NCBI RefSeq assembly: GCF_002234375.1
Contig: NZ_NMQV01000002.1
Location: 1 to 64,000, forward strand
Direction of reading: 5' to 3'
DNA: 64,000 nt
Source: Pseudomonas fluvialis
GTDB taxonomy: Bacteria > Pseudomonadota > Gammaproteobacteria > Pseudomonadales > Pseudomonadaceae
This document shows positions 1 to 64,000 of this stretch, piece by piece. Made by a program: the position numbers and the translations under genes. Positions within the stretch are counted from its first letter, which is position 1; every line of letters begins with the position of its first letter. Below the pieces are notes generated by a model, which was not told where the DNA came from, ran no database searches, and worked only from the letters and a program-made list of their open reading frames with translations.

Positions 1-35
1 GGGTGCTGGGTTGCGTACATGGGGGTTCTCCTCGA

Positions 36-1460
<1,425 letters not shown>

Positions 1461-1512
1461 GATGAGCAAGGCTCTTGAGGGAACGGCAAATGCCGCGATG
1501 CCCCATAGGCTA

Positions 1513-1570
1513 GGGCCTGCAGCGATGCAGGGCCAATGCCGTTATCCGCTGACCCATGCCGAATCGGCAT
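1513..1570. promoter_or_regulatory. Two inverted repeats in the aspA-glsB divergent region
   Basis: The 228-bp divergent gap holds an exact 15-bp palindrome, ATGCCGA-A-TCGGCAT at 1556-1570, and a second inverted repeat, CCTGCA-N4-TGCAGG at 1516-1531. Both lie between the two starts, where a shared regulator could bind. I do not recognise the cognate protein. Confidence 0.35.
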
Positions 1571-1688
1571 AACGCTGTTGTGACTTGCCGGTTCCCTGTA
1601 GCGTGCGCGCCCTGCCCGTGCCGCCCGGCCGCAGACGGGCGTCTACCAGTCACTATCCGGGCCAGCCGGCCGCCGTTGCGAGTGCTGC

Positions 1689-2597
1689 ATGCAAGAGCTG
1701 CTCAATGACATTCTCGAGGAAGTCCGTCCGCTGCTTGGCCAGGGACGGGTTGCCGACTACATTCCGGCGCTGGCGGCGGTCGCACCCGGCCAGCTGGGGA
1801 TTGCCGTGTACAGCAATGACGGCCAGCTGACGTATGCCGGTGATGCGCAGACGCGCTTTTCCATCCAGAGCATTTCCAAGGTGTTCAGTCTGGTGCAGGC
1901 CATCCAGCACAGCGGCGAGGCGATCTGGCAGCGCCTCGGCCACGAACCGTCGGGGCAGCCCTTCAATTCGCTGGTGCAGCTGGAGTTCGAGCGCGGCAAG
2001 CCGCGCAACCCGTTCATCAATGCCGGCGCGCTGGTGATCTGCGACATCAACCAGTCGCGCTTTGCTGCGCCGGCGCTGTCCATGCGCGACTTCGTGCGGC
2101 GCCTGGCCGGTAACCCACTGGTGCAAGTCGACCCGCGCGTGGCCGAGTCGGAGTACCAGCATCGGGCCCGTAACGCCGCGGCGGCCTACCTGATGCAATC
2201 CTTCGGCAATTTTCACAACGAGGTCGAGGCGGTGCTGCGCAGTTACTTCAGCTGCTGTGCGCTGAGCATGAGCTGTGTCGATCTGGCCCGGGCCTTCTGC
2301 TTCCTGGCCAACCAGGGGTTCTGCAAACACAGCGGCGAGCAGATCCTCAGTGCCCGCCAGGCACGCCAGGTCAATGCACTGATGGCCACCAGCGGGCTGT
2401 ACGACGAGGCTGGTAACTTTGCCTACCGCGTCGGCCTGCCCGGCAAGAGTGGGGTGGGTGGCGGTATCGTGGCGGTGGTGCCGGGGCGCTTCAGCGTGTG
2501 CGTGTGGTCGCCGGAGCTGAATGCAGCCGGCAACTCGCTGGCCGGCATGCGGGCGCTGGAGTTGCTCAGTGAGCGCATCGGCTGGTCGGTGTTCTAA
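1689..2597 (+). CDS. glsB: Glutaminase (serine-dependent beta-lactamase fold)
   Basis: Hydrolyses glutamine to glutamate and ammonia. The 302 residues match the GlsA/GlsB family length. The catalytic SISK tetrad ([10 protein letters not shown], about residues 57-66) and the NPFINAGA block are visible, as is the C-terminal GKSGVGGGI motif. It is divergent from aspA and convergent with ansA, with the last four bases of each gene overlapping. The neighbours (asparaginase, aspartase, amino-acid symporter) suggest a local cluster for using acid amides as nitrogen and carbon source. Confidence 0.94.
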
Positions 2598-3592
2598 CTG
2601 GCCGTGTCGTCGCGGCGTTCGCCGCACAGGTCGAGGCTCAGCCAGTGCTCCACGTCGGCCTGGCCGAGGCCGGCGCCGAGCAGGGCGAATAGCTTGCCGA
2701 GCGCCGCTTCACGGGTCATGCCGCCACCGCTGAGCAGGCCGCAGGCGGCCAGCTGGCTGCCGGCGGCATACACGGCGAAGTCGATATGTCCGTGCAGGCA
2801 CTGGCTGATGGCCAGCAGCACCACGCCGCGAGCGTGGGCTTCGCGCAGCACCTCTAGCAGCAGCGGATCGTCGGCCGGGCCGGTGCCGCTGCCATAGCAC
2901 TCCAGCACCACGCCGCGCACGCCATTCTCGAGCAGGGCGCGCAGCAGGCTGGCGTCGAAGCCGGGATGCAGCGGCAATACGGCCAGGCGCACCGGCTGGC
3001 GCGGCTGGCGATAACTCAGGCTGGCTGGCCAGGCACTGGCGTGTGCACCCTGGCGCAGGCGTGGCAGTTCGGCAAAGGCATCGAAGGCGTCACTGCTCAG
3101 TTTGCTGGCGCGTGCGCCATGCAGCAGGCGATCGTGGAAGTACAGGTAGACCCCTGGGGCGATACCTGCCTGCAGGCGGCGCAGCGCACCAAACAGATTG
3201 CCCCAGGCATCGCTGCCGCTGCTGCTGACCGGCAGCATGGCGCCAGTCAACAGCAGCGGTACGGGTAGGCCGAGCAGCAGGAAACTCAGGGCTGCCGCAC
3301 TGTAGGCTAGGGTGTCGGTGCCGTGCAGCAGCAGCACGCCGTCGCAGCCGTCCTCATCCACCGCCTGGCGCACCGCGTCCGCCAGGGCCAGCCAGTTCGC
3401 CTGGGTCATGTTGGCGCTGTCCAGCAGCGGTTGCAGCTCGCGAAAGCGCCAGTGCGGCAACCCGTCATGCTGCTCGGCCTGCCGAGCGCGCAGCAGCGCT
3501 TCCAGGCCTGAGGCCGGGGCCAGCCCTTCGGCGGTCATCTGCATGCCGATCGTACCGCCGCTATACAGGACCATGAGATTGTTGCAGGCCAT
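2594..3592 (-). CDS. ansA: L-asparaginase, cytoplasmic type I-like
   Basis: Converts asparagine to aspartate and ammonia. The N-terminal catalytic motif [10 protein letters not shown] and the second motif [12 protein letters not shown] are both present. The 332-residue length and lack of a signal peptide fit a cytoplasmic enzyme rather than the periplasmic type II enzyme. Its product aspartate is the AspA substrate, encoded 1.1 kb away. The 3' end overlaps glsB by 4 bp, convergent. It lies downstream of the symporter gene on the same strand, separated by 81 bp that contain a hairpin. Confidence 0.9.
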
Positions 3593-3621
3593 GCTGGATA
3601 CTCTCTTGCCTTGGGTAATGA

Positions 3622-3645
3622 ACGAAGGGGCCGCAGCCCCTTCGT
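3622..3645 (-). terminator. Hairpin between the symporter gene and ansA
   Basis: A perfect 10-bp stem (ACGAAGGGGC) with a four-base loop lies just downstream of the symporter stop codon. There is no clear T tract on either side, so it may be a weak or Rho-assisted terminator, or an mRNA-processing structure. Confidence 0.45.
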
Positions 3646-3673
3646 GATCGCATCGTTTCAGTGTACTGCGCTA

Positions 3674-5071
3674 TCAGTCGGCCTGCCGTGCCGGCCATGC
3701 CTGCGGATCGAGATCGAGGTCAGCGAACTGCCGGGGATCCAGCACGGGAGACGGGATGCCGGCACGGATCTGCTGGTCGTAGTCGCGCATCAGGCGCAGG
3801 CCGACCTTGAACAGCAGGGCCAGGGCCACCAGGTTGGCGATGGCCAACAGGCCCATGGTCACGTCGGCAAAGGCGAAGACTGTGCCGAGGTCCTGTACCG
3901 AGCCCCATAGCACCAGCAGCACGACCAGCACGCGATAAACGATGATGGGTGTGCGCTGCTGGCTGAAGAAACCCAGCGCGTTCTCGCCCAGATAGTAGTT
4001 GTAGATCAGCGTGGTGAAGACGAACAGCAGCAGCGCCAGGCTGACGAATACCCGGCCCCACTCGCCGACCACGCTGGCCATGGCGGTCTGCGTCAGGACC
4101 ACGCCGGCGACCTCGGTGCCTGGCTGGAACACCCCGGAGAGCAGGATGATCAGCGCCGTGCAGCTGCACAGCACGATGGTGTCGATGAAGACGCTGAGCG
4201 ATTGCACGATGCCCTGGGCGACCGGGTGCTTGACCTCGGCCACGGCCGCCACGTTGGGCGCACTGCCCAGCCCGGCCTCATTGGAGAACAGCCCGCGCTT
4301 GACGCCCATCAGGATGGCCGCGCCAATGCCGCCGGCAAATGCCGGCTCCAGGCCAAAGGCACTGTTGAAGATCAGCGCGAAGGCCTGCGGAATGGCATCA
4401 AAGCGGCTGACGATGACGAACAGGGCCATGCCCAGGTAGGACAGTGCCATCAGCGGGACCAGTACGTCCGCCCATTTGGCGATGCGGCGAATGCCGCCGA
4501 AGATGATCAGACCGATCACGGCGGTCAGCGCCAGGCCGCTGGCCAGGGTCGGTACGCCGAAGGTGTCGTGCAGCGAGGTAGCCACGGTATAGGACTGTAC
4601 GGCGTTGAAGCCGAAGCCGAAGGTCACCAGCAGCAGGATCGACACCAGGATGCCCAGCCAGCGCTGACCCAGGCCGTGCTGGATGTAGAAAGCCGGGCCG
4701 CCGCGATAGGTGCCGTCTGCTTCGCGGCGCTTGTACAGCTGGGCCAGCGAACATTCGAAGTAGCTGGTGGCCATGCCCACCAGGGCGACCACCCACATCC
4801 AGAAGATGGCGCCCGGGCCGCCAAGCATGATGGCCACGGAAACGCCGGCAATGTTGCCGGCACCTACCCGTCCGGCGACCGAGAGCATCAGCGCCTGGAA
4901 CGAGCTGAGCTGGCCACGCTGGCGCTGAAAGGCTTCGGCGAAGATATGAAACATGCTGCCGAAGTAGCGGAACTGTACGAAGCGTGAGGCGAGGGTGAAA
5001 TACAGACCAAGGCCGATCAGCATGACGATCAGCAGCTTGCTCCAGATCAGGTCGTTGAGAATGTCGAGCAT
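3674..5071 (-). CDS. Alanine/glycine:cation symporter (AGCS family)
   Basis: Inner-membrane sodium- or proton-coupled importer of small neutral amino acids. The 465-residue protein has repeated hydrophobic helices and AGCS blocks: GAGNIAGVSVAIMLGGPGA near residue 90, and the later segment GLFSNEAGLGSAPNVAAVAE, which is diagnostic of the family. The start chosen is ATG 5071 (MLDILNDLIW), because the 18 upstream codons look non-conserved and cross the promoter. It is divergent from an HTH regulator with an operator array between them. The substrate could be alanine, glycine or glutamine; the sequence does not decide. Confidence 0.9.
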   Translation of the reverse strand: MLDILNDLIWSKLLIVMLIGLGLYFTLASRFVQFRYFGSMFHIFAEAFQRQRGQLSSFQALMLSVAGRVGAGNIAGVSVAIMLGGPGAIFWMWVVALVGMATSYFECSLAQLYKRREADGTYRGGPAFYIQHGLGQRWLGILVSILLLVTFGFGFNAVQSYTVATSLHDTFGVPTLASGLALTAVIGLIIFGGIRRIAKWADVLVPLMALSYLGMALFVIVSRFDAIPQAFALIFNSAFGLEPAFAGGIGAAILMGVKRGLFSNEAGLGSAPNVAAVAEVKHPVAQGIVQSLSVFIDTIVLCSCTALIILLSGVFQPGTEVAGVVLTQTAMASVVGEWGRVFVSLALLLFVFTTLIYNYYLGENALGFFSQQRTPIIVYRVLVVLLVLWGSVQDLGTVFAFADVTMGLLAIANLVALALLFKVGLRLMRDYDQQIRAGIPSPVLDPRQFADLDLDPQAWPARQAD

Positions 5072-5174
5072 GGCGGGTGAGTCTCTCTTGTTGTTGTGTG
5101 GTAGGGCGTACGGCGCCAACCGCAATGGTTGGCCAGGCGGTGGGCGCCCGGCAATTTCGCGGGTTGCGGCGCGA

Positions 5175-5212
5175 TGATGCGAGTTGATGCTAGAGTCGCA
5201 TCATATGCATCA
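5175..5212. promoter_or_regulatory. Four-hexamer operator array (TGATGC x2, GCATCA x2)
   Basis: TGATGC occurs at 5175-5180 and 5185-5190, and its reverse complement GCATCA at 5198-5203 and 5207-5212. Within each arm the copies start 10 and 9 bp apart, about one helical turn, so two dimers could bind the same DNA face. The array sits between the symporter start (5071) and the HTH regulator start (5244), and is probably the regulator's own binding site. Confidence 0.6.
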
Positions 5213-5243
5213 CTTTTCTGCCGCATGCCACGGGAGCCACGCC

Positions 5244-6059
5244 ATGTCCGAATACCTGGGCAGCAATCTCAAGCTGTTGTGCAGCCACTACCGCTCGATT
5301 GCCGAGGTGTGCCGCAAGCTGGCCATCAATCGCGCCCAGTTCAATCGCTACCTGGCCGGACACAGCCAGCCGACGGCGCACAACCTCAAGCGTATCTGCG
5401 ATTTCTTCGGCGTCGAGCCTTACGAGCTGGGTCTGCCGGGCGAGCAGTTCGCGGCGCTGCTCGGCGTGCGCCATGGCCAGGTCGGCAAGGCACCGCGCGA
5501 CCCCCTGCTGGAGCTGCTGCAACCGTTGAGCGAACTGGGCGGCGATCTGTCGCGCTACTGTGGCTACTACTTCGAATACGCCCACTGCATGTCGGTGCCG
5601 GGTCGCATCCTGCTGTCGCTGGTGCAGCTGCGCGAGGAGCGTGGGCGTTTCCTGTTCGAGCGCCAGGAGCGCCAGGCACCCTCGCGGGCCAGCGATGAGC
5701 AGAACGACGAGTGGGTGCGTTGTCGCTACCTGGGTGCCGCGTTCTACCTGCAGGACCGCCTGTTTCTCATGGACTACGAATCGCTGACTGGCAACGAAAT
5801 GAGCCAGACCATCCTCATCCCCAGCTTCAAGAGTCGGATCACCCGGCTCAATGGCCTGAAAACCGGTGTGTCCAGCGGCGACCGGCGTACCCCAGCCTGC
5901 ACCCGGGTGGTCTGGGAGTACCTTGGGCCGCAGATCAACCGGGTCAATGCCTACCGCCAGGTGATGCTCTATGCGCCGGACGATCCACGCATCGACGACG
6001 ACATCCGTCAGCGCCTGGCCGGTGCGCAGATCCGCCACGGGCTGTTCGAGATCGAATAG
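5244..6059 (+). CDS. XRE-like HTH transcriptional regulator, divergent to the AGCS symporter
   Basis: Residues about 10-60 form a Cro/XRE-type helix-turn-helix (EVCRKLAINRAQFNRYLAGHS, then KRICDFFGVEPYELG). The remaining roughly 200 residues are an uncharacterised effector or oligomerisation domain. I chose ATG 5244 because GGGAG sits 8 bases upstream; the earlier ATG at 5184 would place the start inside the operator array. The 271-residue protein probably controls itself and the adjacent symporter through the TGATGC array. The ligand is unknown. Confidence 0.75.
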   Translation: MSEYLGSNLKLLCSHYRSIAEVCRKLAINRAQFNRYLAGHSQPTAHNLKRICDFFGVEPYELGLPGEQFAALLGVRHGQVGKAPRDPLLELLQPLSELGGDLSRYCGYYFEYAHCMSVPGRILLSLVQLREERGRFLFERQERQAPSRASDEQNDEWVRCRYLGAAFYLQDRLFLMDYESLTGNEMSQTILIPSFKSRITRLNGLKTGVSSGDRRTPACTRVVWEYLGPQINRVNAYRQVMLYAPDDPRIDDDIRQRLAGAQIRHGLFEIE

Positions 6060-6112
6060 CGCGCAGGCGTTGTATCCATGGTCCTGCGTTATGTGCCTTG
6101 TGCACCGATGCG

Positions 6113-7453
6113 TTAAGTAGGGTCTGCTGTTCCCGGTGGTTGCTGGAGGGCGTGTAGTTGCTGTTTGAGCATCCAGATCACTATCAGGCTCAGGCAAATG
6201 TTAGACAGCGGCAGGGCCAGCCACACGCCATTGAGCCCCCAGAGGAGTGGCAGTAGCGCCAAAAAGGGCAGCTGGATCAGCATATTGCCTGCCGTGACCA
6301 GTGTGGCGTATCGAGCCTGGCCCATGGCCTGGAAGAAACTGGCAGCGAGGATGATAAAACCATCGAGAAACATGGCGAACAGATGCAGGCGAATGCCTAG
6401 CGCGCTGGCCTCAAGCAGGGCCTGGTCGTTGCCGCTGAAGATGCTGGCAAACAGCCTGGGCAGCATGAGCAGCGCCGCAGTCATCAGTACACCGCTACCC
6501 ACAGCGGTAAGCAGCCCCAGGCGCAGTACTCGGCGAACCTTGTCTGGCTCGCGGGCGCCGTGGAAGTAGCTGACCAGCGGCTGCATGCCGCCACATACGC
6601 CTTCGGCAAACAGGTAGTAGAAGGCCATCAGATAGCCGGCAATGGCGTAGGCGGCTACCTGAAGAGGACTTCCGTAATGCATGAATAGCAGGTTGTGCAG
6701 TACCACTACCAGGCTCATGTACAGATACATCAGCATGCTCGAGAAGCCGGTGGCGAGTAGCTGCAGGCTTTTGGCTGGGTTGAAGACAGCGTGTCGCCAA
6801 CGCATAGGCAAAGGGTTGTGTCGGCTCAGAATAAAGCCCAGGCAGATGAGCACAGACAAGCTTTCACCGAGCACCGTAGCGAGGGCTGCGCCATGCAGGC
6901 CCCACTGCCACTCGATGATGAACAGGTAGTCGAGGCCCACGTTAGCAAGAGCGCCAGTCAGCATGGCCAAGGTTGCCAGACGTGGTGCACCCAGATTGCG
7001 GACCAACAGCGGCAGGGTGATGCTGGCCAGCACCAGCGGTGCCGCGTAACCAATCACCCTCAGGTAATCGCTGCCCAGCTGTGCCAGGCTGTCTTCAGCG
7101 CCCTGCCAGGCCATAAATGCCGGTCCGAGCACCACCACCAGTATGCCGCTTGGAATGCCCAGCAGAATCAACAGCCACAGTGCCTGTGCCAGGTAGCTGC
7201 GGGCCTCCTGCCATTGCGAGGCACCTTGCGCCAGGGAGCATTGGGCTCCGCCGCCCATGCCGAGCATCATGCCGGCGGCAAGCAAGACGCCGGACAATGG
7301 CCAGGCCATATTGACTGCCGACAGGCCGGTCGCACCCATGGCATGCCCAATGAAAATGCCATCGACGACCATGTACAGGCCGCTGATCATCAGTGCTGCA
7401 ATGGCCGGGATACTGTACCGCCAGAAGGTGCGAGTAAGGCTTTGCGTATTCAT
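6113..7453 (-). CDS. MATE family efflux transporter
   Basis: Inner-membrane cation-coupled exporter of the MatE (DinF/NorM) superfamily, 446 residues with about 12 hydrophobic helices. The first helix block (IPAIAALMISGLYMVVDGIFIGHAMG in outline, with GLSAVNMAWP following) is characteristic. ATG 7453 is chosen; it lies 7 bp after the marR stop, and translation is probably coupled since no strong ribosome binding site is seen. Pairing with MarR suggests induction by a toxic compound. The substrate cannot be read from sequence. Confidence 0.85.
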   Translation of the reverse strand: MNTQSLTRTFWRYSIPAIAALMISGLYMVVDGIFIGHAMGATGLSAVNMAWPLSGVLLAAGMMLGMGGGAQCSLAQGASQWQEARSYLAQALWLLILLGIPSGILVVVLGPAFMAWQGAEDSLAQLGSDYLRVIGYAAPLVLASITLPLLVRNLGAPRLATLAMLTGALANVGLDYLFIIEWQWGLHGAALATVLGESLSVLICLGFILSRHNPLPMRWRHAVFNPAKSLQLLATGFSSMLMYLYMSLVVVLHNLLFMHYGSPLQVAAYAIAGYLMAFYYLFAEGVCGGMQPLVSYFHGAREPDKVRRVLRLGLLTAVGSGVLMTAALLMLPRLFASIFSGNDQALLEASALGIRLHLFAMFLDGFIILAASFFQAMGQARYATLVTAGNMLIQLPFLALLPLLWGLNGVWLALPLSNICLSLIVIWMLKQQLHALQQPPGTADPT

Positions 7454-7460
7454 GGCCGGA

Positions 7461-7886
7461 TTAATCGATTGTGAGGTTTTGACAGGCCTTGTTGAGTAGA
7501 TGCGCCAGTTGCTGCATTTCTTCGGCATTTAGATGCTGTGCCAGGCTGGCGGCTGTTTGCAGGTATACGTCGCGCTCTTCCTGCTCCAGAGCGGTGGATT
7601 TGCCGGTAGCCAGCAAGCGCATGGCTCGGCCGTCGTCAGTGCAGGGCAGTCGCTGCAGATAGCCGCGGGCTTCCAGCTTGCTGGCCATGGCGCTGGCGCT
7701 GGCCTTGCTGACGCTCATGCGCTCGGCCAGCTCGGTCAGGCGCAAGCCGTTTTTCGCAGACATCAGTGCATAGAGATAATCCAGCTCGCTATTGCTCAGC
7801 TCCATGCTGCCGCTGCGCTGTGCGTATTGCCGCCAGTGATGCCACATGTGCCACTGCAGGCGCTTGAGGCTTTCGGTAATGAGCAT
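7461..7886 (-). CDS. MarR family transcriptional regulator
   Basis: A 141-residue winged-helix regulator. The recognition helix region reads LTELAERMSVSKASASAMASKLEARGYLQR and is followed by the wing (CTDDGRAMRLLATGKS). A good ribosome binding site (AGGAG) precedes ATG 7886. It is the first gene of a two-gene operon with the MATE exporter. A 15-bp inverted repeat lies 24 bp upstream of its start, so repression of its own operon until ligand binding is the likely mode, as is usual for the family. Confidence 0.88.
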   Translation of the reverse strand: MLITESLKRLQWHMWHHWRQYAQRSGSMELSNSELDYLYALMSAKNGLRLTELAERMSVSKASASAMASKLEARGYLQRLPCTDDGRAMRLLATGKSTALEQEERDVYLQTAASLAQHLNAEEMQQLAHLLNKACQNLTID

Positions 7887-7910
7887 GGAACTCTCCTGAT
7901 CTTCAGGTTT

Positions 7911-7925
7911 GTTAGTCTAACTAAC
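7911..7925. promoter_or_regulatory. Candidate MarR operator
   Basis: GTTAGT-CTA-ACTAAC is a perfect inverted repeat with 6-bp arms, 24 bp upstream of the marR start. A nested GTTAG-T-CTAAC and further CTAA copies extend it. The placement suits self-repression of marR-MATE. Confidence 0.55.
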
Positions 7926-8011
7926 TAATAATCAGGAAGCAATTTGCCTTTGCCGCAATACGCCTGCGGGGAGCAGTGCGACGCTCCCCGCAGGCGCAAG
8001 TGGTGCGCCGT

Positions 8012-9340
8012 TTAACGGCGCAGGTATTCGCGCAGGCGGTACCAGCTCATGCCCAGCGCCAGCAGGGGCGAGCGCAGCAGCTTGCCGCCAGGGAAGGTGA
8101 TGTGCGGTACCCGGTTGAACAGCTGGAAGTCGCTGTCGTCTTCGCCGGCGATGGCCTGGGCGAGCAGCTTGCCGGCCAGGTGGGTGGCGTTCAGGCCGTG
8201 CCCGGCATACGCCTGGGCGTAGAACAGGTTGCGCTGCTGCGGGTGGCAGCCGATCTGTGGCAGGCGGTTGGCGCCGATGCCGATCATGCCGCCCCAGTGG
8301 TAGTCGATGGCCACGTCGGCGAGCTGCGGGAAGACCTTGAGCATCTTCGGCCGCATGTAGTCGCTGAGGTTGGCCGGGTCGCGGCCGGAGTAGTGGCAGG
8401 CGCCGCCAAACAGCAGGCGGCGGTCGGCGGACAGCCGGTAATAGTCGAGGGCCACGCGCTGGTCGCACAACGCCATGTTCTGCGGGATCAGCTCGCGGGC
8501 CAGGGCTTCCGGCAGCGGCTCGGTGGCGATCACATAGCTGCCGGCGGGCAGCACCTTGCCGCCCAGGTAGGGTTCCAGATCATTGAGGTAGGCATTGCAG
8601 GCGATGATCAGCTGGCGTGCGCGGACCTCGCCGCTGGCGCAGTGCACGCGTACCTCGCTGCCGGACTCGATACGGGTTACCGGCGACTGCTCGAACAGGC
8701 GCACCCCCAGGCTGGCGGCAGCGGCGGCTTCGCCCAGGGCCAGGTTGAGCGGATGCAGATGGCCGGAGCCCATGTCGATCAGTCCGCCGCAGTAACGGGG
8801 CGAGCCGACCACCTCGTGCATCTCGTGCGCTTGCAGCAGGCGCAGGTTGTGCCGGTAGCCGAGGCTGTGCAGGTGTTCGTAGTCTTCGACGAAACCGGCC
8901 AGGTCGGCCGGGGTGTTGGCCAGGTCGCAATAGCCCCAGGTCAGGTCGCAGTCGATGGCGAACTCCGCGACCCGCTGGCGCACCAGCTCTACAGCCTCCA
9001 GGCCGAGCTGCTGCAGGCGGCGCACACCGTCGCTGCCCAGCACATCGTTGAATTGTTCGAGGCCGTGGCCGACGCCGCGAATCAGCTGCCCACCGTTGCG
9101 TCCGCTGGCGCCCCAGCCGATCTGCCGGGCTTCCAGCAGCACCACCGAGAGGCCGCGCTTGGCCAGTTCGATGGCGCTGTTGAGGCCGGAGAAGCCGCCG
9201 CCGATGATGCACACGTCGGCTTCTTCGCGACCCTCTAGCGTCGGCAATACCAGCTGGCGGTTGGCCGTGGCAGCGTAGTAGGAGGCGGCGTGGTGGGCGC
9301 TGTGCACGGGTTGCGGGGACGGCTGGCGAACGGGGCGCAT
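8012..9340 (-). CDS. pauB: FAD-dependent gamma-glutamylpolyamine oxidase (PauB/PuuB type)
   Basis: Probable oxidase of gamma-glutamylputrescine or related glutamylated amines, giving the aldehyde, ammonia and peroxide. The DAO-fold FAD motif is visible (CIIGGGFSGLNSAIELAKRG), followed by GWGASGRNGGQ, a motif typical of the PuuB/PauB/OrdL group. Two ATGs compete: AGGA lies 8 bases from ATG 9340 but only 2 from ATG 9346, so I chose 9340 (442 residues). It lies beside lrp, as I recall for PA5309 (pauB4). Glutamylating enzymes SpuI and SpuB and regulator PauR are encoded nearby. Exact substrate among polyamines is inferred. Confidence 0.82.
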   Translation of the reverse strand: MRPVRQPSPQPVHSAHHAASYYAATANRQLVLPTLEGREEADVCIIGGGFSGLNSAIELAKRGLSVVLLEARQIGWGASGRNGGQLIRGVGHGLEQFNDVLGSDGVRRLQQLGLEAVELVRQRVAEFAIDCDLTWGYCDLANTPADLAGFVEDYEHLHSLGYRHNLRLLQAHEMHEVVGSPRYCGGLIDMGSGHLHPLNLALGEAAAAASLGVRLFEQSPVTRIESGSEVRVHCASGEVRARQLIIACNAYLNDLEPYLGGKVLPAGSYVIATEPLPEALARELIPQNMALCDQRVALDYYRLSADRRLLFGGACHYSGRDPANLSDYMRPKMLKVFPQLADVAIDYHWGGMIGIGANRLPQIGCHPQQRNLFYAQAYAGHGLNATHLAGKLLAQAIAGEDDSDFQLFNRVPHITFPGGKLLRSPLLALGMSWYRLREYLRR

Positions 9341-9441
9341 GTGCATAATCCTGATTTTATTGTTTTGAAAAACGAACGAAGCATAGGCGCAGCCCGCCCT
9401 CCTCGACAAGCGGCCAGGGCAGGTAGTGCTGCGATGATCCT

Positions 9442-9930
9442 CTAGTCGGCAATCGGCAGGCTGAGCGACTCCTTGACCTCTTCCATGACGATGTAGCTCT
9501 TCGACTCGCGCACGTGCGGCAGCTTGAGCAGGATGTCGCCGAGCAGCTTGCGATAACTGGCCATCTCGTTGATACGCGCCTTGACCAGGTAATCGAAGTC
9601 GCCGGATACCAGGTGGCACTCCAGCACATGGGGCAGCTTGAGTACGGCGCGGCGGAACTCCTCGAAGGTGTCGCCGGACTTATAGTCCAGGCTGATCTCC
9701 ACGAACACCAGCAGGTTGGCCTTGAGCTGTTGCGGGTTGAGCCGGGCGTGGTAGCCCATGATGATGCCTTCGCGCTCCAGGCGGCGGACCCGCTCGGTGC
9801 AGGGGGTGGTGGACAGGCCGACCCGCTCGCCCAGCTCGGTGAAGCTGATGCGTCCGTCCTGCTGGAGAATGCGCAGGATGTTGCGGTCGATCTTGTCCAG
9901 TTCGCGGCGACTCTGGTGCTGGGTACGCAT
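9442..9930 (-). CDS. dadR: Lrp/AsnC family regulator of the dad operon
   Basis: A 162-residue leucine-responsive-type regulator: N-terminal HTH (DKIDRNILRILQQDGRISF, then ELGERVGLSTTPCTERVRRL) and C-terminal RAM effector domain. It is divergent from dadA, the arrangement in Pseudomonas where the Lrp homologue DadR activates dadAX in response to L-alanine. pauB follows on the same strand after 101 bp. A general lrp name would be equally acceptable. Confidence 0.88.
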   Translation of the reverse strand: MRTQHQSRRELDKIDRNILRILQQDGRISFTELGERVGLSTTPCTERVRRLEREGIIMGYHARLNPQQLKANLLVFVEISLDYKSGDTFEEFRRAVLKLPHVLECHLVSGDFDYLVKARINEMASYRKLLGDILLKLPHVRESKSYIVMEEVKESLSLPIAD

Positions 9931-10178
9931 GGGCTCGTGCTCCTGGCCCTGCGACAGGCTGGCGCAGGGTGCTGTTTAAACAAGAAAATCCACTGGCTAG
10001 AAAGCCATTCTTACCGGAAATGGCCTGTTTCTGCTGGGGTGAAAAGGCTTTTCTGGCGGATTTAATCGCAAAAGGCCCGCGTTAAACAGTGAAAATCCCT
10101 GCCTGCGCTTTCCTATACTGCCCTCACGTGCAAAATAACAAACGTCAGCCCGCACGCGGGGCCGACGGGGAGGCAGTC
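9931..10178. promoter_or_regulatory. Divergent dadR-dadA control region
   Basis: This 248-bp gap contains a 10-bp palindrome TGTTTAAACA at 9973-9982 and a 13-bp palindrome GAAAAG-G-CTTTTC at 10041-10053, in an A/T-enriched stretch suited to Lrp binding. TATACT at 10114-10119 could be a -10 box for dadA, though no good -35 is spaced correctly. A strong GGGGAGG ribosome binding site precedes ATG 10179. Confidence 0.4.
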
Positions 10179-11477
10179 ATGCGGGTGCTCGTTCTGGGTG
10201 GTGGAGTGATCGGTACGGCCAGCGCCTATTATCTGGCGCGTGCCGGGTTTCAGGTCAGCGTGCTGGAACGGCAGCCGGGGGTGGCGCTGGAGACCAGCTA
10301 CGCCAACGCCGGCCAGGTATCGCCGGGCTATGCCTCGCCCTGGGCGGCCCCGGGTATTCCGCTGAAAGCCATCAAGTGGCTCCTGCAGCGCCACGCACCG
10401 CTGGCCATCAAGCTGACTGGCGATCCGCAGCAGTACTTCTGGATGCTGCAGATGCTGCGCAACTGCACGGCCGCCCGCTATGCGGTGAACAAGGAGCGCA
10501 TGGTGCGTCTGTCCGAGTACAGCCGCGACTGCCTCGACGAACTGCGTGCCGATACCGGCATCGATTACGAAGGCCGCCAGCTGGGCACCACCCAGCTGTT
10601 CCGTACCCAGGCGCAACTGGATGCGGCGGCCAAGGACATCGCCGTGCTGGAGCGCTCCGGTGTGCCCTATGAGGTGCTGGACCGCGCCGGCATTGCCCGC
10701 GTCGAGCCGGCCCTGGCGGGTGTCGCAGACAAGCTGGCCGGAGCCTTGCGCCTGCCCAACGACCAGACCGGCGATTGCCAGCTGTTCACCAGCAAGCTGG
10801 CGCAGATGGCCAGGGAGCTCGGCGTGGAGTTTCGCTTTGGCTGCACGATCGAGCGCCTGGATATCGCCGGCGACCGTATCAACGGCGTGTGGGTGGATGG
10901 TCAGCTGGAAACCGCCGACCGCTACGTGATGGCGCTGGGCAGCTACAGCCCGCAACTGCTCAGGCCGCTGGGCATCAAGGCGCCGGTCTACCCGCTGAAG
11001 GGCTACTCGCTGACCGTACCGATCAGCAATCCGGCCATGGCCCCGACCTCGACCATTCTTGATGAAACCTACAAGGTGGCCATCACCCGCTTCGACCAGC
11101 GCATCCGTGTGGGTGGCATGGCCGAGATCGCTGGTTTCGACCTGTCGCTCAACCCGCGTCGTCGCGAAACCCTGGAGATGATCACCAACGATCTCTACCC
11201 GCAGGGCGGCGACCTGGCGCAGGCCGAGTTCTGGACCGGCCTACGCCCGGCGACCCCGGACGGCACGCCGATTGTTGGTGCCACGCCCTATCGCAACCTG
11301 TTCCTCAACACCGGACACGGTACCCTTGGCTGGACCATGGCCTGCGGCTGTGGACGCTTCCTCGCCGACCTGATGGCCAGCAAGCGTCCGCAAATCAGCC
11401 CCGACGGCCTGGATATCTTCCGTTACGGCCACAGCAAGGAGAACACCCGGCATGTCCATCCAGCGCCTGCACACTGA
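10179..11477 (+). CDS. dadA: D-amino acid dehydrogenase, small subunit
   Basis: Membrane-associated flavoprotein that oxidises D-alanine and other D-amino acids to 2-oxo acids and passes electrons to the respiratory chain. The N terminus [20 protein letters not shown] is the FAD-binding Rossmann motif. The protein is 432 residues, matching E. coli DadA. The start at 10179 is fixed by GGGGAGG and by homology; the ORF is open upstream for 30 codons but these are leader. It is first in dadA-ridA-dadX and its 3' end overlaps ridA by 26 bp. Confidence 0.96.
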
Positions 11478-11799
11478 AAAGCGCTACAGCGAAATCGTCA
11501 TCCACAACGGCACGGTGTACCTCGCCGGGCAACTGGCGGATGACTATGCCGGCGATATCCGCCAGCAGACCCGTGAAACCCTGGCCAACATCGACCGACT
11601 ATTGGCCGAGGCAGGTAGCGACAAGTCGAAGATCCTCGGCCTGACTATCTTCCTGCGTGACATGGCCGACTATGCGGCGATGAACGAGGAGTGGGATGCC
11701 TGGGTGGCCGAAGGCGCCGCCCCGGCGCGTGCCTGTGTCGAGGCGCGGCTTTACGACCCGCGTGTGCGCGTGGAAATGACCCTGACCGCCGCGCTGTAG
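11452..11799 (+). CDS. RidA/YjgF family enamine-imine deaminase
   Basis: Small 115-residue protein of the Rid superfamily, which hydrolyses reactive 2-aminoacrylate-type imines. The conserved arginine region ARACVEARL and the [12 protein letters not shown] block are present. It starts inside dadA with a 26-bp overlap, so translation is coupled. The context makes sense: DadA releases imino acids from D-amino acids, which RidA would hydrolyse to keto acids. This corresponds by position to PA5303. Confidence 0.88.
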
Positions 11800-11827
11800 C
11801 GCGGCCCTGCCTGGAAAGCCTGCCGCC

Positions 11828-12901
11828 ATGCGTCCCGCTCGTGCGCTGATCGATCTCCAAGCCCTGCGCCACAACTACCGGCTGGCCCGTGAACTGAGCG
11901 GTGCGCGGGCCCTGGCGGTGATCAAGGCCGATGCCTATGGGCATGGCGCGTTGCGTTGTGCCGAGGCGCTGGCCGGGTTGGCCGACGGCTATGCGGTGGC
12001 CTGTATTGAAGAAGCCCTGGAGTTGCGCAACGCGGGCATCAGCGCACCGATCCTGCTGCTCGAGGGCTTTTTCGACAGCAGCGAGCTGGCACTGATTGAC
12101 CAGCATCGCTTGTGGTGCGTGGTGCATGCCCCCTGGCAGTTGGCGATCATCGAGCAGGCGCGTCTGCAACAGCCGCTCAACGTATGGCTCAAGCTGGACA
12201 GTGGCATGCACCGCGTCGGCCTGCATGCCGCCGAGTACGCGGCGGCCTATCGTCGCCTCAAGGCCTGCGGGCAGGTCGGTGAGGTGGTGTTGATGAGCCA
12301 CCTGGCGCGTGCCGATGAGCTGGACTGTTCGCGCACCGAGGAGCAGCTGGCGCTGTTCAACCAGGCGCGCAGCGGCTTGCCCGGCGCGATCAGCCTGTGC
12401 AACTCGCCGGCCATCCTCGGCTGGCCGCAGCTGCCCAGCGACTGGGTGCGCCCCGGCATCATGCTCTACGGCGCCACGCCGTTTGCCGGTGCACAGCCTC
12501 AGGCGGCACAACTTCGCCCGGTGATGACCCTGGAGTCGCGGATCATCAGCGTACGCGAGCTGCCTGCCGGCGAGCCGGTGGGTTATGGCGCACGCTTCGT
12601 CTGCCCGCGCGCGACGCGGATTGGCGTAGTGGCCATGGGGTATGCCGATGGCTATCCGCGTCACGCCCCGGACGGTACGCCAATCCGCGTCGATGGGCAG
12701 CCGGCGCGCCTGGCCGGCAGGGTCTCCATGGATATGCTCTGCGTGGATATCAGCGACCTGCCGCAGGCCGGCCTGGGCAGCCGGGTCGAACTGTGGGGCG
12801 GGGCGGTTGCCGCCAGCGAAGTGGCCCAGCTCAGTGGCAGCATTCCCTACCAGCTGTTCTGTAACCTCAAGCGGGTGCCACGTGTCTATTGCGGGGTCTG
12901 A
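11828..12901 (+). CDS. dadX: Alanine racemase, catabolic
   Basis: PLP enzyme interconverting L- and D-alanine so that DadA can oxidise alanine. The PLP lysine K33 lies in [11 protein letters not shown], and the C-terminal domain has GYGARF and MGYADGYPR. The 357-residue length is normal. As third gene of dadA-ridA-dadX it is the catabolic rather than biosynthetic (alr) enzyme. Confidence 0.95.
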
Positions 12902-13015
12902 CGGCTGGGCGTGGCGGTAACGGCGGCGATCATGTCGGTAAGCATGTTGTAAATACTGAACACTGTTGCCATCATACTTGCAATGCACGCATTCCTGCCG
13001 AGGAGGAAACCCGCA

Positions 13016-13564
13016 TTGGACGTCGGTGTTCGACTGCAAACCATCCGTAAACTCAAGGGGCTGTCGCAACGTGAGCTGGCCAAGCGGGCCGGTGTCACCA
13101 ACAGCACCATTTCCATGATCGAGAAGAACAGCGTCAGCCCGTCGATCAGCTCGCTGAAAAAGGTGCTGGCCGGCATTCCCATGTCCTTGGTGGAGTTCTT
13201 TTCCCTGGATGTCGATGATGAGCAGCCCACCCAGGTGGTCTATCGCGCCGATGAGCTGACCGATCTGTCCAGTGGGGCGGTGAGCATGAAGCTGGTCGGG
13301 CGGGCCCTGCCGGGACGGCACATCGCCTTTCTCGACGAAACCTATCCGCCGGGCTCGGATACCGGTGTCGAGATGTATAGCCACGAGGGTGAGGAAGCCG
13401 GCCTGCTGGTCGAGGGGCGGCTGGAGCTGACGGTGGGCGAAGAAGTGTTCGTTCTCGAGGCGGGTGACAGCTACTACTTCGACAGCACGCGTCCGCACCG
13501 TTTCCGCAATCCGTTCGAGGTGCCGGCGCGGCTGATCAGCGCCACCACGCCGGCCAACTTCTGA
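13016..13564 (+). CDS. pauR: HTH-cupin regulator of polyamine catabolism
   Basis: Residues 1-60 are an XRE helix-turn-helix (GLSQRELAKRAGVTNSTISM) and residues about 105-180 a cupin sensor (YSHEGEEAGLLVEGRLEL through GDSYYFDSTRPHRFRNP). This PuuR/PauR architecture represses polyamine catabolic genes and responds to putrescine or cadaverine. Start chosen is TTG 13016 (182 residues): GGAGG lies 9 bases upstream, whereas the upstream ATG at 12983 would bury that site in the reading frame. Likely targets in this window are pauB and the spuI-spuA region. Confidence 0.85.
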   Translation: MDVGVRLQTIRKLKGLSQRELAKRAGVTNSTISMIEKNSVSPSISSLKKVLAGIPMSLVEFFSLDVDDEQPTQVVYRADELTDLSSGAVSMKLVGRALPGRHIAFLDETYPPGSDTGVEMYSHEGEEAGLLVEGRLELTVGEEVFVLEAGDSYYFDSTRPHRFRNPFEVPARLISATTPANF

Positions 13565-13672
13565 TCGCCTGCTGCGCGGCGCTGCAGCGTGTTGGTATGC
13601 TTTTCGGTATACTGCGCGACGCTCCGGCAAGCCGTGGCCGCGAGCGATACTAGCCACGATGAGGGTTTAAGG

Positions 13673-14098
13673 GTGAAGCTGACTAACAAGATGCTGGTAG
13701 CCAAGGCTGCCGTATTGGCCCTGTGGGCTATGGGCGCCCAGGCGACTACCGATGAAGCCGTTGCCGAGCGCATCAAGCCGGTCGGTCAGGTGTGTGTCGC
13801 GGGCCAGGAGTGCGCCGGTGTAGCCGCCGCGGCTACGGCGTCTGCCGGTGCTGCAGCGCGTAGCGGTGACGATATCGTTGCCAAGCACTGCAACGCTTGC
13901 CATGGCACGGGCCTGCTGAACGCGCCGAAAGTGGGCGACAGCGCCGACTGGAAAGCCCGCGCCGATGCCAAGGGCGGCCTGGACGGCATCCTCGCCACCG
14001 CCATTTCCGGTATCAACGCCATGCCGCCGAAAGGCACCTGCTCGGACTGCTCGGATGACGAGCTGAAGGCTGCGATCAAGGTCATGTCTGGCCTGTAA
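13673..14098 (+). CDS. cycB: Cytochrome c5
   Basis: Periplasmic small electron carrier. From GTG 13673 the 141-residue product begins with a signal peptide (KLTNKMLVAKAAVLALWAMGAQA), then an alanine-rich linker, then one haem site CNACH (about residue 73). The axial methionine region AMPPKG and the paired cysteines CSDC near the C terminus are typical of cytochrome c5. The GTG start has GAGG 8 bases upstream; an upstream ATG (13589) would add an unlikely leader. It has its own bidirectional terminator. Confidence 0.88.
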   Translation: MKLTNKMLVAKAAVLALWAMGAQATTDEAVAERIKPVGQVCVAGQECAGVAAAATASAGAAARSGDDIVAKHCNACHGTGLLNAPKVGDSADWKARADAKGGLDGILATAISGINAMPPKGTCSDCSDDELKAAIKVMSGL

Positions 14099-14112
14099 GC
14101 GCCTGGCTTGCC

Positions 14113-14146
14113 CACAAAAAAACCGCCTTCGGGCGGTTTTTTTGTG
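14113..14146. terminator. Bidirectional intrinsic terminator
   Basis: A perfect 15-bp stem with a TTCG tetraloop: CACAAAAAAACCGCC pairs with GGCGGTTTTTTTGTG. The T tract on both strands makes it a terminator for cycB and for the convergent repeat-protein gene. Confidence 0.93.
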
Positions 14147-14173
14147 CTTGCCATTGGCTGTGCGGGCTGCGGT

Positions 14174-16723
14174 TTATTGTCGCAGTCGGTCGAGCAGGCG
14201 CGCCAGCGGGCCGGACTGGCGGCGCTGCGCCAGCAGTCCCTCGGCGCGTTCGCGGGCGCCGGCGACACCCGCGTCGAGTGCCTTGCGCAGCCACTCCAGC
14301 GCCTGTTCCTGGTCGGCCTCGTTGCCGAGCAGTAACTCGGCCAGGTCCAGATAGGCGTCCTCGTACTGCTCGGCGCAGGCCTGCTGCAGGTGCTCGCGGG
14401 CCTTGCCCGGATCGGCTTTGCCGCCCAGGCCATGCAGGTACTGGCGGCCCAGGCGCCAGTGCGCGTAGCCGTCGCCATTGCGCAGGCTGTGCTGGTAGTA
14501 GCGCCGCGCCTGGGCATAGTCCTCGCGCTGCTCATGCAGCCAGCCCAGGTAGTTGGCGCTGGCATCCTTGTCGCCGTAGCGCCAGGCGGCCGTGAAGTGC
14601 TGCAGGGCCAGGTCGTAGTCGGCTTCCTCGTCGAGCAGCAGCTGGGCCAGCTCCAGGTGGGCCGGGCGGTGGCTGCGCTCGGTGGCCAGCTGCAGGTAGT
14701 GGCGCGCCAGCGCCCGGTCCTGGGTGCAGCCGCGGCCCTGGCGGTAGCAGTCGCCCAGGTTGCGCGCGGCCAGCGCCGAGCCGGCATCGCTGCCGCGCTG
14801 GAAACAGGCGAGGGCGCCGGCATGGTCCTGGTCGGCATGGTCCAGCAGGCAGCCGAGGTCATTGAGTGCATCACTGTTGCCGAGCTCCACGGCGCGCAGC
14901 AGTAGCGGCCGGGCCTTCTCGTAGTCCTGCGCTTCGAGGGCGGTCAGGCCGCGGCGGTGTGTGTCCAGGGCCAGCCAGAGATCGCCGGCGCTGCGCTGCA
15001 GGCAGGCCTGCTGCACCTCGCTGAGGCCGAACTGGGCGTAGCGGTCGACGATCTGCAGGGCGCGCTCGGCCGCCAGCGGCTGGCTGCTGCCGTCTGCCTG
15101 AAGGAGCCAGGCCCGGTCGTCGCGGAACACCAGCGCACGCTCCTCGCTCTGCACGAAGCGGTGCTCGGCACGCGCCTGGTCGAGTGGCTCGCGCAGCCAC
15201 TGGCCGTCGCTGTCGAGGATGCCCCAGCGGCCTTCCAGGCAGGCGCTGAAATACTGGTCATAGAGGCTTTCCAGGCGCTCGAAGCGTGGCTCCGCGCTCC
15301 AGCCGGGCTGCGCGCCGCCGCGATACAGGCCCCAGTGCTGACCCTCCTGGACCCGGCAGTAGTAGCTGCCGTCGGCGCTCCGGCAACCGAGCTGCAGCTC
15401 GATCCGGGTGTAGGCGCAGGGCAGCAGCCAGCGCTGTTGCTGATGGCGATAGAGGCCGTACAGACGGTTGTCGCGCACCAACCAGGCCTGCATGTCGTGC
15501 AGGTAGTCGAGCGCCTGGTACTCGCCGGGCAGCAGCGCCTGGCCCTGATCGTCGAGCGCACGCCAGCGCCACTGCTGGCCGTCGCGGCGACGAATCAGGT
15601 AGGTCTCGCGGCCATCTAGGTCGAAGCTCTGCAGGTTGTCGATGCCGATGGCGCCGAGATCGTGGAAGCGCGTGGTGAACAGGTGCTGCGGGCCCTTCGC
15701 CGGTCTGGCGGCGTAGTAGCCCTCGTACGCCTGGATCTGCCGGTACTGCGCGGGCAGCAGCCAGTTGCCCTGCGGGTCGATCACCCCCCACAGCTCGCCC
15801 TGTTGCACGGCCCAAGTGGCACCGGTGTGATCCAGTGGCTCGCCGGCTTTGAACTGGCAGGGCACGGTCAGCCGCCCCTGCAGGTCGATCAGGCCGAACT
15901 TGCCGCTCTCGGCGACCAGCGCGTGGCCGCCGGCGAAGTCGAAGGCGTCCTCGAACTGGCAGGCGATCACCTCGTGGCCCCGGCGGTCGACATAGCCGAA
16001 ACGCCCGTCCAGATGTACGCAGGCCCTGTCGCTGAGCCGGTCGAAGTCGAAGAAGGCCTGATAGCGGGGCTCGATCAGCACCCGGCCGTCTGCCGCACGC
16101 AGGCCGTAAAGCTGGTTCTCGCAGAAGATCTGTGGCGCATCTTCATCCTGCAGCGGCAGCATCGAGCCGAGCGGTTCCCAGCCGTAGTCGTAGCCGCTGT
16201 GGTTGAGCAATGCCCGGAAACTGCCGGCCCAGGGCGCATCGACGGCGGGACTGTTGTCCAGCAGCAGCGGATTGTCGTTGTCGATGGCCTCGCGGATGCA
16301 GGCGTTGTTGCGCGCGATCTCCTCCAGCAGGGCGTCGGCCTGGGCGCGGCGGTCGTCGTCGCGCATGTTGAACAGGTCCCAGGCGTCCAGGTGGAACCAG
16401 GCATGTCGGGCGCGGCCGTCGAGCAGCTGGAAGATTCTCTCGCGGGCGTTGCGGAAGGCCTCGACATCGTCCAGCAGGCTGCCGGCGTGGCGCTCGATGA
16501 AGGCATAGAAGGCACGTAGCGCCTCGATGCCGGCGGGCGCCTCGGCGTACAGGCCTTCTTCGCTGTGCGGGTCGTTGTAGCAGTTGTGTCCGACGCAGCC
16601 GCCTTGGGCGAACAGCGGATGCAGCAACAGGGGCAGCTCGTAGCTCCACTCCATCAGCGCCAGGCAGTCATCCTCGCTGCTGCCGATTTCGGCTTTATTG
16701 TACAGGTACAGGCGATGGGACAT
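14174..16723 (-). CDS. Large WG-repeat and Sel1-repeat protein of unknown function
   Basis: 849 residues in three parts. Residues 1-200 are a globular unknown domain (starts MSHRLYLYNKAE). Residues about 200-560 carry WG/KWG-type beta repeats such as YVDRRGHEVI, GLIDLQGRLTVPCQF and GVIDPQGNWLLPAQY. Residues about 600-849 form Sel1/TPR-like helical repeats (GNSDALNDLGCLL, AARNLGDCYRQGRG, WRLGRQYLHGLGG). No signal peptide or membrane helix is evident, so it is probably a cytosolic scaffold. AAGGAAG precedes the ATG. It sits between cycB and rep, where I recall other genes in P. aeruginosa. Confidence 0.75.
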   Translation of the reverse strand: MSHRLYLYNKAEIGSSEDDCLALMEWSYELPLLLHPLFAQGGCVGHNCYNDPHSEEGLYAEAPAGIEALRAFYAFIERHAGSLLDDVEAFRNARERIFQLLDGRARHAWFHLDAWDLFNMRDDDRRAQADALLEEIARNNACIREAIDNDNPLLLDNSPAVDAPWAGSFRALLNHSGYDYGWEPLGSMLPLQDEDAPQIFCENQLYGLRAADGRVLIEPRYQAFFDFDRLSDRACVHLDGRFGYVDRRGHEVIACQFEDAFDFAGGHALVAESGKFGLIDLQGRLTVPCQFKAGEPLDHTGATWAVQQGELWGVIDPQGNWLLPAQYRQIQAYEGYYAARPAKGPQHLFTTRFHDLGAIGIDNLQSFDLDGRETYLIRRRDGQQWRWRALDDQGQALLPGEYQALDYLHDMQAWLVRDNRLYGLYRHQQQRWLLPCAYTRIELQLGCRSADGSYYCRVQEGQHWGLYRGGAQPGWSAEPRFERLESLYDQYFSACLEGRWGILDSDGQWLREPLDQARAEHRFVQSEERALVFRDDRAWLLQADGSSQPLAAERALQIVDRYAQFGLSEVQQACLQRSAGDLWLALDTHRRGLTALEAQDYEKARPLLLRAVELGNSDALNDLGCLLDHADQDHAGALACFQRGSDAGSALAARNLGDCYRQGRGCTQDRALARHYLQLATERSHRPAHLELAQLLLDEEADYDLALQHFTAAWRYGDKDASANYLGWLHEQREDYAQARRYYQHSLRNGDGYAHWRLGRQYLHGLGGKADPGKAREHLQQACAEQYEDAYLDLAELLLGNEADQEQALEWLRKALDAGVAGARERAEGLLAQRRQSGPLARLLDRLRQ

Positions 16724-16794
16724 GGTGCGCTTCCTTGCGAGACGACGGAAGCGAGCAGTCTAGCCGGGAAGCCGCTTTGCGGCTGTGCGCTTGG

Positions 16795-18804
16795 TCAGCG
16801 CTTGAGCAGGGCGCGCATGCTGGCCAGGGCGTCGTTGCCGCGCGCTGTCTTGACCTCCACCGGGGTGTCTTCCTGGCCTTCCCAGACCAGGTCCTCCGGC
16901 GGCAGTTCGTCGAGGAAGCGGCTCGGTGTGCAGTCGATGACTTCACCGTACTGCTTGCGCTTGGCGGCGAAGGTCAGGGTTAGATTGCGCTTGGCGCGGG
17001 TGATACCGACGTAGGCCAGGCGGCGCTCCTCCTCGATGGTGTCGGCCTCGATGCTGGAGCGGTGCGGAAGAATCTCTTCCTCGAAGCCGATGATGTACAC
17101 CGAGGGGAATTCCAGGCCCTTGGAGGCATGCATGGTCATCATTTGCACGCCTTCGGCGCCTTCTTCCTCTTCCTGCTGGCGCTCGAGCATGTCGCGCAGC
17201 ACCAGCTTGCCGATGGCGTCCTCGATGGTCATGTCGCCTTCTTCGTCCTTGTCGAGGGTGTTCTTCAGCGCCTCGACGAGGAACCACACGTTACCCATGC
17301 GCGCCTCGGCGACCTTGTCGCTGGAGGCGTTCTGGCGCAGCCAGTTTTCGTAGTCGATATCCATGATCATGCTGCGAATGGCACCGATCGGGTCGTTGCC
17401 GGCGCAGAGTTCGCGGATCTTGTCGATGTAGCGCTTGAAGCGTGACAAGCGCTCCGTGTAGCGGCTGTCCAGATGCTCGGCCAGGCCCAGCTCGTCGCTG
17501 GCGGCATACAGGCTGATCTTGCGCTCGCTGGCGTAGTTGCCGAGCTTCTCCAGGGTGGTCGAGCCGATCTCGCGGCGCGGTACGTTGATCACCCGCAGGT
17601 AGGCGTTGTCGTCGTCCGGGTTGACCAGCAGGCGGAAGTAGCTCATCAGGTCCTTCACTTCCTGGCGGGCGAAGAAGCTGGTGCCACCGGACAGGCGATA
17701 GGGAATCTGGTGGTGCTGCAGCTTCAGCTCCATCAGCTTGGCCTGGTAGTTGCCGCGGTAGAGGATGGCGAAATCGCTGTACGGGCGCTGGGTGCGCAGG
17801 TGTTCGGTGAGGATTTCCAGGGCCACGCGCTCGCACTCGGCTTCCTCGTTGCGCGTACGGATCACACGGATCTCGTCGCCGTGGCCCATCTCCGACCAGA
17901 GCTGTTTCTCGAATACGTGCGGGTTGTTGGCAATCAGCACGTTGGCGCACTTGAGGATGCGGCTGGTGGAGCGGTAGTTCTGCTCGAGCATCACCACCTT
18001 TAACGAGGGGTAGTCTTCCTTCAAGCGCATCAGGTTTTCCGGGCGCGCGCCCCGCCAGGCGTAGATCGACTGGTCGTCGTCGCCAACCACGGTGAACTGG
18101 CAGCGCTGTCCGACCAGCTGTTTGACCAGCAGGTACTGGCTGGTGTTGGTGTCCTGGTATTCGTCGACCAGCAGGTAGCGGATGCGCTGCTGCCATTTTT
18201 CCAGGATGTCGGCGTGCTCCTGGAACAGCTTGACCGGCAGCAGAATCAGGTCGTTGAAGTCCACCGCGTTGTACGCCTTGAGCGTGCGCTGATAGTGCAG
18301 GTAGACGATGGCGGCGGTCTGCTCCTTGGGGCCGCGGGCGTTGGCCAGCGCCTCGTCGGGCAGGATCAGGTCGTTCTTCCAGCTGTCGATGTACTGCTTG
18401 ATTTCGTCGACGCCGTCATCGCCAGCGTATTCCTTTTGCATGATGTCGGTGAGCAGGGCCTTGATATCGCCGTCATCGAAGATCGAGAAGCCTGGCTTGT
18501 AGCCCAGCCGTGCGTATTCCTTGCGGATGATGTTCATGCCCAGGTTGTGGAAGGTCGACACCGTCAGGCCGCGTGCCGCAGCCCCCTTGAGCAGGCTGCC
18601 GACGCGATCCTTCATCTCCCGTGCAGCCTTGTTGGTAAAGGTCAGGGCGACGATGTGGCGGGCCTGGATGCCACAGTGCTGCACCAGATAGGCGATCTTG
18701 CGGGTGATCACGCTGGTCTTGCCGGAGCCGGCACCAGCCAGCACCAGCAGCGGGCCACTGATGTAGTTGACGGCTTCCTGCTGACGGGGATTGAGTCGGG
18801 ACAT
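16795..18804 (-). CDS. rep: ATP-dependent DNA helicase Rep
   Basis: Superfamily 1A 3'-5' helicase that clears proteins from DNA ahead of replication forks. Walker A GAGSGKT at residues 24-30, then motif II region VDEYQDTN, motif III VVGDDDQSIYAWRGA, motif IV QNYRS and motif VI VGITRAKRNL are all visible. The 669 residues match Rep better than the longer UvrD. GAGGT precedes ATG 18804. Confidence 0.95.
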   Translation of the reverse strand: MSRLNPRQQEAVNYISGPLLVLAGAGSGKTSVITRKIAYLVQHCGIQARHIVALTFTNKAAREMKDRVGSLLKGAAARGLTVSTFHNLGMNIIRKEYARLGYKPGFSIFDDGDIKALLTDIMQKEYAGDDGVDEIKQYIDSWKNDLILPDEALANARGPKEQTAAIVYLHYQRTLKAYNAVDFNDLILLPVKLFQEHADILEKWQQRIRYLLVDEYQDTNTSQYLLVKQLVGQRCQFTVVGDDDQSIYAWRGARPENLMRLKEDYPSLKVVMLEQNYRSTSRILKCANVLIANNPHVFEKQLWSEMGHGDEIRVIRTRNEEAECERVALEILTEHLRTQRPYSDFAILYRGNYQAKLMELKLQHHQIPYRLSGGTSFFARQEVKDLMSYFRLLVNPDDDNAYLRVINVPRREIGSTTLEKLGNYASERKISLYAASDELGLAEHLDSRYTERLSRFKRYIDKIRELCAGNDPIGAIRSMIMDIDYENWLRQNASSDKVAEARMGNVWFLVEALKNTLDKDEEGDMTIEDAIGKLVLRDMLERQQEEEEGAEGVQMMTMHASKGLEFPSVYIIGFEEEILPHRSSIEADTIEEERRLAYVGITRAKRNLTLTFAAKRKQYGEVIDCTPSRFLDELPPEDLVWEGQEDTPVEVKTARGNDALASMRALLKR

Positions 18805-19039
18805 GCGCTTACCTCACAACGGGGCGGCATTCTAACAGGCTGACCGGGCGGCGGCGCTGCGCGGCGGGGTGGCACTGCGCCAGCCTTGGCGAATGCGCAG
18901 AATCCGGTAGGCTTGTGCAGCCTGCCGCGAGGTGGCGGGCCGGGCCGCACCGGATGAGTTGCCCGCATAGACGCCGCAAAACGGCGCGTACAGGCCGAGG
19001 AATGGCACTTTTTTGCTGTAGTCCCCGGGGAAGGTTCAG

Positions 19040-20707
19040 GTGCTGGCTCGCGACTATCCACTGCGTGTGCTGCTGCTGGCCAGTGAAGATCACTGGCTGG
19101 TGTCGCTGCGTGCCTGCGTGCAGGCGTTGCAGGGGCAGGTGCAGCTGATCAGTGCGCCGTCCTGGAGTGCCGCCTGTGCCCTGTGCGTGGACGAAGACCT
19201 ATCGCCGCTGGCGCAGGTATTGTTGGCCACGCCTGCGTTGCAACCGCCTGCCGGCCGCTGCAGCTTGCCGCTGATCCAGTTGCTGGAGGCTGACCAGCCG
19301 CCACCTGTGCAGGGCGACTGGTTGTACCGCAAGGAGCTGAGCGCCAGCCTGTTGCAGCGCAGCCTGCAGCATGTGGTGGAGCGCCACGCGCTGAGCCGGC
19401 GTTTGCAACAGCTCACCGAGCAGGATGCGCTGACCGGGATTGCCAACCGCCAGGGCTTTCATCGCCTGCTGGGGCTGCGTTTGGCGGCGGCACCGGGCCA
19501 GGTGCTGTTGGGCTTTCTCGATCTGGACAATTTCCGCTATGCCAATGACAGCCTGGGCCAGCAAGCCGGTGACCGGCTGATCCAGCAGGTGGTGGCACGC
19601 CTGAGCAGCCAGTTGCAGCCGGGCGAGCAACTGGCGCGGCTCGGCGGTGACGAATTTGCCCTGTTGCTGCAGGGGGGGGCGGATAGTCAACGTGCCCAGC
19701 AACTCGGCGAGCAGATCACCGCACAACTGGCCGAGCCCTACTGGCTGGATGGCGAGACCCTGTTGCTTGGCTGCAGCCTGGGCCTGGCCCAGGCGCGCGC
19801 CGGACAAAGTGCCGATCAGCTGCTCTGGCATGCCCAGCTGGCCATGCAGCAGGCCAAGGCCAGCCAGGGCTGTACCTACCAGTTGTATGACGAGCGCAGT
19901 GTGCTGGGGCGGCGCAGCCAGGCCGAGCGTGAAAGCGAATTGCGCCGAGCCCTGCGGCGTGATGAGCTGCAGCTGCATTACCAACCGCGCCTGTGTCTGC
20001 ACAGCCAGCAGGTGGTGGGTCTGGAGGCGCTGGTGCGCTGGCAGCACCCGGAGCTGGGCCTGCTCGGCCCCGACCAGTTCGTGCCGCTGGCCGAGGAAAG
20101 CGGCATGATCGTGCCGCTGGGCTACTGGGTGATGGCTCGTGCCATGCGCGACATGCAGTGGCTGTTGGGGCGCGGCCTGGCGCCGTTGCACATGGCGGTC
20201 AATCTGTCGTTCCGCCAATTCCAGGACAGCCAGCTGCTGGCCACCCTGCGCCGCCTGCTCGATGAGCGTGGCGTGGATGCACGCTGGCTGGAGTTCGAAC
20301 TGACCGAGACCGCAGTGATGCGCCGCAGCGATCAGGTGCGGCAGACCATGGATGCCCTGGGCGAGCTGGGCGTGCGCTTTGCCCTGGATGACTTCGGCAC
20401 CGGTTTCTCGTCCTTCCAGCACCTGGCCAGCCTGCCGATTGCCCTGCTGAAGATCGACAAGGGCTTCGTGGCCGGGCTGCAGGAGCATGCGGAAAAGCGC
20501 CGCCTGCTGCAGGCGATGATCAACCTGGCGCACAACCTTGACCTGCAGGTGGTAGCCGAAGGTGTCGAACTGCCGGCGCAACTGGAGTTGTTGCGCCAGT
20601 TTGGCTGCGATCAGGTGCAGGGCTATCTGATCAGTCGCGCCTTGCCGCTGGCCGAGCTGGCGCGCTTCCTGGTGTTTCGTCCGCGCCAGGGGCTGGCGTC
20701 AGTCTGA
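19040..20707 (+). CDS. GGDEF-EAL cyclic-di-GMP enzyme
   Basis: A 555-residue cytosolic protein. After about 120 N-terminal residues that look receiver-like but lack clear phosphorylation motifs, it has an intact GGDEF (LARLGGDEFALLL near residue 202) and an EAL domain (LEALVRWQHPELG near 330, DDFGTGFSSFQHL near 450). Both catalytic signatures are intact, so either synthesis or hydrolysis is possible; the positional P. aeruginosa counterpart PA5295 (ProE) is, from memory, a phosphodiesterase. GTG 19040 follows GGGGAAGG. A G8 run at 19672-19679 lies just after GGDEF. Its end overlaps the TetR gene by 9 bp. Confidence 0.88.
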   Translation: MLARDYPLRVLLLASEDHWLVSLRACVQALQGQVQLISAPSWSAACALCVDEDLSPLAQVLLATPALQPPAGRCSLPLIQLLEADQPPPVQGDWLYRKELSASLLQRSLQHVVERHALSRRLQQLTEQDALTGIANRQGFHRLLGLRLAAAPGQVLLGFLDLDNFRYANDSLGQQAGDRLIQQVVARLSSQLQPGEQLARLGGDEFALLLQGGADSQRAQQLGEQITAQLAEPYWLDGETLLLGCSLGLAQARAGQSADQLLWHAQLAMQQAKASQGCTYQLYDERSVLGRRSQAERESELRRALRRDELQLHYQPRLCLHSQQVVGLEALVRWQHPELGLLGPDQFVPLAEESGMIVPLGYWVMARAMRDMQWLLGRGLAPLHMAVNLSFRQFQDSQLLATLRRLLDERGVDARWLEFELTETAVMRRSDQVRQTMDALGELGVRFALDDFGTGFSSFQHLASLPIALLKIDKGFVAGLQEHAEKRRLLQAMINLAHNLDLQVVAEGVELPAQLELLRQFGCDQVQGYLISRALPLAELARFLVFRPRQGLASV

Positions 20708-21343
20708 CAGCGGCGCGCTGCGCCGCGGCAGCGCCGCCGGCAGGTACAGGCCCAGATAGGCTTCAAACACCCGCATGCCCTCGCTGGCCAGGCGCGGAGT
20801 GATCTGCCCGTGCAGTTGTACCGAGCGTGCATACACACGGTCACCCAGCTCCATGGCCAGGGCGAACACATCCACCTCATCGGGTAGCTGGGGCAGCGGG
20901 AAGTGACGGTTGAACAACGCCTGCAGGCGTTGGCCCAGCTCCAGGTCGTGCTGCTGGTCAGCCAGGGTCAGTTCGGCCAGGCCGTGCTGGGTGAGGATCA
21001 GCTGGCGCGCGGCGCTGTCGGTCGCATAGATGGCCAACATACGCTGCTCGACGATGCGCGCCAGGTCATGCCAGCTGTGCAGTGTGTCATGCGCCACGGG
21101 CTGTTCCAGGCAGCCGCGAAAGGCCGCATGCACCTCGCGGGTCAATGCTTCGAGGAGCGCCGGTACGCTGGCGAAGAAGTGGTACACCGAGGAGGGTGGG
21201 ATGCCCGCACGCTCGGCCACGGCATAGATGGTCAGCGCCGCCACGCCCTGCTCGGCGAGCAGGCTGCGGGCTGCGTTGAGGATCGTGGCGATGCGTGCCT
21301 GGCTGCTGGCGCGCGGCTTGCGTGGTGAGCTGGAACGGGACAT
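20699..21343 (-). CDS. TetR/AcrR family regulator downstream of spuI
   Basis: 214 residues with an N-terminal TetR helix-turn-helix (TIYAVAERAGIPPSSVYHFFAS, about residues 37-58) and a variable ligand domain. It lies 62 bp downstream of spuI on the same strand and may be co-transcribed. In P. aeruginosa, as I recall, the TetR regulator AguR of agmatine catabolism lies close to spuI, so this could be its counterpart although aguBA is 28 kb away here. That assignment is only positional. Confidence 0.8.
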   Translation of the reverse strand: MSRSSSPRKPRASSQARIATILNAARSLLAEQGVAALTIYAVAERAGIPPSSVYHFFASVPALLEALTREVHAAFRGCLEQPVAHDTLHSWHDLARIVEQRMLAIYATDSAARQLILTQHGLAELTLADQQHDLELGQRLQALFNRHFPLPQLPDEVDVFALAMELGDRVYARSVQLHGQITPRLASEGMRVFEAYLGLYLPAALPRRSAPLSD

Positions 21344-21405
21344 GCAAGGCTCCGGGGCAACGGCCTGCTATTGGACGCCAGGCCGGTGCCACAGGGCAAG
21401 TCACC

Positions 21406-22785
21406 CTATACGGTGTGCAGGTACCAGTTGTACTCGAGGTCGGAGATGGTGGTCTCGAACTCCTGCAGTTCGGCTTCCTTGCAGGCGACGAAGATATCAA
21501 TGTACTTCGGATCGATGTACTGGTTGAGCACTTCGCTGTCGTCCAGTTCGCGCAAGGCGTCGCGCAGGTTGTTGGGCAGGCTCTGCTCCAGCTGCTCGTA
21601 GGAGTTGCCCTCGATCGGTTCGCCCGGGTCGATCTGCCGGGTCAGGCCGTGGTGCACGCCAGCGAGGATAGCCGCCATCATCAGGTAGGGGTTGGCATCG
21701 GCGCCGGCCACGCGGTGCTCCAGGCGAATTGCATCGGCACTGCCGGTCGGTACGCGCAGGGCTACGGTGCGGTTGTCCAGGCCCCAGCTCGGCGCGTTGG
21801 GCACGTAGAACTGCGCGCCGAAGCGGCGGTAGGAGTTGACGTTGGGGCAGAGGAAGGCCATCGAGGCGGGCAGGGTCTCCAGCACGCCGCCGATGGCATG
21901 TCGCAGCGCGGTGTTTTGCAGGGGGTCTTCGCTGGCAAAGATGTTCTTGCCGGTCTTCTTGTCGATCAGCGAGATGTGCACATGTAGGCCGTTGCCGGCC
22001 TGGCCCGGGTAGGGCTTGGCCATGAAGGTGGTATCCATTTCATGGTCGTAGGCGATGTTCTTGATCAGGCGCTTGAGGAGCAGGGCGTGGTCGCAGGCCT
22101 TGATGGCATCCGGCACGTGGTGCAGGTTGACCTCGAACTGCGCCGGAGCACTTTCCTTGACGATGGCGTCAGCCGGGATGCCCTGTTCCTTGGCGGCTTC
22201 GAGGATGTCCTGCAGGCAGTCGGCATATTCGTCGAGGTCGTCGATCAGGTACACCTGGGTCGACTGCGGGCGCTTGCCCGACAGCGGTGAGCGTGGCGGC
22301 TGCGGACGGCCGTTCACGTTCTCCTGGTCGATCAGGTAGAACTCGATTTCGAAGGCGGCGCAGATGGTCAGGCCCAGCGCGTCGAACTTCTCCACGACCT
22401 GGCGCAGGACTTCGCGCGGGTCGGCGAAGAAGGGTGCGCCATCCAGCTCGTGCATGGTCATCAGCAGCTGGGCGGTCGGACGCTTCTGCCAGGGTTCGTT
22501 GCTCAGGGTGTTGGGGATGGGAAAGCAGACCCGGTCGGCATCGCCGATGTCCAGGCCCAGTCCGGTGCTTTCTACTGTAGAACCATTGATGTCGAGGGCA
22601 AAGATCGAGGCGGGCAGGTTGATGCCCTTGGCATATACCTTGTGCAGGCTGGCGCGTTCGATGCGCTTGCCGCGCACCACGCCGTTCATGTCTGCAATAA
22701 GCAGGTCGACGAACTGCACCTCAGGATGTTCCTTAAGGAACTCGTTCGCTTCATTGAGCGTAACGGCACTCGGGGGTACCGACAT
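21406..22785 (-). CDS. spuI: Gamma-glutamylpolyamine synthetase (glutamine synthetase family)
   Basis: Likely ligates glutamate to putrescine or another amine with ATP, the first step of the glutamylated pathway. The 459 residues show glutamine synthetase catalytic blocks (FEIEFYLID, KESAPAQFEVNLHH, NGLHVHISL) and the C-terminal EHRVAGADANPYL. It lacks the close similarity to housekeeping GlnA. Divergence from spuABCDEFGH matches the spuI arrangement in Pseudomonas. Confidence 0.87.
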   Translation of the reverse strand: MSVPPSAVTLNEANEFLKEHPEVQFVDLLIADMNGVVRGKRIERASLHKVYAKGINLPASIFALDINGSTVESTGLGLDIGDADRVCFPIPNTLSNEPWQKRPTAQLLMTMHELDGAPFFADPREVLRQVVEKFDALGLTICAAFEIEFYLIDQENVNGRPQPPRSPLSGKRPQSTQVYLIDDLDEYADCLQDILEAAKEQGIPADAIVKESAPAQFEVNLHHVPDAIKACDHALLLKRLIKNIAYDHEMDTTFMAKPYPGQAGNGLHVHISLIDKKTGKNIFASEDPLQNTALRHAIGGVLETLPASMAFLCPNVNSYRRFGAQFYVPNAPSWGLDNRTVALRVPTGSADAIRLEHRVAGADANPYLMMAAILAGVHHGLTRQIDPGEPIEGNSYEQLEQSLPNNLRDALRELDDSEVLNQYIDPKYIDIFVACKEAELQEFETTISDLEYNWYLHTV

Positions 22786-22821
22786 GATGCAACACCTTTC
22801 TTGTTAAAAATATCAATCACG

Positions 22822-22837
22822 CACTGCTGATGCAGTG
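22822..22837. promoter_or_regulatory. Inverted repeat near the spuI start
   Basis: CACTGC-TGAT-GCAGTG has perfect 6-bp arms, 37 bp upstream of the spuI ATG. It may be an operator or a leader hairpin in the spuI mRNA. Confidence 0.35.
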
Positions 22838-22969
22838 AGTCAATCTTAAAGCCCCTAGGCTGTCAATAGCGCCCTGTTTTGCTCTTTTTTGGTGCGTTGC
22901 GGCCTTTTATGGGGCGTCCAGGGTCGTGCAAAGGCGGCTGTCATGCGTTGCTCAGTGGCCTGTGTTTGA

Positions 22970-22996
22970 TTTTTTACAGCCCTATTGTGTAAAAAA
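22970..22996. promoter_or_regulatory. Inverted repeat in the spuI-spuA divergent promoter region
   Basis: TTTTTTACA, nine bases, then TGTAAAAAA: perfect 9-bp arms, 57 bp upstream of the spuA start. Its position suits control of the whole spuABCDEFGH operon. PauR is a reasonable but unproven ligand. Confidence 0.45.
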
Positions 22997-23052
22997 ATGA
23001 ACAAGGCTACTCTCGGTCGCAGCCCATAACAGCAATAAAACGGGTAAAGCCC

Positions 23053-23802
23053 ATGGCCGTCATGCCAGTCATCGGGGTCGTCGCCTGCATTCGCCAGGTC
23101 GGCCTGCACCCCTACCATATCGCCGGCGACAAGTACCTGCAGGCCATTCTCGCGGTCGGCGGACTGCCGTTGATTCTGCCGGCCCTGGGGCATGCCGTGA
23201 GTAGCGAAAGCCTGTTGGCGCAGGTGGATGGCCTGCTGCTCACCGGCTCGCCGAGCAATATCGAACCCCATCACTATAGCGGGCCTGCCGACAGCGCGCA
23301 GGGCTGCAGCGATCCGGCCCGCGACCACACCACCTTGCCCTTGATCCGTGCGGCCTGTGCCGCTGGTGTGCCGCTGCTGGGTATCTGCCGTGGTTTCCAG
23401 GAAATCAACGTGGCGCTGGGCGGCAGTCTGCATCCCGCCCTGTATCGGCTGCCTGGGCTGCTCGAGCACCGTGAGCCGGCCGAGGCAGATGCGGCGCTGC
23501 AGTACGCCGCGCGTCATGCGCTGCAGGTGCAGCCGGGCGGGCTGTTGGCTAGCCTGGGATTGCCTGTGGAATTTCCGGTCAATTCGCTGCACGGCCAGGG
23601 TATCGACCGCCTGGCGCCCGCGCTGCGGATTGAGGGGCGTGCTCCGGACGGCCTGATCGAGGCCGTGGCGCTGGATCCGACGCAGGGCTTTTTGCTCGGC
23701 GTACAGTGGCACCTGGAATGGCAAATGCAGTCCAATCCGCAGTCCCTGGCTATTTTTCAGGCGTTTGCCGAGGCCTGCCGGATGCGTCAGAAACAACGCT
23801 GA
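23053..23802 (+). CDS. spuA: Gamma-glutamyl-GABA hydrolase-type class I glutamine amidotransferase
   Basis: Cytosolic hydrolase of the PuuD type that removes glutamate from gamma-glutamyl-aminobutyrate. The catalytic cysteine lies in LLGICRGFQE (about residue 112) and the His-Glu pair in GVQWHLEWQ. Length 249 is normal. It is the first gene of spuABCDEFGH, with spuB beginning 41 bp after its stop. Confidence 0.9.
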   Translation: MAVMPVIGVVACIRQVGLHPYHIAGDKYLQAILAVGGLPLILPALGHAVSSESLLAQVDGLLLTGSPSNIEPHHYSGPADSAQGCSDPARDHTTLPLIRAACAAGVPLLGICRGFQEINVALGGSLHPALYRLPGLLEHREPAEADAALQYAARHALQVQPGGLLASLGLPVEFPVNSLHGQGIDRLAPALRIEGRAPDGLIEAVALDPTQGFLLGVQWHLEWQMQSNPQSLAIFQAFAEACRMRQKQR

Positions 23803-23843
23803 GGAACCGCGCAGGGCGGTTTCTCTTTCCAACCGAGGTTTGT

Positions 23844-25202
23844 ATGAGCGCCAAGCTTGACCAGCTGACCAGCTGGCTGAAAGAACGCAAGATCACCGAA
23901 GTCGAGTGCCTGATCAGCGACCTGACCGGGATTGCCCGCGGCAAGATCTCGCCCACCAACAAGTTCCTCGACGAGAAGGGCATGCGCCTGCCGGAGAGTG
24001 TGCTGCTGCAGACGGTGACCGGCGACTACGTGGAGGACGACATCTACTACGACCTGCTCGATGAAGCCGACATCGACATGTTCTGCCGTCCTGATCCGGC
24101 GGCCGTATTCCTGGTGCCCTGGGCGGTGGAGCCGACCGCCATGGTCATTCACGACACCTTCGACAAGCAGGGCAACCCCATCGAGCTGTCGCCGCGCAAC
24201 ATCCTCAAGAACGTGCTCAAGCTGTATGCCGACAAGGGCTGGAAGCCGATTGTCGCGCCGGAAATGGAGTTCTACCTGACCAAGCGCTGCGCCGACCCGG
24301 ATTTCCCGCTGGAGGCGCCGGTGGGCCGTTCCGGGCGTCCGGAAACCGGCCGGCAGAGTTTTTCCATCGATGCCGCCAACGAGTTCGACCCGCTGTTCGA
24401 GGACATGTACGACTGGTGCGAGCTGCAGGGCCTGGATCTGGATACGCTGATCCACGAGGAAGGTCCGGCGCAGATGGAGATCAACTTCCGGCATGGTGAT
24501 GCGCTGCACCTGGCCGATCAGATCCTGGTATTCAAGCGCACCATGCGTGAGGCGGCGCTCAAGCACGACGTGGCGGCGACCTTCATGGCCAAGCCGATCA
24601 CCGATCAGCCCGGCAGTGCCATGCATATCCACCAGAGCGTGGTGGATCTGAAAACCGGCAAGAACATCTTCTCCAATGACGACGGCAGCATGAGTGAGCT
24701 GTTCCTCAACCATATCGGTGGTCTGCAGAAGTACATCCCCGAGTTGTTGCCGCTGTTCGCCCCCAACGTCAACTCGTTCCGCCGCTTCCTGCCCGACACC
24801 TCGGCGCCGGTGAACGTCGAGTGGGGCGAAGAGAACCGCACCGTAGGCCTGCGTGTGCCCGAAGCCAACCCGCAGAACCGCCGGGTGGAAAACCGCCTGG
24901 CCGGGGCCGATGCCAACCCTTATCTGGTGCTCGCTGCCACCCTGCTGTGTGGCTACATCGGCATGGTCGAGGGTGTGCGCCCCAGTGCGCCGGTCAAGGG
25001 GCGCGGCTACGAGCGGCGCAACCTGCGCCTGCCGCTGACCATCGAGCAGGCCCTGGAACGCATGGAAGCCTGCAAGGATGCCGAGAAGTACCTCGGCGAG
25101 AAGTTCCTGCGTGGCTATGTAGCGGTCAAGCGTGCCGAGCACGAGAACTTCAAGCGGGTCATCAGCTCATGGGAGCGTGAATTCCTCCTGTTGTCGGTGT
25201 AA
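23844..25202 (+). CDS. spuB: Gamma-glutamylpolyamine synthetase (glutamine synthetase family)
   Basis: 452-residue paralogue of SpuI. Catalytic blocks include PEMEFYLTKRC, HEEGPAQMEINFRHGD, GSAMHIHQSV and ENRLAGADANPYLVLAA. ATG 23844 is chosen because GAGGT lies 7 bases upstream; the ORF is open further upstream across the end of spuA, but this is out of the conserved region. Two GS-like enzymes in one cluster probably differ in preferred amine (putrescine, cadaverine, spermidine or diaminopropane); the sequence does not tell which. Confidence 0.9.
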   Translation: MSAKLDQLTSWLKERKITEVECLISDLTGIARGKISPTNKFLDEKGMRLPESVLLQTVTGDYVEDDIYYDLLDEADIDMFCRPDPAAVFLVPWAVEPTAMVIHDTFDKQGNPIELSPRNILKNVLKLYADKGWKPIVAPEMEFYLTKRCADPDFPLEAPVGRSGRPETGRQSFSIDAANEFDPLFEDMYDWCELQGLDLDTLIHEEGPAQMEINFRHGDALHLADQILVFKRTMREAALKHDVAATFMAKPITDQPGSAMHIHQSVVDLKTGKNIFSNDDGSMSELFLNHIGGLQKYIPELLPLFAPNVNSFRRFLPDTSAPVNVEWGEENRTVGLRVPEANPQNRRVENRLAGADANPYLVLAATLLCGYIGMVEGVRPSAPVKGRGYERRNLRLPLTIEQALERMEACKDAEKYLGEKFLRGYVAVKRAEHENFKRVISSWEREFLLLSV

Positions 25203-25259
25203 CGCGCCAGCCATTCCAACCGCGGGCCACAGGGCCTCAGTCGTATAGGTGCCACAAGC

Positions 25260-26636
25260 ATGCAAGCGAGCAATTCCCAGCAAACCCAGGCGTGGCAGGC
25301 CATGAGTCGTGCCCATCACCTGGCTCCGTTCAGCGACTACCAGCAGCTGGCCGAAAAGGGCCCGCGCATCATCACCAAGGCCGATGGTGTGTACCTGTGG
25401 GATAGCGAGGGTCACAAGATCCTCGATGGCATGGCCGGGCTGTGGTGCGTAGCGGTCGGCTACGGACGCGAGGAGCTGGTCGAAGCGGCCGCCGCGCAGA
25501 TGCGCGAGCTGCCCTTCTACAACACCTTTTTCCAGACGGCCCACCCGCCGGTACTGGAGTTGGCCAAGGCGATTGCCGAGATTGCCCCGCCGGGCATGAA
25601 CCATGTGTTCTTCACGGGGGGCGGTTCGGAAGGCAACGACACCATGCTGCGTCTGGTGCGCCATTACTGGGCAGCCAAGGGCCAGCCGCAGAAGAAGGTA
25701 ATCATTGCCCGCGAGAACGCCTACCACGGCTCTACCGTGGCGGGGGCCAGCCTGGGCGGTATGAAGTACATGCATGAGCAGGGTGACCTGCCGATTCCCG
25801 GCATCGTGCATATCCCGCAGCCTTACTGGTTCGGCGAGGGCGGCGAGATGACCCCGGATGAGTTCGGCATCTGGGCCGCCGACCAGCTGGAGAAGAAGAT
25901 TCTCGAAGTAGGTGAGGACAAGGTCGCCGCCTTTATCGCCGAGCCGGTGCAGGGCGCGGGTGGCGTGATCATTCCACCGGACAGCTACTGGCCGCGTATC
26001 CGCGAGGTGTTGGCGCGCTACGACATCCTGTTCGTTGCCGACGAGGTGATCTGTGGGTTTGGTCGGACTGGCGAATGGTTCGGCAGCGACTACTACGGCA
26101 ACCAGCCCGACTTGATGACCATCGCCAAGGGCCTGACCTCCGGCTATGTGCCGATGGGCGGGTTGATCGTCAGCGACAAGGTATTCGAAGTCATCAACCA
26201 GGCCGGTGATTTCAACCATGGCTTTACCTACTCCGGGCATCCCGTGGCGGCGGCGGTGGCCTTGGCCAACCTGCGCATTCTCCGTGACGAGGGGGTAGTG
26301 GCCCGGGTCAAGGCAGAAACGGCACCGTATTTGCAGGCTCGTTTGCGTGAGCTTGCCGACCATCCGCTGGTGGGTGAGGTGCGTGGTTTGGGCCTGCTCG
26401 GTGCCATCGAGCTGGTGCAGGACAAGGCGCAGCGTAAGCGTTACCCGGCGGACTGGGCAGTGGGCATGATCTGTCGTGGGCATTGTTTCGCCAATGGCCT
26501 GATCATGCGCGCTGTAGGCGACACCATGATCATTGCCCCGCCGCTGGTGATCAGCCCGGCGGAAATCGATGAACTGGTGGCCAAGGCGCGCCTGTGCCTG
26601 GATCTGACCTTGGCCGAGGTGCAGGCGCGGGCTTGA
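25260..26636 (+). CDS. spuC: Polyamine:pyruvate aminotransferase (class III, PLP)
   Basis: Transfers the amino group of putrescine (and often cadaverine) to pyruvate, giving 4-aminobutanal and alanine. The 458 residues show [13 protein letters not shown] and the PLP-lysine segment [15 protein letters not shown] (about residue 290). Alanine formed here could enter the dadX-dadA route encoded upstream in the window. It is followed after 114 bp by spuD. Confidence 0.93.
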
Positions 26637-26681
26637 GTGGGCGGGCATTGCTTGCCAGACTTGACCCCGTGCCTTGGCTAG

Positions 26682-27851
<1,170 letters not shown>

Positions 27852-27862
27852 CCCGCGACAGG

Positions 27863-29122
<1,260 letters not shown>

Positions 29123-29129
29123 CAGTGTT

Positions 29130-29147
29130 GCCCGGCCATGGCCGGGC
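29130..29147 (+). terminator. Hairpin between spuE and spuF
   Basis: The 18-bp palindrome GCCCGGCCAT/GGCCGGGC can fold just after the spuE stop. It has no T tract and is best read as an attenuating or stabilising element like the pair after spuD. Confidence 0.45.
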
Positions 29148-29172
29148 CGTATTTCTTCGGGAGTTCCAATTC

Positions 29173-30327
29173 ATGGCTGTTGCCTCCAGTGCCTACAAGA
29201 AAGCCCTCGAGGGCGCCCAGCAACCCAAGGAGGTGCTGGTCAAGATCGAGCGGGTGACCAAGAAGTTCGACGAGACGGTGGCCGTCGAGGAAGTCTCGCT
29301 GACCATCAACAAGGGCGAGATCTTTGCGCTGCTGGGTGGCTCGGGTTCAGGCAAGTCGACCCTGCTGCGCATGCTGGCCGGCTTCGAACGCCCTACCGAG
29401 GGACGTATTTTCCTTGATGGCGAGGACATTACCGATCTGCCGCCCTATGAGCGGCCGATCAACATGATGTTCCAGTCCTATGCGCTGTTCCCGCATATGA
29501 GCGTGGCGCAGAACATTGCTTTCGGCCTCAAGCAGGACAAGCTGCCACAGGCCGAGATCGATGCGCGCGTGGCGGAGATGCTCAAGCTGGTGCACATGAC
29601 CCAGTACGCCAAGCGCAAGCCGCACCAGCTGTCCGGCGGCCAGCGTCAGCGCGTGGCCCTGGCCCGCTCGCTGGCCAAGCGCCCCAAGCTGCTGCTGCTC
29701 GATGAGCCGATGGGCGCGCTGGACAAGAAGCTGCGCTCGCAGATGCAGCTGGAGCTGGTGGAGATCATCGAGCGGGTCGGCGTGACCTGCGTGATGGTGA
29801 CCCACGATCAGGAAGAAGCCATGACCATGGCCCAGCGTATCGCCATCATGCACCACGGCTGGATTGCGCAGATCGGCAGCCCGGTGGATATCTACGAGAC
29901 ACCGGCCAGCCGGCTGGTTTGCGAATTCATCGGCAACGTCAACCTGTTCGAAGGGGAGATCACCACCGACGATGCGGACCACGCGATCATCAACTGCCCC
30001 CAGTTGGACCAGCCGATCTATATCGGCCATGGTATTTCCACGCGTGCCGAAGACCGGCATCTCACCTATGCCCTGCGCCCGGAAAAACTGCTGATGGCCA
30101 CCAGCTTGCCGGCTGAGCATGAGCATCCGCAGTACAACTGGTGCGCGGGCCACGTGCACGATATCGCCTACCTGGGCGGCCACTCGGTGTACTTCGTCAA
30201 GCTGGGCTCGGGTCAGGTCGTGCAGTGCTTCATCGCCAATGCCGAGCGCCGTGGCAAGCGTCCGACCTGGGATGATCCGGTGGTGGTGTACTGGGAAGAC
30301 GACAGCGGCGTGGTACTGCAATCATGA
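29173..30327 (+). CDS. spuF: Polyamine ABC transporter ATP-binding protein
   Basis: 384-residue ATPase of the PotA/PotG type energising SpuDEGH import. Walker A GGSGSGKST, signature LSGGQRQRVALARSLA, Walker B LLLLDEPMGALDKK and the switch histidine THDQEEAMTMA are all present, followed by a C-terminal TOBE-like regulatory domain (YALRPEKLLM). GGGAG precedes ATG 29173. The stop overlaps the spuG start (ATGA). Confidence 0.95.
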   Translation: MAVASSAYKKALEGAQQPKEVLVKIERVTKKFDETVAVEEVSLTINKGEIFALLGGSGSGKSTLLRMLAGFERPTEGRIFLDGEDITDLPPYERPINMMFQSYALFPHMSVAQNIAFGLKQDKLPQAEIDARVAEMLKLVHMTQYAKRKPHQLSGGQRQRVALARSLAKRPKLLLLDEPMGALDKKLRSQMQLELVEIIERVGVTCVMVTHDQEEAMTMAQRIAIMHHGWIAQIGSPVDIYETPASRLVCEFIGNVNLFEGEITTDDADHAIINCPQLDQPIYIGHGISTRAEDRHLTYALRPEKLLMATSLPAEHEHPQYNWCAGHVHDIAYLGGHSVYFVKLGSGQVVQCFIANAERRGKRPTWDDPVVVYWEDDSGVVLQS

Positions 30328-31232
30328 AACTGAGCAAGCTCAAGCGCTATCTGCCCAAGGGGCGGCATGCGGTGATCGGCGTGCCCTTCGTCTGGCTGTT
30401 CCTGTTCTTTCTGCTGCCGTTCTTCATCGTCCTGAAGATCAGCTTTGCCGAAGCAGATGTGGCCATTCCCCCCTATACCGACGTGTTCAGCTGGGCCGAT
30501 AACCAGCTGACCATCCTGCTCAACTTCGGCAACTACGTATTCCTCAGCGAGGACGCACTGTATCTGGCAGCCTACCTGGGGTCGCTGAAGATTGCCTTCG
30601 TCAGCACCCTGCTCTGCCTGTTGATCGGCTACCCGATGGCCTATGCCATTGCCCGGGCGCCCAAGGAAATGCAGACCGTCTACCTGTTGCTGATCATGAT
30701 GCCGACCTGGACGGCCATCCTGATCCGTGTCTACGCCTGGATGGGCATTCTCAGCAATAACGGTCTGCTCAACAGCCTGTTGATGGGCTTGGGACTGATC
30801 AGCGAACCGCTGCAGATCCTCAATACCAACCTGGCCGTGTATATCGGCATTGTCTACTCGTACCTGCCGTTCATGGTGTTGCCGCTGTATGCCAACCTGG
30901 TCAAGCATGACCAGAGCCTGCTGGAGGCGGCGGCTGATCTCGGTTCGCGCAACTTCAACAGTTTTTGGCGTATCACCGTGCCGCTATCGAAGAACGGCAT
31001 CATCGCCGGCTGCATGCTGGTGTTCATCCCGGTGGTGGGTGAGTTCGTCATCCCCGAGCTGCTTGGCGGGCCGGAGACGCTGATGATCGGCAAGGTACTG
31101 TGGCAGGAGTTCTTCAACAACCGCGACTGGCCGGTGGCATCCGCCCTGGCGGTGGTCATGCTGGCGATCCTGCTGGTGCCGATCATCCTGTTCAACCGTA
31201 ACCAGGCCAAGGAAATGGAGGGCAGAGCATGA
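30324..31232 (+). CDS. spuG: Polyamine ABC transporter permease
   Basis: 302-residue inner-membrane permease with about six helices and the EAA loop EAAADLGSRNFNSFWRITVP that contacts SpuF. It overlaps spuF by 4 bp. The C terminus AKEMEGRA is repeated in altered form (AKDMEERA) at the end of the small ORF that follows, evidence of a local duplication. Confidence 0.95.
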   Translation: MKLSKLKRYLPKGRHAVIGVPFVWLFLFFLLPFFIVLKISFAEADVAIPPYTDVFSWADNQLTILLNFGNYVFLSEDALYLAAYLGSLKIAFVSTLLCLLIGYPMAYAIARAPKEMQTVYLLLIMMPTWTAILIRVYAWMGILSNNGLLNSLLMGLGLISEPLQILNTNLAVYIGIVYSYLPFMVLPLYANLVKHDQSLLEAAADLGSRNFNSFWRITVPLSKNGIIAGCMLVFIPVVGEFVIPELLGGPETLMIGKVLWQEFFNNRDWPVASALAVVMLAILLVPIILFNRNQAKEMEGRA

Positions 31233-31318
31233 CTGCCATGAAGTCGCCGTACCGTAGCCTCGGTTCAACCGGCTCTCAATCCTCACGCCGGGCCAAGGAC
31301 ATGGAGGAGCGCGCATGA
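31206..31318 (+). repeat. Imperfect tandem duplication at the spuG-spuH junction
   Basis: The 27-bp segments 31206-31232 and 31292-31318 agree at 22 positions, both encoding AK(E/D)MExRA and ending in an ATGA overlap with the next start. The repeat unit is 86 bp. The simplest reading is that an ancestral direct spuG-spuH junction was duplicated or split by an insertion. Confidence 0.7.
31229..31318 (+). CDS. 29-codon ORF coupled between spuG and spuH
   Basis: Reads MTAMKSPYRSLGSTGSQSSR and then RAKDMEERA. Its ATG overlaps the spuG stop (ATGA) with GGAGGG six bases upstream, and its own stop overlaps the spuH start in the same way, with GGAGG before spuH. It therefore has what is needed for translation and would carry ribosomes into spuH. 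The peptide is hydrophilic, basic-acidic and unlike any domain I know; it is probably a by-product of the junction duplication rather than a selected protein. Confidence 0.45.
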   Translation: MTAMKSPYRSLGSTGSQSSRRAKDMEERA

Positions 31319-32154
31319 AACGCTGGAGCTTCTCCTCCACCATGCTGTGGGTCGGGTTGCTGTTCATCTACCTGCCCATGCTGATCATGGTCATCTACTC
31401 GTTCAACGCCTCCAAGCTGGTGACCGTGTGGGGTGGCTGGTCGATGAAGTGGTACTTCGGCCTGCTCGACAACAGCCAGTTGATTGGCTCGGTGTTGCGC
31501 TCGCTGGAAGTGGCTCTGTACACGGCCGTCGCCGCCACCGCGCTGGGCACCCTGGCAGCCTTCGTGCTGACCCGGGTGACCCGCTTCAAGGGCCGCACGC
31601 TGTTCGGCGGCCTGGTCACCGCACCGCTGGTCATGCCGGAAGTGATCACCGGTCTGTCGCTGCTGCTGCTCTTCGTGGCCATGGCGCAACTGATCGGTTG
31701 GCCGGCGCAGCGTGGCCTGCTGACCATCTGGATTGCCCACACCACCTTCTGCTCGGCGTATGTCGCGGTGATCGTCTCGGCGCGCCTGCGCGAGCTGGAC
31801 CTGTCGATCGAGGAAGCGGCCATGGACCTCGGTGCCAAGCCGTGGAAAGTGTTCTTCCTGATCACCATTCCGATGATCGCGCCATCGCTGGCGGCCGGGG
31901 CCATGATGTCCTTTGCCCTGTCGCTGGATGACCTGGTGCTGGCCAGCTTCGTGTCCGGCCCTGGTGCCACTACCCTGCCGATGGAGGTGTTCTCTGCCGT
32001 GCGTCTGGGGGTCAAGCCGGAGATCAACGCGGTGGCCAGTCTCATCCTGCTCTCGGTTTCGCTGTTCACCTTCGTGGCCTGGTACTTCACCCGGCGCGCC
32101 GAGGAGCGCCGCAAGCGCGCTATCCAGCAAGCCATGGCGGAAGAGGCGGTGTGA
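31315..32154 (+). CDS. spuH: Polyamine ABC transporter permease
   Basis: 279-residue second permease (PotI type) with about six helices and the EAA loop EEAAMDLGAKPWKVFFLITIP. It ends the spuABCDEFGH operon and is followed by a strong hairpin. GGAGG lies upstream of ATG 31315. Confidence 0.95.
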   Translation: MKRWSFSSTMLWVGLLFIYLPMLIMVIYSFNASKLVTVWGGWSMKWYFGLLDNSQLIGSVLRSLEVALYTAVAATALGTLAAFVLTRVTRFKGRTLFGGLVTAPLVMPEVITGLSLLLLFVAMAQLIGWPAQRGLLTIWIAHTTFCSAYVAVIVSARLRELDLSIEEAAMDLGAKPWKVFFLITIPMIAPSLAAGAMMSFALSLDDLVLASFVSGPGATTLPMEVFSAVRLGVKPEINAVASLILLSVSLFTFVAWYFTRRAEERRKRAIQQAMAEEAV

Positions 32155-32162
32155 GTCATGCC

Positions 32163-32191
32163 GTCCTGGGCGATGCAAGGTCGCCCAGGAC
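32163..32191 (+). terminator. Hairpin after spuH
   Basis: GTCCTGGGCGA pairs perfectly with TCGCCCAGGAC across a seven-base loop, 9 bp after the spuH stop. No T tract follows, so termination may need Rho. Confidence 0.6.
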
Positions 32192-32316
32192 TGCTCTACG
32201 ACTGAGGCAGGGTTCAGTTTGCCGCTGCCTGACCGTTACAGTGGTGTCTATGCTTAGCAGGCCCGGGTGTTGATCGTTGCCGGGCTGCTTGCGCTCCTGG
32301 CACTGCGAGGTATCCG

Positions 32317-33897
32317 ATGCGTTCGGCGTTTGTCCGCTACCCCTGGTCCTGCCTGATTCATGCCCTGGCTTTGGCTGGGTTGATGCTGCTTTACCTGCAG
32401 TTCCAGTTGCCCTGGTATGTCAGCCTGCCGTCCTACCTGCTGCTGGCCCTGTGGCCCTGGCTCGGGCCCTGGCAGCGTCACGAGGAGGGATGTGTCGAGA
32501 CGCCGGTACCGGCCGAAGAGGGTGCCCTGCAGCAGCTCAGTCGCAGCCTGTCGCAGAGCACCAGCCGCAATGCCCTGGCGGCCGCGGAACTGGCTTTTAT
32601 TGCCCAGCAGCTGGCGGTGCGCAGCCAGCAACAGGTGCAGCAGGCCAGCGAGGCCAGTGGTGTGGCCGATCTACTGTCCCAGAGCGGCCTGTTGCAGGCA
32701 GATAATGCGGCCACGGCGGCGCGCCAGGTTGAGCAGGTCAGCCTACAGAGTGATGCGGCCCGTCAGCTGTTGCAGCAGGCCAGCCAGAGTATGCAGCATC
32801 TGGCCAGCCAGAGCGGGCAGAGTGAAGGATTGATTGGCGAGCTGACCGAGCGTAGCGGGCAAATTCGTGAGCTCACTGCACGGATCGGCGCGATAGCCAG
32901 CCAGACCAACCTGCTGGCGCTGAACGCGGCCATCGAGGCGGCCCGGGCCGGTGACCTGGGGCGTGGCTTCGCCGTGGTGGCGGACGAGGTGCGTAGCCTG
33001 GCCGGGCATACCAGCGCTGCCAGTGCCGAGGTGGCCCGCATGAGTGCGGCGATTAGTGAGCAGAGTGCGGCAGTGGCCGCGCATATCCAGGCGCAGGGTA
33101 GTGCTTTGTCGCAGGCGGCGCAGGAGGTAGGTGTGGCCAGCCAGCAATTGCTGGAAATAGCCGAGCACGGCCAGGCGCTGCAAGGTGAAGTGGCCGGTAT
33201 CGCGCAGGCCAGCGCGGATAGCCAGCGGCGCCTGCAGCAACAGGGGGAAAACCTCCGCCTGTTGCGCGAGGACAGCACTGCCAGCCGCACCCAGATCAGC
33301 CAGTTGGCCGAGGCGGCGCAGCGCTTGCTGGATGCTGCCGAGCAGAGCAGTGAACAGTTGGCAGCGGTGGCCCTGGATGACTATCACCAGGGCATGCTGG
33401 AGCTGGCCGAACAGGCTGCCCGAGCCATCGCAACACGCTTCGAGGCTGATCTGGCGAGTGGTCGGATCAGTGCGGCGGAGCTGTTTGATCGCCAGCTACA
33501 GGCAATTCCCGGTAGCCAGCCGGCCCGCTTCCACAGTCGTTTCGATGCCTATACCGATGAGGTGCTGCCTGCCTTGCAGGAGCCGTTGCTGGACCGCCAT
33601 CCGGCGCTGGTCTATGCCATCGCCACGACGCCAGAAGGCTATGTGCCGACCCATAACCAGGCCTTTGCCCAGCCACCAACGGGTGACCTGGCGCAGGATA
33701 TGCTGCGTTGCCGGAGCAAGCGCCTGTTCAATGACCGAACCGGACGGCGCTGCGGCAGCCACCAGCAGCGTCTGCTCCTGCAGACCTACAGCCGCGATAC
33801 CGGCGAGCTGATGCACGATCTGTCGGTGCCGCTGTGGGTCAACGGGCGTCACTGGGGCGGCGTACGCCTCGGCTATCGGCCGCAGAGCGCCGGTTAG
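32317..33897 (+). CDS. Methyl-accepting chemotaxis protein with C-terminal sensor-like domain
   Basis: 526 residues. Two closely spaced hydrophobic helices (about residues 10-50) anchor it with no room for a periplasmic sensor and no clear HAMP domain. The cytoplasmic signalling hairpin is clear ([17 protein letters not shown] near residue 200, then [15 protein letters not shown]). After the coiled coil, residues about 400-526 form a globular part with [18 protein letters not shown] and a conserved-looking [17 protein letters not shown], resembling a cytosolic Cache/PAS-type sensor. GCGAGG precedes the ATG. Its stop abuts that of convergent thrB. Ligand unknown. Confidence 0.82.
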
Positions 33898-34851
33898 TTA
33901 CAAGGCCAGCGGCAGGTTGGGCGGGGCGCTGGCAAAACGTTGCGCCAGGCGTTGCTGGAACTCTGCCGGGTCCTTGACCAGCACCGCCGCGCTCCTGGGT
34001 TGCTCCGCAGCCAGCAGACGGGAGAGCCAGAAACGCAGGCAGGCCAGGCGCAGCATGCGCGGCCAGTACGTGACCTCGTCGCTGTGCAGGGGCCGTACAA
34101 CGGCATAGCCGGCCAGCAGGGCCTGGCTCAGGGCGTGATCGAGGCTGCCGTCGGCGCGACTGCACCAGTCATTCAGGGCGATGGCCAGGTCGTAAAGCAT
34201 CGGGCCGCTGCAGGCGTTGTAGAAATCGATAACCCCGGACAGCTGGTTGCCGTCGAACAACACGTTGTCGCGGAACAGATCGGCATGCAGGTTGGCCTGC
34301 GGCAGTTCACCCAGCACGCTGGCCAGGCCCGGCAGTTCGGCCAGGCTGTCTTGCAGCAGTGAGCGGGCCTGGCCTGACAGCTGTGGTAGCCGCTGCAGGC
34401 CTGCTGCGTGCATCCAGTTCAGGTCGCGGTCGCTGGGTTTGTGCAGCGGCGCTGTGGCAGTAGCCAGGTGCAGGCGTGCGAGAAAACCACCGATTTCCCT
34501 GCAGTGCTGGGCATTGGCCTGTTGCACGTGGCGTCCCGGTAGGCGTGGCTGGAGCAAGGCCGGCTTGCCGGCCAGTTCGCGCAGTGCCTGGCCGTCAGCG
34601 GCAGGGATGGCAAAAGCTACCGGCAGATGTGCCTGGTGCAGGCGGGCGAGCAGCGCGACCACGAAGGGCAGATCGTGCTGCTCGCCGCGCTCGACCAGAG
34701 TCAGCACGTATTCGCCGGCCTCCAGGCTGACGAAGAAATTGCTGTTCTCGGTGCCTTCGGCGATACCGCGGAACGCTTTCAGCCGGCCAAGCCGGTAGGG
34801 CGCGAGAAACGCTTCCAGCACATCACGCTGCAGGGGGGTGTAAACCGACAT
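33898..34851 (-). CDS. thrB: Homoserine kinase (aminoglycoside phosphotransferase fold)
   Basis: Phosphorylates homoserine on the way to threonine. The 317-residue protein is the Pseudomonas-type ThrB of the choline kinase-like fold, not the GHMP-type of E. coli. The catalytic loop NLHADLFRDNVLF and the metal-binding VIDFYNAC are present. It follows a small DUF2782 gene by 6 bp and is divergent with polA beyond it, the order I recall for PA5495-PA5493. Confidence 0.9.
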   Translation of the reverse strand: MSVYTPLQRDVLEAFLAPYRLGRLKAFRGIAEGTENSNFFVSLEAGEYVLTLVERGEQHDLPFVVALLARLHQAHLPVAFAIPAADGQALRELAGKPALLQPRLPGRHVQQANAQHCREIGGFLARLHLATATAPLHKPSDRDLNWMHAAGLQRLPQLSGQARSLLQDSLAELPGLASVLGELPQANLHADLFRDNVLFDGNQLSGVIDFYNACSGPMLYDLAIALNDWCSRADGSLDHALSQALLAGYAVVRPLHSDEVTYWPRMLRLACLRFWLSRLLAAEQPRSAAVLVKDPAEFQQRLAQRFASAPPNLPLAL

Positions 34852-34857
34852 GCGCCA

Positions 34858-35139
34858 TTACCAGCTGAAGATTTCCCATTGCGGGATCAGCATGTCCGGC
34901 TTGTCCGAGCGCATCCAGTGTGCTTCACCATCGGCGCGTACCAGGAAATAGGGCTTGCCGCCTTTCGGCGTGACTTTGATGGCGTAGAGGAAGCCATTGA
35001 CCCGGTATTCCTGGATGGTCTTGTCGCCTTCCTGGCGGATGGTGACCTCCGGCTCGCCGCTGGGGGCGTCTTCGGCGAGCAGCGGCAGCGGGCTGCAGGC
35101 CAGCAGGGCGGCGAGAGTCAGGCGGTGGAGTGTGCGCAT
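34858..35139 (-). CDS. DUF2782 family exported small protein
   Basis: 93 residues with a signal peptide (LHRLTLAALLACSPLPLLA). The mature part (GDKTIQEYRVNGFLYAIKV then PKGGKPYFLVRADGEA) matches the DUF2782 family found upstream of thrB in pseudomonads. ATG 35139 begins the signal peptide. Function unknown. It is probably co-transcribed with thrB. Confidence 0.85.
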   Translation of the reverse strand: MRTLHRLTLAALLACSPLPLLAEDAPSGEPEVTIRQEGDKTIQEYRVNGFLYAIKVTPKGGKPYFLVRADGEAHWMRSDKPDMLIPQWEIFSW

Positions 35140-35213
35140 GGTAACCTTGTCCCTTTCTGTGGCTGATATGCTGATTCTAGCGCCAAGCCCCTGCCAATAG
35201 GTTGATTCTTCGC

Positions 35214-38006
35214 ATGTCCCACGCTCCGCTTGTTCTGGTCGACGGCTCCTCCTACCTGTACCGCGCCTTCCACGCCCTGCCGCCACTGGCCAACTCCAAG
35301 GGCCTGCAAACCGGCGCGGTGAAGGGCGTGCTGAACATGCTCAAGAGCCTGCGCAAGCAGTACCCGGACAGCCCCTTCGCCGTGGTGTTCGACGCCAAGG
35401 GTCCGACCTTCCGCGACGCGATGTTCGAGCACTACAAGGCGCATCGCCCGCCGATGCCCGAGGAGCTGCGCGGCCAGGTCGAGCCGCTGCATGCCGCTGT
35501 ACGCGCCCTCGGTTACCCGCTGCTGTGCGTGGAAGGTGTGGAGGCCGACGACGTGATCGGCACCCTGGCCCGGCAGACCGCCGCGCTGGGCCGTGACGTG
35601 GTGATTTCCACCGGCGACAAGGACATGGCCCAGCTGGTCTGCCCGCATGTCACCCTGGTCAACACCATGACTGGCAGCGTCTACGACATCGAGGGTGTGC
35701 GCGAGAAATTCGGCGTCGGCCCCGAGCTGATCATCGACTACCTGGCCCTGATGGGCGACAAGGTCGACAACATCCCCGGTGTGCCGGGTGTCGGCGAGAA
35801 GACCGCGTTGGGCCTGCTGGTCGGCGTCGGCGGCGGCCTCGACGTGCTCTACGCCAGCCTGGACAAGGTCCCCGAGCTGCCGATCCGCGGCGCCAAGACC
35901 CTGCCGGCCAAGCTCGCCGAGCACAAGGAGATGGCCTTCCTGTCCTACCAGCTGGCGACCATCAAGACCGATGTCGAGCTGGACGTCGGCGTCGACGACC
36001 TGCACCCCGGCGAACCGGACCGTGCGGCGCTGGTAAACCTGTATAGCGAACTGGAGTTCAAGGGCTGGCTCGACGAGCTGCAGCGCCAGCAGCCCAAGGC
36101 CCGTCCGGCCACGGTGCCGGCGCCGAGCGGTGGCCTGTTCGATGCGCCCGAGCCTGCTGCGGCTGAGAGCTCCGTGGCACCGGCCAGCGAATCGCGCTAC
36201 GAGACGGTGCTGGAGCAGGCGCGCTTCGACGCCTGGCTGAAAAAGCTGGAAGCCGCCGAGCTGATCGCCTTCGACACCGAGACCACCAGTCTCGATCCGC
36301 AGCAGGCCCAGGTGGTCGGCGTGTCCTTCGCCGTTGAGGCGGGCGAGGCCGCCTACGTGCCGCTGGCCCACGCCTACATGGGTGTGCCGGCGCAGCTGGA
36401 CCGCGACGCCGTGCTGCGCGCGCTCAAGCCGATTCTCGAAGACCCGGCCAAGGCCAAGGTCGGCCAGCACGCCAAGTACGACATCAATGTACTGGCCCAC
36501 GCGACCACGCCGATCGAGGTGCAGGGCGTGGCTTTCGACACCATGCTCGAATCCTATGTGCTCGACGCCACGGCGACCCGTCACGATATGGACAGCCTGG
36601 CGCAGAAGTACCTGGCGCACAGCACCATCCGCTTCGAGGACATTGCCGGCAAGGGTGCCAAGCAGCTGACCTTCGACCAGATCGCCCTGGAACAGGCCGG
36701 GCCCTATGCGGCAGAAGATGCCGACGTGACCCTGCGCCTGCACCAGACGCTGTGGCAAAAGCTGCAGGCCACGCCAAGCCTGAGCAAGGTGCTCAAGGAC
36801 ATCGAGATGCCGCTGGTGCCGGTGCTGGCGCGTATCGAGCGCAACGGTGCGTTGGTGGATGCCCGGCTGCTTGGCGAGCACAGCGTCGAGTTGGGCGAGC
36901 GCCTGGTAGCCCTGGAACGTGAGGCCTTTGATCTGGCTGGCCAGGAGTTCAACCTCGGCTCACCCAAGCAGCTCGGCGCGATCCTCTACGACAAGCTCGG
37001 CCTGCCGGTGCTGAGCAAGACGGCCACCGGGCAGCCATCCACCGCCGAGGCGGTACTTGCCGAGTTGGCCGAGCAGGAGCACGCCTTGCCCAAGCTGCTG
37101 ATGGAGTATCGCTCCCTGAGCAAGCTGAAGAGCACCTACACCGACCGCCTACCGGAGCAGATCAACCCGCGCACCGGGCGCATCCACACCAGCTACCACC
37201 AGGCGGTTACGGCCACCGGGCGCCTGTCATCCAGCGACCCGAACCTGCAGAACATCCCGATCCGCACCGCCGAGGGCCGGCGTATCCGCCAGGCCTTCGT
37301 CGCGCCCAAGGGCTACAAGCTGCTGGCCGCCGACTATTCGCAGATCGAGCTGCGCATCATGGCTCACCTGGCGCAGGATGAAGGCCTGCTGGATGCCTTC
37401 CGGCATGGCCGCGACGTGCACAAGGCGACCGCCGCCGAGGTGTTTGGCGTGCCGCTGGAGCAGGTCAGCAGTGACCAGAGGCGCAGTGCCAAGGCGATCA
37501 ACTTCGGTCTGATCTACGGCATGAGTGCCTTCGGCCTGGCCAAGCAGATCGGCTGTGACCGCAAGCAGGCGCAGGCCTATATCGACGTGTATTTCCACCG
37601 CTATCCCGGCGTGCTGGCCTACATGGAGCGTACCCGCGAGCAGGCCAGCCAGCAGGGCTATGTCGAGACCCTGTTTGGCCGTCGCCTGTACCTGCCGGAC
37701 ATCCGTGCGAAGAACCCGGCCCTGCGCAAGGGCGCCGAGCGCACGGCGATCAACGCGCCGATGCAGGGCACCGCGGCGGACATCATGAAGCGTGCGATGG
37801 TCGCCGTGGACAGCTGGCTGCCGCAGTCAGGCCTGGATGCGAAAGTCATCCTGCAGGTGCACGACGAACTGGTGCTGGAGGTGCGCGAAGATCAGGTCGA
37901 GGCACTCAGGGCCGGGCTGCTGCCGTTGATGAGTGGTGCCGCCGAGCTGGACGTACCGCTGGTGGTCGAGGCCGGGGTGGGCAACAACTGGGACGAGGCA
38001 CACTGA
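35214..38006 (+). CDS. polA: DNA polymerase I
   Basis: 930 residues, close to the E. coli enzyme, with all three domains: N-terminal 5'-3' exonuclease ([15 protein letters not shown], then [18 protein letters not shown]), proofreading exonuclease with intact Asp-Glu motif ([13 protein letters not shown] near residue 354), and polymerase motifs A ([15 protein letters not shown]), B ([16 protein letters not shown]) and C (VHDELVLEV). ATG 35214 is preferred over an upstream TTG at 35202. The ErsA-type sRNA follows. Confidence 0.97.
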
Positions 38007-38064
38007 AAACGCTTCTTTGCATAGGGTGCGGATGTTTAATAACCAATTGATTTAAACATTCGCT

Positions 38065-38091
38065 GAACCAATGCGTTGTCAGGCCGTCTGA
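38065..38091 (+). promoter_or_regulatory. AlgU (sigma-22/RpoE)-type promoter of ersA
   Basis: GAACCA at 38065-38070, a 16-bp spacer and TCTGA at 38087-38091 fit the AlgU consensus GAACTT-N16/17-TCTGA. A start about 6-7 bases on, near 38098, is expected. Confidence 0.75.
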
Positions 38092-38097
38092 TTCACT

Positions 38098-38228
38098 GAA
38101 TGCCTTTGGTGAAGGCCTTCGATGCTCCTGGCAGTGTTTTTAGTGTTGGCAGAATCTGGGCCACGCCCTAGCGGTCCAGAGTTAAACCCTGAGCTTCCCT
38201 CTCCCCATAGAAGCTTGGGGTTTTTTTT
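38098..38228 (+). ncRNA. ersA: ErsA-type envelope-stress sRNA (Spot 42 position)
   Basis: The region downstream of polA encodes Spot 42 in enterics and ErsA in pseudomonads. Here an AlgU-type promoter leads into about 130 nt with no reading frame, ending in an intrinsic terminator. A 5' hairpin (GCCTT/AAGGC around 38102-38116) and a C-rich unpaired segment (CCCTCTCCCC around 38197-38206), the usual target-pairing type, are visible. In P. aeruginosa ErsA tunes envelope and exopolysaccharide genes such as algC. Identity rests on position, promoter and structure; boundaries are estimates. Confidence 0.72.
38203..38228 (+). terminator. Terminator of ersA
   Basis: CCCCA pairs with TGGGG (38203-38220) and is followed by eight Ts (38221-38228), the kind of U tail used for Hfq loading. 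Confidence 0.8.
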
Positions 38229-38265
38229 GCCTGTCTGAAACAGGCAGCCCGCCGGACGGCGGGCT
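38228..38265. repeat. Two adjacent hairpins beyond ersA
   Basis: TGCCTGT/ACAGGCA (38228-38246) and AGCCCGCC/GGCGGGCT with a GGAC loop (38246-38265) lie between ersA and the 3' end of the convergent exported-protein gene. They probably mark the end of that gene's transcript, although no T tract lies on its strand. Confidence 0.45.
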
Positions 38266-38292
38266 GGAGACTGGCTGGCTTGCAACGGTCTG

Positions 38293-39060
38293 TTAGTAGC
38301 CGTTGTTGGCAAGCACCGGTTGCAGGCTGAGCCACTGGTTGGTCAGCGAGCGGGCATGGCGGTCAACCACCATGGGGGCGAAGGGCCGTCCGGAGCTGCT
38401 CACCAGGGCGTTGCTCTGGCTATTCATGTCGCCCAGGGCGTTCTTCAGGAAGTGCCAGCGGGTCTTCAGCTTGGCGACTGCCGGATTGCTCTTGGCATCC
38501 AGTTCAGCCAATTCGCTTTCGATGGCTGGCAGCAGTATGCGCTCATCCTGGCCGAGGTAGTTATCCGGTTGCTCGCGGGCAATTTCAAAGTTACCCAGGT
38601 AGGCACGGCTTAGGTACTGCACGGCCAGGTATTCGACCTTGATGGCGGCTTCCGGTGGGGTGCCATCCACATATTGACTGCGGGTGGCGGTGAGGAAACC
38701 ACGCAGGGCTCCGGCCAGTTCTTCCGGATAACGCCAGGGCATATCGTCTTCGCTGTGGCCAAAGGAAACACCGCGGCGTAATTGGGTAACAAGTTCCTGA
38801 TGGCTGGCACGCAGTGCCTGGGGCTGTTCAGGGAGCGCGGAAAGAGCCCGAGTGAGGGCGTTGAGGTCTTCTTCCATGCGCTGGGCGTGTTCCTTCTGGA
38901 AGCCTTCGCCGCGGTACAGCAGCAGACTGCTGGTGGCGCGGCAGGCATTCACCTGCATCAGTTCCAGCGTACCGTTGTTGCTGGCAAAGGCTTGTCCCAG
39001 ACCGCCTAGCAGGGCGATGCCAAGCCATAGCAGGGGGCGGGTGAAGGTAGACAATTGCAT
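38293..39060 (-). CDS. Exported protein of unknown function
   Basis: 255 residues with a signal peptide (LLWLGIALLGGLGQAFA, cleavage near AFA-SN). The mature part is mostly helical with charged heptad-like stretches (RMEEDLNALTRALSALPEQ) and a conserved-looking C terminus (SSSGRPFAPMVVDRHA). Two cysteines at most, no lipobox and no recognised domain. AGGAG precedes ATG 39060. It is convergent with ersA and separated by 204 bp from the downstream-oriented PAS-GGDEF-EAL gene. I do not recognise the family. Confidence 0.72.
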   Translation of the reverse strand: MQLSTFTRPLLWLGIALLGGLGQAFASNNGTLELMQVNACRATSSLLLYRGEGFQKEHAQRMEEDLNALTRALSALPEQPQALRASHQELVTQLRRGVSFGHSEDDMPWRYPEELAGALRGFLTATRSQYVDGTPPEAAIKVEYLAVQYLSRAYLGNFEIAREQPDNYLGQDERILLPAIESELAELDAKSNPAVAKLKTRWHFLKNALGDMNSQSNALVSSSGRPFAPMVVDRHARSLTNQWLSLQPVLANNGY

Positions 39061-39264
39061 GCCGCGTTACTCCTGTGCGTTCCATGTTCTGCGGAGGTTG
39101 GGGCAGTCACCGCAGTAGGCTTTGGACCGTGTGGCAGCCACCGCAAAGGGGGGGTACTGCATCGAACGGTTCGTTTCATGCTGCGATTTCTGTGCCAATA
39201 GCCTATCTCCGGCAAATTGCCAGGCCATGACACTAAAGAGTGATTTGTTGTGCGCCGGGCACGT

Positions 39265-41547
39265 TCAGCGTGTGCAGTGCGCCACGTCGGTGCTGTTGAC
39301 CAGTTGACTAGCCGGCAGGGGGCGACTGAACAGGTAGCCCTGGCCGATGTCGCAGCCGAGTTGCTGGAGGAACAGGCGCTGGCCGGTGGTTTCCACGCCT
39401 TCGGCGACTACCTTGAGTCCCAGGCTGCGGCCCAAGGCAATCACGGCGCTGGCAATCGCCGCGTCGTCGGCGTCTTCCGGCAGGCCACGAATGAAGCTCT
39501 GGTCGATCTTCAGCTTGTGTACCGGAAGGTTTTTCAGGCGCTGCAGCGATGAATAGCCGGTGCCGAAGTCGTCGATAGCCAGTTGCACGCCCAGTGCGCG
39601 CAAGCGCTGCAACATCTGCAGCGCCTGGTCCGGATCGTCCATGACGGCGCTCTCGGTGACCTCCAGTTCCAGGCAATGTGGTGCCAGGCCGGTGCGCTGC
39701 AACACCTGGGCGACCCGTTGGTCAAGGGAGCCGCGACTGAACAGCCGGCTGGATACGTTGACGGCAATGAAGGCGGGTGCCACGCCTTCGGCCTGCCATT
39801 GGCACATCTGCTGGCAGGCGTGTTCCAGTACCCAGGCATCGATGCTGCCGATCAGGCCGCTGTCCTCGGCTACCGGGATGAACTCGCCGGGGGGTACCAA
39901 GCCACGCTGCGGGTGCTGCCAGCGTACCAGTGCCTCTACACCCAGGCGCGCACCGCTGTCCAGGTCGTGCAGTGGCTGGTAGTGCAGGCACAGCTGGTTG
40001 CTCTGCAGGGCCAGCTGCAGGGCTGCGACCAGCTCGATGCGATGCTGCGCCTGTTCGGTGAGCTCCTGGCTGTAGAAGGAATAGGTTTCACGACCGCTGC
40101 CCTTGGCCTTGGACAGCGCCGAGTCGGCGTTGCGCAGGACTTGTTCGACATTCTCGGCATCGCCGGGGAACAGGCTGATGCCGAAGCTGGCGCTAATGCT
40201 GATGCGTTGCCCCTGCAACTCGAAGGGCTGGCTCAGCTCGGCGATCAGCTGACGGGCCAGCAAGGCTGCGCCAGCGGCCTGGATGTTGTCCTCGACCAGT
40301 ACACCAAACTCATCCCCTCCGAGGCGGGCCAGGGTCATGCCGGCACGCAGGCTGCCGAGCAGGCGCATGGCCACTTCCTTGAGCAGCTGGTCGCCAAAGG
40401 TGTGGCTGAAGCTCTCGTTGATGTACTTGAAGTGATCAAGGTCGAGCAGCAGCACGGCGGCGTGGCTGTTTTCGCGCTGGCAGCGTTCCAGCGCCTGGCG
40501 GGTCCGCTCGCTGAACAGCAAACGGTTGGGTAGCTGGCACAGCGGGTCGTAGTGGGCCATGTGGTCCAGCTCGCTTTGCGAGCGTTTCAGCGCGCTGATG
40601 TCGGAAAACACGGCGACGTAGTGGCTGATCAGACCGTTTTCATCGAATACGCTGCGGATACTTTGCCACTGCGGGTAGATCTCGCCGTTCTTGCGGCGGT
40701 TCCACACTTCGCCGCTCCAGCTGCCGCGCTTTTCCAGTGCCTGCTGCAGGCTCTGGTAGAACTCCATGCCGTGTCGACCTGACTTCAGCAGGCGCGGTGT
40801 CTGCCCCAGCACTTCGCTTTCGCTGTAGCCAGTGATGCGTGTGAAGGCTGGATTGACGTGAACGATACGTTGCTCGGTGTCGGTGACCAGTACGCCTTCC
40901 TGAGTGCTGTCGAACACCGCAGCGGCCTGGCGCAGGCTCTCTTCGTCGGCGCGCCGCTGGGTGATGTCGCGTGCCGTGCCAATGAAGCGTTGCGGCTTGC
41001 CCTGTTCATCCACCAGTAGGTGGCCGCGACTGAAGATCCAGCGATAGCTGCCGTCGGCGTGGCGCATGCGATAGGTGGCTTCGTAGCGACGCTCTTCGCC
41101 GCTGAGCAGGCGTTCCAGACGGCTGCAGGCCGCCCGCAGGTCGGCCGGGTGCAGGCGGGTTTGCCAGGCCTGGCGGGTGTTGCCGAAGTGCGCCTGGGCG
41201 TAACCGAGCATGGCGCTGTAGCCGGGTGAGAAAAATACCTGCTGGCTACCCAGATCCCAGTCCCACAGGCCTTCCTGTGCAGCATCCAGGGCCAGGTCGA
41301 GCCGTTCGCGGCTAGCGCGCAGATCGCGGCGCAAGCGTCGCTGGATATTCTCATGAAGCAACAGCAACGCCAGCAGCAGGAGGCTGCTGAACAACACAAA
41401 GCCCAGCCCCTTGTAGAGCTGGTAGTGCGCCAGTTGCTGGACATCGCCGATCAGGGCCTGCAGGGCCAGATCGCTGCCCAGCACCCAGCCGCCGGCCAGC
41501 AGCAGGTAGGCCAGGGTGTAGGCGGTGGCGCAGCGCAATGAGGTCAT
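39265..41547 (-). CDS. Membrane PAS-PAS-GGDEF-EAL cyclic-di-GMP enzyme
   Basis: 760 residues: two N-terminal membrane helices (about 8-65), PAS with PAC (FSPGYSAMLGY, then GTARDITQRRA near 200), a second PAS (ITGYSESEVLGQTP near 240), GGDEF (LARLGGDEFGVLVEDN near 411) and EAL (GVEALVRWQHPQRG near 537; IDDFGTGYSSLQRL near 657). Both catalytic motifs are intact, so it may be bifunctional or use GGDEF as a GTP sensor for the phosphodiesterase. No ribosome binding site is obvious before ATG 41547, so the start may be wrong by a few residues. Confidence 0.88.
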   Translation of the reverse strand: MTSLRCATAYTLAYLLLAGGWVLGSDLALQALIGDVQQLAHYQLYKGLGFVLFSSLLLLALLLLHENIQRRLRRDLRASRERLDLALDAAQEGLWDWDLGSQQVFFSPGYSAMLGYAQAHFGNTRQAWQTRLHPADLRAACSRLERLLSGEERRYEATYRMRHADGSYRWIFSRGHLLVDEQGKPQRFIGTARDITQRRADEESLRQAAAVFDSTQEGVLVTDTEQRIVHVNPAFTRITGYSESEVLGQTPRLLKSGRHGMEFYQSLQQALEKRGSWSGEVWNRRKNGEIYPQWQSIRSVFDENGLISHYVAVFSDISALKRSQSELDHMAHYDPLCQLPNRLLFSERTRQALERCQRENSHAAVLLLDLDHFKYINESFSHTFGDQLLKEVAMRLLGSLRAGMTLARLGGDEFGVLVEDNIQAAGAALLARQLIAELSQPFELQGQRISISASFGISLFPGDAENVEQVLRNADSALSKAKGSGRETYSFYSQELTEQAQHRIELVAALQLALQSNQLCLHYQPLHDLDSGARLGVEALVRWQHPQRGLVPPGEFIPVAEDSGLIGSIDAWVLEHACQQMCQWQAEGVAPAFIAVNVSSRLFSRGSLDQRVAQVLQRTGLAPHCLELEVTESAVMDDPDQALQMLQRLRALGVQLAIDDFGTGYSSLQRLKNLPVHKLKIDQSFIRGLPEDADDAAIASAVIALGRSLGLKVVAEGVETTGQRLFLQQLGCDIGQGYLFSRPLPASQLVNSTDVAHCTR

Positions 41548-41727
41548 GAAGGGCAGGCAGTGATGGCAAAGAGCCGCATGCTACTACAGTGGGCGATGCG
41601 CGCCATCTTGCCGAAAAATGTGATGGGGTTAACTGATTTGGATCAGGATTCGCCTGGCTCAGCGGGCAGATGCTGACTGGTTATTCAGGCTGAGAGGTGA
41701 AGTGCAGGGCGTTGGCTTGCCAGTCAT

Positions 41728-41741
41728 TATATTTAAATATA
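41728..41741. promoter_or_regulatory. AT-rich palindrome, candidate BigR/SqrR operator
   Basis: TATATTTAAATATA is a perfect 14-bp palindrome 30 bp upstream of the regulator start, in an otherwise GC-rich region. BigR-family repressors bind AT-rich palindromes that overlap their own promoters. Confidence 0.6.
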
Positions 41742-41771
41742 TATTGTTTAAAAGTAGATTGAGGCGCGCGC

Positions 41772-42104
41772 ATGAACCCTCCTGAGAACGAAAGCCTGGC
41801 GCTGGATATCCAGCAGCTGCGAGACAACGCCGCTGCTGCCGGCCAGTTGCTGAAGACCCTGGGCAATCCGGATCGCTTGCTGCTGTTGTGCCAGCTGGCT
41901 CAGGGGGAGCGGCATGTCAGCGAGCTTGAGGCGTTGCTGGGGATTACCCAGCCGACGCTGTCGCAGCAGTTGGCGGTGCTGCGCCGCGAGGGGCTGGTGG
42001 ATACCCGGCGCGAAGGCAAGCAGATCTATTACCGGATCAGCAGCCATGAGGCGCTGGCGGTAATCCAGACGCTTTACCAGCTGTTTTGTGCGAAGGAGGT
42101 CTGA
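41772..42104 (+). CDS. bigR: ArsR-family persulfide-responsive repressor (BigR/SqrR type)
   Basis: 110-residue winged-helix regulator with recognition region ITQPTLSQQLAVLRREGLVDTRR. It keeps two cysteines, C40 (LLCQLAQGE) and C106 (LFCAKEV), 66 residues apart, the same spacing as the pair that forms a tetrasulfide or disulfide bridge in BigR and SqrR. No arsenic or metal-binding CxC motif is seen. It leads an operon for sulfur transport and persulfide oxidation, and the next gene starts directly after its stop. Derepression by reactive sulfur is the likely mode. Confidence 0.85.
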   Translation: MNPPENESLALDIQQLRDNAAAAGQLLKTLGNPDRLLLLCQLAQGERHVSELEALLGITQPTLSQQLAVLRREGLVDTRREGKQIYYRISSHEALAVIQTLYQLFCAKEV

Positions 42105-42536
42105 ATGAGCATTGATTGGTTGCATTTCACGCCTTGGTCGGCGCTGGCAGGCGGCGCGTTGATCGGCCTGGCGGCCAGCCTGCTGATTGCCCTCAACGGA
42201 CGTATCGCCGGTATCAGCGGTTTGCTGGCCGGTGCCCTGGAGGGCGGCGAGGGACGTGGCGAGAAGGCGTTGTTCATCCTGGGGCTGCTGCTGGCACCGC
42301 TGCTCTGGCAGGGCTTTGCCGAGTTGCCGGCCGTGCAGCTCGATAGTTCCGCTGTGCTGCTTGGTCTGGCCGGCCTGCTGGTCGGCTTTGGCAGTCGCTA
42401 TGGCGCCGGCTGCACCAGTGGCCACGGCGTGTGCGGCCTGGCACGGCTGTCGCCGCGCTCGCTGTTGGCGACCTTGTGCTTCATGGCCAGTGGCTTCGTC
42501 ACGGTGTTCATCCTGCGACATGTCTGGGGAGTTTGA
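42105..42536 (+). CDS. YeeE/YedE family sulfur-transport membrane protein, first half
   Basis: 143 residues with four hydrophobic helices and the YeeE/YedE motif GAGCTSGHGVCGLARLSPRS, whose cysteine passes sulfur atoms in thiosulfate transporters of this family. Split into two small proteins, it corresponds to PmpA/PmpB of BigR operons. The ATG immediately follows the bigR stop codon. Confidence 0.87.
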   Translation: MSIDWLHFTPWSALAGGALIGLAASLLIALNGRIAGISGLLAGALEGGEGRGEKALFILGLLLAPLLWQGFAELPAVQLDSSAVLLGLAGLLVGFGSRYGAGCTSGHGVCGLARLSPRSLLATLCFMASGFVTVFILRHVWGV

Positions 42537-42955
42537 TGATGCGTGGACTGACAGCGTTTCTGGCGGGCCTGTTGTTCGGCATGGGCCTGCTGCTGGCCGG
42601 CATGGCCAACCCGGCCAAGGTGCAGGCCTTTCTTGACCTGGCGGGGGCTTGGGATCCCTCGCTGGCGCTGGTCATGGTCGGCGCGATCGCTGTTGCCCTG
42701 TTGCCCATGCAGTGGGCCCGAGGCCAGTCGCAGGCGCTGCTCGGCGGAGCCATGTGCCTGCCAGGCAAGCGTGCGATCGACCGCCCGCTGATCGTCGGTA
42801 GCCTGTTGTTCGGCATGGGCTGGGGGCTGGCGGGTATCTGCCCGGGACCCGCGCTGGCCCTGTTGCTCACCGGCCAGGCCGGCATTTTCCTGTTCATTGC
42901 GGCCATGTTGGCCGGAATGGCGCTGCATACCTTGCTGCAACGGCAGCCCAACTGA
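42536..42955 (+). CDS. YeeE/YedE family sulfur-transport membrane protein, second half
   Basis: 139 residues with about four helices and the matching motif GMGWGLAGICPGPALALL. It starts one base inside the stop of the first half (TGATG), with GGGGAG upstream, so the two are made together and probably pair into one eight-helix transporter. A second ATG directly follows the first. Confidence 0.87.
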   Translation: MMRGLTAFLAGLLFGMGLLLAGMANPAKVQAFLDLAGAWDPSLALVMVGAIAVALLPMQWARGQSQALLGGAMCLPGKRAIDRPLIVGSLLFGMGWGLAGICPGPALALLLTGQAGIFLFIAAMLAGMALHTLLQRQPN

Positions 42956-42968
42956 CCTGGAGGTCATC

Positions 42969-43190
42969 ATGAAAGCCAATGTAGGTACTCTCGACCGCGC
43001 CCTGCGCATCGCTGCCGGCTTGCTGCTGCTCGGCCTGACCCTGGCCGGTGTCATCGGCGTCTGGGGCTGGATCGGCCTGCTGCCGCTGGCTACCGGCCTG
43101 TTCCGCTTCTGTCCGGCCTATCCCCTACTGGGGATCAGCACCTGCGGACGCGCGGATAGCTGTTGTGGCAAGGACAGCTGCAAGAAATAA
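42969..43190 (+). CDS. DUF2892 (YgaP-type) membrane protein with a cysteine-rich tail
   Basis: 73 residues: two hydrophobic helices (about 14-50), then the family motif RFCPAYPLLGISTC and a tail GRADSCCGKDSCKK. Six cysteines in the last 27 residues suggest persulfide or metal handling. DUF2892 domains are often fused to rhodanese (YgaP), which passes persulfide sulfur. GGAGG precedes the ATG. It lies between the sulfur transporter and the persulfide dioxygenase-like enzyme. Confidence 0.82.
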   Translation: MKANVGTLDRALRIAAGLLLLGLTLAGVIGVWGWIGLLPLATGLFRFCPAYPLLGISTCGRADSCCGKDSCKK

Positions 43191-43220
43191 GGCTTGGTTT
43201 ACCGGCAAGAGGATGTCTCG

Positions 43221-44084
43221 ATGCAACCCTTGGTTCAGGCGTTTTTCGACGCGGCGAGCAATACCTTCAGCTACGTGGTGCGCGACCCACAGAGCAGTGC
43301 CTGCGCGCTGATCGACCCGGTGCTGGACTATGATCCGGCCTCCGGGCGCACTGCCACCCTGGGTGCCGACCGGCTGATCGACTACGTGCGCACGCATGAC
43401 CTGACGGTGCAGTGGTTGCTGGAAACCCATGTGCATGCCGACCACCTGTCTGCTGCGGCCTATCTGCAGCGGCAGCTGGGCGGGCGCCTGGGCATCGGCG
43501 CGCAGATTACCCAGGTGCAGCAGACCTTTGCGCGCCTGTTCAATGTCGAGCCGGCCTTCATCTGCGATGGCAGCCAGTTCGACCACTTGTTCAACGATGG
43601 CGAGCGTTTTCAGATCGGTAGCCTGCAGGCGCAGGCCCTGCATACTCCGGGGCATACGCCGGCCTGCATGAGCTACCTGATCGGTGATGCGCTGTTTGTT
43701 GGTGACACGCTGTTCATGCCGGACTACGGTACGGCGCGCTGTGACTTCCCTGGCGGCGATGCGCACAGCCTGTATCGTTCCATCCAGCGCCTGTTCAGCC
43801 TGCCGGATGCGACACGGGTATTTCTTTGCCACGACTACCTGCCTGCCGGACGTAGCCAATATCAGTACATGACCACCCTGGGCGAGCAGCGGGCGCATAA
43901 CGTACATGTCCATCAGGGCGTTGCGGAGGCACAGTTTGTCAGCCTGCGTCAGGCGCGGGATGCCACGCTGGGCATGCCGACCCTGCTCCTGCCTTCGGTA
44001 CAGGTCAACATGCGGGCCGGGTGCTTGCCGCCTGCCGAAGACAATGGCGTGCGCTACCTGAAGATTCCGCTGGACGCGCTCTGA
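43221..44084 (+). CDS. blh: Blh-type metallo-beta-lactamase-fold hydrolase, probable persulfide dioxygenase
   Basis: 287 residues with the metal motif THVHADHLSAA, HTPGHTPACMSY, GDTLFMPDYGTARCDFPGGD and LCHDY, the combination found in ETHE1/Blh enzymes that oxidise glutathione persulfide to sulfite. ATG 43221 follows GAGGA; an ATG nine codons upstream adds no homology. The last base overlaps the SulP start (TGATG). Sulfite formed here would need export or oxidation, and SulP may provide the first. Confidence 0.85.
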   Translation: MQPLVQAFFDAASNTFSYVVRDPQSSACALIDPVLDYDPASGRTATLGADRLIDYVRTHDLTVQWLLETHVHADHLSAAAYLQRQLGGRLGIGAQITQVQQTFARLFNVEPAFICDGSQFDHLFNDGERFQIGSLQAQALHTPGHTPACMSYLIGDALFVGDTLFMPDYGTARCDFPGGDAHSLYRSIQRLFSLPDATRVFLCHDYLPAGRSQYQYMTTLGEQRAHNVHVHQGVAEAQFVSLRQARDATLGMPTLLLPSVQVNMRAGCLPPAEDNGVRYLKIPLDAL

Positions 44085-45814
44085 TGCCGGCCTGGCTGCG
44101 CGGCTACAACCGCCGGCTGGCTGCCGCCGATGGACTGGCGGCGCTGATCGTCAGCCTGTTGCTGGTGCCGCAGAGCCTGGCCTACGCGATGCTGGCGGGC
44201 TTGCCGGCGGTGCATGGCTTGTACGCGAGCATCCTGCCTTTGCTCGCCTATGCGTTGTTCGGGTCGAGCCCCAGCCTGGCGGTCGGTCCGGTGGCGGTGT
44301 TGTCGCTGATGACCGCTGCCAGCCTCGGCCCGTTGTTTGCGGCCGGTAGTGCCGAGTATGCCAATGCCGCCCTGCTGCTGGCGCTGCTCAGCGGCTTGCT
44401 GTTATTGGGCATGGCCCTGCTGCGCCTGGGTTTTCTTGCCAACTTCCTCAGTCATCCGGTGATCTCCGGCTTTATCAGCGGCTCTGCGCTGCTGATTTGC
44501 CTTGGCCAGCTGCCGGCCCTGTTGGGTTTCTCGGCGGGTGGTGGCACCTTGCCGGCACAGGTACAGGCTTTGTTCCGGCAGTGGCCGGACAGTCACCTGG
44601 CAACCCTGGCCCTGGGTTTGGCCAGCCTGTTCTGGTTGTGGTGGGCGCGGCGCAGCCTGGCCGGCCTGCTGCGGCGCCTTGGCCTGGCAGATCACTGGGC
44701 AGACAACCTGGCGCGGACGGCGCCGCTATTGGCCGTGCTGGTCAGTAGTGCAGTGGTGGCCTTTGCACAGTTGGATCAGGCCGGCGTTCGGGTGCTGGGC
44801 CCGCTGCCGGTCGGGCTGCCCAGCCTAGCGCTGCCGCACGCTGACGGGTCCCTGTTACGCCAGCTGTTGCCAGCGGCCTTGCTATTGGCCCTGGTAGGCT
44901 TTGTCGAGTCGGTGTCGGTGGGACAGACGCTGGCGGCACGCCAACGCCAGCGTATTCGCGTCGAACGGGAGTTGCTCGGCCTGGGGGCTGCCAACCTGGC
45001 AGCGGCATGCAGTGGCGGATTGCCGGTGACCGGCGGATTTGCCCGCTCGGTAGTCAACCAGCAGGCGGGCGCACGCACGCCAATGGCTGGGGTGTTCAGC
45101 GCCGTATTGATTGCCTTGTGTGCACTGTATTGCACGCCCTGGCTGTACTACCTGCCCCAGGCGGTGCTGGCCGCGACCATCCTGGTGGCGGTGTGGGGGC
45201 TGATCGACCTGCGGGCGCTACAGCGCACCTGGCGCTATTCCATACAGGACGGCCTGGCGCAGGGTGCGACATTGCTCGGTGTGCTGCTGTTGGGCGTGGA
45301 GGCCGGCATCCTGCTGGGGGTTGCCTTGTCACTGCTGCTGTTCCTCTGGCGCACCAGTCGCCCGCACCTGGCCGTTGTTGGCCAGTTGCCGGGTAGCGAA
45401 CACTTTCGCAATGTGCAGCGTTTTGCCGTGGTGCAGAGTGAGACGGTGCTGTCGTTGCGTGTCGATGAGAGCCTGTACTTCCCCAATGCGCGTTATCTGG
45501 AGGAGCGTATCGCCGGGCTGGTGGCCGAGCGTCCGGCGGTGCGCCATCTGGTGTTGATGTGTTCCGGGGTCAACCTGATCGACGCCAGTGCCCTGGAGTC
45601 ACTGCAGGCGATTGCCGAGCGTCTGCGCGCAGCCGGGGTGTGCCTGCACCTGTCGGAGGTCAAGGGGCCGGTGATGGACCGCCTGCAGCGTAGCCAGCTG
45701 CTGGAGCAGTTGGGCGGGCAGGTATTCGTCAGCCATTTCCAGGCGCTGCAGTGCCTGGACCCGCAGAGCGTGGCAAGGGCGGCACACAGCGCGGCAAAAC
45801 CGCACGGGGAGTAA
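44084..45814 (+). CDS. SulP family anion transporter with STAS domain
   Basis: 576 residues. The N-terminal SulP signature (SLLLVPQSLAYAMLAGLPAVHGLYASILP) and about 12 helices are followed by a STAS domain (VRHLVLMCSGVNLIDASALESL near residue 490). SulP proteins move sulfate, bicarbonate or related anions. As the last gene of the BigR operon, coupled to the persulfide dioxygenase-like gene, it probably handles sulfite or sulfate. Confidence 0.9.
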   Translation: MPAWLRGYNRRLAAADGLAALIVSLLLVPQSLAYAMLAGLPAVHGLYASILPLLAYALFGSSPSLAVGPVAVLSLMTAASLGPLFAAGSAEYANAALLLALLSGLLLLGMALLRLGFLANFLSHPVISGFISGSALLICLGQLPALLGFSAGGGTLPAQVQALFRQWPDSHLATLALGLASLFWLWWARRSLAGLLRRLGLADHWADNLARTAPLLAVLVSSAVVAFAQLDQAGVRVLGPLPVGLPSLALPHADGSLLRQLLPAALLLALVGFVESVSVGQTLAARQRQRIRVERELLGLGAANLAAACSGGLPVTGGFARSVVNQQAGARTPMAGVFSAVLIALCALYCTPWLYYLPQAVLAATILVAVWGLIDLRALQRTWRYSIQDGLAQGATLLGVLLLGVEAGILLGVALSLLLFLWRTSRPHLAVVGQLPGSEHFRNVQRFAVVQSETVLSLRVDESLYFPNARYLEERIAGLVAERPAVRHLVLMCSGVNLIDASALESLQAIAERLRAAGVCLHLSEVKGPVMDRLQRSQLLEQLGGQVFVSHFQALQCLDPQSVARAAHSAAKPHGE

Positions 45815-45819
45815 TGACA

Positions 45820-45833
45820 TTGATCGATGTCAA
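45820..45833 (+). promoter_or_regulatory. ANR (FNR-type) box upstream of the cytochrome c peroxidase gene
   Basis: TTGATCGATGTCAA agrees fully with the Anr/Fnr consensus TTGAT-N4-RTCAA. It lies 68 bp upstream of the peroxidase ATG, a usual place for an activating site under low oxygen. Confidence 0.75.
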
Positions 45834-45901
45834 TAACGCCCCGTGTCAGTGGGGCAAGCTGCAGTAACTAACCGTGTGCACAAGAAATGAGGAACAACAC
45901 C

Positions 45902-46894
45902 ATGCATAAATTGCCACTCCTCGCCGGCGGACTCGCCTTGAGCTTCAACCTGATGGCCGCCGTACCCAACAACGAACCGGTGCAGCCGATCGAAGCAGCC
46001 AAGGCCACTGATCCGGCCAAGGTCGAACTGGGCAAGCAGCTGTTCTTCGATCCGCGCCTGTCGCGCTCGGGCTTCATTTCCTGTAACTCCTGCCACAACC
46101 TGAGCATGGGCGGTAGCGACAATCTGCCCACCTCGATTGGTCACAACTGGCAGCAGGGGCCGATCAATTCGCCCACGGTACTCAACTCCAGTCTCAACCT
46201 GGCGCAGTTCTGGGACGGCCGTGCCGCCGACCTCAAGGAGCAGGCAGCCGGGCCGATCGCCAATCCCAAGGAAATGGCCTTCACGCATACGCTGGCGCTG
46301 GACGTGCTCAACTCGATCCCGCAATACCGCGAGGCGTTCCGCAGCATCTACCAGAAGGATGAGATCACCCTGGATGCGGTCACCGATGCCATTGCTCAGT
46401 TCGAGGAAACCCTGGTCACGCCCAATTCGCGTTTCGACCAGTGGCTGAACGGCGATGCCAAGGCGCTGACGGCTACTGAGCTGGAAGGCTATCAGCTGTT
46501 CAAGAACACCGGCTGCGTGGCCTGCCATAACGGCCCGGCACTGGGCGGCAACTCGTTCCAGAAAATGGGCGTGGTCGAGGCCTACCAGACCGATAACCCG
46601 GCCGAAGGCGTAGCGGGGCTGACCGGTGCCGATGCCGATCGCTTCAAGTTCAAGGTGCCGACCCTGCGTAACGTCGAGCTGACCTATCCCTACTTCCACG
46701 ATGGTGCCTACTGGAACCTCGAGGAAGCCGTCGATGTCATGGCGCGCCTGCAGTTGGGACGCAAGCTGCAGGATGAGGAAATCGCCAAGATCGTGGCCTT
46801 CCTCAAGACCCTGACGGGCGAGCAGCCAAGCTTCCAGCTGCCCATCCTGCCGCCCTCCACCGCGGCCACACCGCGCCCGCAGCCTTTCGAATAA
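45902..46894 (+). CDS. ccpR: Di-haem cytochrome c peroxidase
   Basis: Periplasmic enzyme reducing hydrogen peroxide with electrons from cytochromes c. 330 residues: signal peptide (KLPLLAGGLALSFNLMAA), peroxidatic haem site CNSCH near residue 61-65 and electron-transfer haem CVACH near 205, with the family blocks FFDPRLSRSG and FRSIYQKDE. GAGGA precedes ATG 45902. The upstream ANR box suggests expression at low oxygen, as known for ccpR of P. aeruginosa. Confidence 0.93.
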   Translation: MHKLPLLAGGLALSFNLMAAVPNNEPVQPIEAAKATDPAKVELGKQLFFDPRLSRSGFISCNSCHNLSMGGSDNLPTSIGHNWQQGPINSPTVLNSSLNLAQFWDGRAADLKEQAAGPIANPKEMAFTHTLALDVLNSIPQYREAFRSIYQKDEITLDAVTDAIAQFEETLVTPNSRFDQWLNGDAKALTATELEGYQLFKNTGCVACHNGPALGGNSFQKMGVVEAYQTDNPAEGVAGLTGADADRFKFKVPTLRNVELTYPYFHDGAYWNLEEAVDVMARLQLGRKLQDEEIAKIVAFLKTLTGEQPSFQLPILPPSTAATPRPQPFE

Positions 46895-46912
46895 ACCGTC
46901 CGGGTGCTGCAG

Positions 46913-46948
46913 CAAGCGGCTGTGCGGGGTAACCCGCCCAGCCGCTTG
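46913..46948 (+). terminator. Hairpin after ccpR
   Basis: CAAGCGGCTG pairs perfectly with CAGCCGCTTG, with an inner GCGGG/CCCGC stem. A weak T tract follows at most, so it may be Rho-assisted. The rest of the gap up to 47142 shows nothing I can name. Confidence 0.6.
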
Positions 46949-47142
46949 TGCGTTGCGCAGGTTATAAGACGCCTGAGTGGGCATCGCCGCTGCTTGAGCG
47001 TGCTTGCGTAAGGCCCTGAAGGGGTGGGCGAAGCGAGTCAGCTACCCAGACAGCCCGGATAAACGGCGTTTCTGACTCGCGACGTTCGCCCTGCAGCCAG
47101 CCTGCGGCGGTTGCTGTGCTGCGCTGCGTTTTGCAGCGCCCG

Positions 47143-48459
47143 TTAGCGTTGCAGGGTCTCGGCGAAGTGACTGATTGCTTCGACGACCTGGCGCGCTTCA
47201 CCCTGAATGGCCTGGATCAGCTGGCCAGCGTCCTGCACAAGATCCACACCCTGTTCGGCGCGCTGACGGTTGTTGTCCATGCCGCTGACGGCCGTTTGTG
47301 CCAGTTCGTGGTTGCGCTTGACCACCTCGACGATTTCCTCGGTGGCCTGGCTGGTGCGTGCCGCGAGACTGCGCACTTCGTCGGCGACCACGGCAAAGCC
47401 GCGCCCCTGCTCGCCGGCCCGCGCTGCTTCGATCGCGGCGTTGAGGGCCAGCAGGTTGGTCTGGTCGGCAATGCCGCGGATGGTCCCGACAATGCTGCTG
47501 ATCATTTCCGATTGCTGGCTGAGCGCGGAAATGTCGGCTGCGGCCTGCTGCAGTTCGCCGGCAATGCCCTGCATCACGCTCACCGTGCGCTGCACGACGC
47601 TGGCACCTTTTTGTGCGCTGGCATCGGTTTGCTGGGCAATCTGGTAGGCCAGTTGGGCGGCCTCGCGCTCGGCACGAGCCTTCTCCACCTGTTCGGTGAC
47701 ATCGGTGGCCAGCTTGATGATCTTGTAGGGGCGATTGTCGGCATCCACCACCGGGTTGTAGCTGGCGCGTAGCCACAGGGTTCGCCCGTGCTTGTCGACA
47801 CGCTGGAACAGGCCGCTGATGAACTCGCCGCGATTCAGGCGCTTCCAGAAAGCCTGATAGTCGCTGTGTTCGCTGATCTCGCGCGGGCAGAACAAGCGGT
47901 GATGCTTGCCATGGATTTCTTCCAGGCGATAACCCACGGCATGCAGGAAGGTGTCGTTGGCGTGCAACACCTCGCCCTGCAGGTTGAACTCAATCAGTGC
48001 GGTGGAGCGGTTGATGGCGCTCATCAGGTCGCGTAGTTGCTGGGCCGTCTCGACGCGTTCGGTAATGTCCTGGGCCAGTTTGATGACCTTGTACACCTGG
48101 CCCTGAGCATCGCGTACCGGAATGTAGCTGGCCTCCAGCCAGATGTCCTGGCCTTGCTTGGTGAGGCGCGGAAACTTGTCACTGATGCTCTCGCCGCGCG
48201 CCAGGCGCTGCCAGAACTGTCCGTAGGCCGGGCTGTTGCTCAGTTCGCTGCGGCAGAGCAGGCTGTGCGGCTGGCCCTGGAGCTCCTCCAGGCGATACCC
48301 CACTACGCGCAGGAACAGCGGGTTGGCATCGAGTATCCGGCCTTCCGGGCTGAATTCGATGAGTGCCATGGACTGGCTGAGTGCCTTGAGGATGTTCTGC
48401 AGTTGGTCGCGTTCCTGGCGACAGCTGGCGAGTTCACGCTTGATCCGGGTGTCAAACAT
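47143..48459 (-). CDS. PAS-PAS methyl-accepting protein, BdlA-like
   Basis: 438 residues, fully cytosolic: two PAS/PAC domains ([19 protein letters not shown] near 30, [14 protein letters not shown] near 130; [19 protein letters not shown] near 150, [14 protein letters not shown] near 255) and a short MCP signalling hairpin ([19 protein letters not shown] near 340). This is the BdlA layout, a biofilm-dispersion regulator in P. aeruginosa. ATG 48459 ([10 protein letters not shown]) is chosen over an upstream start. The c-di-GMP enzymes elsewhere in the window are possible partners, but no direct link is visible. Confidence 0.88.
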
Positions 48460-48608
48460 GGCGCAATTCTCACTGTCAGGGGTGGCGCGTGGATGCCCGG
48501 CGGGCACACACGCGGATCTTGCCGAAGCTCCGGCAGGAAGTCATTGGCTATCGGCAAGGGGTGAAAAAACCTTAGCCTGATCAGGGCTTCTGGCTGGCCA
48601 GTCGCTCG

Positions 48609-48650
48609 CGCTCACCGGCCAGTTGTGTGCAGTGTAGTGGCCGGTGAGCG
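48609..48650 (-). terminator. Hairpin downstream of aguA
   Basis: CGCTCACCGGCCA pairs perfectly over 13 bp with TGGCCGGTGAGCG, 10 bp beyond the aguA stop. There is no T tract on the aguA strand. Confidence 0.6.
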
Positions 48651-48660
48651 ATCTGCGCGT

Positions 48661-49761
48661 TTAGCGGGCGGCGGGTTGCTGCTGGGTGATGCAATGGATG
48701 TTGCCGCCACCCAGGAGGATCTCCCGGCCCGGCAGCATGACCACGCGATGCGCGGGAAACAGCTGCTGCAGCAGGGCCTGTGCTTCAGCATCGCGCGGGT
48801 CGTCGAAGCACGGTGCGATGATGCCGCCGTTGACGATAAGGAAGTTCACATAGGAGCCGGCCAGGCGAATCGACGGGTCACGCGGCTGGCTGCCTTCGGC
48901 GCGGTCGACTCCGGCGCATTCCTCGGGCGTGGCGTATAGCGGGCCGGGAATCGGCATCTTGTGTACCTGCAGGCGCCGTCCGCGGGCATCGCGTGCTTCG
49001 CTGAGTACCGCCATGGCAGCCTGGCAGCGTGGGTAGTTGGGGTCTGCGGGGTCGTCGGTCCAGGCCAGCAGGACCTCGCCAGGGCGGACAAAACAGCAGA
49101 AGTTGTCGACGTGACCGTCGGTTTCGTCGTTGTACAGACCCTGCGGTAGCCAGATCACCCGTTCCACGGCCAGGTGGCGGGCCAACTGGACTTCGATATC
49201 CGCCCGGCTGAGGTGCGGGTTGCGGTTGCGGTTGAGCAGACACTCCTCGGTCGTGATCAGCGTACCCTGGCCGTCCACGTGGATTGAGCCGCCTTCCAGC
49301 ACGAAGTCGGCGGTGCGATAGCGCGGGCAGCGCTCGATCTCGAGAATCTTGCGGGCCACCTGATCGTCGCGCTGCCAGGGCCAGTACAGGCCGCCGTCGA
49401 AGCCGCCCCAGGCGTTGAAGGACCAGTCCACTCCGCGCAGTTCGCCCTGTGCGTTGACCACGAAGGTGGGGCCGGTGTCGCGTACCCAGGCATCATCGTT
49501 ACTGATTTCCAGCAAGCGGATCTGCCTATGATCGAGGTGCGCACGGGCGTTGTCGAACTGTGCGGCAGACACGCCGACACTCACCGGCTCGAACTCGGCG
49601 ATGGCCTTGGCTACGGCCGCGAAGGCCGCTTGTGCGGGCTTGCCGCCGAGTCGCCAGTTGTCCGGGCGCTCGGGCCAGATCATCCAGGTCTGGCTGTGTG
49701 GCTCCCATTCGGCCGGCATGCGGAAGCCGTCGTCACGCGGGGTGCTGCTCAGGGTGGTCAT
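48661..49761 (-). CDS. aguA: Agmatine deiminase
   Basis: Converts agmatine to N-carbamoylputrescine and ammonia. 366 residues with the guanidino-modifying fold: [18 protein letters not shown] near the N terminus, [13 protein letters not shown], and the catalytic cysteine C357 in GGGNIHC near the C terminus. It is the second gene of the aguBA pair, 59 bp downstream of aguB. Confidence 0.95.
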
Positions 49762-49820
49762 CGCATGTTCTCCCAGGGTGGCCTGGCGTAGCGCTCAGGT
49801 GGCACGCCGTGAAGTGAGGG

Positions 49821-50702
49821 TTAGGCAGAGGGTGTTTCGCCGTCGAGGGTGGCGAGCGGCCAGTACAGGTTGGGCCGGCGATCACGGAATACCCCCCAGG
49901 CACTGCGGGTTTTCTCCAGGGCGTCGAGGTCGAAGCTGTGCACCAGGATGCCTTCCTCGCTCTGGTTCAGTTCGGCGACCTTGGCACCGAACTGATCGGC
50001 AATGAACGAGCTGCCGTAGAAGGTGATGTCGTAGCCGTCCTGTTCTTCCTTGCCGATGCGGTTGGAAGCAACCAGCGGCATCAGGTTGGCACCGGCATGG
50101 CCCTGCTGTACGCGCTGCCAGTGCTCGTGCGAGGTGATGCTCGGGTCATGCGGCTCACTGCCGATGGCCGTCGGGTAAAGGAGGATTTCCGCGCCCATCA
50201 GCGCCATGCTGCGCGCGCACTCGGGGAACCACTGGTCCCAGCAGATGCCGACGCCGATTTTGGCGTAGGCGGTATCCCATACCTGGAAGCCGGTATCGCC
50301 GGGGTTGAAGTAGTACTTCTCGTGGTAACCCGGGCCGTCGGGGATATGGCTTTTCCGATAAATGCCGAGGTTGCGCCCATCGGCGTCGATGATCGCGATA
50401 CTGTTGAAGCGTGCCCGTCCGGCGCGTTCGAAGAAGCTGATCGGCAGGACCACCTGGAGTTCCGCGGCGATCTGCTGGAAGTGCGCAATGGCGGCGTTCT
50501 CGTCCACCGTGCTGGCCAGCTGGGTGTAGTCGGCGTTGGGCTTCTGGCAGAAATAGGGAGTTTCGAACAGTTCCTGAATAAGGATGATCTGCGCACCCTG
50601 GGCTGCGGCCTGGCGTACCAGCTTCTCGGCCGTGGCGATATTGGCGGCGCGATCCCAGGAGCAGGCCATCTGGGTGGCGGCGACGGTAACGATACGCGAC
50701 AT
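49821..50702 (-). CDS. aguB: N-carbamoylputrescine amidase
   Basis: Hydrolyses N-carbamoylputrescine to putrescine, carbon dioxide and ammonia. A 293-residue nitrilase-superfamily enzyme with the Glu-Lys-Cys triad visible in IQELFETPYF, YRKSHIPDGPGY and GVGICWDQWFPE. It is first of aguBA, with its own promoter carrying an inverted repeat. Its product feeds the spu pathway encoded in the same window. Confidence 0.95.
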   Translation of the reverse strand: MSRIVTVAATQMACSWDRAANIATAEKLVRQAAAQGAQIILIQELFETPYFCQKPNADYTQLASTVDENAAIAHFQQIAAELQVVLPISFFERAGRARFNSIAIIDADGRNLGIYRKSHIPDGPGYHEKYYFNPGDTGFQVWDTAYAKIGVGICWDQWFPECARSMALMGAEILLYPTAIGSEPHDPSITSHEHWQRVQQGHAGANLMPLVASNRIGKEEQDGYDITFYGSSFIADQFGAKVAELNQSEEGILVHSFDLDALEKTRSAWGVFRDRRPNLYWPLATLDGETPSA

Positions 50703-50751
50703 GGAGCACCTCGCTGTGCCCGCTAGGGGCGTGGGGGAGTGAATGTTGTTC

Positions 50752-50780
50752 TTTATAGTCGATATAAATCGATATTTGAA
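50752..50780 (-). promoter_or_regulatory. aguB promoter with an operator inside the spacer
   Basis: On the minus strand, TTCAAA (50780-50775), a 17-bp spacer and TATAAA (50757-50752) form a sigma-70-type promoter about 50 bp before the aguB ATG. The spacer contains TCGAT-ATAA-ATCGA (50759-50772), a perfect inverted repeat. A repressor there would block RNA polymerase directly; a TetR protein such as AguR is the expected kind. Confidence 0.6.
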
Positions 50781-50799
50781 GGGTGTGGATTCTTTTGGA

Positions 50800-52218
50800 T
50801 TAGCCTTTTAACGATTTTTCCGAATAAAAATCGGTTTTTTGTCTGTGGGATAGTGCCGGGCGTAGGCGGCGTTCAAAGGCTAGCACCAGGCCGAGGGCCG
50901 TGCCGGCCAGTCCGGCCGCCATGCCCCACCACACACCGCTGGCACCCCACGGGGTACTGAAGGCCAGGTACCAGGCAAGTGGCGCTCCCAGCCCGAGGTA
51001 ACCGAGCAGGCCAATCAGCAGGGTGCTGCGTCCTTCGCCAAGGCCGCGCAGACAGCCCATGGCGATGGTCTGCAAGCCATCGAACAGTTCGAACCAGGCA
51101 GCGATGGCCAGCAGTGTCACGGCCTGACTGAGCAGGGCGGCGTGTTGCGTGGCATGCCGGTCGATATACAGGCCGACCAGCCAGGCCGGCGCTAGCCAGA
51201 ACAGCAGCGCTATACCCAGCATGCACAGAGCGCCCAGAGCCAGGCCCAGGCGTCCGCTCAGGCGTGCCAGATGCAGCTGGCCGGCCCCCTGGTGCAGGCC
51301 GATCCGGAAGGTGCAGGCATAGGCAATGCCGGTGGGCAGCATGAAGGCCACATAGACCGTCTGTACGGCAATCTGGTGTGCGGCCAATTGCAGGTCGCCG
51401 AGGGCGCCCATGCACAGCGCGGCGACCACGAACAGCAGGGACTCCAGCGCATAGATGGCGCCGATCGGCAGACCCAGGCGCAGGTTGGCGCGTAGCGCTG
51501 CCCAGCCGGGGCGCAGGATGCCGCGCAGCAAGGCATAGCGCCGATAGAAGGGTTGCCAGGCGATGTACAGCACCATCAGCAGGGCCATGCCGTTCATTAC
51601 CAGCGCGGTGGCCAGGCCTATGCCGAACAGGCCTAGACGGGGTAGGCCGGCCAGGCCATGGAGCAGTGCATAGTTCAAGGCGATGTTGGCCAGGCTGCCG
51701 CACAGGGTGATGGCCAGTACCGGGCCGGGCTTGCCGAGGGCCGCGCTGTAGCCGCGCAGCACCGTGAACAGCAGGTAGCCGGGCAAGGCGAATCGCAGGG
51801 CTTGCAGGTACTGCATGGCGGCCGCCACATTGTGAGCCTGTTGACCCAGGCCCAGCAGCAGGGGGGCCAACATGGACAGCAGCAAGCCGGCCAGCAGGCC
51901 CATGACCAGCGCCAGCCAAAGCCCGGCCTGGGTGACCTGGCGAACGCCGCGCTGATCGCCGGCGCCCAGGCGCATGGCCACCAGGCTGCCGGCGGCCACG
52001 CTGACCCCTACGCAACTGATGGAGATGAACGAATAGCTGGCGGCACCCAGGCCGCCGCCGGCCAGGGCGGCGGGGCCGAGCAGGCCCATCATCAGGGTGT
52101 CGGTGAACACCATCAGCACCTGCACCAGTTGCGTGGCCATCAGGGGCACGGCCAGGCGCAGCAGGGCGCTCAGTTCGTTGCGCCAGCCTATGGGCTGGTG
52201 TTGTTGCGTTACAGGCAT
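50800..52218 (-). CDS. MATE family (NorM-like) efflux transporter
   Basis: 472 residues, about 12 helices, with typical MATE blocks (AVPLMATQLVQVLMVFTDTLMMG, then ALAGGGLGAASYSF; LGLPIGAIYALESLLF in the second half). It is divergent from a LysR regulator by 115 bp, a common arrangement for a regulator and its target. By position it matches PA5294. The aguB promoter begins just after its stop codon. Confidence 0.9.
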   Translation of the reverse strand: MPVTQQHQPIGWRNELSALLRLAVPLMATQLVQVLMVFTDTLMMGLLGPAALAGGGLGAASYSFISISCVGVSVAAGSLVAMRLGAGDQRGVRQVTQAGLWLALVMGLLAGLLLSMLAPLLLGLGQQAHNVAAAMQYLQALRFALPGYLLFTVLRGYSAALGKPGPVLAITLCGSLANIALNYALLHGLAGLPRLGLFGIGLATALVMNGMALLMVLYIAWQPFYRRYALLRGILRPGWAALRANLRLGLPIGAIYALESLLFVVAALCMGALGDLQLAAHQIAVQTVYVAFMLPTGIAYACTFRIGLHQGAGQLHLARLSGRLGLALGALCMLGIALLFWLAPAWLVGLYIDRHATQHAALLSQAVTLLAIAAWFELFDGLQTIAMGCLRGLGEGRSTLLIGLLGYLGLGAPLAWYLAFSTPWGASGVWWGMAAGLAGTALGLVLAFERRLRPALSHRQKTDFYSEKSLKG

Positions 52219-52333
52219 GTTTGGCGAGTATCCCCGGGAGACTAGGCAGACGATCAGACTCGCGTATTCTCTGGGCTTTCCCGGAGTACGGGAAAAGGAT
52301 AAAAGCCAGCCATTACATGAGTTTTAGTCATCC

Positions 52334-53254
52334 ATGAGTGATCGCCTGCCTGCCCTGTATGCCTTGCGCGCCTTTGAAGCGGCGGCCCGCCATCGTTCCT
52401 TCACCCTGGCGGCCCGCGAGTTGTCATTGACGCAAAGTGCGGTCAGCCGGCATATCCGCACCCTGGAAGCCGACTTTGCCTGCCGGTTGTTCGAACGCGA
52501 GGGGCGCGGCCTACGCCTGACCGATGCCGGTGAGCAATTGCTGCCGGGGCTCACGGCGGGGTTTACCGCCTTGCAGCGCGCCTGCGCCGACCTGCGCGGC
52601 AGTGAGGGCGTGTTGCGCCTGAAGGCTCCTTCGACGCTGACCGTGCGCTGGCTGCTGGCCTGCCTGTCGCGCTTTCGTCAGGCTCATCCGACGCTGGACG
52701 TGCAGCTGACCAGTGCCTGGATGAATGTCGATCGGGTGGATTTCCAGCAGGAGCCCTTTGATTGCGCCGTGCTGCTCAGCGATGGCCAGTTTCCTGGCGA
52801 CTGGCACAGTGTGCGGCTCTTCGAGGAATGGCTGATCCCGGTGTGTGCGCCTTCTGCAGTGGCTGCGGGCCCTTGGGATCTGGCGCGCCTGCGCGCGGCG
52901 CAACAGCTGCACCCGACACCGGACCGCCGCGACTGGCGGCGCTGGCTGGCGGCCATGCAGCTGGAAGAGCAGGTGCCGCTACAGAGTGGCCAGCTGTTCG
53001 ACATGCTGGAACTGGGCATCGTGGCCGCCGCGCGTGGTTATGGCGTGTCGATTGGCGATCTGCTGCTGGTCGCCGAAGACGTCGCGGCTGGCCGCCTGGG
53101 CCTGCCCTGGCCGGAGGCGGTGGCCAGTGGTGATAGCTACTACCTGGTCTGGCCGCGCGCACGACGTGGCCAGCAGCGCTTCAGCCAGCTGGCGGCGTTT
53201 CTCCAGGCCGAAGTAGCAAGCCTGCCGTTGCCGGCGGTGGGTTACCGGCGCTGA
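52334..53254 (+). CDS. LysR family transcriptional regulator (GcvA-like)
   Basis: 306 residues. N-terminal HTH (ALRAFEAAARHRSFTLAARE, then LTQSAVSRHIRTLE) and a substrate-binding C-terminal domain. The start of the effector domain resembles the GcvA/TrpI group. It is divergent from the MATE gene, a plausible target, and its stop is 11 bp from the end of convergent comM. Confidence 0.88.
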   Translation: MSDRLPALYALRAFEAAARHRSFTLAARELSLTQSAVSRHIRTLEADFACRLFEREGRGLRLTDAGEQLLPGLTAGFTALQRACADLRGSEGVLRLKAPSTLTVRWLLACLSRFRQAHPTLDVQLTSAWMNVDRVDFQQEPFDCAVLLSDGQFPGDWHSVRLFEEWLIPVCAPSAVAAGPWDLARLRAAQQLHPTPDRRDWRRWLAAMQLEEQVPLQSGQLFDMLELGIVAAARGYGVSIGDLLLVAEDVAAGRLGLPWPEAVASGDSYYLVWPRARRGQQRFSQLAAFLQAEVASLPLPAVGYRR

Positions 53255-53265
53255 AGACGGCCGCT

Positions 53266-54750
<1,485 letters not shown>

Positions 54751-54807
54751 TGATCACTCCTTGATCGAGGGCGACGCGCCTCCTGGCGCGCAGGGTTCAG
54801 CGGTGAC

Positions 54808-55068
54808 TCAGGGCTGCTCGCCTTGCAGACGCGCCTCCAGTTCGGCCACGCGCTGCTCCAGGCTTTCCAGGCGGGCACGGGTGCGCTGCAGAACCACCAT
54901 CTGGCTGTCGAACTCGTCGCGGCTGACCAGATCCAGCTTACTCAGGCCGCTTTGCAGGAGCATTTTCAGTTGGGCTTCCAGTTCCGCGCGGGGCAGCGGG
55001 CTGTCGGCACTGAACAGGCGCGACGCCTGGCTGGCGAGAAGGTCGATGACGGCTTTGGGCGGCAGCAT
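54808..55068 (-). CDS. ubiK: UbiK family ubiquinone biosynthesis accessory factor
   Basis: 86-residue protein of the former BMFP family. N-terminal amphipathic helix (LLASQASRLFSADSPLPRAELEAQ) and a C-terminal coiled coil (ARLESLEQRVAELEARLQ). UbiK assists UbiJ in the aerobic ubiquinone complex. ATG 55068 is used; the open frame upstream has no homology. Confidence 0.88.
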   Translation of the reverse strand: MLPPKAVIDLLASQASRLFSADSPLPRAELEAQLKMLLQSGLSKLDLVSRDEFDSQMVVLQRTRARLESLEQRVAELEARLQGEQP

Positions 55069-55169
55069 GATCGGGTTCCACAGAAAAGTGGCAGGAGTGT
55101 AGCACGCGGCCTGCCTGGGCTGATGCGTTGCACGTGGCGCACGTTTTTGCAGCCAGCCGCTGGCGCTGC

Positions 55170-55184
55170 GCACCATTCTGGTGC
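55170..55184. promoter_or_regulatory. NtrC binding site
   Basis: GCACC-ATTCT-GGTGC is an exact match to the NtrC half-sites (GCACC-N5-GGTGC). It lies about 140 bp upstream of the sigma-54-like promoter, a normal enhancer distance. Confidence 0.75.
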
Positions 55185-55311
55185 TGCGCCCCTTTGAGGG
55201 CTGCGAGGTATCTCTTTTGGGTGCATATAACTAATTGATTTATATTGTTTTTTAATAACTGGCAAGGAAACTGCAAATGTTCTGGCGACGACTGCAGATA
55301 TGCAGATCGGC

Positions 55312-55327
55312 TGGCTCGGTGGTCGCT
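55312..55327 (+). promoter_or_regulatory. Sigma-54-type promoter of glnK-amt
   Basis: TGGCTCG-N4-TCGCT keeps the essential GG and GC separated by 10 bases and differs from the consensus TGGCACG-N4-TTGCW at two positions. It would start transcription about 110 bp upstream of glnK. Confidence 0.5.
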
Positions 55328-55433
55328 TGGCGACCCTCTACAGCAGGGCGGTTGCCCGGCTGGAGCGTTACAAAGCCAGGCACTGCGCTTAGACTTGTGC
55401 TGGGTTCGTTTTCCTGGGGCAAGTCCACCTTAA

Positions 55434-55787
<354 letters not shown>

Positions 55788-55827
55788 GCAACACCCAACG
55801 AACCCCCAACGCCCCAGGAGAAACACC

Positions 55828-56010
55828 ATGACTCTGCGTCTCTGCGCAGGGCTGGACGCCCTTTTGCCTCTAATCAGCAGCGACCCGTCGGTCGCACAGG
55901 CGTCCCTGGTTTCTGTAGTCGGTGCCCGGCAGCACCGGCAGCAGCCCTGGGATGCGCTGGTCGTGGTTGTGCCTGCCTCCTGGCAGCACGGCCACAACCC
56001 CAGTCGCTGA
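55828..56010 (+). pseudogene. 60-codon ORF resembling the AmtB leader, probable remnant
   Basis: AGGAG lies 8 bases upstream of its ATG. The first residues, MTLRLCAGLDALLPL, closely resemble the signal-peptide start I remember for pseudomonad AmtB (MTLRK.AGLGALLSL). The rest (from about residue 17) is not AmtB and reads like out-of-frame or eroded sequence, ending at TGA 56010. It lies exactly where amtB usually begins after glnK. It is most simply the stub of a lost amtB, but a short translated leader of the next gene cannot be excluded. Confidence 0.5.
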
Positions 56011-56077
56011 GTCGTTCGCCGTTATGGCGAAACCCGGCACGAATGACGCCTGCGTGCGTCCCGGTATGAGGTGAAAC

Positions 56078-57328
56078 ATGGAAAACACAGCCCTGATTCC
56101 AGTTCTATACGGCCTGGATACCTTCTACTTCCTGATTTGCGGCGCGCTGGTCATGTGGATGGCCGCCGGCTTTGCCATGCTCGAGTCGGGCCTGGTGCGC
56201 AGCAAGAACACCACGGAAATCCTTACCAAGAACGTGGCGCTGTATGCCATCGCCAGCGTCATGTACATGCTGGTTGGCTACCACATCATGTATTCCAGCC
56301 CGGAAGGTGGCATCCTGCCCAGCCTGGGCCTGTTGCTCGGTGACGAGCATGCCGTAGATGTCGTGGCGGCGGGTGGCGAGGATGCTCCCTATTACTCCGC
56401 GCGTGCCGACTTCTTCTTCCAGGTAGTGTTTGCCGCGACCTGTATGTCGATCGTTTCCGGTGCCGTGGCCGAGCGCATGAAGCTGTGGGCCTTCCTGGCC
56501 TTCGCGGTGGTGATGACCGGTTTCATCTACCCGATTCAGGGCTTCTGGAAGTGGGGTTCGGGCTTCCTCAACGAAGCCGGCTTCCTTGACTTCGCCGGTT
56601 CTGGTGTTGTGCACATGGCGGGTGCGGCTGCCGCTCTGGCGGGTGTCCTGCTGCTCGGTGCGCGTAAGGGCAAGTACGGCCCGAACGGCCAGATCAATGC
56701 TATTCCGGGGGCCAACCTGCCGCTGGCTACGCTGGGCATGTTCATCCTGTGGATGGGCTGGTTCGGTTTCAACGGTGGTTCGCAGCTGAAGATCAGCACC
56801 ATCGAGGATGCCAACGCAGTGGCCAACGTGTTCGTCAACACCAACATGTCTGCCGCCGGCGGCCTGATTGCTGCGCTGATTGTCGCGCGCATCCTGTTCG
56901 GCAAGGCTGACCTGACCATGGCCCTCAACGGTGCACTGGCTGGCCTGGTGGCCATCACGGCCGAGCCGCTGACGCCCAGTGCGCTGATGGCTAGCCTGAT
57001 TGGTGGTGTAGGTGGTGTGCTGGTGGTGTTCTCCATCCTGGCGTTGGATAAGTTGAAGATCGACGATCCGGTCGGTGCCATCTCGGTGCACGGTGTAGTC
57101 GGCATTTGGGGCCTGCTGGCGGTCTGCCTGACCAACAGTGATGCCTCGCTGGGCGCTCAGCTGCTGGGTATCGGGGCAATCTTTGCCTGGGTCTTCGTGG
57201 CCAGCCTGGTGGTCTGGAGCCTGATCAAGCTGCTGATTGGCCTGCGGGTCAGCGAGGAAGAAGAATACGAAGGCGTGGATATCGCCGAATGTGGCATGGA
57301 AGCCTACCCGGAGTTCACTCGCAAGTAA
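56078..57328 (+). CDS. amt: Ammonium transporter (Amt family, no signal peptide)
   Basis: 416 residues with about 11 helices. Amt marks include AAGFAMLESGLVRSKN, the twin pore histidines in GVVHMAGAA (near residue 180) and AISVHGVVGIWG (near 340). Unlike usual pseudomonad AmtB it lacks a cleavable signal peptide and begins directly with a membrane helix (MENTALIPVLYGLDTFYF), as in another Amt clade. GAGGTG precedes the ATG. Whether GlnK regulates this version is open. Confidence 0.9.
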   Translation: MENTALIPVLYGLDTFYFLICGALVMWMAAGFAMLESGLVRSKNTTEILTKNVALYAIASVMYMLVGYHIMYSSPEGGILPSLGLLLGDEHAVDVVAAGGEDAPYYSARADFFFQVVFAATCMSIVSGAVAERMKLWAFLAFAVVMTGFIYPIQGFWKWGSGFLNEAGFLDFAGSGVVHMAGAAAALAGVLLLGARKGKYGPNGQINAIPGANLPLATLGMFILWMGWFGFNGGSQLKISTIEDANAVANVFVNTNMSAAGGLIAALIVARILFGKADLTMALNGALAGLVAITAEPLTPSALMASLIGGVGGVLVVFSILALDKLKIDDPVGAISVHGVVGIWGLLAVCLTNSDASLGAQLLGIGAIFAWVFVASLVVWSLIKLLIGLRVSEEEEYEGVDIAECGMEAYPEFTRK

Positions 57329-57345
57329 GCGGCCAGTGGCTTGGC

Positions 57346-57376
57346 AAGGGGCGCCTAAAGGCGCCCTTTGTTTTTT
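57346..57376 (+). terminator. Intrinsic terminator of glnK-amt
   Basis: GGGCGCCT pairs with AGGCGCCC across two bases (57349-57366) and a T-rich tract follows (57367-57376). Confidence 0.88.
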
Positions 57377-57539
57377 CCGGCGCCGCGCTAGAATGCGCGC
57401 CATCGAGCAGTCGCCCGTTGTCGGGCGACCTCATCGACAGCGCTTGGGAGCACCACTGAACGCCAGAGCCGGCAGGCCGGCGGCGGGTTTTTCCGGCTCT
57501 GCTATAACTAAGCTGCTTTGGCAAGCCATGAGGTAGAAC

Positions 57540-57872
57540 ATGAGCGACGATGATCTGGAACGCGACGAGCTGGAAGCCGGCGACGAAGACGAGGCGGAGG
57601 AGCTTGACGCCGCTGATGACGAGGTTGTCGAAGAAGAGGACGAAGATGGCCTGGTAGCAGCGCCAGCTGGCAAGCCTGCGAAGAAGGCCAAGGCGGCTGC
57701 CGTCGAGGAAGAGCTGCCGAGTATCGAGGCCAAGCAGAAGGAACGTGATGCTCTGGCACGGGCCATGGAAGAGTTCCTGGCGCGCGGCGGCAAGGTACAG
57801 CAGGTGGATGACAACGTGGTGGCCGATCCGCCCAAGAAACCGGACAGCAAGTACGGCAGTCGCCCGATCTGA
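57540..57872 (+). CDS. sutA: SutA, RNA-polymerase-associated slow-growth factor
   Basis: 110 residues: a long acidic N terminus (DDLERDELEAGDEDEAEEL), then a basic segment (GKPAKKAKAAA), a short central helix (EAKQKERDALARAMEEFLA) and a disordered tail. In P. aeruginosa SutA binds RNA polymerase and raises rRNA and other transcription during slow growth. A TATAAC box lies at about 57503-57508, and AGGT precedes the ATG. An intrinsic terminator follows. Confidence 0.85.
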   Translation: MSDDDLERDELEAGDEDEAEELDAADDEVVEEEDEDGLVAAPAGKPAKKAKAAAVEEELPSIEAKQKERDALARAMEEFLARGGKVQQVDDNVVADPPKKPDSKYGSRPI

Positions 57873-57901
57873 GCGGATGCTGGCTGACGGCCTGCCCATC
57901 G

Positions 57902-57935
57902 ATCCCCTGTTCAGCCTGGCTGACAGGGGATTTTT
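57902..57935 (+). terminator. Intrinsic terminator of sutA
   Basis: ATCCCCTGTTCAG pairs with CTGACAGGGGAT with one bulged base, followed by five Ts. Its end just reaches the stop of the convergent yigB gene. Confidence 0.85.
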
Positions 57936-58641
57936 ATTGCCTGCTTAGCCCGCCTCGCAACAGGCCAGGCAGTTCGGCGAGGCGTCGTACCTGGGCAGTG
58001 GGCGGCGCTGTGCTTGCCTGCCACGGCTGGCCCTGCGGATTGAACCAGATGGCCTGCAGGCCGGCCTGGCGGGCTCCGGCGATATCGTCCAGTGGATGAT
58101 CGCCGATATGTACGGCCTGGTTGGCGCTGATTCCGGCCAGACGCAGGGCTTCCTGAAACGGTCGCGGATCGGGCTTGCCGATGCCCAGCTGCTCGGCGCT
58201 GACCGCGAAACGGAAGTAGTCGGCCAGGCCCAGGCGGCGAATATCGGCGTTGCCATTGGTGATCACGCCCAAGGTGTAGTCACGGGCCAGCTGCTCCAGG
58301 GTGCTGTGCACGTCATCGAAGAAGCTGACCCGGTGGCGCGCGGCGAGAAACGCCTGGAATGCACCTTCGGCGAGGCTGGCTGCTTCCTCGTCGGGGTAAC
58401 CGGCGCTGCGCAGGGCCTGCAGGAGGATACGCCGGCGCAGCTCGCTGAGACGAAAACGCAGTAGCGGCTCGGCTTCCAGCAACTGGCCGCGGATGGCCCA
58501 GAGCTGTTCGATGGGCAGTGGGCCAAGACGCGGTGCCTGGCTGGCCAGCCAGTCGCGCAGGGTCGCTTCCGCACCACGCATCACGGGGGCGACATCCCAC
58601 AGGGTATCGTCAAGATCGAAGGTGACTAGCCGCGGCGTCAT
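57934..58641 (-). CDS. yigB: HAD-superfamily phosphatase, YigB-like
   Basis: 235 residues with the HAD motif FDLDDTLWD, the Thr/Asn motif VITNGNAD and the C-terminal Lys/Asp motifs GKPDPRPF and [12 protein letters not shown]. YigB of E. coli is an FMN-precursor phosphatase. Its ATGA overlaps the xerC stop, as in the E. coli dapF-xerC-yigB order. Exact substrate not proven. Confidence 0.88.
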
Positions 58642-59543
58642 GACTTGTCGGGGTCCTTGCGTTGCCTGGCGCGCGGGTGGGCGCTGTCATAGACCTTGGC
58701 CAGGTGCTGAAAGTCCAGATGGGTATACACCTGGGTCGTGCGGATATCGGCATGCCCGAGCAGTTCCTGCACGGCGCGCAGGTCTTGCGATGATTCCAGC
58801 AGATGGCTGGCAAAGCTGTGGCGCAGCATGTGCGGGTGCAGGTGCTCGCCCAGCTCACGGATGCCGGCCTGGCGGACACGCAATTGCACCGAGCGGGCGC
58901 TGAGGCGTCGGCCGTGGCGATTGATGAACAGTGCCGGCTCGCTGGCCAGGCCCTGACGTACCGCGAGCCAGGCACGCAGTGCGGCGCGTGCCGGTCGGCC
59001 GATTGGCACGATGCGCTCGCGGTTGCCCTTGCCGCTGACCCGTACCAGGCCTTCATCGAGGTCCAGCTGGAGCAGGTCGAGGCCAACCAGTTCGCTCAGG
59101 CGCAGGCCGCTGGAGTAGAGCAGTTCGAGAATGGCCTGGTCGCGCCGGGCGAGGAAGTCGTCCTCCGCAGCTGTCGCAAAGAGTTGCTGGGCACGGTCGG
59201 CATCCAGGGCACGAGGAAGGCGCCGTTGCCCCTTGGGGGTGCTCAGCCCGGCGGCCGGATCATGGCGGCACAGGCCTTCGCGGCCCAGGTACTGGTACAG
59301 CCCGCGACAGGCCGAGAGCAGGCGTGCCAGGCTGCGGCTGGACAAGCCCTGCTGGTGCAGGTGGGCGATCAGCCGGCGCAGGCGCGCACTGTCCAGCGCC
59401 TGCCAGTCGGCCAGTTGTTCATCCTGGGCGAAGGCCCGCAGTTTATCGAGGTCGCGCCGGTAAGCGCTGAGGGTGTGCGCGGAGAGCTGGCGCTCGCTGC
59501 GCAAGTGTTCGAGGTAGGCGTCAAGGTCAGCTGCAAGCTTCAA
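58638..59543 (-). CDS. xerC: Tyrosine recombinase XerC
   Basis: Resolves chromosome dimers at dif with XerD. 301 residues with the tyrosine-recombinase catalytic set visible: Arg in [13 protein letters not shown], Lys in [13 protein letters not shown], His-x-x-Arg in [12 protein letters not shown], and His/Tyr in [14 protein letters not shown]. The only usable start is TTG 59543, with GGAG 8 bases upstream; a stop codon lies two codons further up. The start lies in a 7-bp tandem repeat. It overlaps yigB by 4 bp and lies 68 bp after the DUF484 gene. Confidence 0.93.
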
Positions 59544-59558
59544 GCGTCAAGCTCCAAG
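59534..59558. repeat. 7-bp tandem repeat spanning the xerC start
   Basis: CAAGCTT, CAAGCGT, CAAGCTC and a partial CAAG lie head to tail. The xerC TTG start codon (complement of CAA at 59541-59543) and its GGAG site lie inside the repeat. A gain or loss of a unit would move the start. Confidence 0.75.
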
Positions 59559-59611
59559 TACGCCAGGATGACAACAGGCACGCGCGCGCCAACTGGCAGC
59601 CTGTGGCTGTT

Positions 59612-60307
59612 CTAGCGCACCGAGCGCAGTGGTGTGGCGTAGCGCGGCAGTACGCGGGCCAGTACTTCGCCGATGTAGCCGAGGAACAGGGTGCCCAGCG
59701 AGCTCTTGTAATGCTGGGGGTCGCTGCTGCCGATGGCCAGTACGCCATGCAGGCCCTGGTAATGCAGTACGGCCAGTGCCGCGGAGCCGACCTGGCTGGC
59801 CGCCTGCTCGCCAAACAGGAAGGTCAGTTCCTCCGGGCGCAAGGCGCCGCACAGGGTCTTGTTACCGGCCAGCAGGCCGCCGATGGCCTGCTGTGCTTCG
59901 GCCAGGCTGACGCTGCGGCCGATGCCGTGGTTGTGTTCGCTGAACAGGGTGAGGCCGACAAAGGGCACCTGGAACTCATGGCGCAGGCTGTCTTCCACGG
60001 CACTGATGACTTCGTCCAGGCTGTTGGCATCGAGCAGGCTGAGCACCAGGCGGCGGGTCTTGTCGAACAGCCGGTCGTTGTCGCGGGCCACGTCCATCAA
60101 GTGGCTCAGGCGATGGCGCATATCGATGTTGCGCTCGCGCAACAGCTTGACTTGGCGCTCCACCAGCGACACGGCGGCGCCGGGTTGGTGGGGAATGCGC
60201 AGCTCGGGGATCAGCTCTTCGTGGTCGACGAAGAACTCCGGATGCTGGCGCAGGTAGGCCGCTACGCGTTCGGCATCCAGGGGGGTGTCTTGCGGCTGAT
60301 CACTCAT
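59612..60307 (-). CDS. DUF484 (GAF-like) family protein
   Basis: 231 residues: N-terminal helical part (AAYLRQHPEFFVDHEELIPEL), a coil around LLRERNIDMRHRLSHLMD, and a C-terminal GAF-like domain (GVLAIGSSDPQHY). Always found between dapF and xerC in gammaproteobacteria. Function unknown; a role in signalling or cell division has been suggested only by context. It is co-transcribed with dapF (20-bp gap). Confidence 0.87.
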   Translation of the reverse strand: MSDQPQDTPLDAERVAAYLRQHPEFFVDHEELIPELRIPHQPGAAVSLVERQVKLLRERNIDMRHRLSHLMDVARDNDRLFDKTRRLVLSLLDANSLDEVISAVEDSLRHEFQVPFVGLTLFSEHNHGIGRSVSLAEAQQAIGGLLAGNKTLCGALRPEELTFLFGEQAASQVGSAALAVLHYQGLHGVLAIGSSDPQHYKSSLGTLFLGYIGEVLARVLPRYATPLRSVR

Positions 60308-60327
60308 CGGGCGCTCCTCGGGGCCGC

Positions 60328-61158
60328 CTACAGGCGAATCTGTCCTTCATACACCCGCACCGCGGGCCCGGTCATCATAACCGGCTGGCCGGGGCCTGCC
60401 CACTCGATGCTCAGGCTGCCCCCCGGTAGCTCCAGCTGCAGCGGCGAATCCATCCAGCCCTGGCGGATGGCGGCCACGGCCGCGGCGCACGCGCCGGTGC
60501 CGCAGGCCTGGGTTTCCCCTGCTCCACGCTCCCACACGCGCAGGCGTGCCTGCTGGCGGTTGATGACCTGCAGGAAGCCGACGTTGACCCGCTTGGGAAA
60601 ACGCGGGTGGTGCTCCAGTTTCGGCCCCAGGCTGTGCACCGGCGCGCTGTCGACGTTGTCGACACGCAGCACGGCGTGCGGGTTGCCCATGGACACGGCG
60701 GCCAGCTCATGCCGCTGGCCATCCACTTCCACGGTATAGCTGAGCGCCTCGGCGTCGGCCTGGAAGGGGATCTGCTCGGGGACCAGGCGCGGCGCGCCCA
60801 TGTCCACGGTGACCTGGCCGTCCGGACGCAGGTTGAGCTCGATGATGCCGCCCTTGGTCTCGACGCGGATCTGCTTCTTCACGGTCAGGCGCTTGTCCAC
60901 CACGAAGCGCGCGAAGCAGCGCGCGCCGTTGCCGCACTGCTCCACTTCCGAACCGTCGGCGTTGAAGATGCGGTAGCGGAAGTCCACGTCCGGGTTGGTC
61001 GGCGCCTCCACCAGCAACAGCTGGTCGAAGCCGACGCCGGTGTGGCGGTCGCCCCAGGCCTTGGCGTGCTTGGGCTGGATATGCGCGTGCTGGCTGATCA
61101 GGTCGAGGACCATGAAGTCGTTGCCGAGGCCGTGCATCTTGGTGAAGCGCAATAGCAT
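60328..61158 (-). CDS. dapF: Diaminopimelate epimerase
   Basis: Converts LL- to meso-diaminopimelate for lysine and peptidoglycan. 276 residues with both active-site cysteines visible: [11 protein letters not shown] and the C-terminal [11 protein letters not shown]. It lies 10 bp after lysA in the lppL-lysA-dapF-DUF484-xerC-yigB operon. Confidence 0.97.
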
Positions 61159-61168
61159 GATCGCGCCC

Positions 61169-62416
61169 TCACTGCGGCAGCAGGCTTTCGCCGGCGTAGA
61201 GTTCGGCGAGGGTCTCGCGGCGACGCACCTCGAAGACCTGTGCGCCGTCCACCAGCACCTCGGCGGCGCGGCCGCGGGTGTTGTAGTTGGAACTCATGAC
61301 AAAGCCATAGGCGCCGGCCGAGCGCACGGCCAGCAGGTCGCCTTCGGCTAGCACCAGCTCGCGGCCCTTGGCGAGGAAGTCGCCGGTCTCGCAGATCGGT
61401 CCGACCAGGTCGTACTGGCGCGCCTCGCCGTCACGCGGCTGCACCGGGGTGACGTCCATCCATGCCTGGTACAAAGCCGGGCGGATCAGGTCGTTCATCG
61501 CCGCGTCGACGATGGCGAAATCCTTGTGCGCGGTGTGCTTGAGGTATTCCACGCGGGTCAGCAGCACGCCGGCGTTGGCCACGATAGAGCGGCCCGGCTC
61601 GAACACCAGAGCCAGCGCGCGGCCCTTGAGGCGCTCGCGCACGGCGGCGATGTAGTCGCCGGCCAGCGGCGGCTGCTCATCGCGGTACTGCACACCGAGG
61701 CCACCACCGAGGTCCAGGTGCTGGATCTGGATGCCCTGCGCCGCCAACTGGTCGATCAGCGCCAGCAGGCGCTCCAGGGCGTCGAGGAAGGGCGGCAGGC
61801 TGGTCAGCTGCGAACCGATGTGGCAGTCCACGCCGACGATGCGCAGGTTCGCCAGTGCGGCGGCGCGGGCATACACGGCCGGGGCCTGCTCGATGTCGAT
61901 GCCGAACTTGTTCTCTTTCAGGCCGGTGGAGATGTAGGGGTGGGTGCCGGCATCCACGTCCGGGTTGACCCGCAGCGAGATGCTGGCGGTCTTGCCCAGT
62001 TCGGCGGCCACCAGCTGCAAGCGCTCCAGCTCGTCCACCGATTCGACGTTGAAGCAGTGCACGCCGACTTCCAGGGCGCGGCGCATGTCGTCGCGGGTCT
62101 TGCCGACGCCGGAGAAGACGATCTTGCCCGGCTCGCCGCCAGCGGCCAGCACGCGCTCCAGCTCGCCACGCGAGACGATGTCGAAGCCGGCACCGAGGCG
62201 CGCCAGGACGTTCAGCACGCCCAGGTTGGAGTTGGCCTTGACCGCGAAGCAGACCAGGTGCGGCATGCCGGCCAGGGCGTCGGCATAGGCGCGGTACTGC
62301 GCCTCGATGTGGGCGCGGGAATAGACGTAGGTGGGCGTGCCGAAGCGTTCGGCAATGGCGGACAGGGCCACGCCCTCCGCGAACAGTTGGCCGTCGCGGT
62401 TGTGGAAGGCTTGCAT
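61169..62416 (-). CDS. lysA: Diaminopimelate decarboxylase
   Basis: PLP enzyme converting meso-diaminopimelate to lysine. 415 residues with the PLP-lysine motif [10 protein letters not shown] (near residue 59) and the C-terminal [11 protein letters not shown] and [12 protein letters not shown]. It follows lppL by 9 bp. Confidence 0.96.
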
Positions 62417-62425
62417 GCGGACCCC

Positions 62426-62563
62426 TTAGAGGAAAACGTCTTTGTCGCGTTCTTTGGTGGTTTTTTCGTCGTCAGGCAGGTACAGCGGACCTTTTTGGCC
62501 ACAACCGGCGAGGGCGCTGCACAGCACGGCGAGCGCGAGGAAGGGAAGCAGCAGGCGCTTCAT
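62426..62563 (-). CDS. lppL: Small lipoprotein LppL
   Basis: 45 residues: signal peptide [19 protein letters not shown], lipobox LAGC (Cys 21) and the short mature part [11 protein letters not shown], which is the conserved LPTM-type motif. Divergent from cyaY as in pseudomonads. Role unknown, likely outer-membrane. Confidence 0.85.
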
Positions 62564-62698
62564 GGCGTAATCCTTTGCAAAATCGGCGATTGGCGGGGAG
62601 TATACCGGCCACCCGGCGCCTTGCCTATGCGCCCGCGCCGCGTCCTTTGTGGCTTGCAGCCCGTCCGGGGATGGCCCTTTTTGTTGTGAGGAATGATG

Positions 62699-63031
62699 AT
62701 GACTCTTAGCCCTGCACGCTTTCATGCGCTGGTCGATGCGGTTCAGGAAAGCGTGGAAAATGTCTTCGATGACAGCGACCTGGATATCGATCTGGAAAAC
62801 AGCGGTGGTGTGCTGACCGTGCGTTTCGAGAATGGCAGCCAGCTGATCCTCAGCCGTCAGGAAGCCCTGGCCCAGCTGTGGGTGGCGGCACGTTCCGGTG
62901 GTTTCCATTTCGACTACGACAGCGATAACCAGCGCTGGCTGTGTGACAGCGGTAGCGAGCCGTTGGGCGAGTTGCTGGCGCGGGTGGCCTTGGAGCAGGG
63001 TGGCGAGGCGCTGGACTTCGCCGGGCTGTGA
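62699..63031 (+). CDS. cyaY: CyaY frataxin-like iron-sulfur cluster protein
   Basis: 110 residues with the acidic iron-binding helix ([17 protein letters not shown]) and the frataxin sheet ([15 protein letters not shown], then GGFHFDYD). Three ATGs lie in tandem; GAGGA at 62688 is correctly spaced only for the third (62699), so this is the start. Modulates IscS during iron-sulfur assembly. Confidence 0.92.
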
Positions 63032-63175
63032 AACCGACAGGTCGCTAGCCGGTGTGCGCGTCGGGCGCCTGCGCAGGGGTGGCTAACAAGTGCTTACATA
63101 GTCGTGCTGGTTATCGCCGGAGAGGCGCGCATACTGGCCGTCCATGCGCTGAGCAGGCCACGAGGGTCGGCACCG

Positions 63176-63448
63176 ATGAATCATTTCTACCTGATCCCCT
63201 TCCTGTTGCTCTGCGGCCTGTTCTACGGCATGACCTTCGCGGTGCTCAAGCTCAATCGCTGGAAGGCCCTACCGACCGAGGAACAGTACCTGGCCAGCCT
63301 GGCGGGTCACCTGGCCGGCCAGCCTGCGCAGTGCAGCCACTGTGCCTCGGCGACCATCGAGGAGCGCGGCGAGTGGGGGCGCAACAGCCAGGAACGGGTG
63401 TTCGTCTGCCAGGGCTGTGGCCGCAAGCTGTACCGTAGCCAGCACTGA
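63176..63448 (+). CDS. Small membrane protein with a zinc-ribbon-like cysteine motif
   Basis: 90 residues: one N-terminal membrane helix (YLIPFLLLCGLFYGMTFAVL) and a C-terminal CSHC...CQGC pair separated by about 21 residues, like a small zinc ribbon. GAGGG precedes ATG 63176. It sits between cyaY and rnk and is followed by its own terminator. I do not recognise a family. Confidence 0.7.
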   Translation: MNHFYLIPFLLLCGLFYGMTFAVLKLNRWKALPTEEQYLASLAGHLAGQPAQCSHCASATIEERGEWGRNSQERVFVCQGCGRKLYRSQH

Positions 63449-63561
63449 CGGCGTGCGCTGTTTCGTGTCGTCGTGCGTCTTGGTCGGCAGGCATGCCTTG
63501 CCATTTGTCGTCGCTATGGTAGTGTCGGCCTAACGAGCCAATCTGACCGCTCTGTCAAACC

Positions 63562-63590
63562 AAGCCCCGCCTGTCCCGGTGGGGCTTTTT
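63562..63590 (+). terminator. Intrinsic terminator upstream of rnk
   Basis: AAGCCCCGCC pairs with GGTGGGGCTT across a six-base loop (one G-T wobble) and a T tract follows (63586-63590). It ends the zinc-ribbon gene and isolates rnk. Confidence 0.8.
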
Positions 63591-63623
63591 GCATTTTTTG
63601 TTCAAGGGAGAACTTGTCACGCC

Positions 63624-64000
63624 ATGAACGCCCAGCCGCCCATCATCATCACTCGTGTCGACCTGCAACGCCTGGAGCGCCTGCTCGACAGTCTGGAGGA
63701 GTACGGCCCTGGCGCCGAGGCGCTGGAGCAGGAACTGGCGCGTGCCCAGGTGGTCGGCCATGACGAAGTGCCGGCGGGCGTGGTGACCATGAATTCGCGT
63801 GTGCATTGCCGTGAAGAGGCCAGTGGCAAGGACTACCACCTGACCCTGGTGTATCCGCAGGATGCCGGTGGCGAGGGCCGCGTTTCCATCCTGGCCCCGG
63901 TGGGCAGTGCCTTGCTGGGGCTGTCGGTCGGTCAGCACATCGACTGGCCGGCACCAGGCGGCAAGCAGCTCAAGCTGACTCTGCTGGCTGTGGAGTATCA
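63624..64000 (+). CDS. rnk: Regulator of nucleoside diphosphate kinase Rnk (partial)
   Basis: Anti-anti-type modulator of the GreA fold that binds RNA polymerase without the coiled-coil tip. 125 codons are present and the reading frame runs off the window end. Motifs ITRVDLQRLERLLDS, VTMNSRVHCRE and LTLVYPQDAG fit the N-terminal coil and the GreA/Rnk C-terminal domain. ATG 63624 follows GGGAGAAC. Confidence 0.9.
   Translation, partial: MNAQPPIIITRVDLQRLERLLDSLEEYGPGAEALEQELARAQVVGHDEVPAGVVTMNSRVHCREEASGKDYHLTLVYPQDAGGEGRVSILAPVGSALLGLSVGQHIDWPAPGGKQLKLTLLAVEY

Follow-up and report, generated by a model that had tools for sequence, protein, structure and literature searches.

The spacer between glnK and the downstream ammonium transporter gene of Pseudomonas fluvialis carries a conserved element, at positions 55809 to 55875 of the window (the whole 64,000-nucleotide stretch of DNA analysed here). 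With moderate confidence, we regard it as an RNA element that belongs to the glnK-amt message and acts in cis. It overlaps the start of a lost gene, amtB1, and would have been selected independently of the AmtB1 protein. This leader is more than the remnant of a protein: its nucleotides are conserved both at synonymous sites and after loss of the gene. The locus has the following features.

55449 to 55787, plus strand: glnK (NF007946, 195.7 bits against a cut-off of 181), the sole PII gene found in the genome
55809 to 55875, plus strand: conserved element, i.e., the ribosome site and first codons of the lost amtB1 (72.5 bits, E 1.4e-15 with model R1, built from 60 sequences, the window's own leader among them)
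55816 to 55820, plus strand: Shine-Dalgarno sequence AGGAG, within the invariant CCCAGGAG (no variation among the 60 distinct sequences of alignment A1)
55828 to 56010, plus strand: 60-codon ORF, codons 1 to 13 being the amtB1 leader and the remainder unalignable (alignment versus shuffles)
55832 to 55838, plus strand: 5' arm of stem A, CUCUGCG (invariant in A1; pairing predicted in the window)
55845 to 55851, plus strand: 3' arm of stem A, CGCAGGG (invariant in A1; pairing predicted in the window)
55849 to 55852, plus strand: 5' arm of stem B, GGGC, of which GGG is common to the extended stem A (invariant in A1; stem B probability in the window about 0)
55858 to 55861, plus strand: 3' arm of stem B, GCCC (invariant in A1; stem B probability in the window about 0)
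55867 to 56077, plus strand: eroded rest of the amtB1 place (first 150 nt against intact amtB1, no better than shuffles)
56078 to 57328, plus strand: amtB2, encoding a marine-subtype ammonium transporter (TIGR03644), assigned by model score (689 bits against a cut-off of 514)

The small ORF starts with ATG, has AGGAG 7 nt upstream and ends 67 nt before the Amt ORF. Its encoded start, MTLRLCAGLDALLPL, agrees with the MTLRxxAGLGALLS start of the intact amtB1 found behind glnK in relatives, which confirms the initial annotation of a 60-codon ORF with a good ribosome site and an AmtB-like signal-peptide start. The same annotation had this ORF end in unrelated sequence, and so it does: past codon 13, 42 of 100 shuffles score as high against intact amtB1 as the window itself. 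The ORF has no match in Pfam or NCBIfam; when its 60 amino acids are used as a protein query, 58 of 99 genomes give a match at E up to 1, the best one outside its own genome at 2.6e-4. By eye, the window tail "LISSDPSVAQAS" resembles the end of a Stutzerimonas signal peptide; the part past codon 13 cannot be aligned to amtB1. At the nucleotide level, the next-best match of model R1 in the window genome has an E value of 1.65, no match to any of 4227 Rfam families was found at E up to 1 over 55000-57600, and a search for plasmid relatives of the spacer returned none.

One PII gene and two Amt genes were found in the window genome (3.29 Mb in 69 contigs). The second Amt gene is of a different sequence type and is located on another contig (G000:C56:32640-33770, L002); the search for PII genes detected none next to it. 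Behind amtB2 lies an acidic short ORF (57540-57872), which we take to resemble SutA.

Relatives have a full amtB1 of 437 to 455 codons, with the MTLRxxAGLGALLS start, behind glnK, and many of them have amtB2 next. The window Amt is up to 90% identical to the amtB2 of relatives in which amtB1 is still present between the two other genes, and at E up to 1e-100 amtB2 is found in 60 of 398 same-genus genomes (its own counted), with best identities of 88 to 91%. The initial annotation was correct that an amtB once occupied this place and disappeared except for its leader; it was also right that the remaining Amt belongs to another clade than AmtB1 and, by inspection, has no signal peptide. It erred in having a foreign Amt replace AmtB, because the ancestral operon was glnK-amtB1-amtB2 and the window Amt is its amtB2. 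In the Amt clade to which the window protein belongs, glnK is directly upstream at 50 or more of 80 named loci and amtB1 lies between at 10, counts that are lower bounds given 20 unclassified loci, some of them due to a contig end, a missed pattern or the choice of orientation. By this count, the window Amt is itself a usual glnK neighbor, and replacement by a foreign gene is rejected on its amtB2 ancestry and on this adjacency in other bacteria. Against the AmtB equivalog model NF007947, the window Amt scores 179.7 bits, under the cut-off of 657; an intact AmtB1 (L024), whose best matches are solved AmtB entries, scores 477.6 bits, also under it.

The first line of evidence for selection on the nucleotides comes from intact amtB1 genes, of which 77 distinct ones were analysed (2 of 79 having been removed as identical duplicates). 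In codons 2 to 13, these genes depart from their own codon usage by 2.56 bits per codon, against 0.55 bits per codon in the best amtB1 window starting past codon 25 and 0.76 and 0.94 bits per codon at the starts of glnK and amtB2, respectively, both over their own gene means. Codon use in this stretch is nearly single and often falls on a rare codon. Thus, Thr2 is ACT, Ala7 is GCA (10.7% of the gene's Ala codons) and Gly8 is GGG (5.8% of Gly) in 77 of 77 genes; Gly10 is GGA (2.3% of Gly) in 70 genes and GGC in the other 7; CTA (2.7% of Leu) is used in 57 of 77; and Leu13, where present, is always TTG (66 of 66 genes; 6.8% of Leu). Among codons with an invariant amino acid, the third base is invariant in 5 of 9 within codons 2 to 13 versus 4 of 208 elsewhere, and the looser third bases fall in loops (codons 4, 5, 9 and 10) or behind stem B (codon 12). 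The conserved codons spell two overlapping inverted repeats, CUCUGCG:CGCAGGG and GGGC:GCCC, behind the CCCAGGAG block, which is itself invariant across the 60 distinct aligned sequences. The complementary arms of both stems are present in 77 of 77 genes, which are related to each other, versus 0.8% of random synonymous versions. Together with the relic and Atopomonas data below, these results show selection on the nucleotides of the element independent of what they encode. Synonymous conservation is also raised (1.7 to 3.0 bits) at codons 4 to 6 of amtB2 (window 56078-56120), perhaps a start-region effect of its own.

The second line of evidence is the fate of the leader where amtB1 is gone. 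Fourteen of the 60 amtB2-bearing genomes, the window's among them, carry glnK, the leader and amtB2 without amtB1. A named record of P. composti (L083) provides the fifteenth relic locus, and two further relics (G419 and G628) come from a second genus of the family, g23, for a total of 17; g23 is Stutzerimonas-like, because its leaders equal those of named Stutzerimonas records. Preservation of the ORF in many strains, which the initial annotation had set against a lost amtB, was found for the first 13 codons and not for the frame behind them. As reference for retention, we used the 31 nucleotides that are invariant within the first 48 nt of 115 intact loci (at least one genome counted twice). 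The window keeps 29 of these, the other fourteen same-genus relics keep 29 or 30, and G419 and G628 keep all 31. Departures within the element are confined to two loop positions, the third departing position (43) being behind it. Beside the leader, alignment fails in the window and in the one main-clade relic tested and is marginal in G159, where 1 of 100 shuffles scores as high. In G419 and G628, this sequence can still be aligned clearly, so that leader survival in these two genomes says less.

These data bear on the simplest alternative, that the leader is a plain pseudogene remnant, i.e., whatever the deletion of amtB1 happened to leave, now without function. The gene is indeed gone, and the main relic clade, G159 and G628 keep the leader together with an NERG-type tail, as internal deletions would. 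In 14 of the 15 same-genus spacers, all but the window's, the last amtB1 codons and the amtB1-amtB2 spacer are kept at 79 to 85% identity to intact loci, a pattern as after internal deletion. Yet 29 to 31 of the 31 nucleotides persist in 17 relics, next to a flank that can no longer be aligned in the window or the tested main-clade member. Within the 13-genome relic clade, 3 of 36 leader columns are variable, whereas in the eroded middle 53 of 142 are (Fisher p 5e-4, on columns that share one tree), and the mean pairwise difference is 0.016 in the leader versus 0.115 in the next 100 nt. The neutral baseline for the relic leader is uncertain, the whole remaining spacer (0.075) and the fourfold sites of glnK (0.079) being far below the fourfold sites of amtB2 (0.27). 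Nor is the leader the sole slow part of the spacer, since the end next to amtB2, with 21 of 112 variable columns, is fairly well conserved too. A remnant would, moreover, leave the synonymous constraint of the intact genes unexplained, and we consider this explanation unlikely. A CTTTTG run after stem B is present in 57 of 74 loci with amtB2 in view versus 15 of 41 others, but as many loci are cut before amtB2, we attach no meaning to this difference.

The relics do not appear to stem from one event. On the amtB2 tree, thirteen of them group together, G159 falls with intact genomes (support 0.96), the window stands apart, and G419 and G628, which may share one loss, are found among intact g23 genomes. 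A single loss of amtB1 is hard to fit to this arrangement and at least four losses are apparently separate, as judged from a one-gene tree of 97 sequences with several weak nodes. The tree also places two intact genomes, G008 (L060) and G134 (L067), within the main relic clade, on weakly supported nodes; tree error or an amtB1 regained by exchange may account for this. Between amtB1 and amtB2, intact loci have a G+C-rich inverted repeat (such as GCGCCCGGAGCCAACCCGGGCGC), part of which survives in relics; in a further group of loci, the inverted repeat at this place is followed by a T run and is terminator-like.

The strongest single case for the element is Atopomonas hussainii (L085; the same spacer is found in G664 and L289). 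Here, CTG has replaced the ATG of the leader and TAA stands as its ninth codon, but both pairs of complementary stem arms are retained in ACTCTGCG-CATGT-CGCAGGGCTAAGCCCC (32 bits, E 3e-6), with loops of 5 instead of 6 and 3 instead of 5 nucleotides. The predicted fold has stem A and lacks stem B. With the start codon gone and a stop at codon nine, selection on an AmtB leader peptide or its codons cannot act at this locus. This weighs against a translated short leader peptide, MTLRxxAGLGALL, being what is selected, as an attenuator peptide or a micro-protein. Such a peptide would account for the start codon and ribosome site kept in 17 of 17 relics from the window's genus and g23, and several relics do have frames of 71 to 76 codons that end in an AmtB-like tail. 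On the other hand, the target of selection is the synonymous bases, 5 of the 13 main-clade frames are shifted or stopped early (62 to 64 codons versus 72), and four relic ORFs have no Pfam match. A conserved micro-protein is rejected by these frame breaks and by Atopomonas, and the peptide explanation as a whole seems very improbable.

Searches with model R1 place the element in Pseudomonas and its close relatives. All 36 same-genus genomes searched have a single strong match each, and 54 of 56 g23 genomes have one as well, the two misses being 71 to 73% complete. Of 194 genomes drawn from the order, 8 have a strong match, all eight in the window's family, and ten more match merely at E 0.01 to 0.1; at eleven weak-match loci of the order search (L240-L250), no glnK or Amt was detected with three sequence patterns. 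The element can also be lost, as seen in two other genera: it is eroded at two g104 loci (23.4 and 21.7 bits), and no match to the model at E up to 5 was found at three loci of g100, where glnK and amtB2 are some 45 nt apart. These losses are what a functionless remnant would also lead one to expect.

We infer that the element works as a folded RNA in cis, with putative stems A and B. The stems never vary in the 60 distinct sequences of A1 and thus provide no covariation support for pairing. Folding energy fails as evidence of structure: it is ordinary relative to shuffles (z 0.21, -0.69, -1.49 and -0.03), and random synonymous versions reach the observed mean or lower in 24% of cases. Extended stem A and stem B compete for the GGG; in a typical sequence, the form with a short stem A plus stem B is predicted at -11.5 kcal/mol and the form with the extended stem A at -10.8 kcal/mol, so that the two are no more than 0.7 kcal/mol apart. 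In predictions made on 60 nt, the number of the 77 intact genes with a pairing probability above 0.5 is 50 for GGAG:CUCU (codons 2 and 3), 51 for stem A, 16 for extended stem A and 61 for stem B. In the five relics that were folded, extended stem A is dominant; stem B reaches a probability of 0.79 in G159 but is put at 0.00 for the window and at 0.07, 0.12 and 0.13 for the remaining three. Thr2 is always ACT, though ACC would strengthen stem A, which fits pairing of this codon with the ribosome site.

Invariance of the sequence rather than of pairing would suit protein-DNA contacts, the folding energy is ordinary, and the arms are inverted repeats, as in operators. The element could accordingly be an operator or part of a promoter, acting at the DNA level for a regulator of the downstream transporter. 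This we judge quite unlikely, as the ribosome site lies inside the invariant block, no sigma-70 pattern was found in 55200-56200, and Atopomonas changes both arm spacings while keeping the arms, an alteration of loop length by which an operator of fixed spacing would be disturbed.

The inverted repeats begin no more than 5 bases from the start codon, inside the ribosome landing site, and the ribosome site itself can pair with the CUCU of codons 2 and 3. Under the RNA interpretation, such an element would most likely set or switch the translation or decay of the glnK-amt message, and with it the GlnK:transporter ratio, probably with participation of an RNA-binding protein such as Hfq. Because the element outlives amtB1, it would presumably go on serving glnK or amtB2 in the relic strains. 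A switch in which ribosome-site pairing, stem A and stem B exclude one another, and which reports the nitrogen state to the glnK-amt message and is selected for the sake of glnK, can be suggested only tentatively; this would explain how it survived the gene that encodes it. The element might instead act in trans, as part of a small RNA released from the 3' region of glnK. In relics, it does form the 3' flank of glnK; small RNAs from the 3' untranslated regions of nitrogen genes exist elsewhere, according to the available part of one report (PMC9731577), and Hfq binds at the amtB 5' untranslated region (PMC11332353, in the part available; see below). However, no intrinsic terminator pattern (a G+C-rich stem with a T run) was found in 55200-56200 (0 matches), and a trans-acting RNA strikes us as distinctly improbable.

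GlnK and AmtB are the textbook nitrogen-sensing pair, whose control has been described at the levels of transcription and of protein contact. If the cis-acting RNA reading is true, a message-level element at the glnK-amt join would add a third layer of control, and synonymous sites at the start of a gene could outlast the protein that it encodes. Relic strains carry the signal free of AmtB coding constraint, which makes the element directly testable. In the literature, we found no title or abstract start that deals with a conserved RNA element where amtB begins in pseudomonads; subscription papers are thinly covered by this search, and novelty is unproven.

Among known systems, control by CsrA/RsmA typically involves a GGA in a hairpin loop and another GGA at the ribosome site. 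The element resembles this arrangement in its AGGAG at the ribosome site, in the GGA of codon 10 in 70 of 77 intact genes and in the GGA in the loop of the window's stem B; it differs in that codon 10 is GGC in 7 of 77 intact genes and GAA in 2 of 15 same-genus relics.

The closest characterized operon is that of P. stutzeri A1501, in which amtB1 and amtB2 are cotranscribed with glnK and dependence on NtrC has been inferred (PMC8443478, from the portion of the text available). Its gene order, glnK-amtB1-amtB2, is that of the window's relatives, whereas the window has lost amtB1; an RNA element is not mentioned in the portion of that account examined. In the same strain, Hfq has a crosslinking peak at the amtB 5' untranslated region, and amtB and glnK go up about twofold in the absence of hfq (PMC11332353, likewise seen in part). 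The exact site and structure are not given in that part of the paper, but the Hfq-bound region is at the same place as the element, and this peak is the sole experimental hint of the element that we have found.
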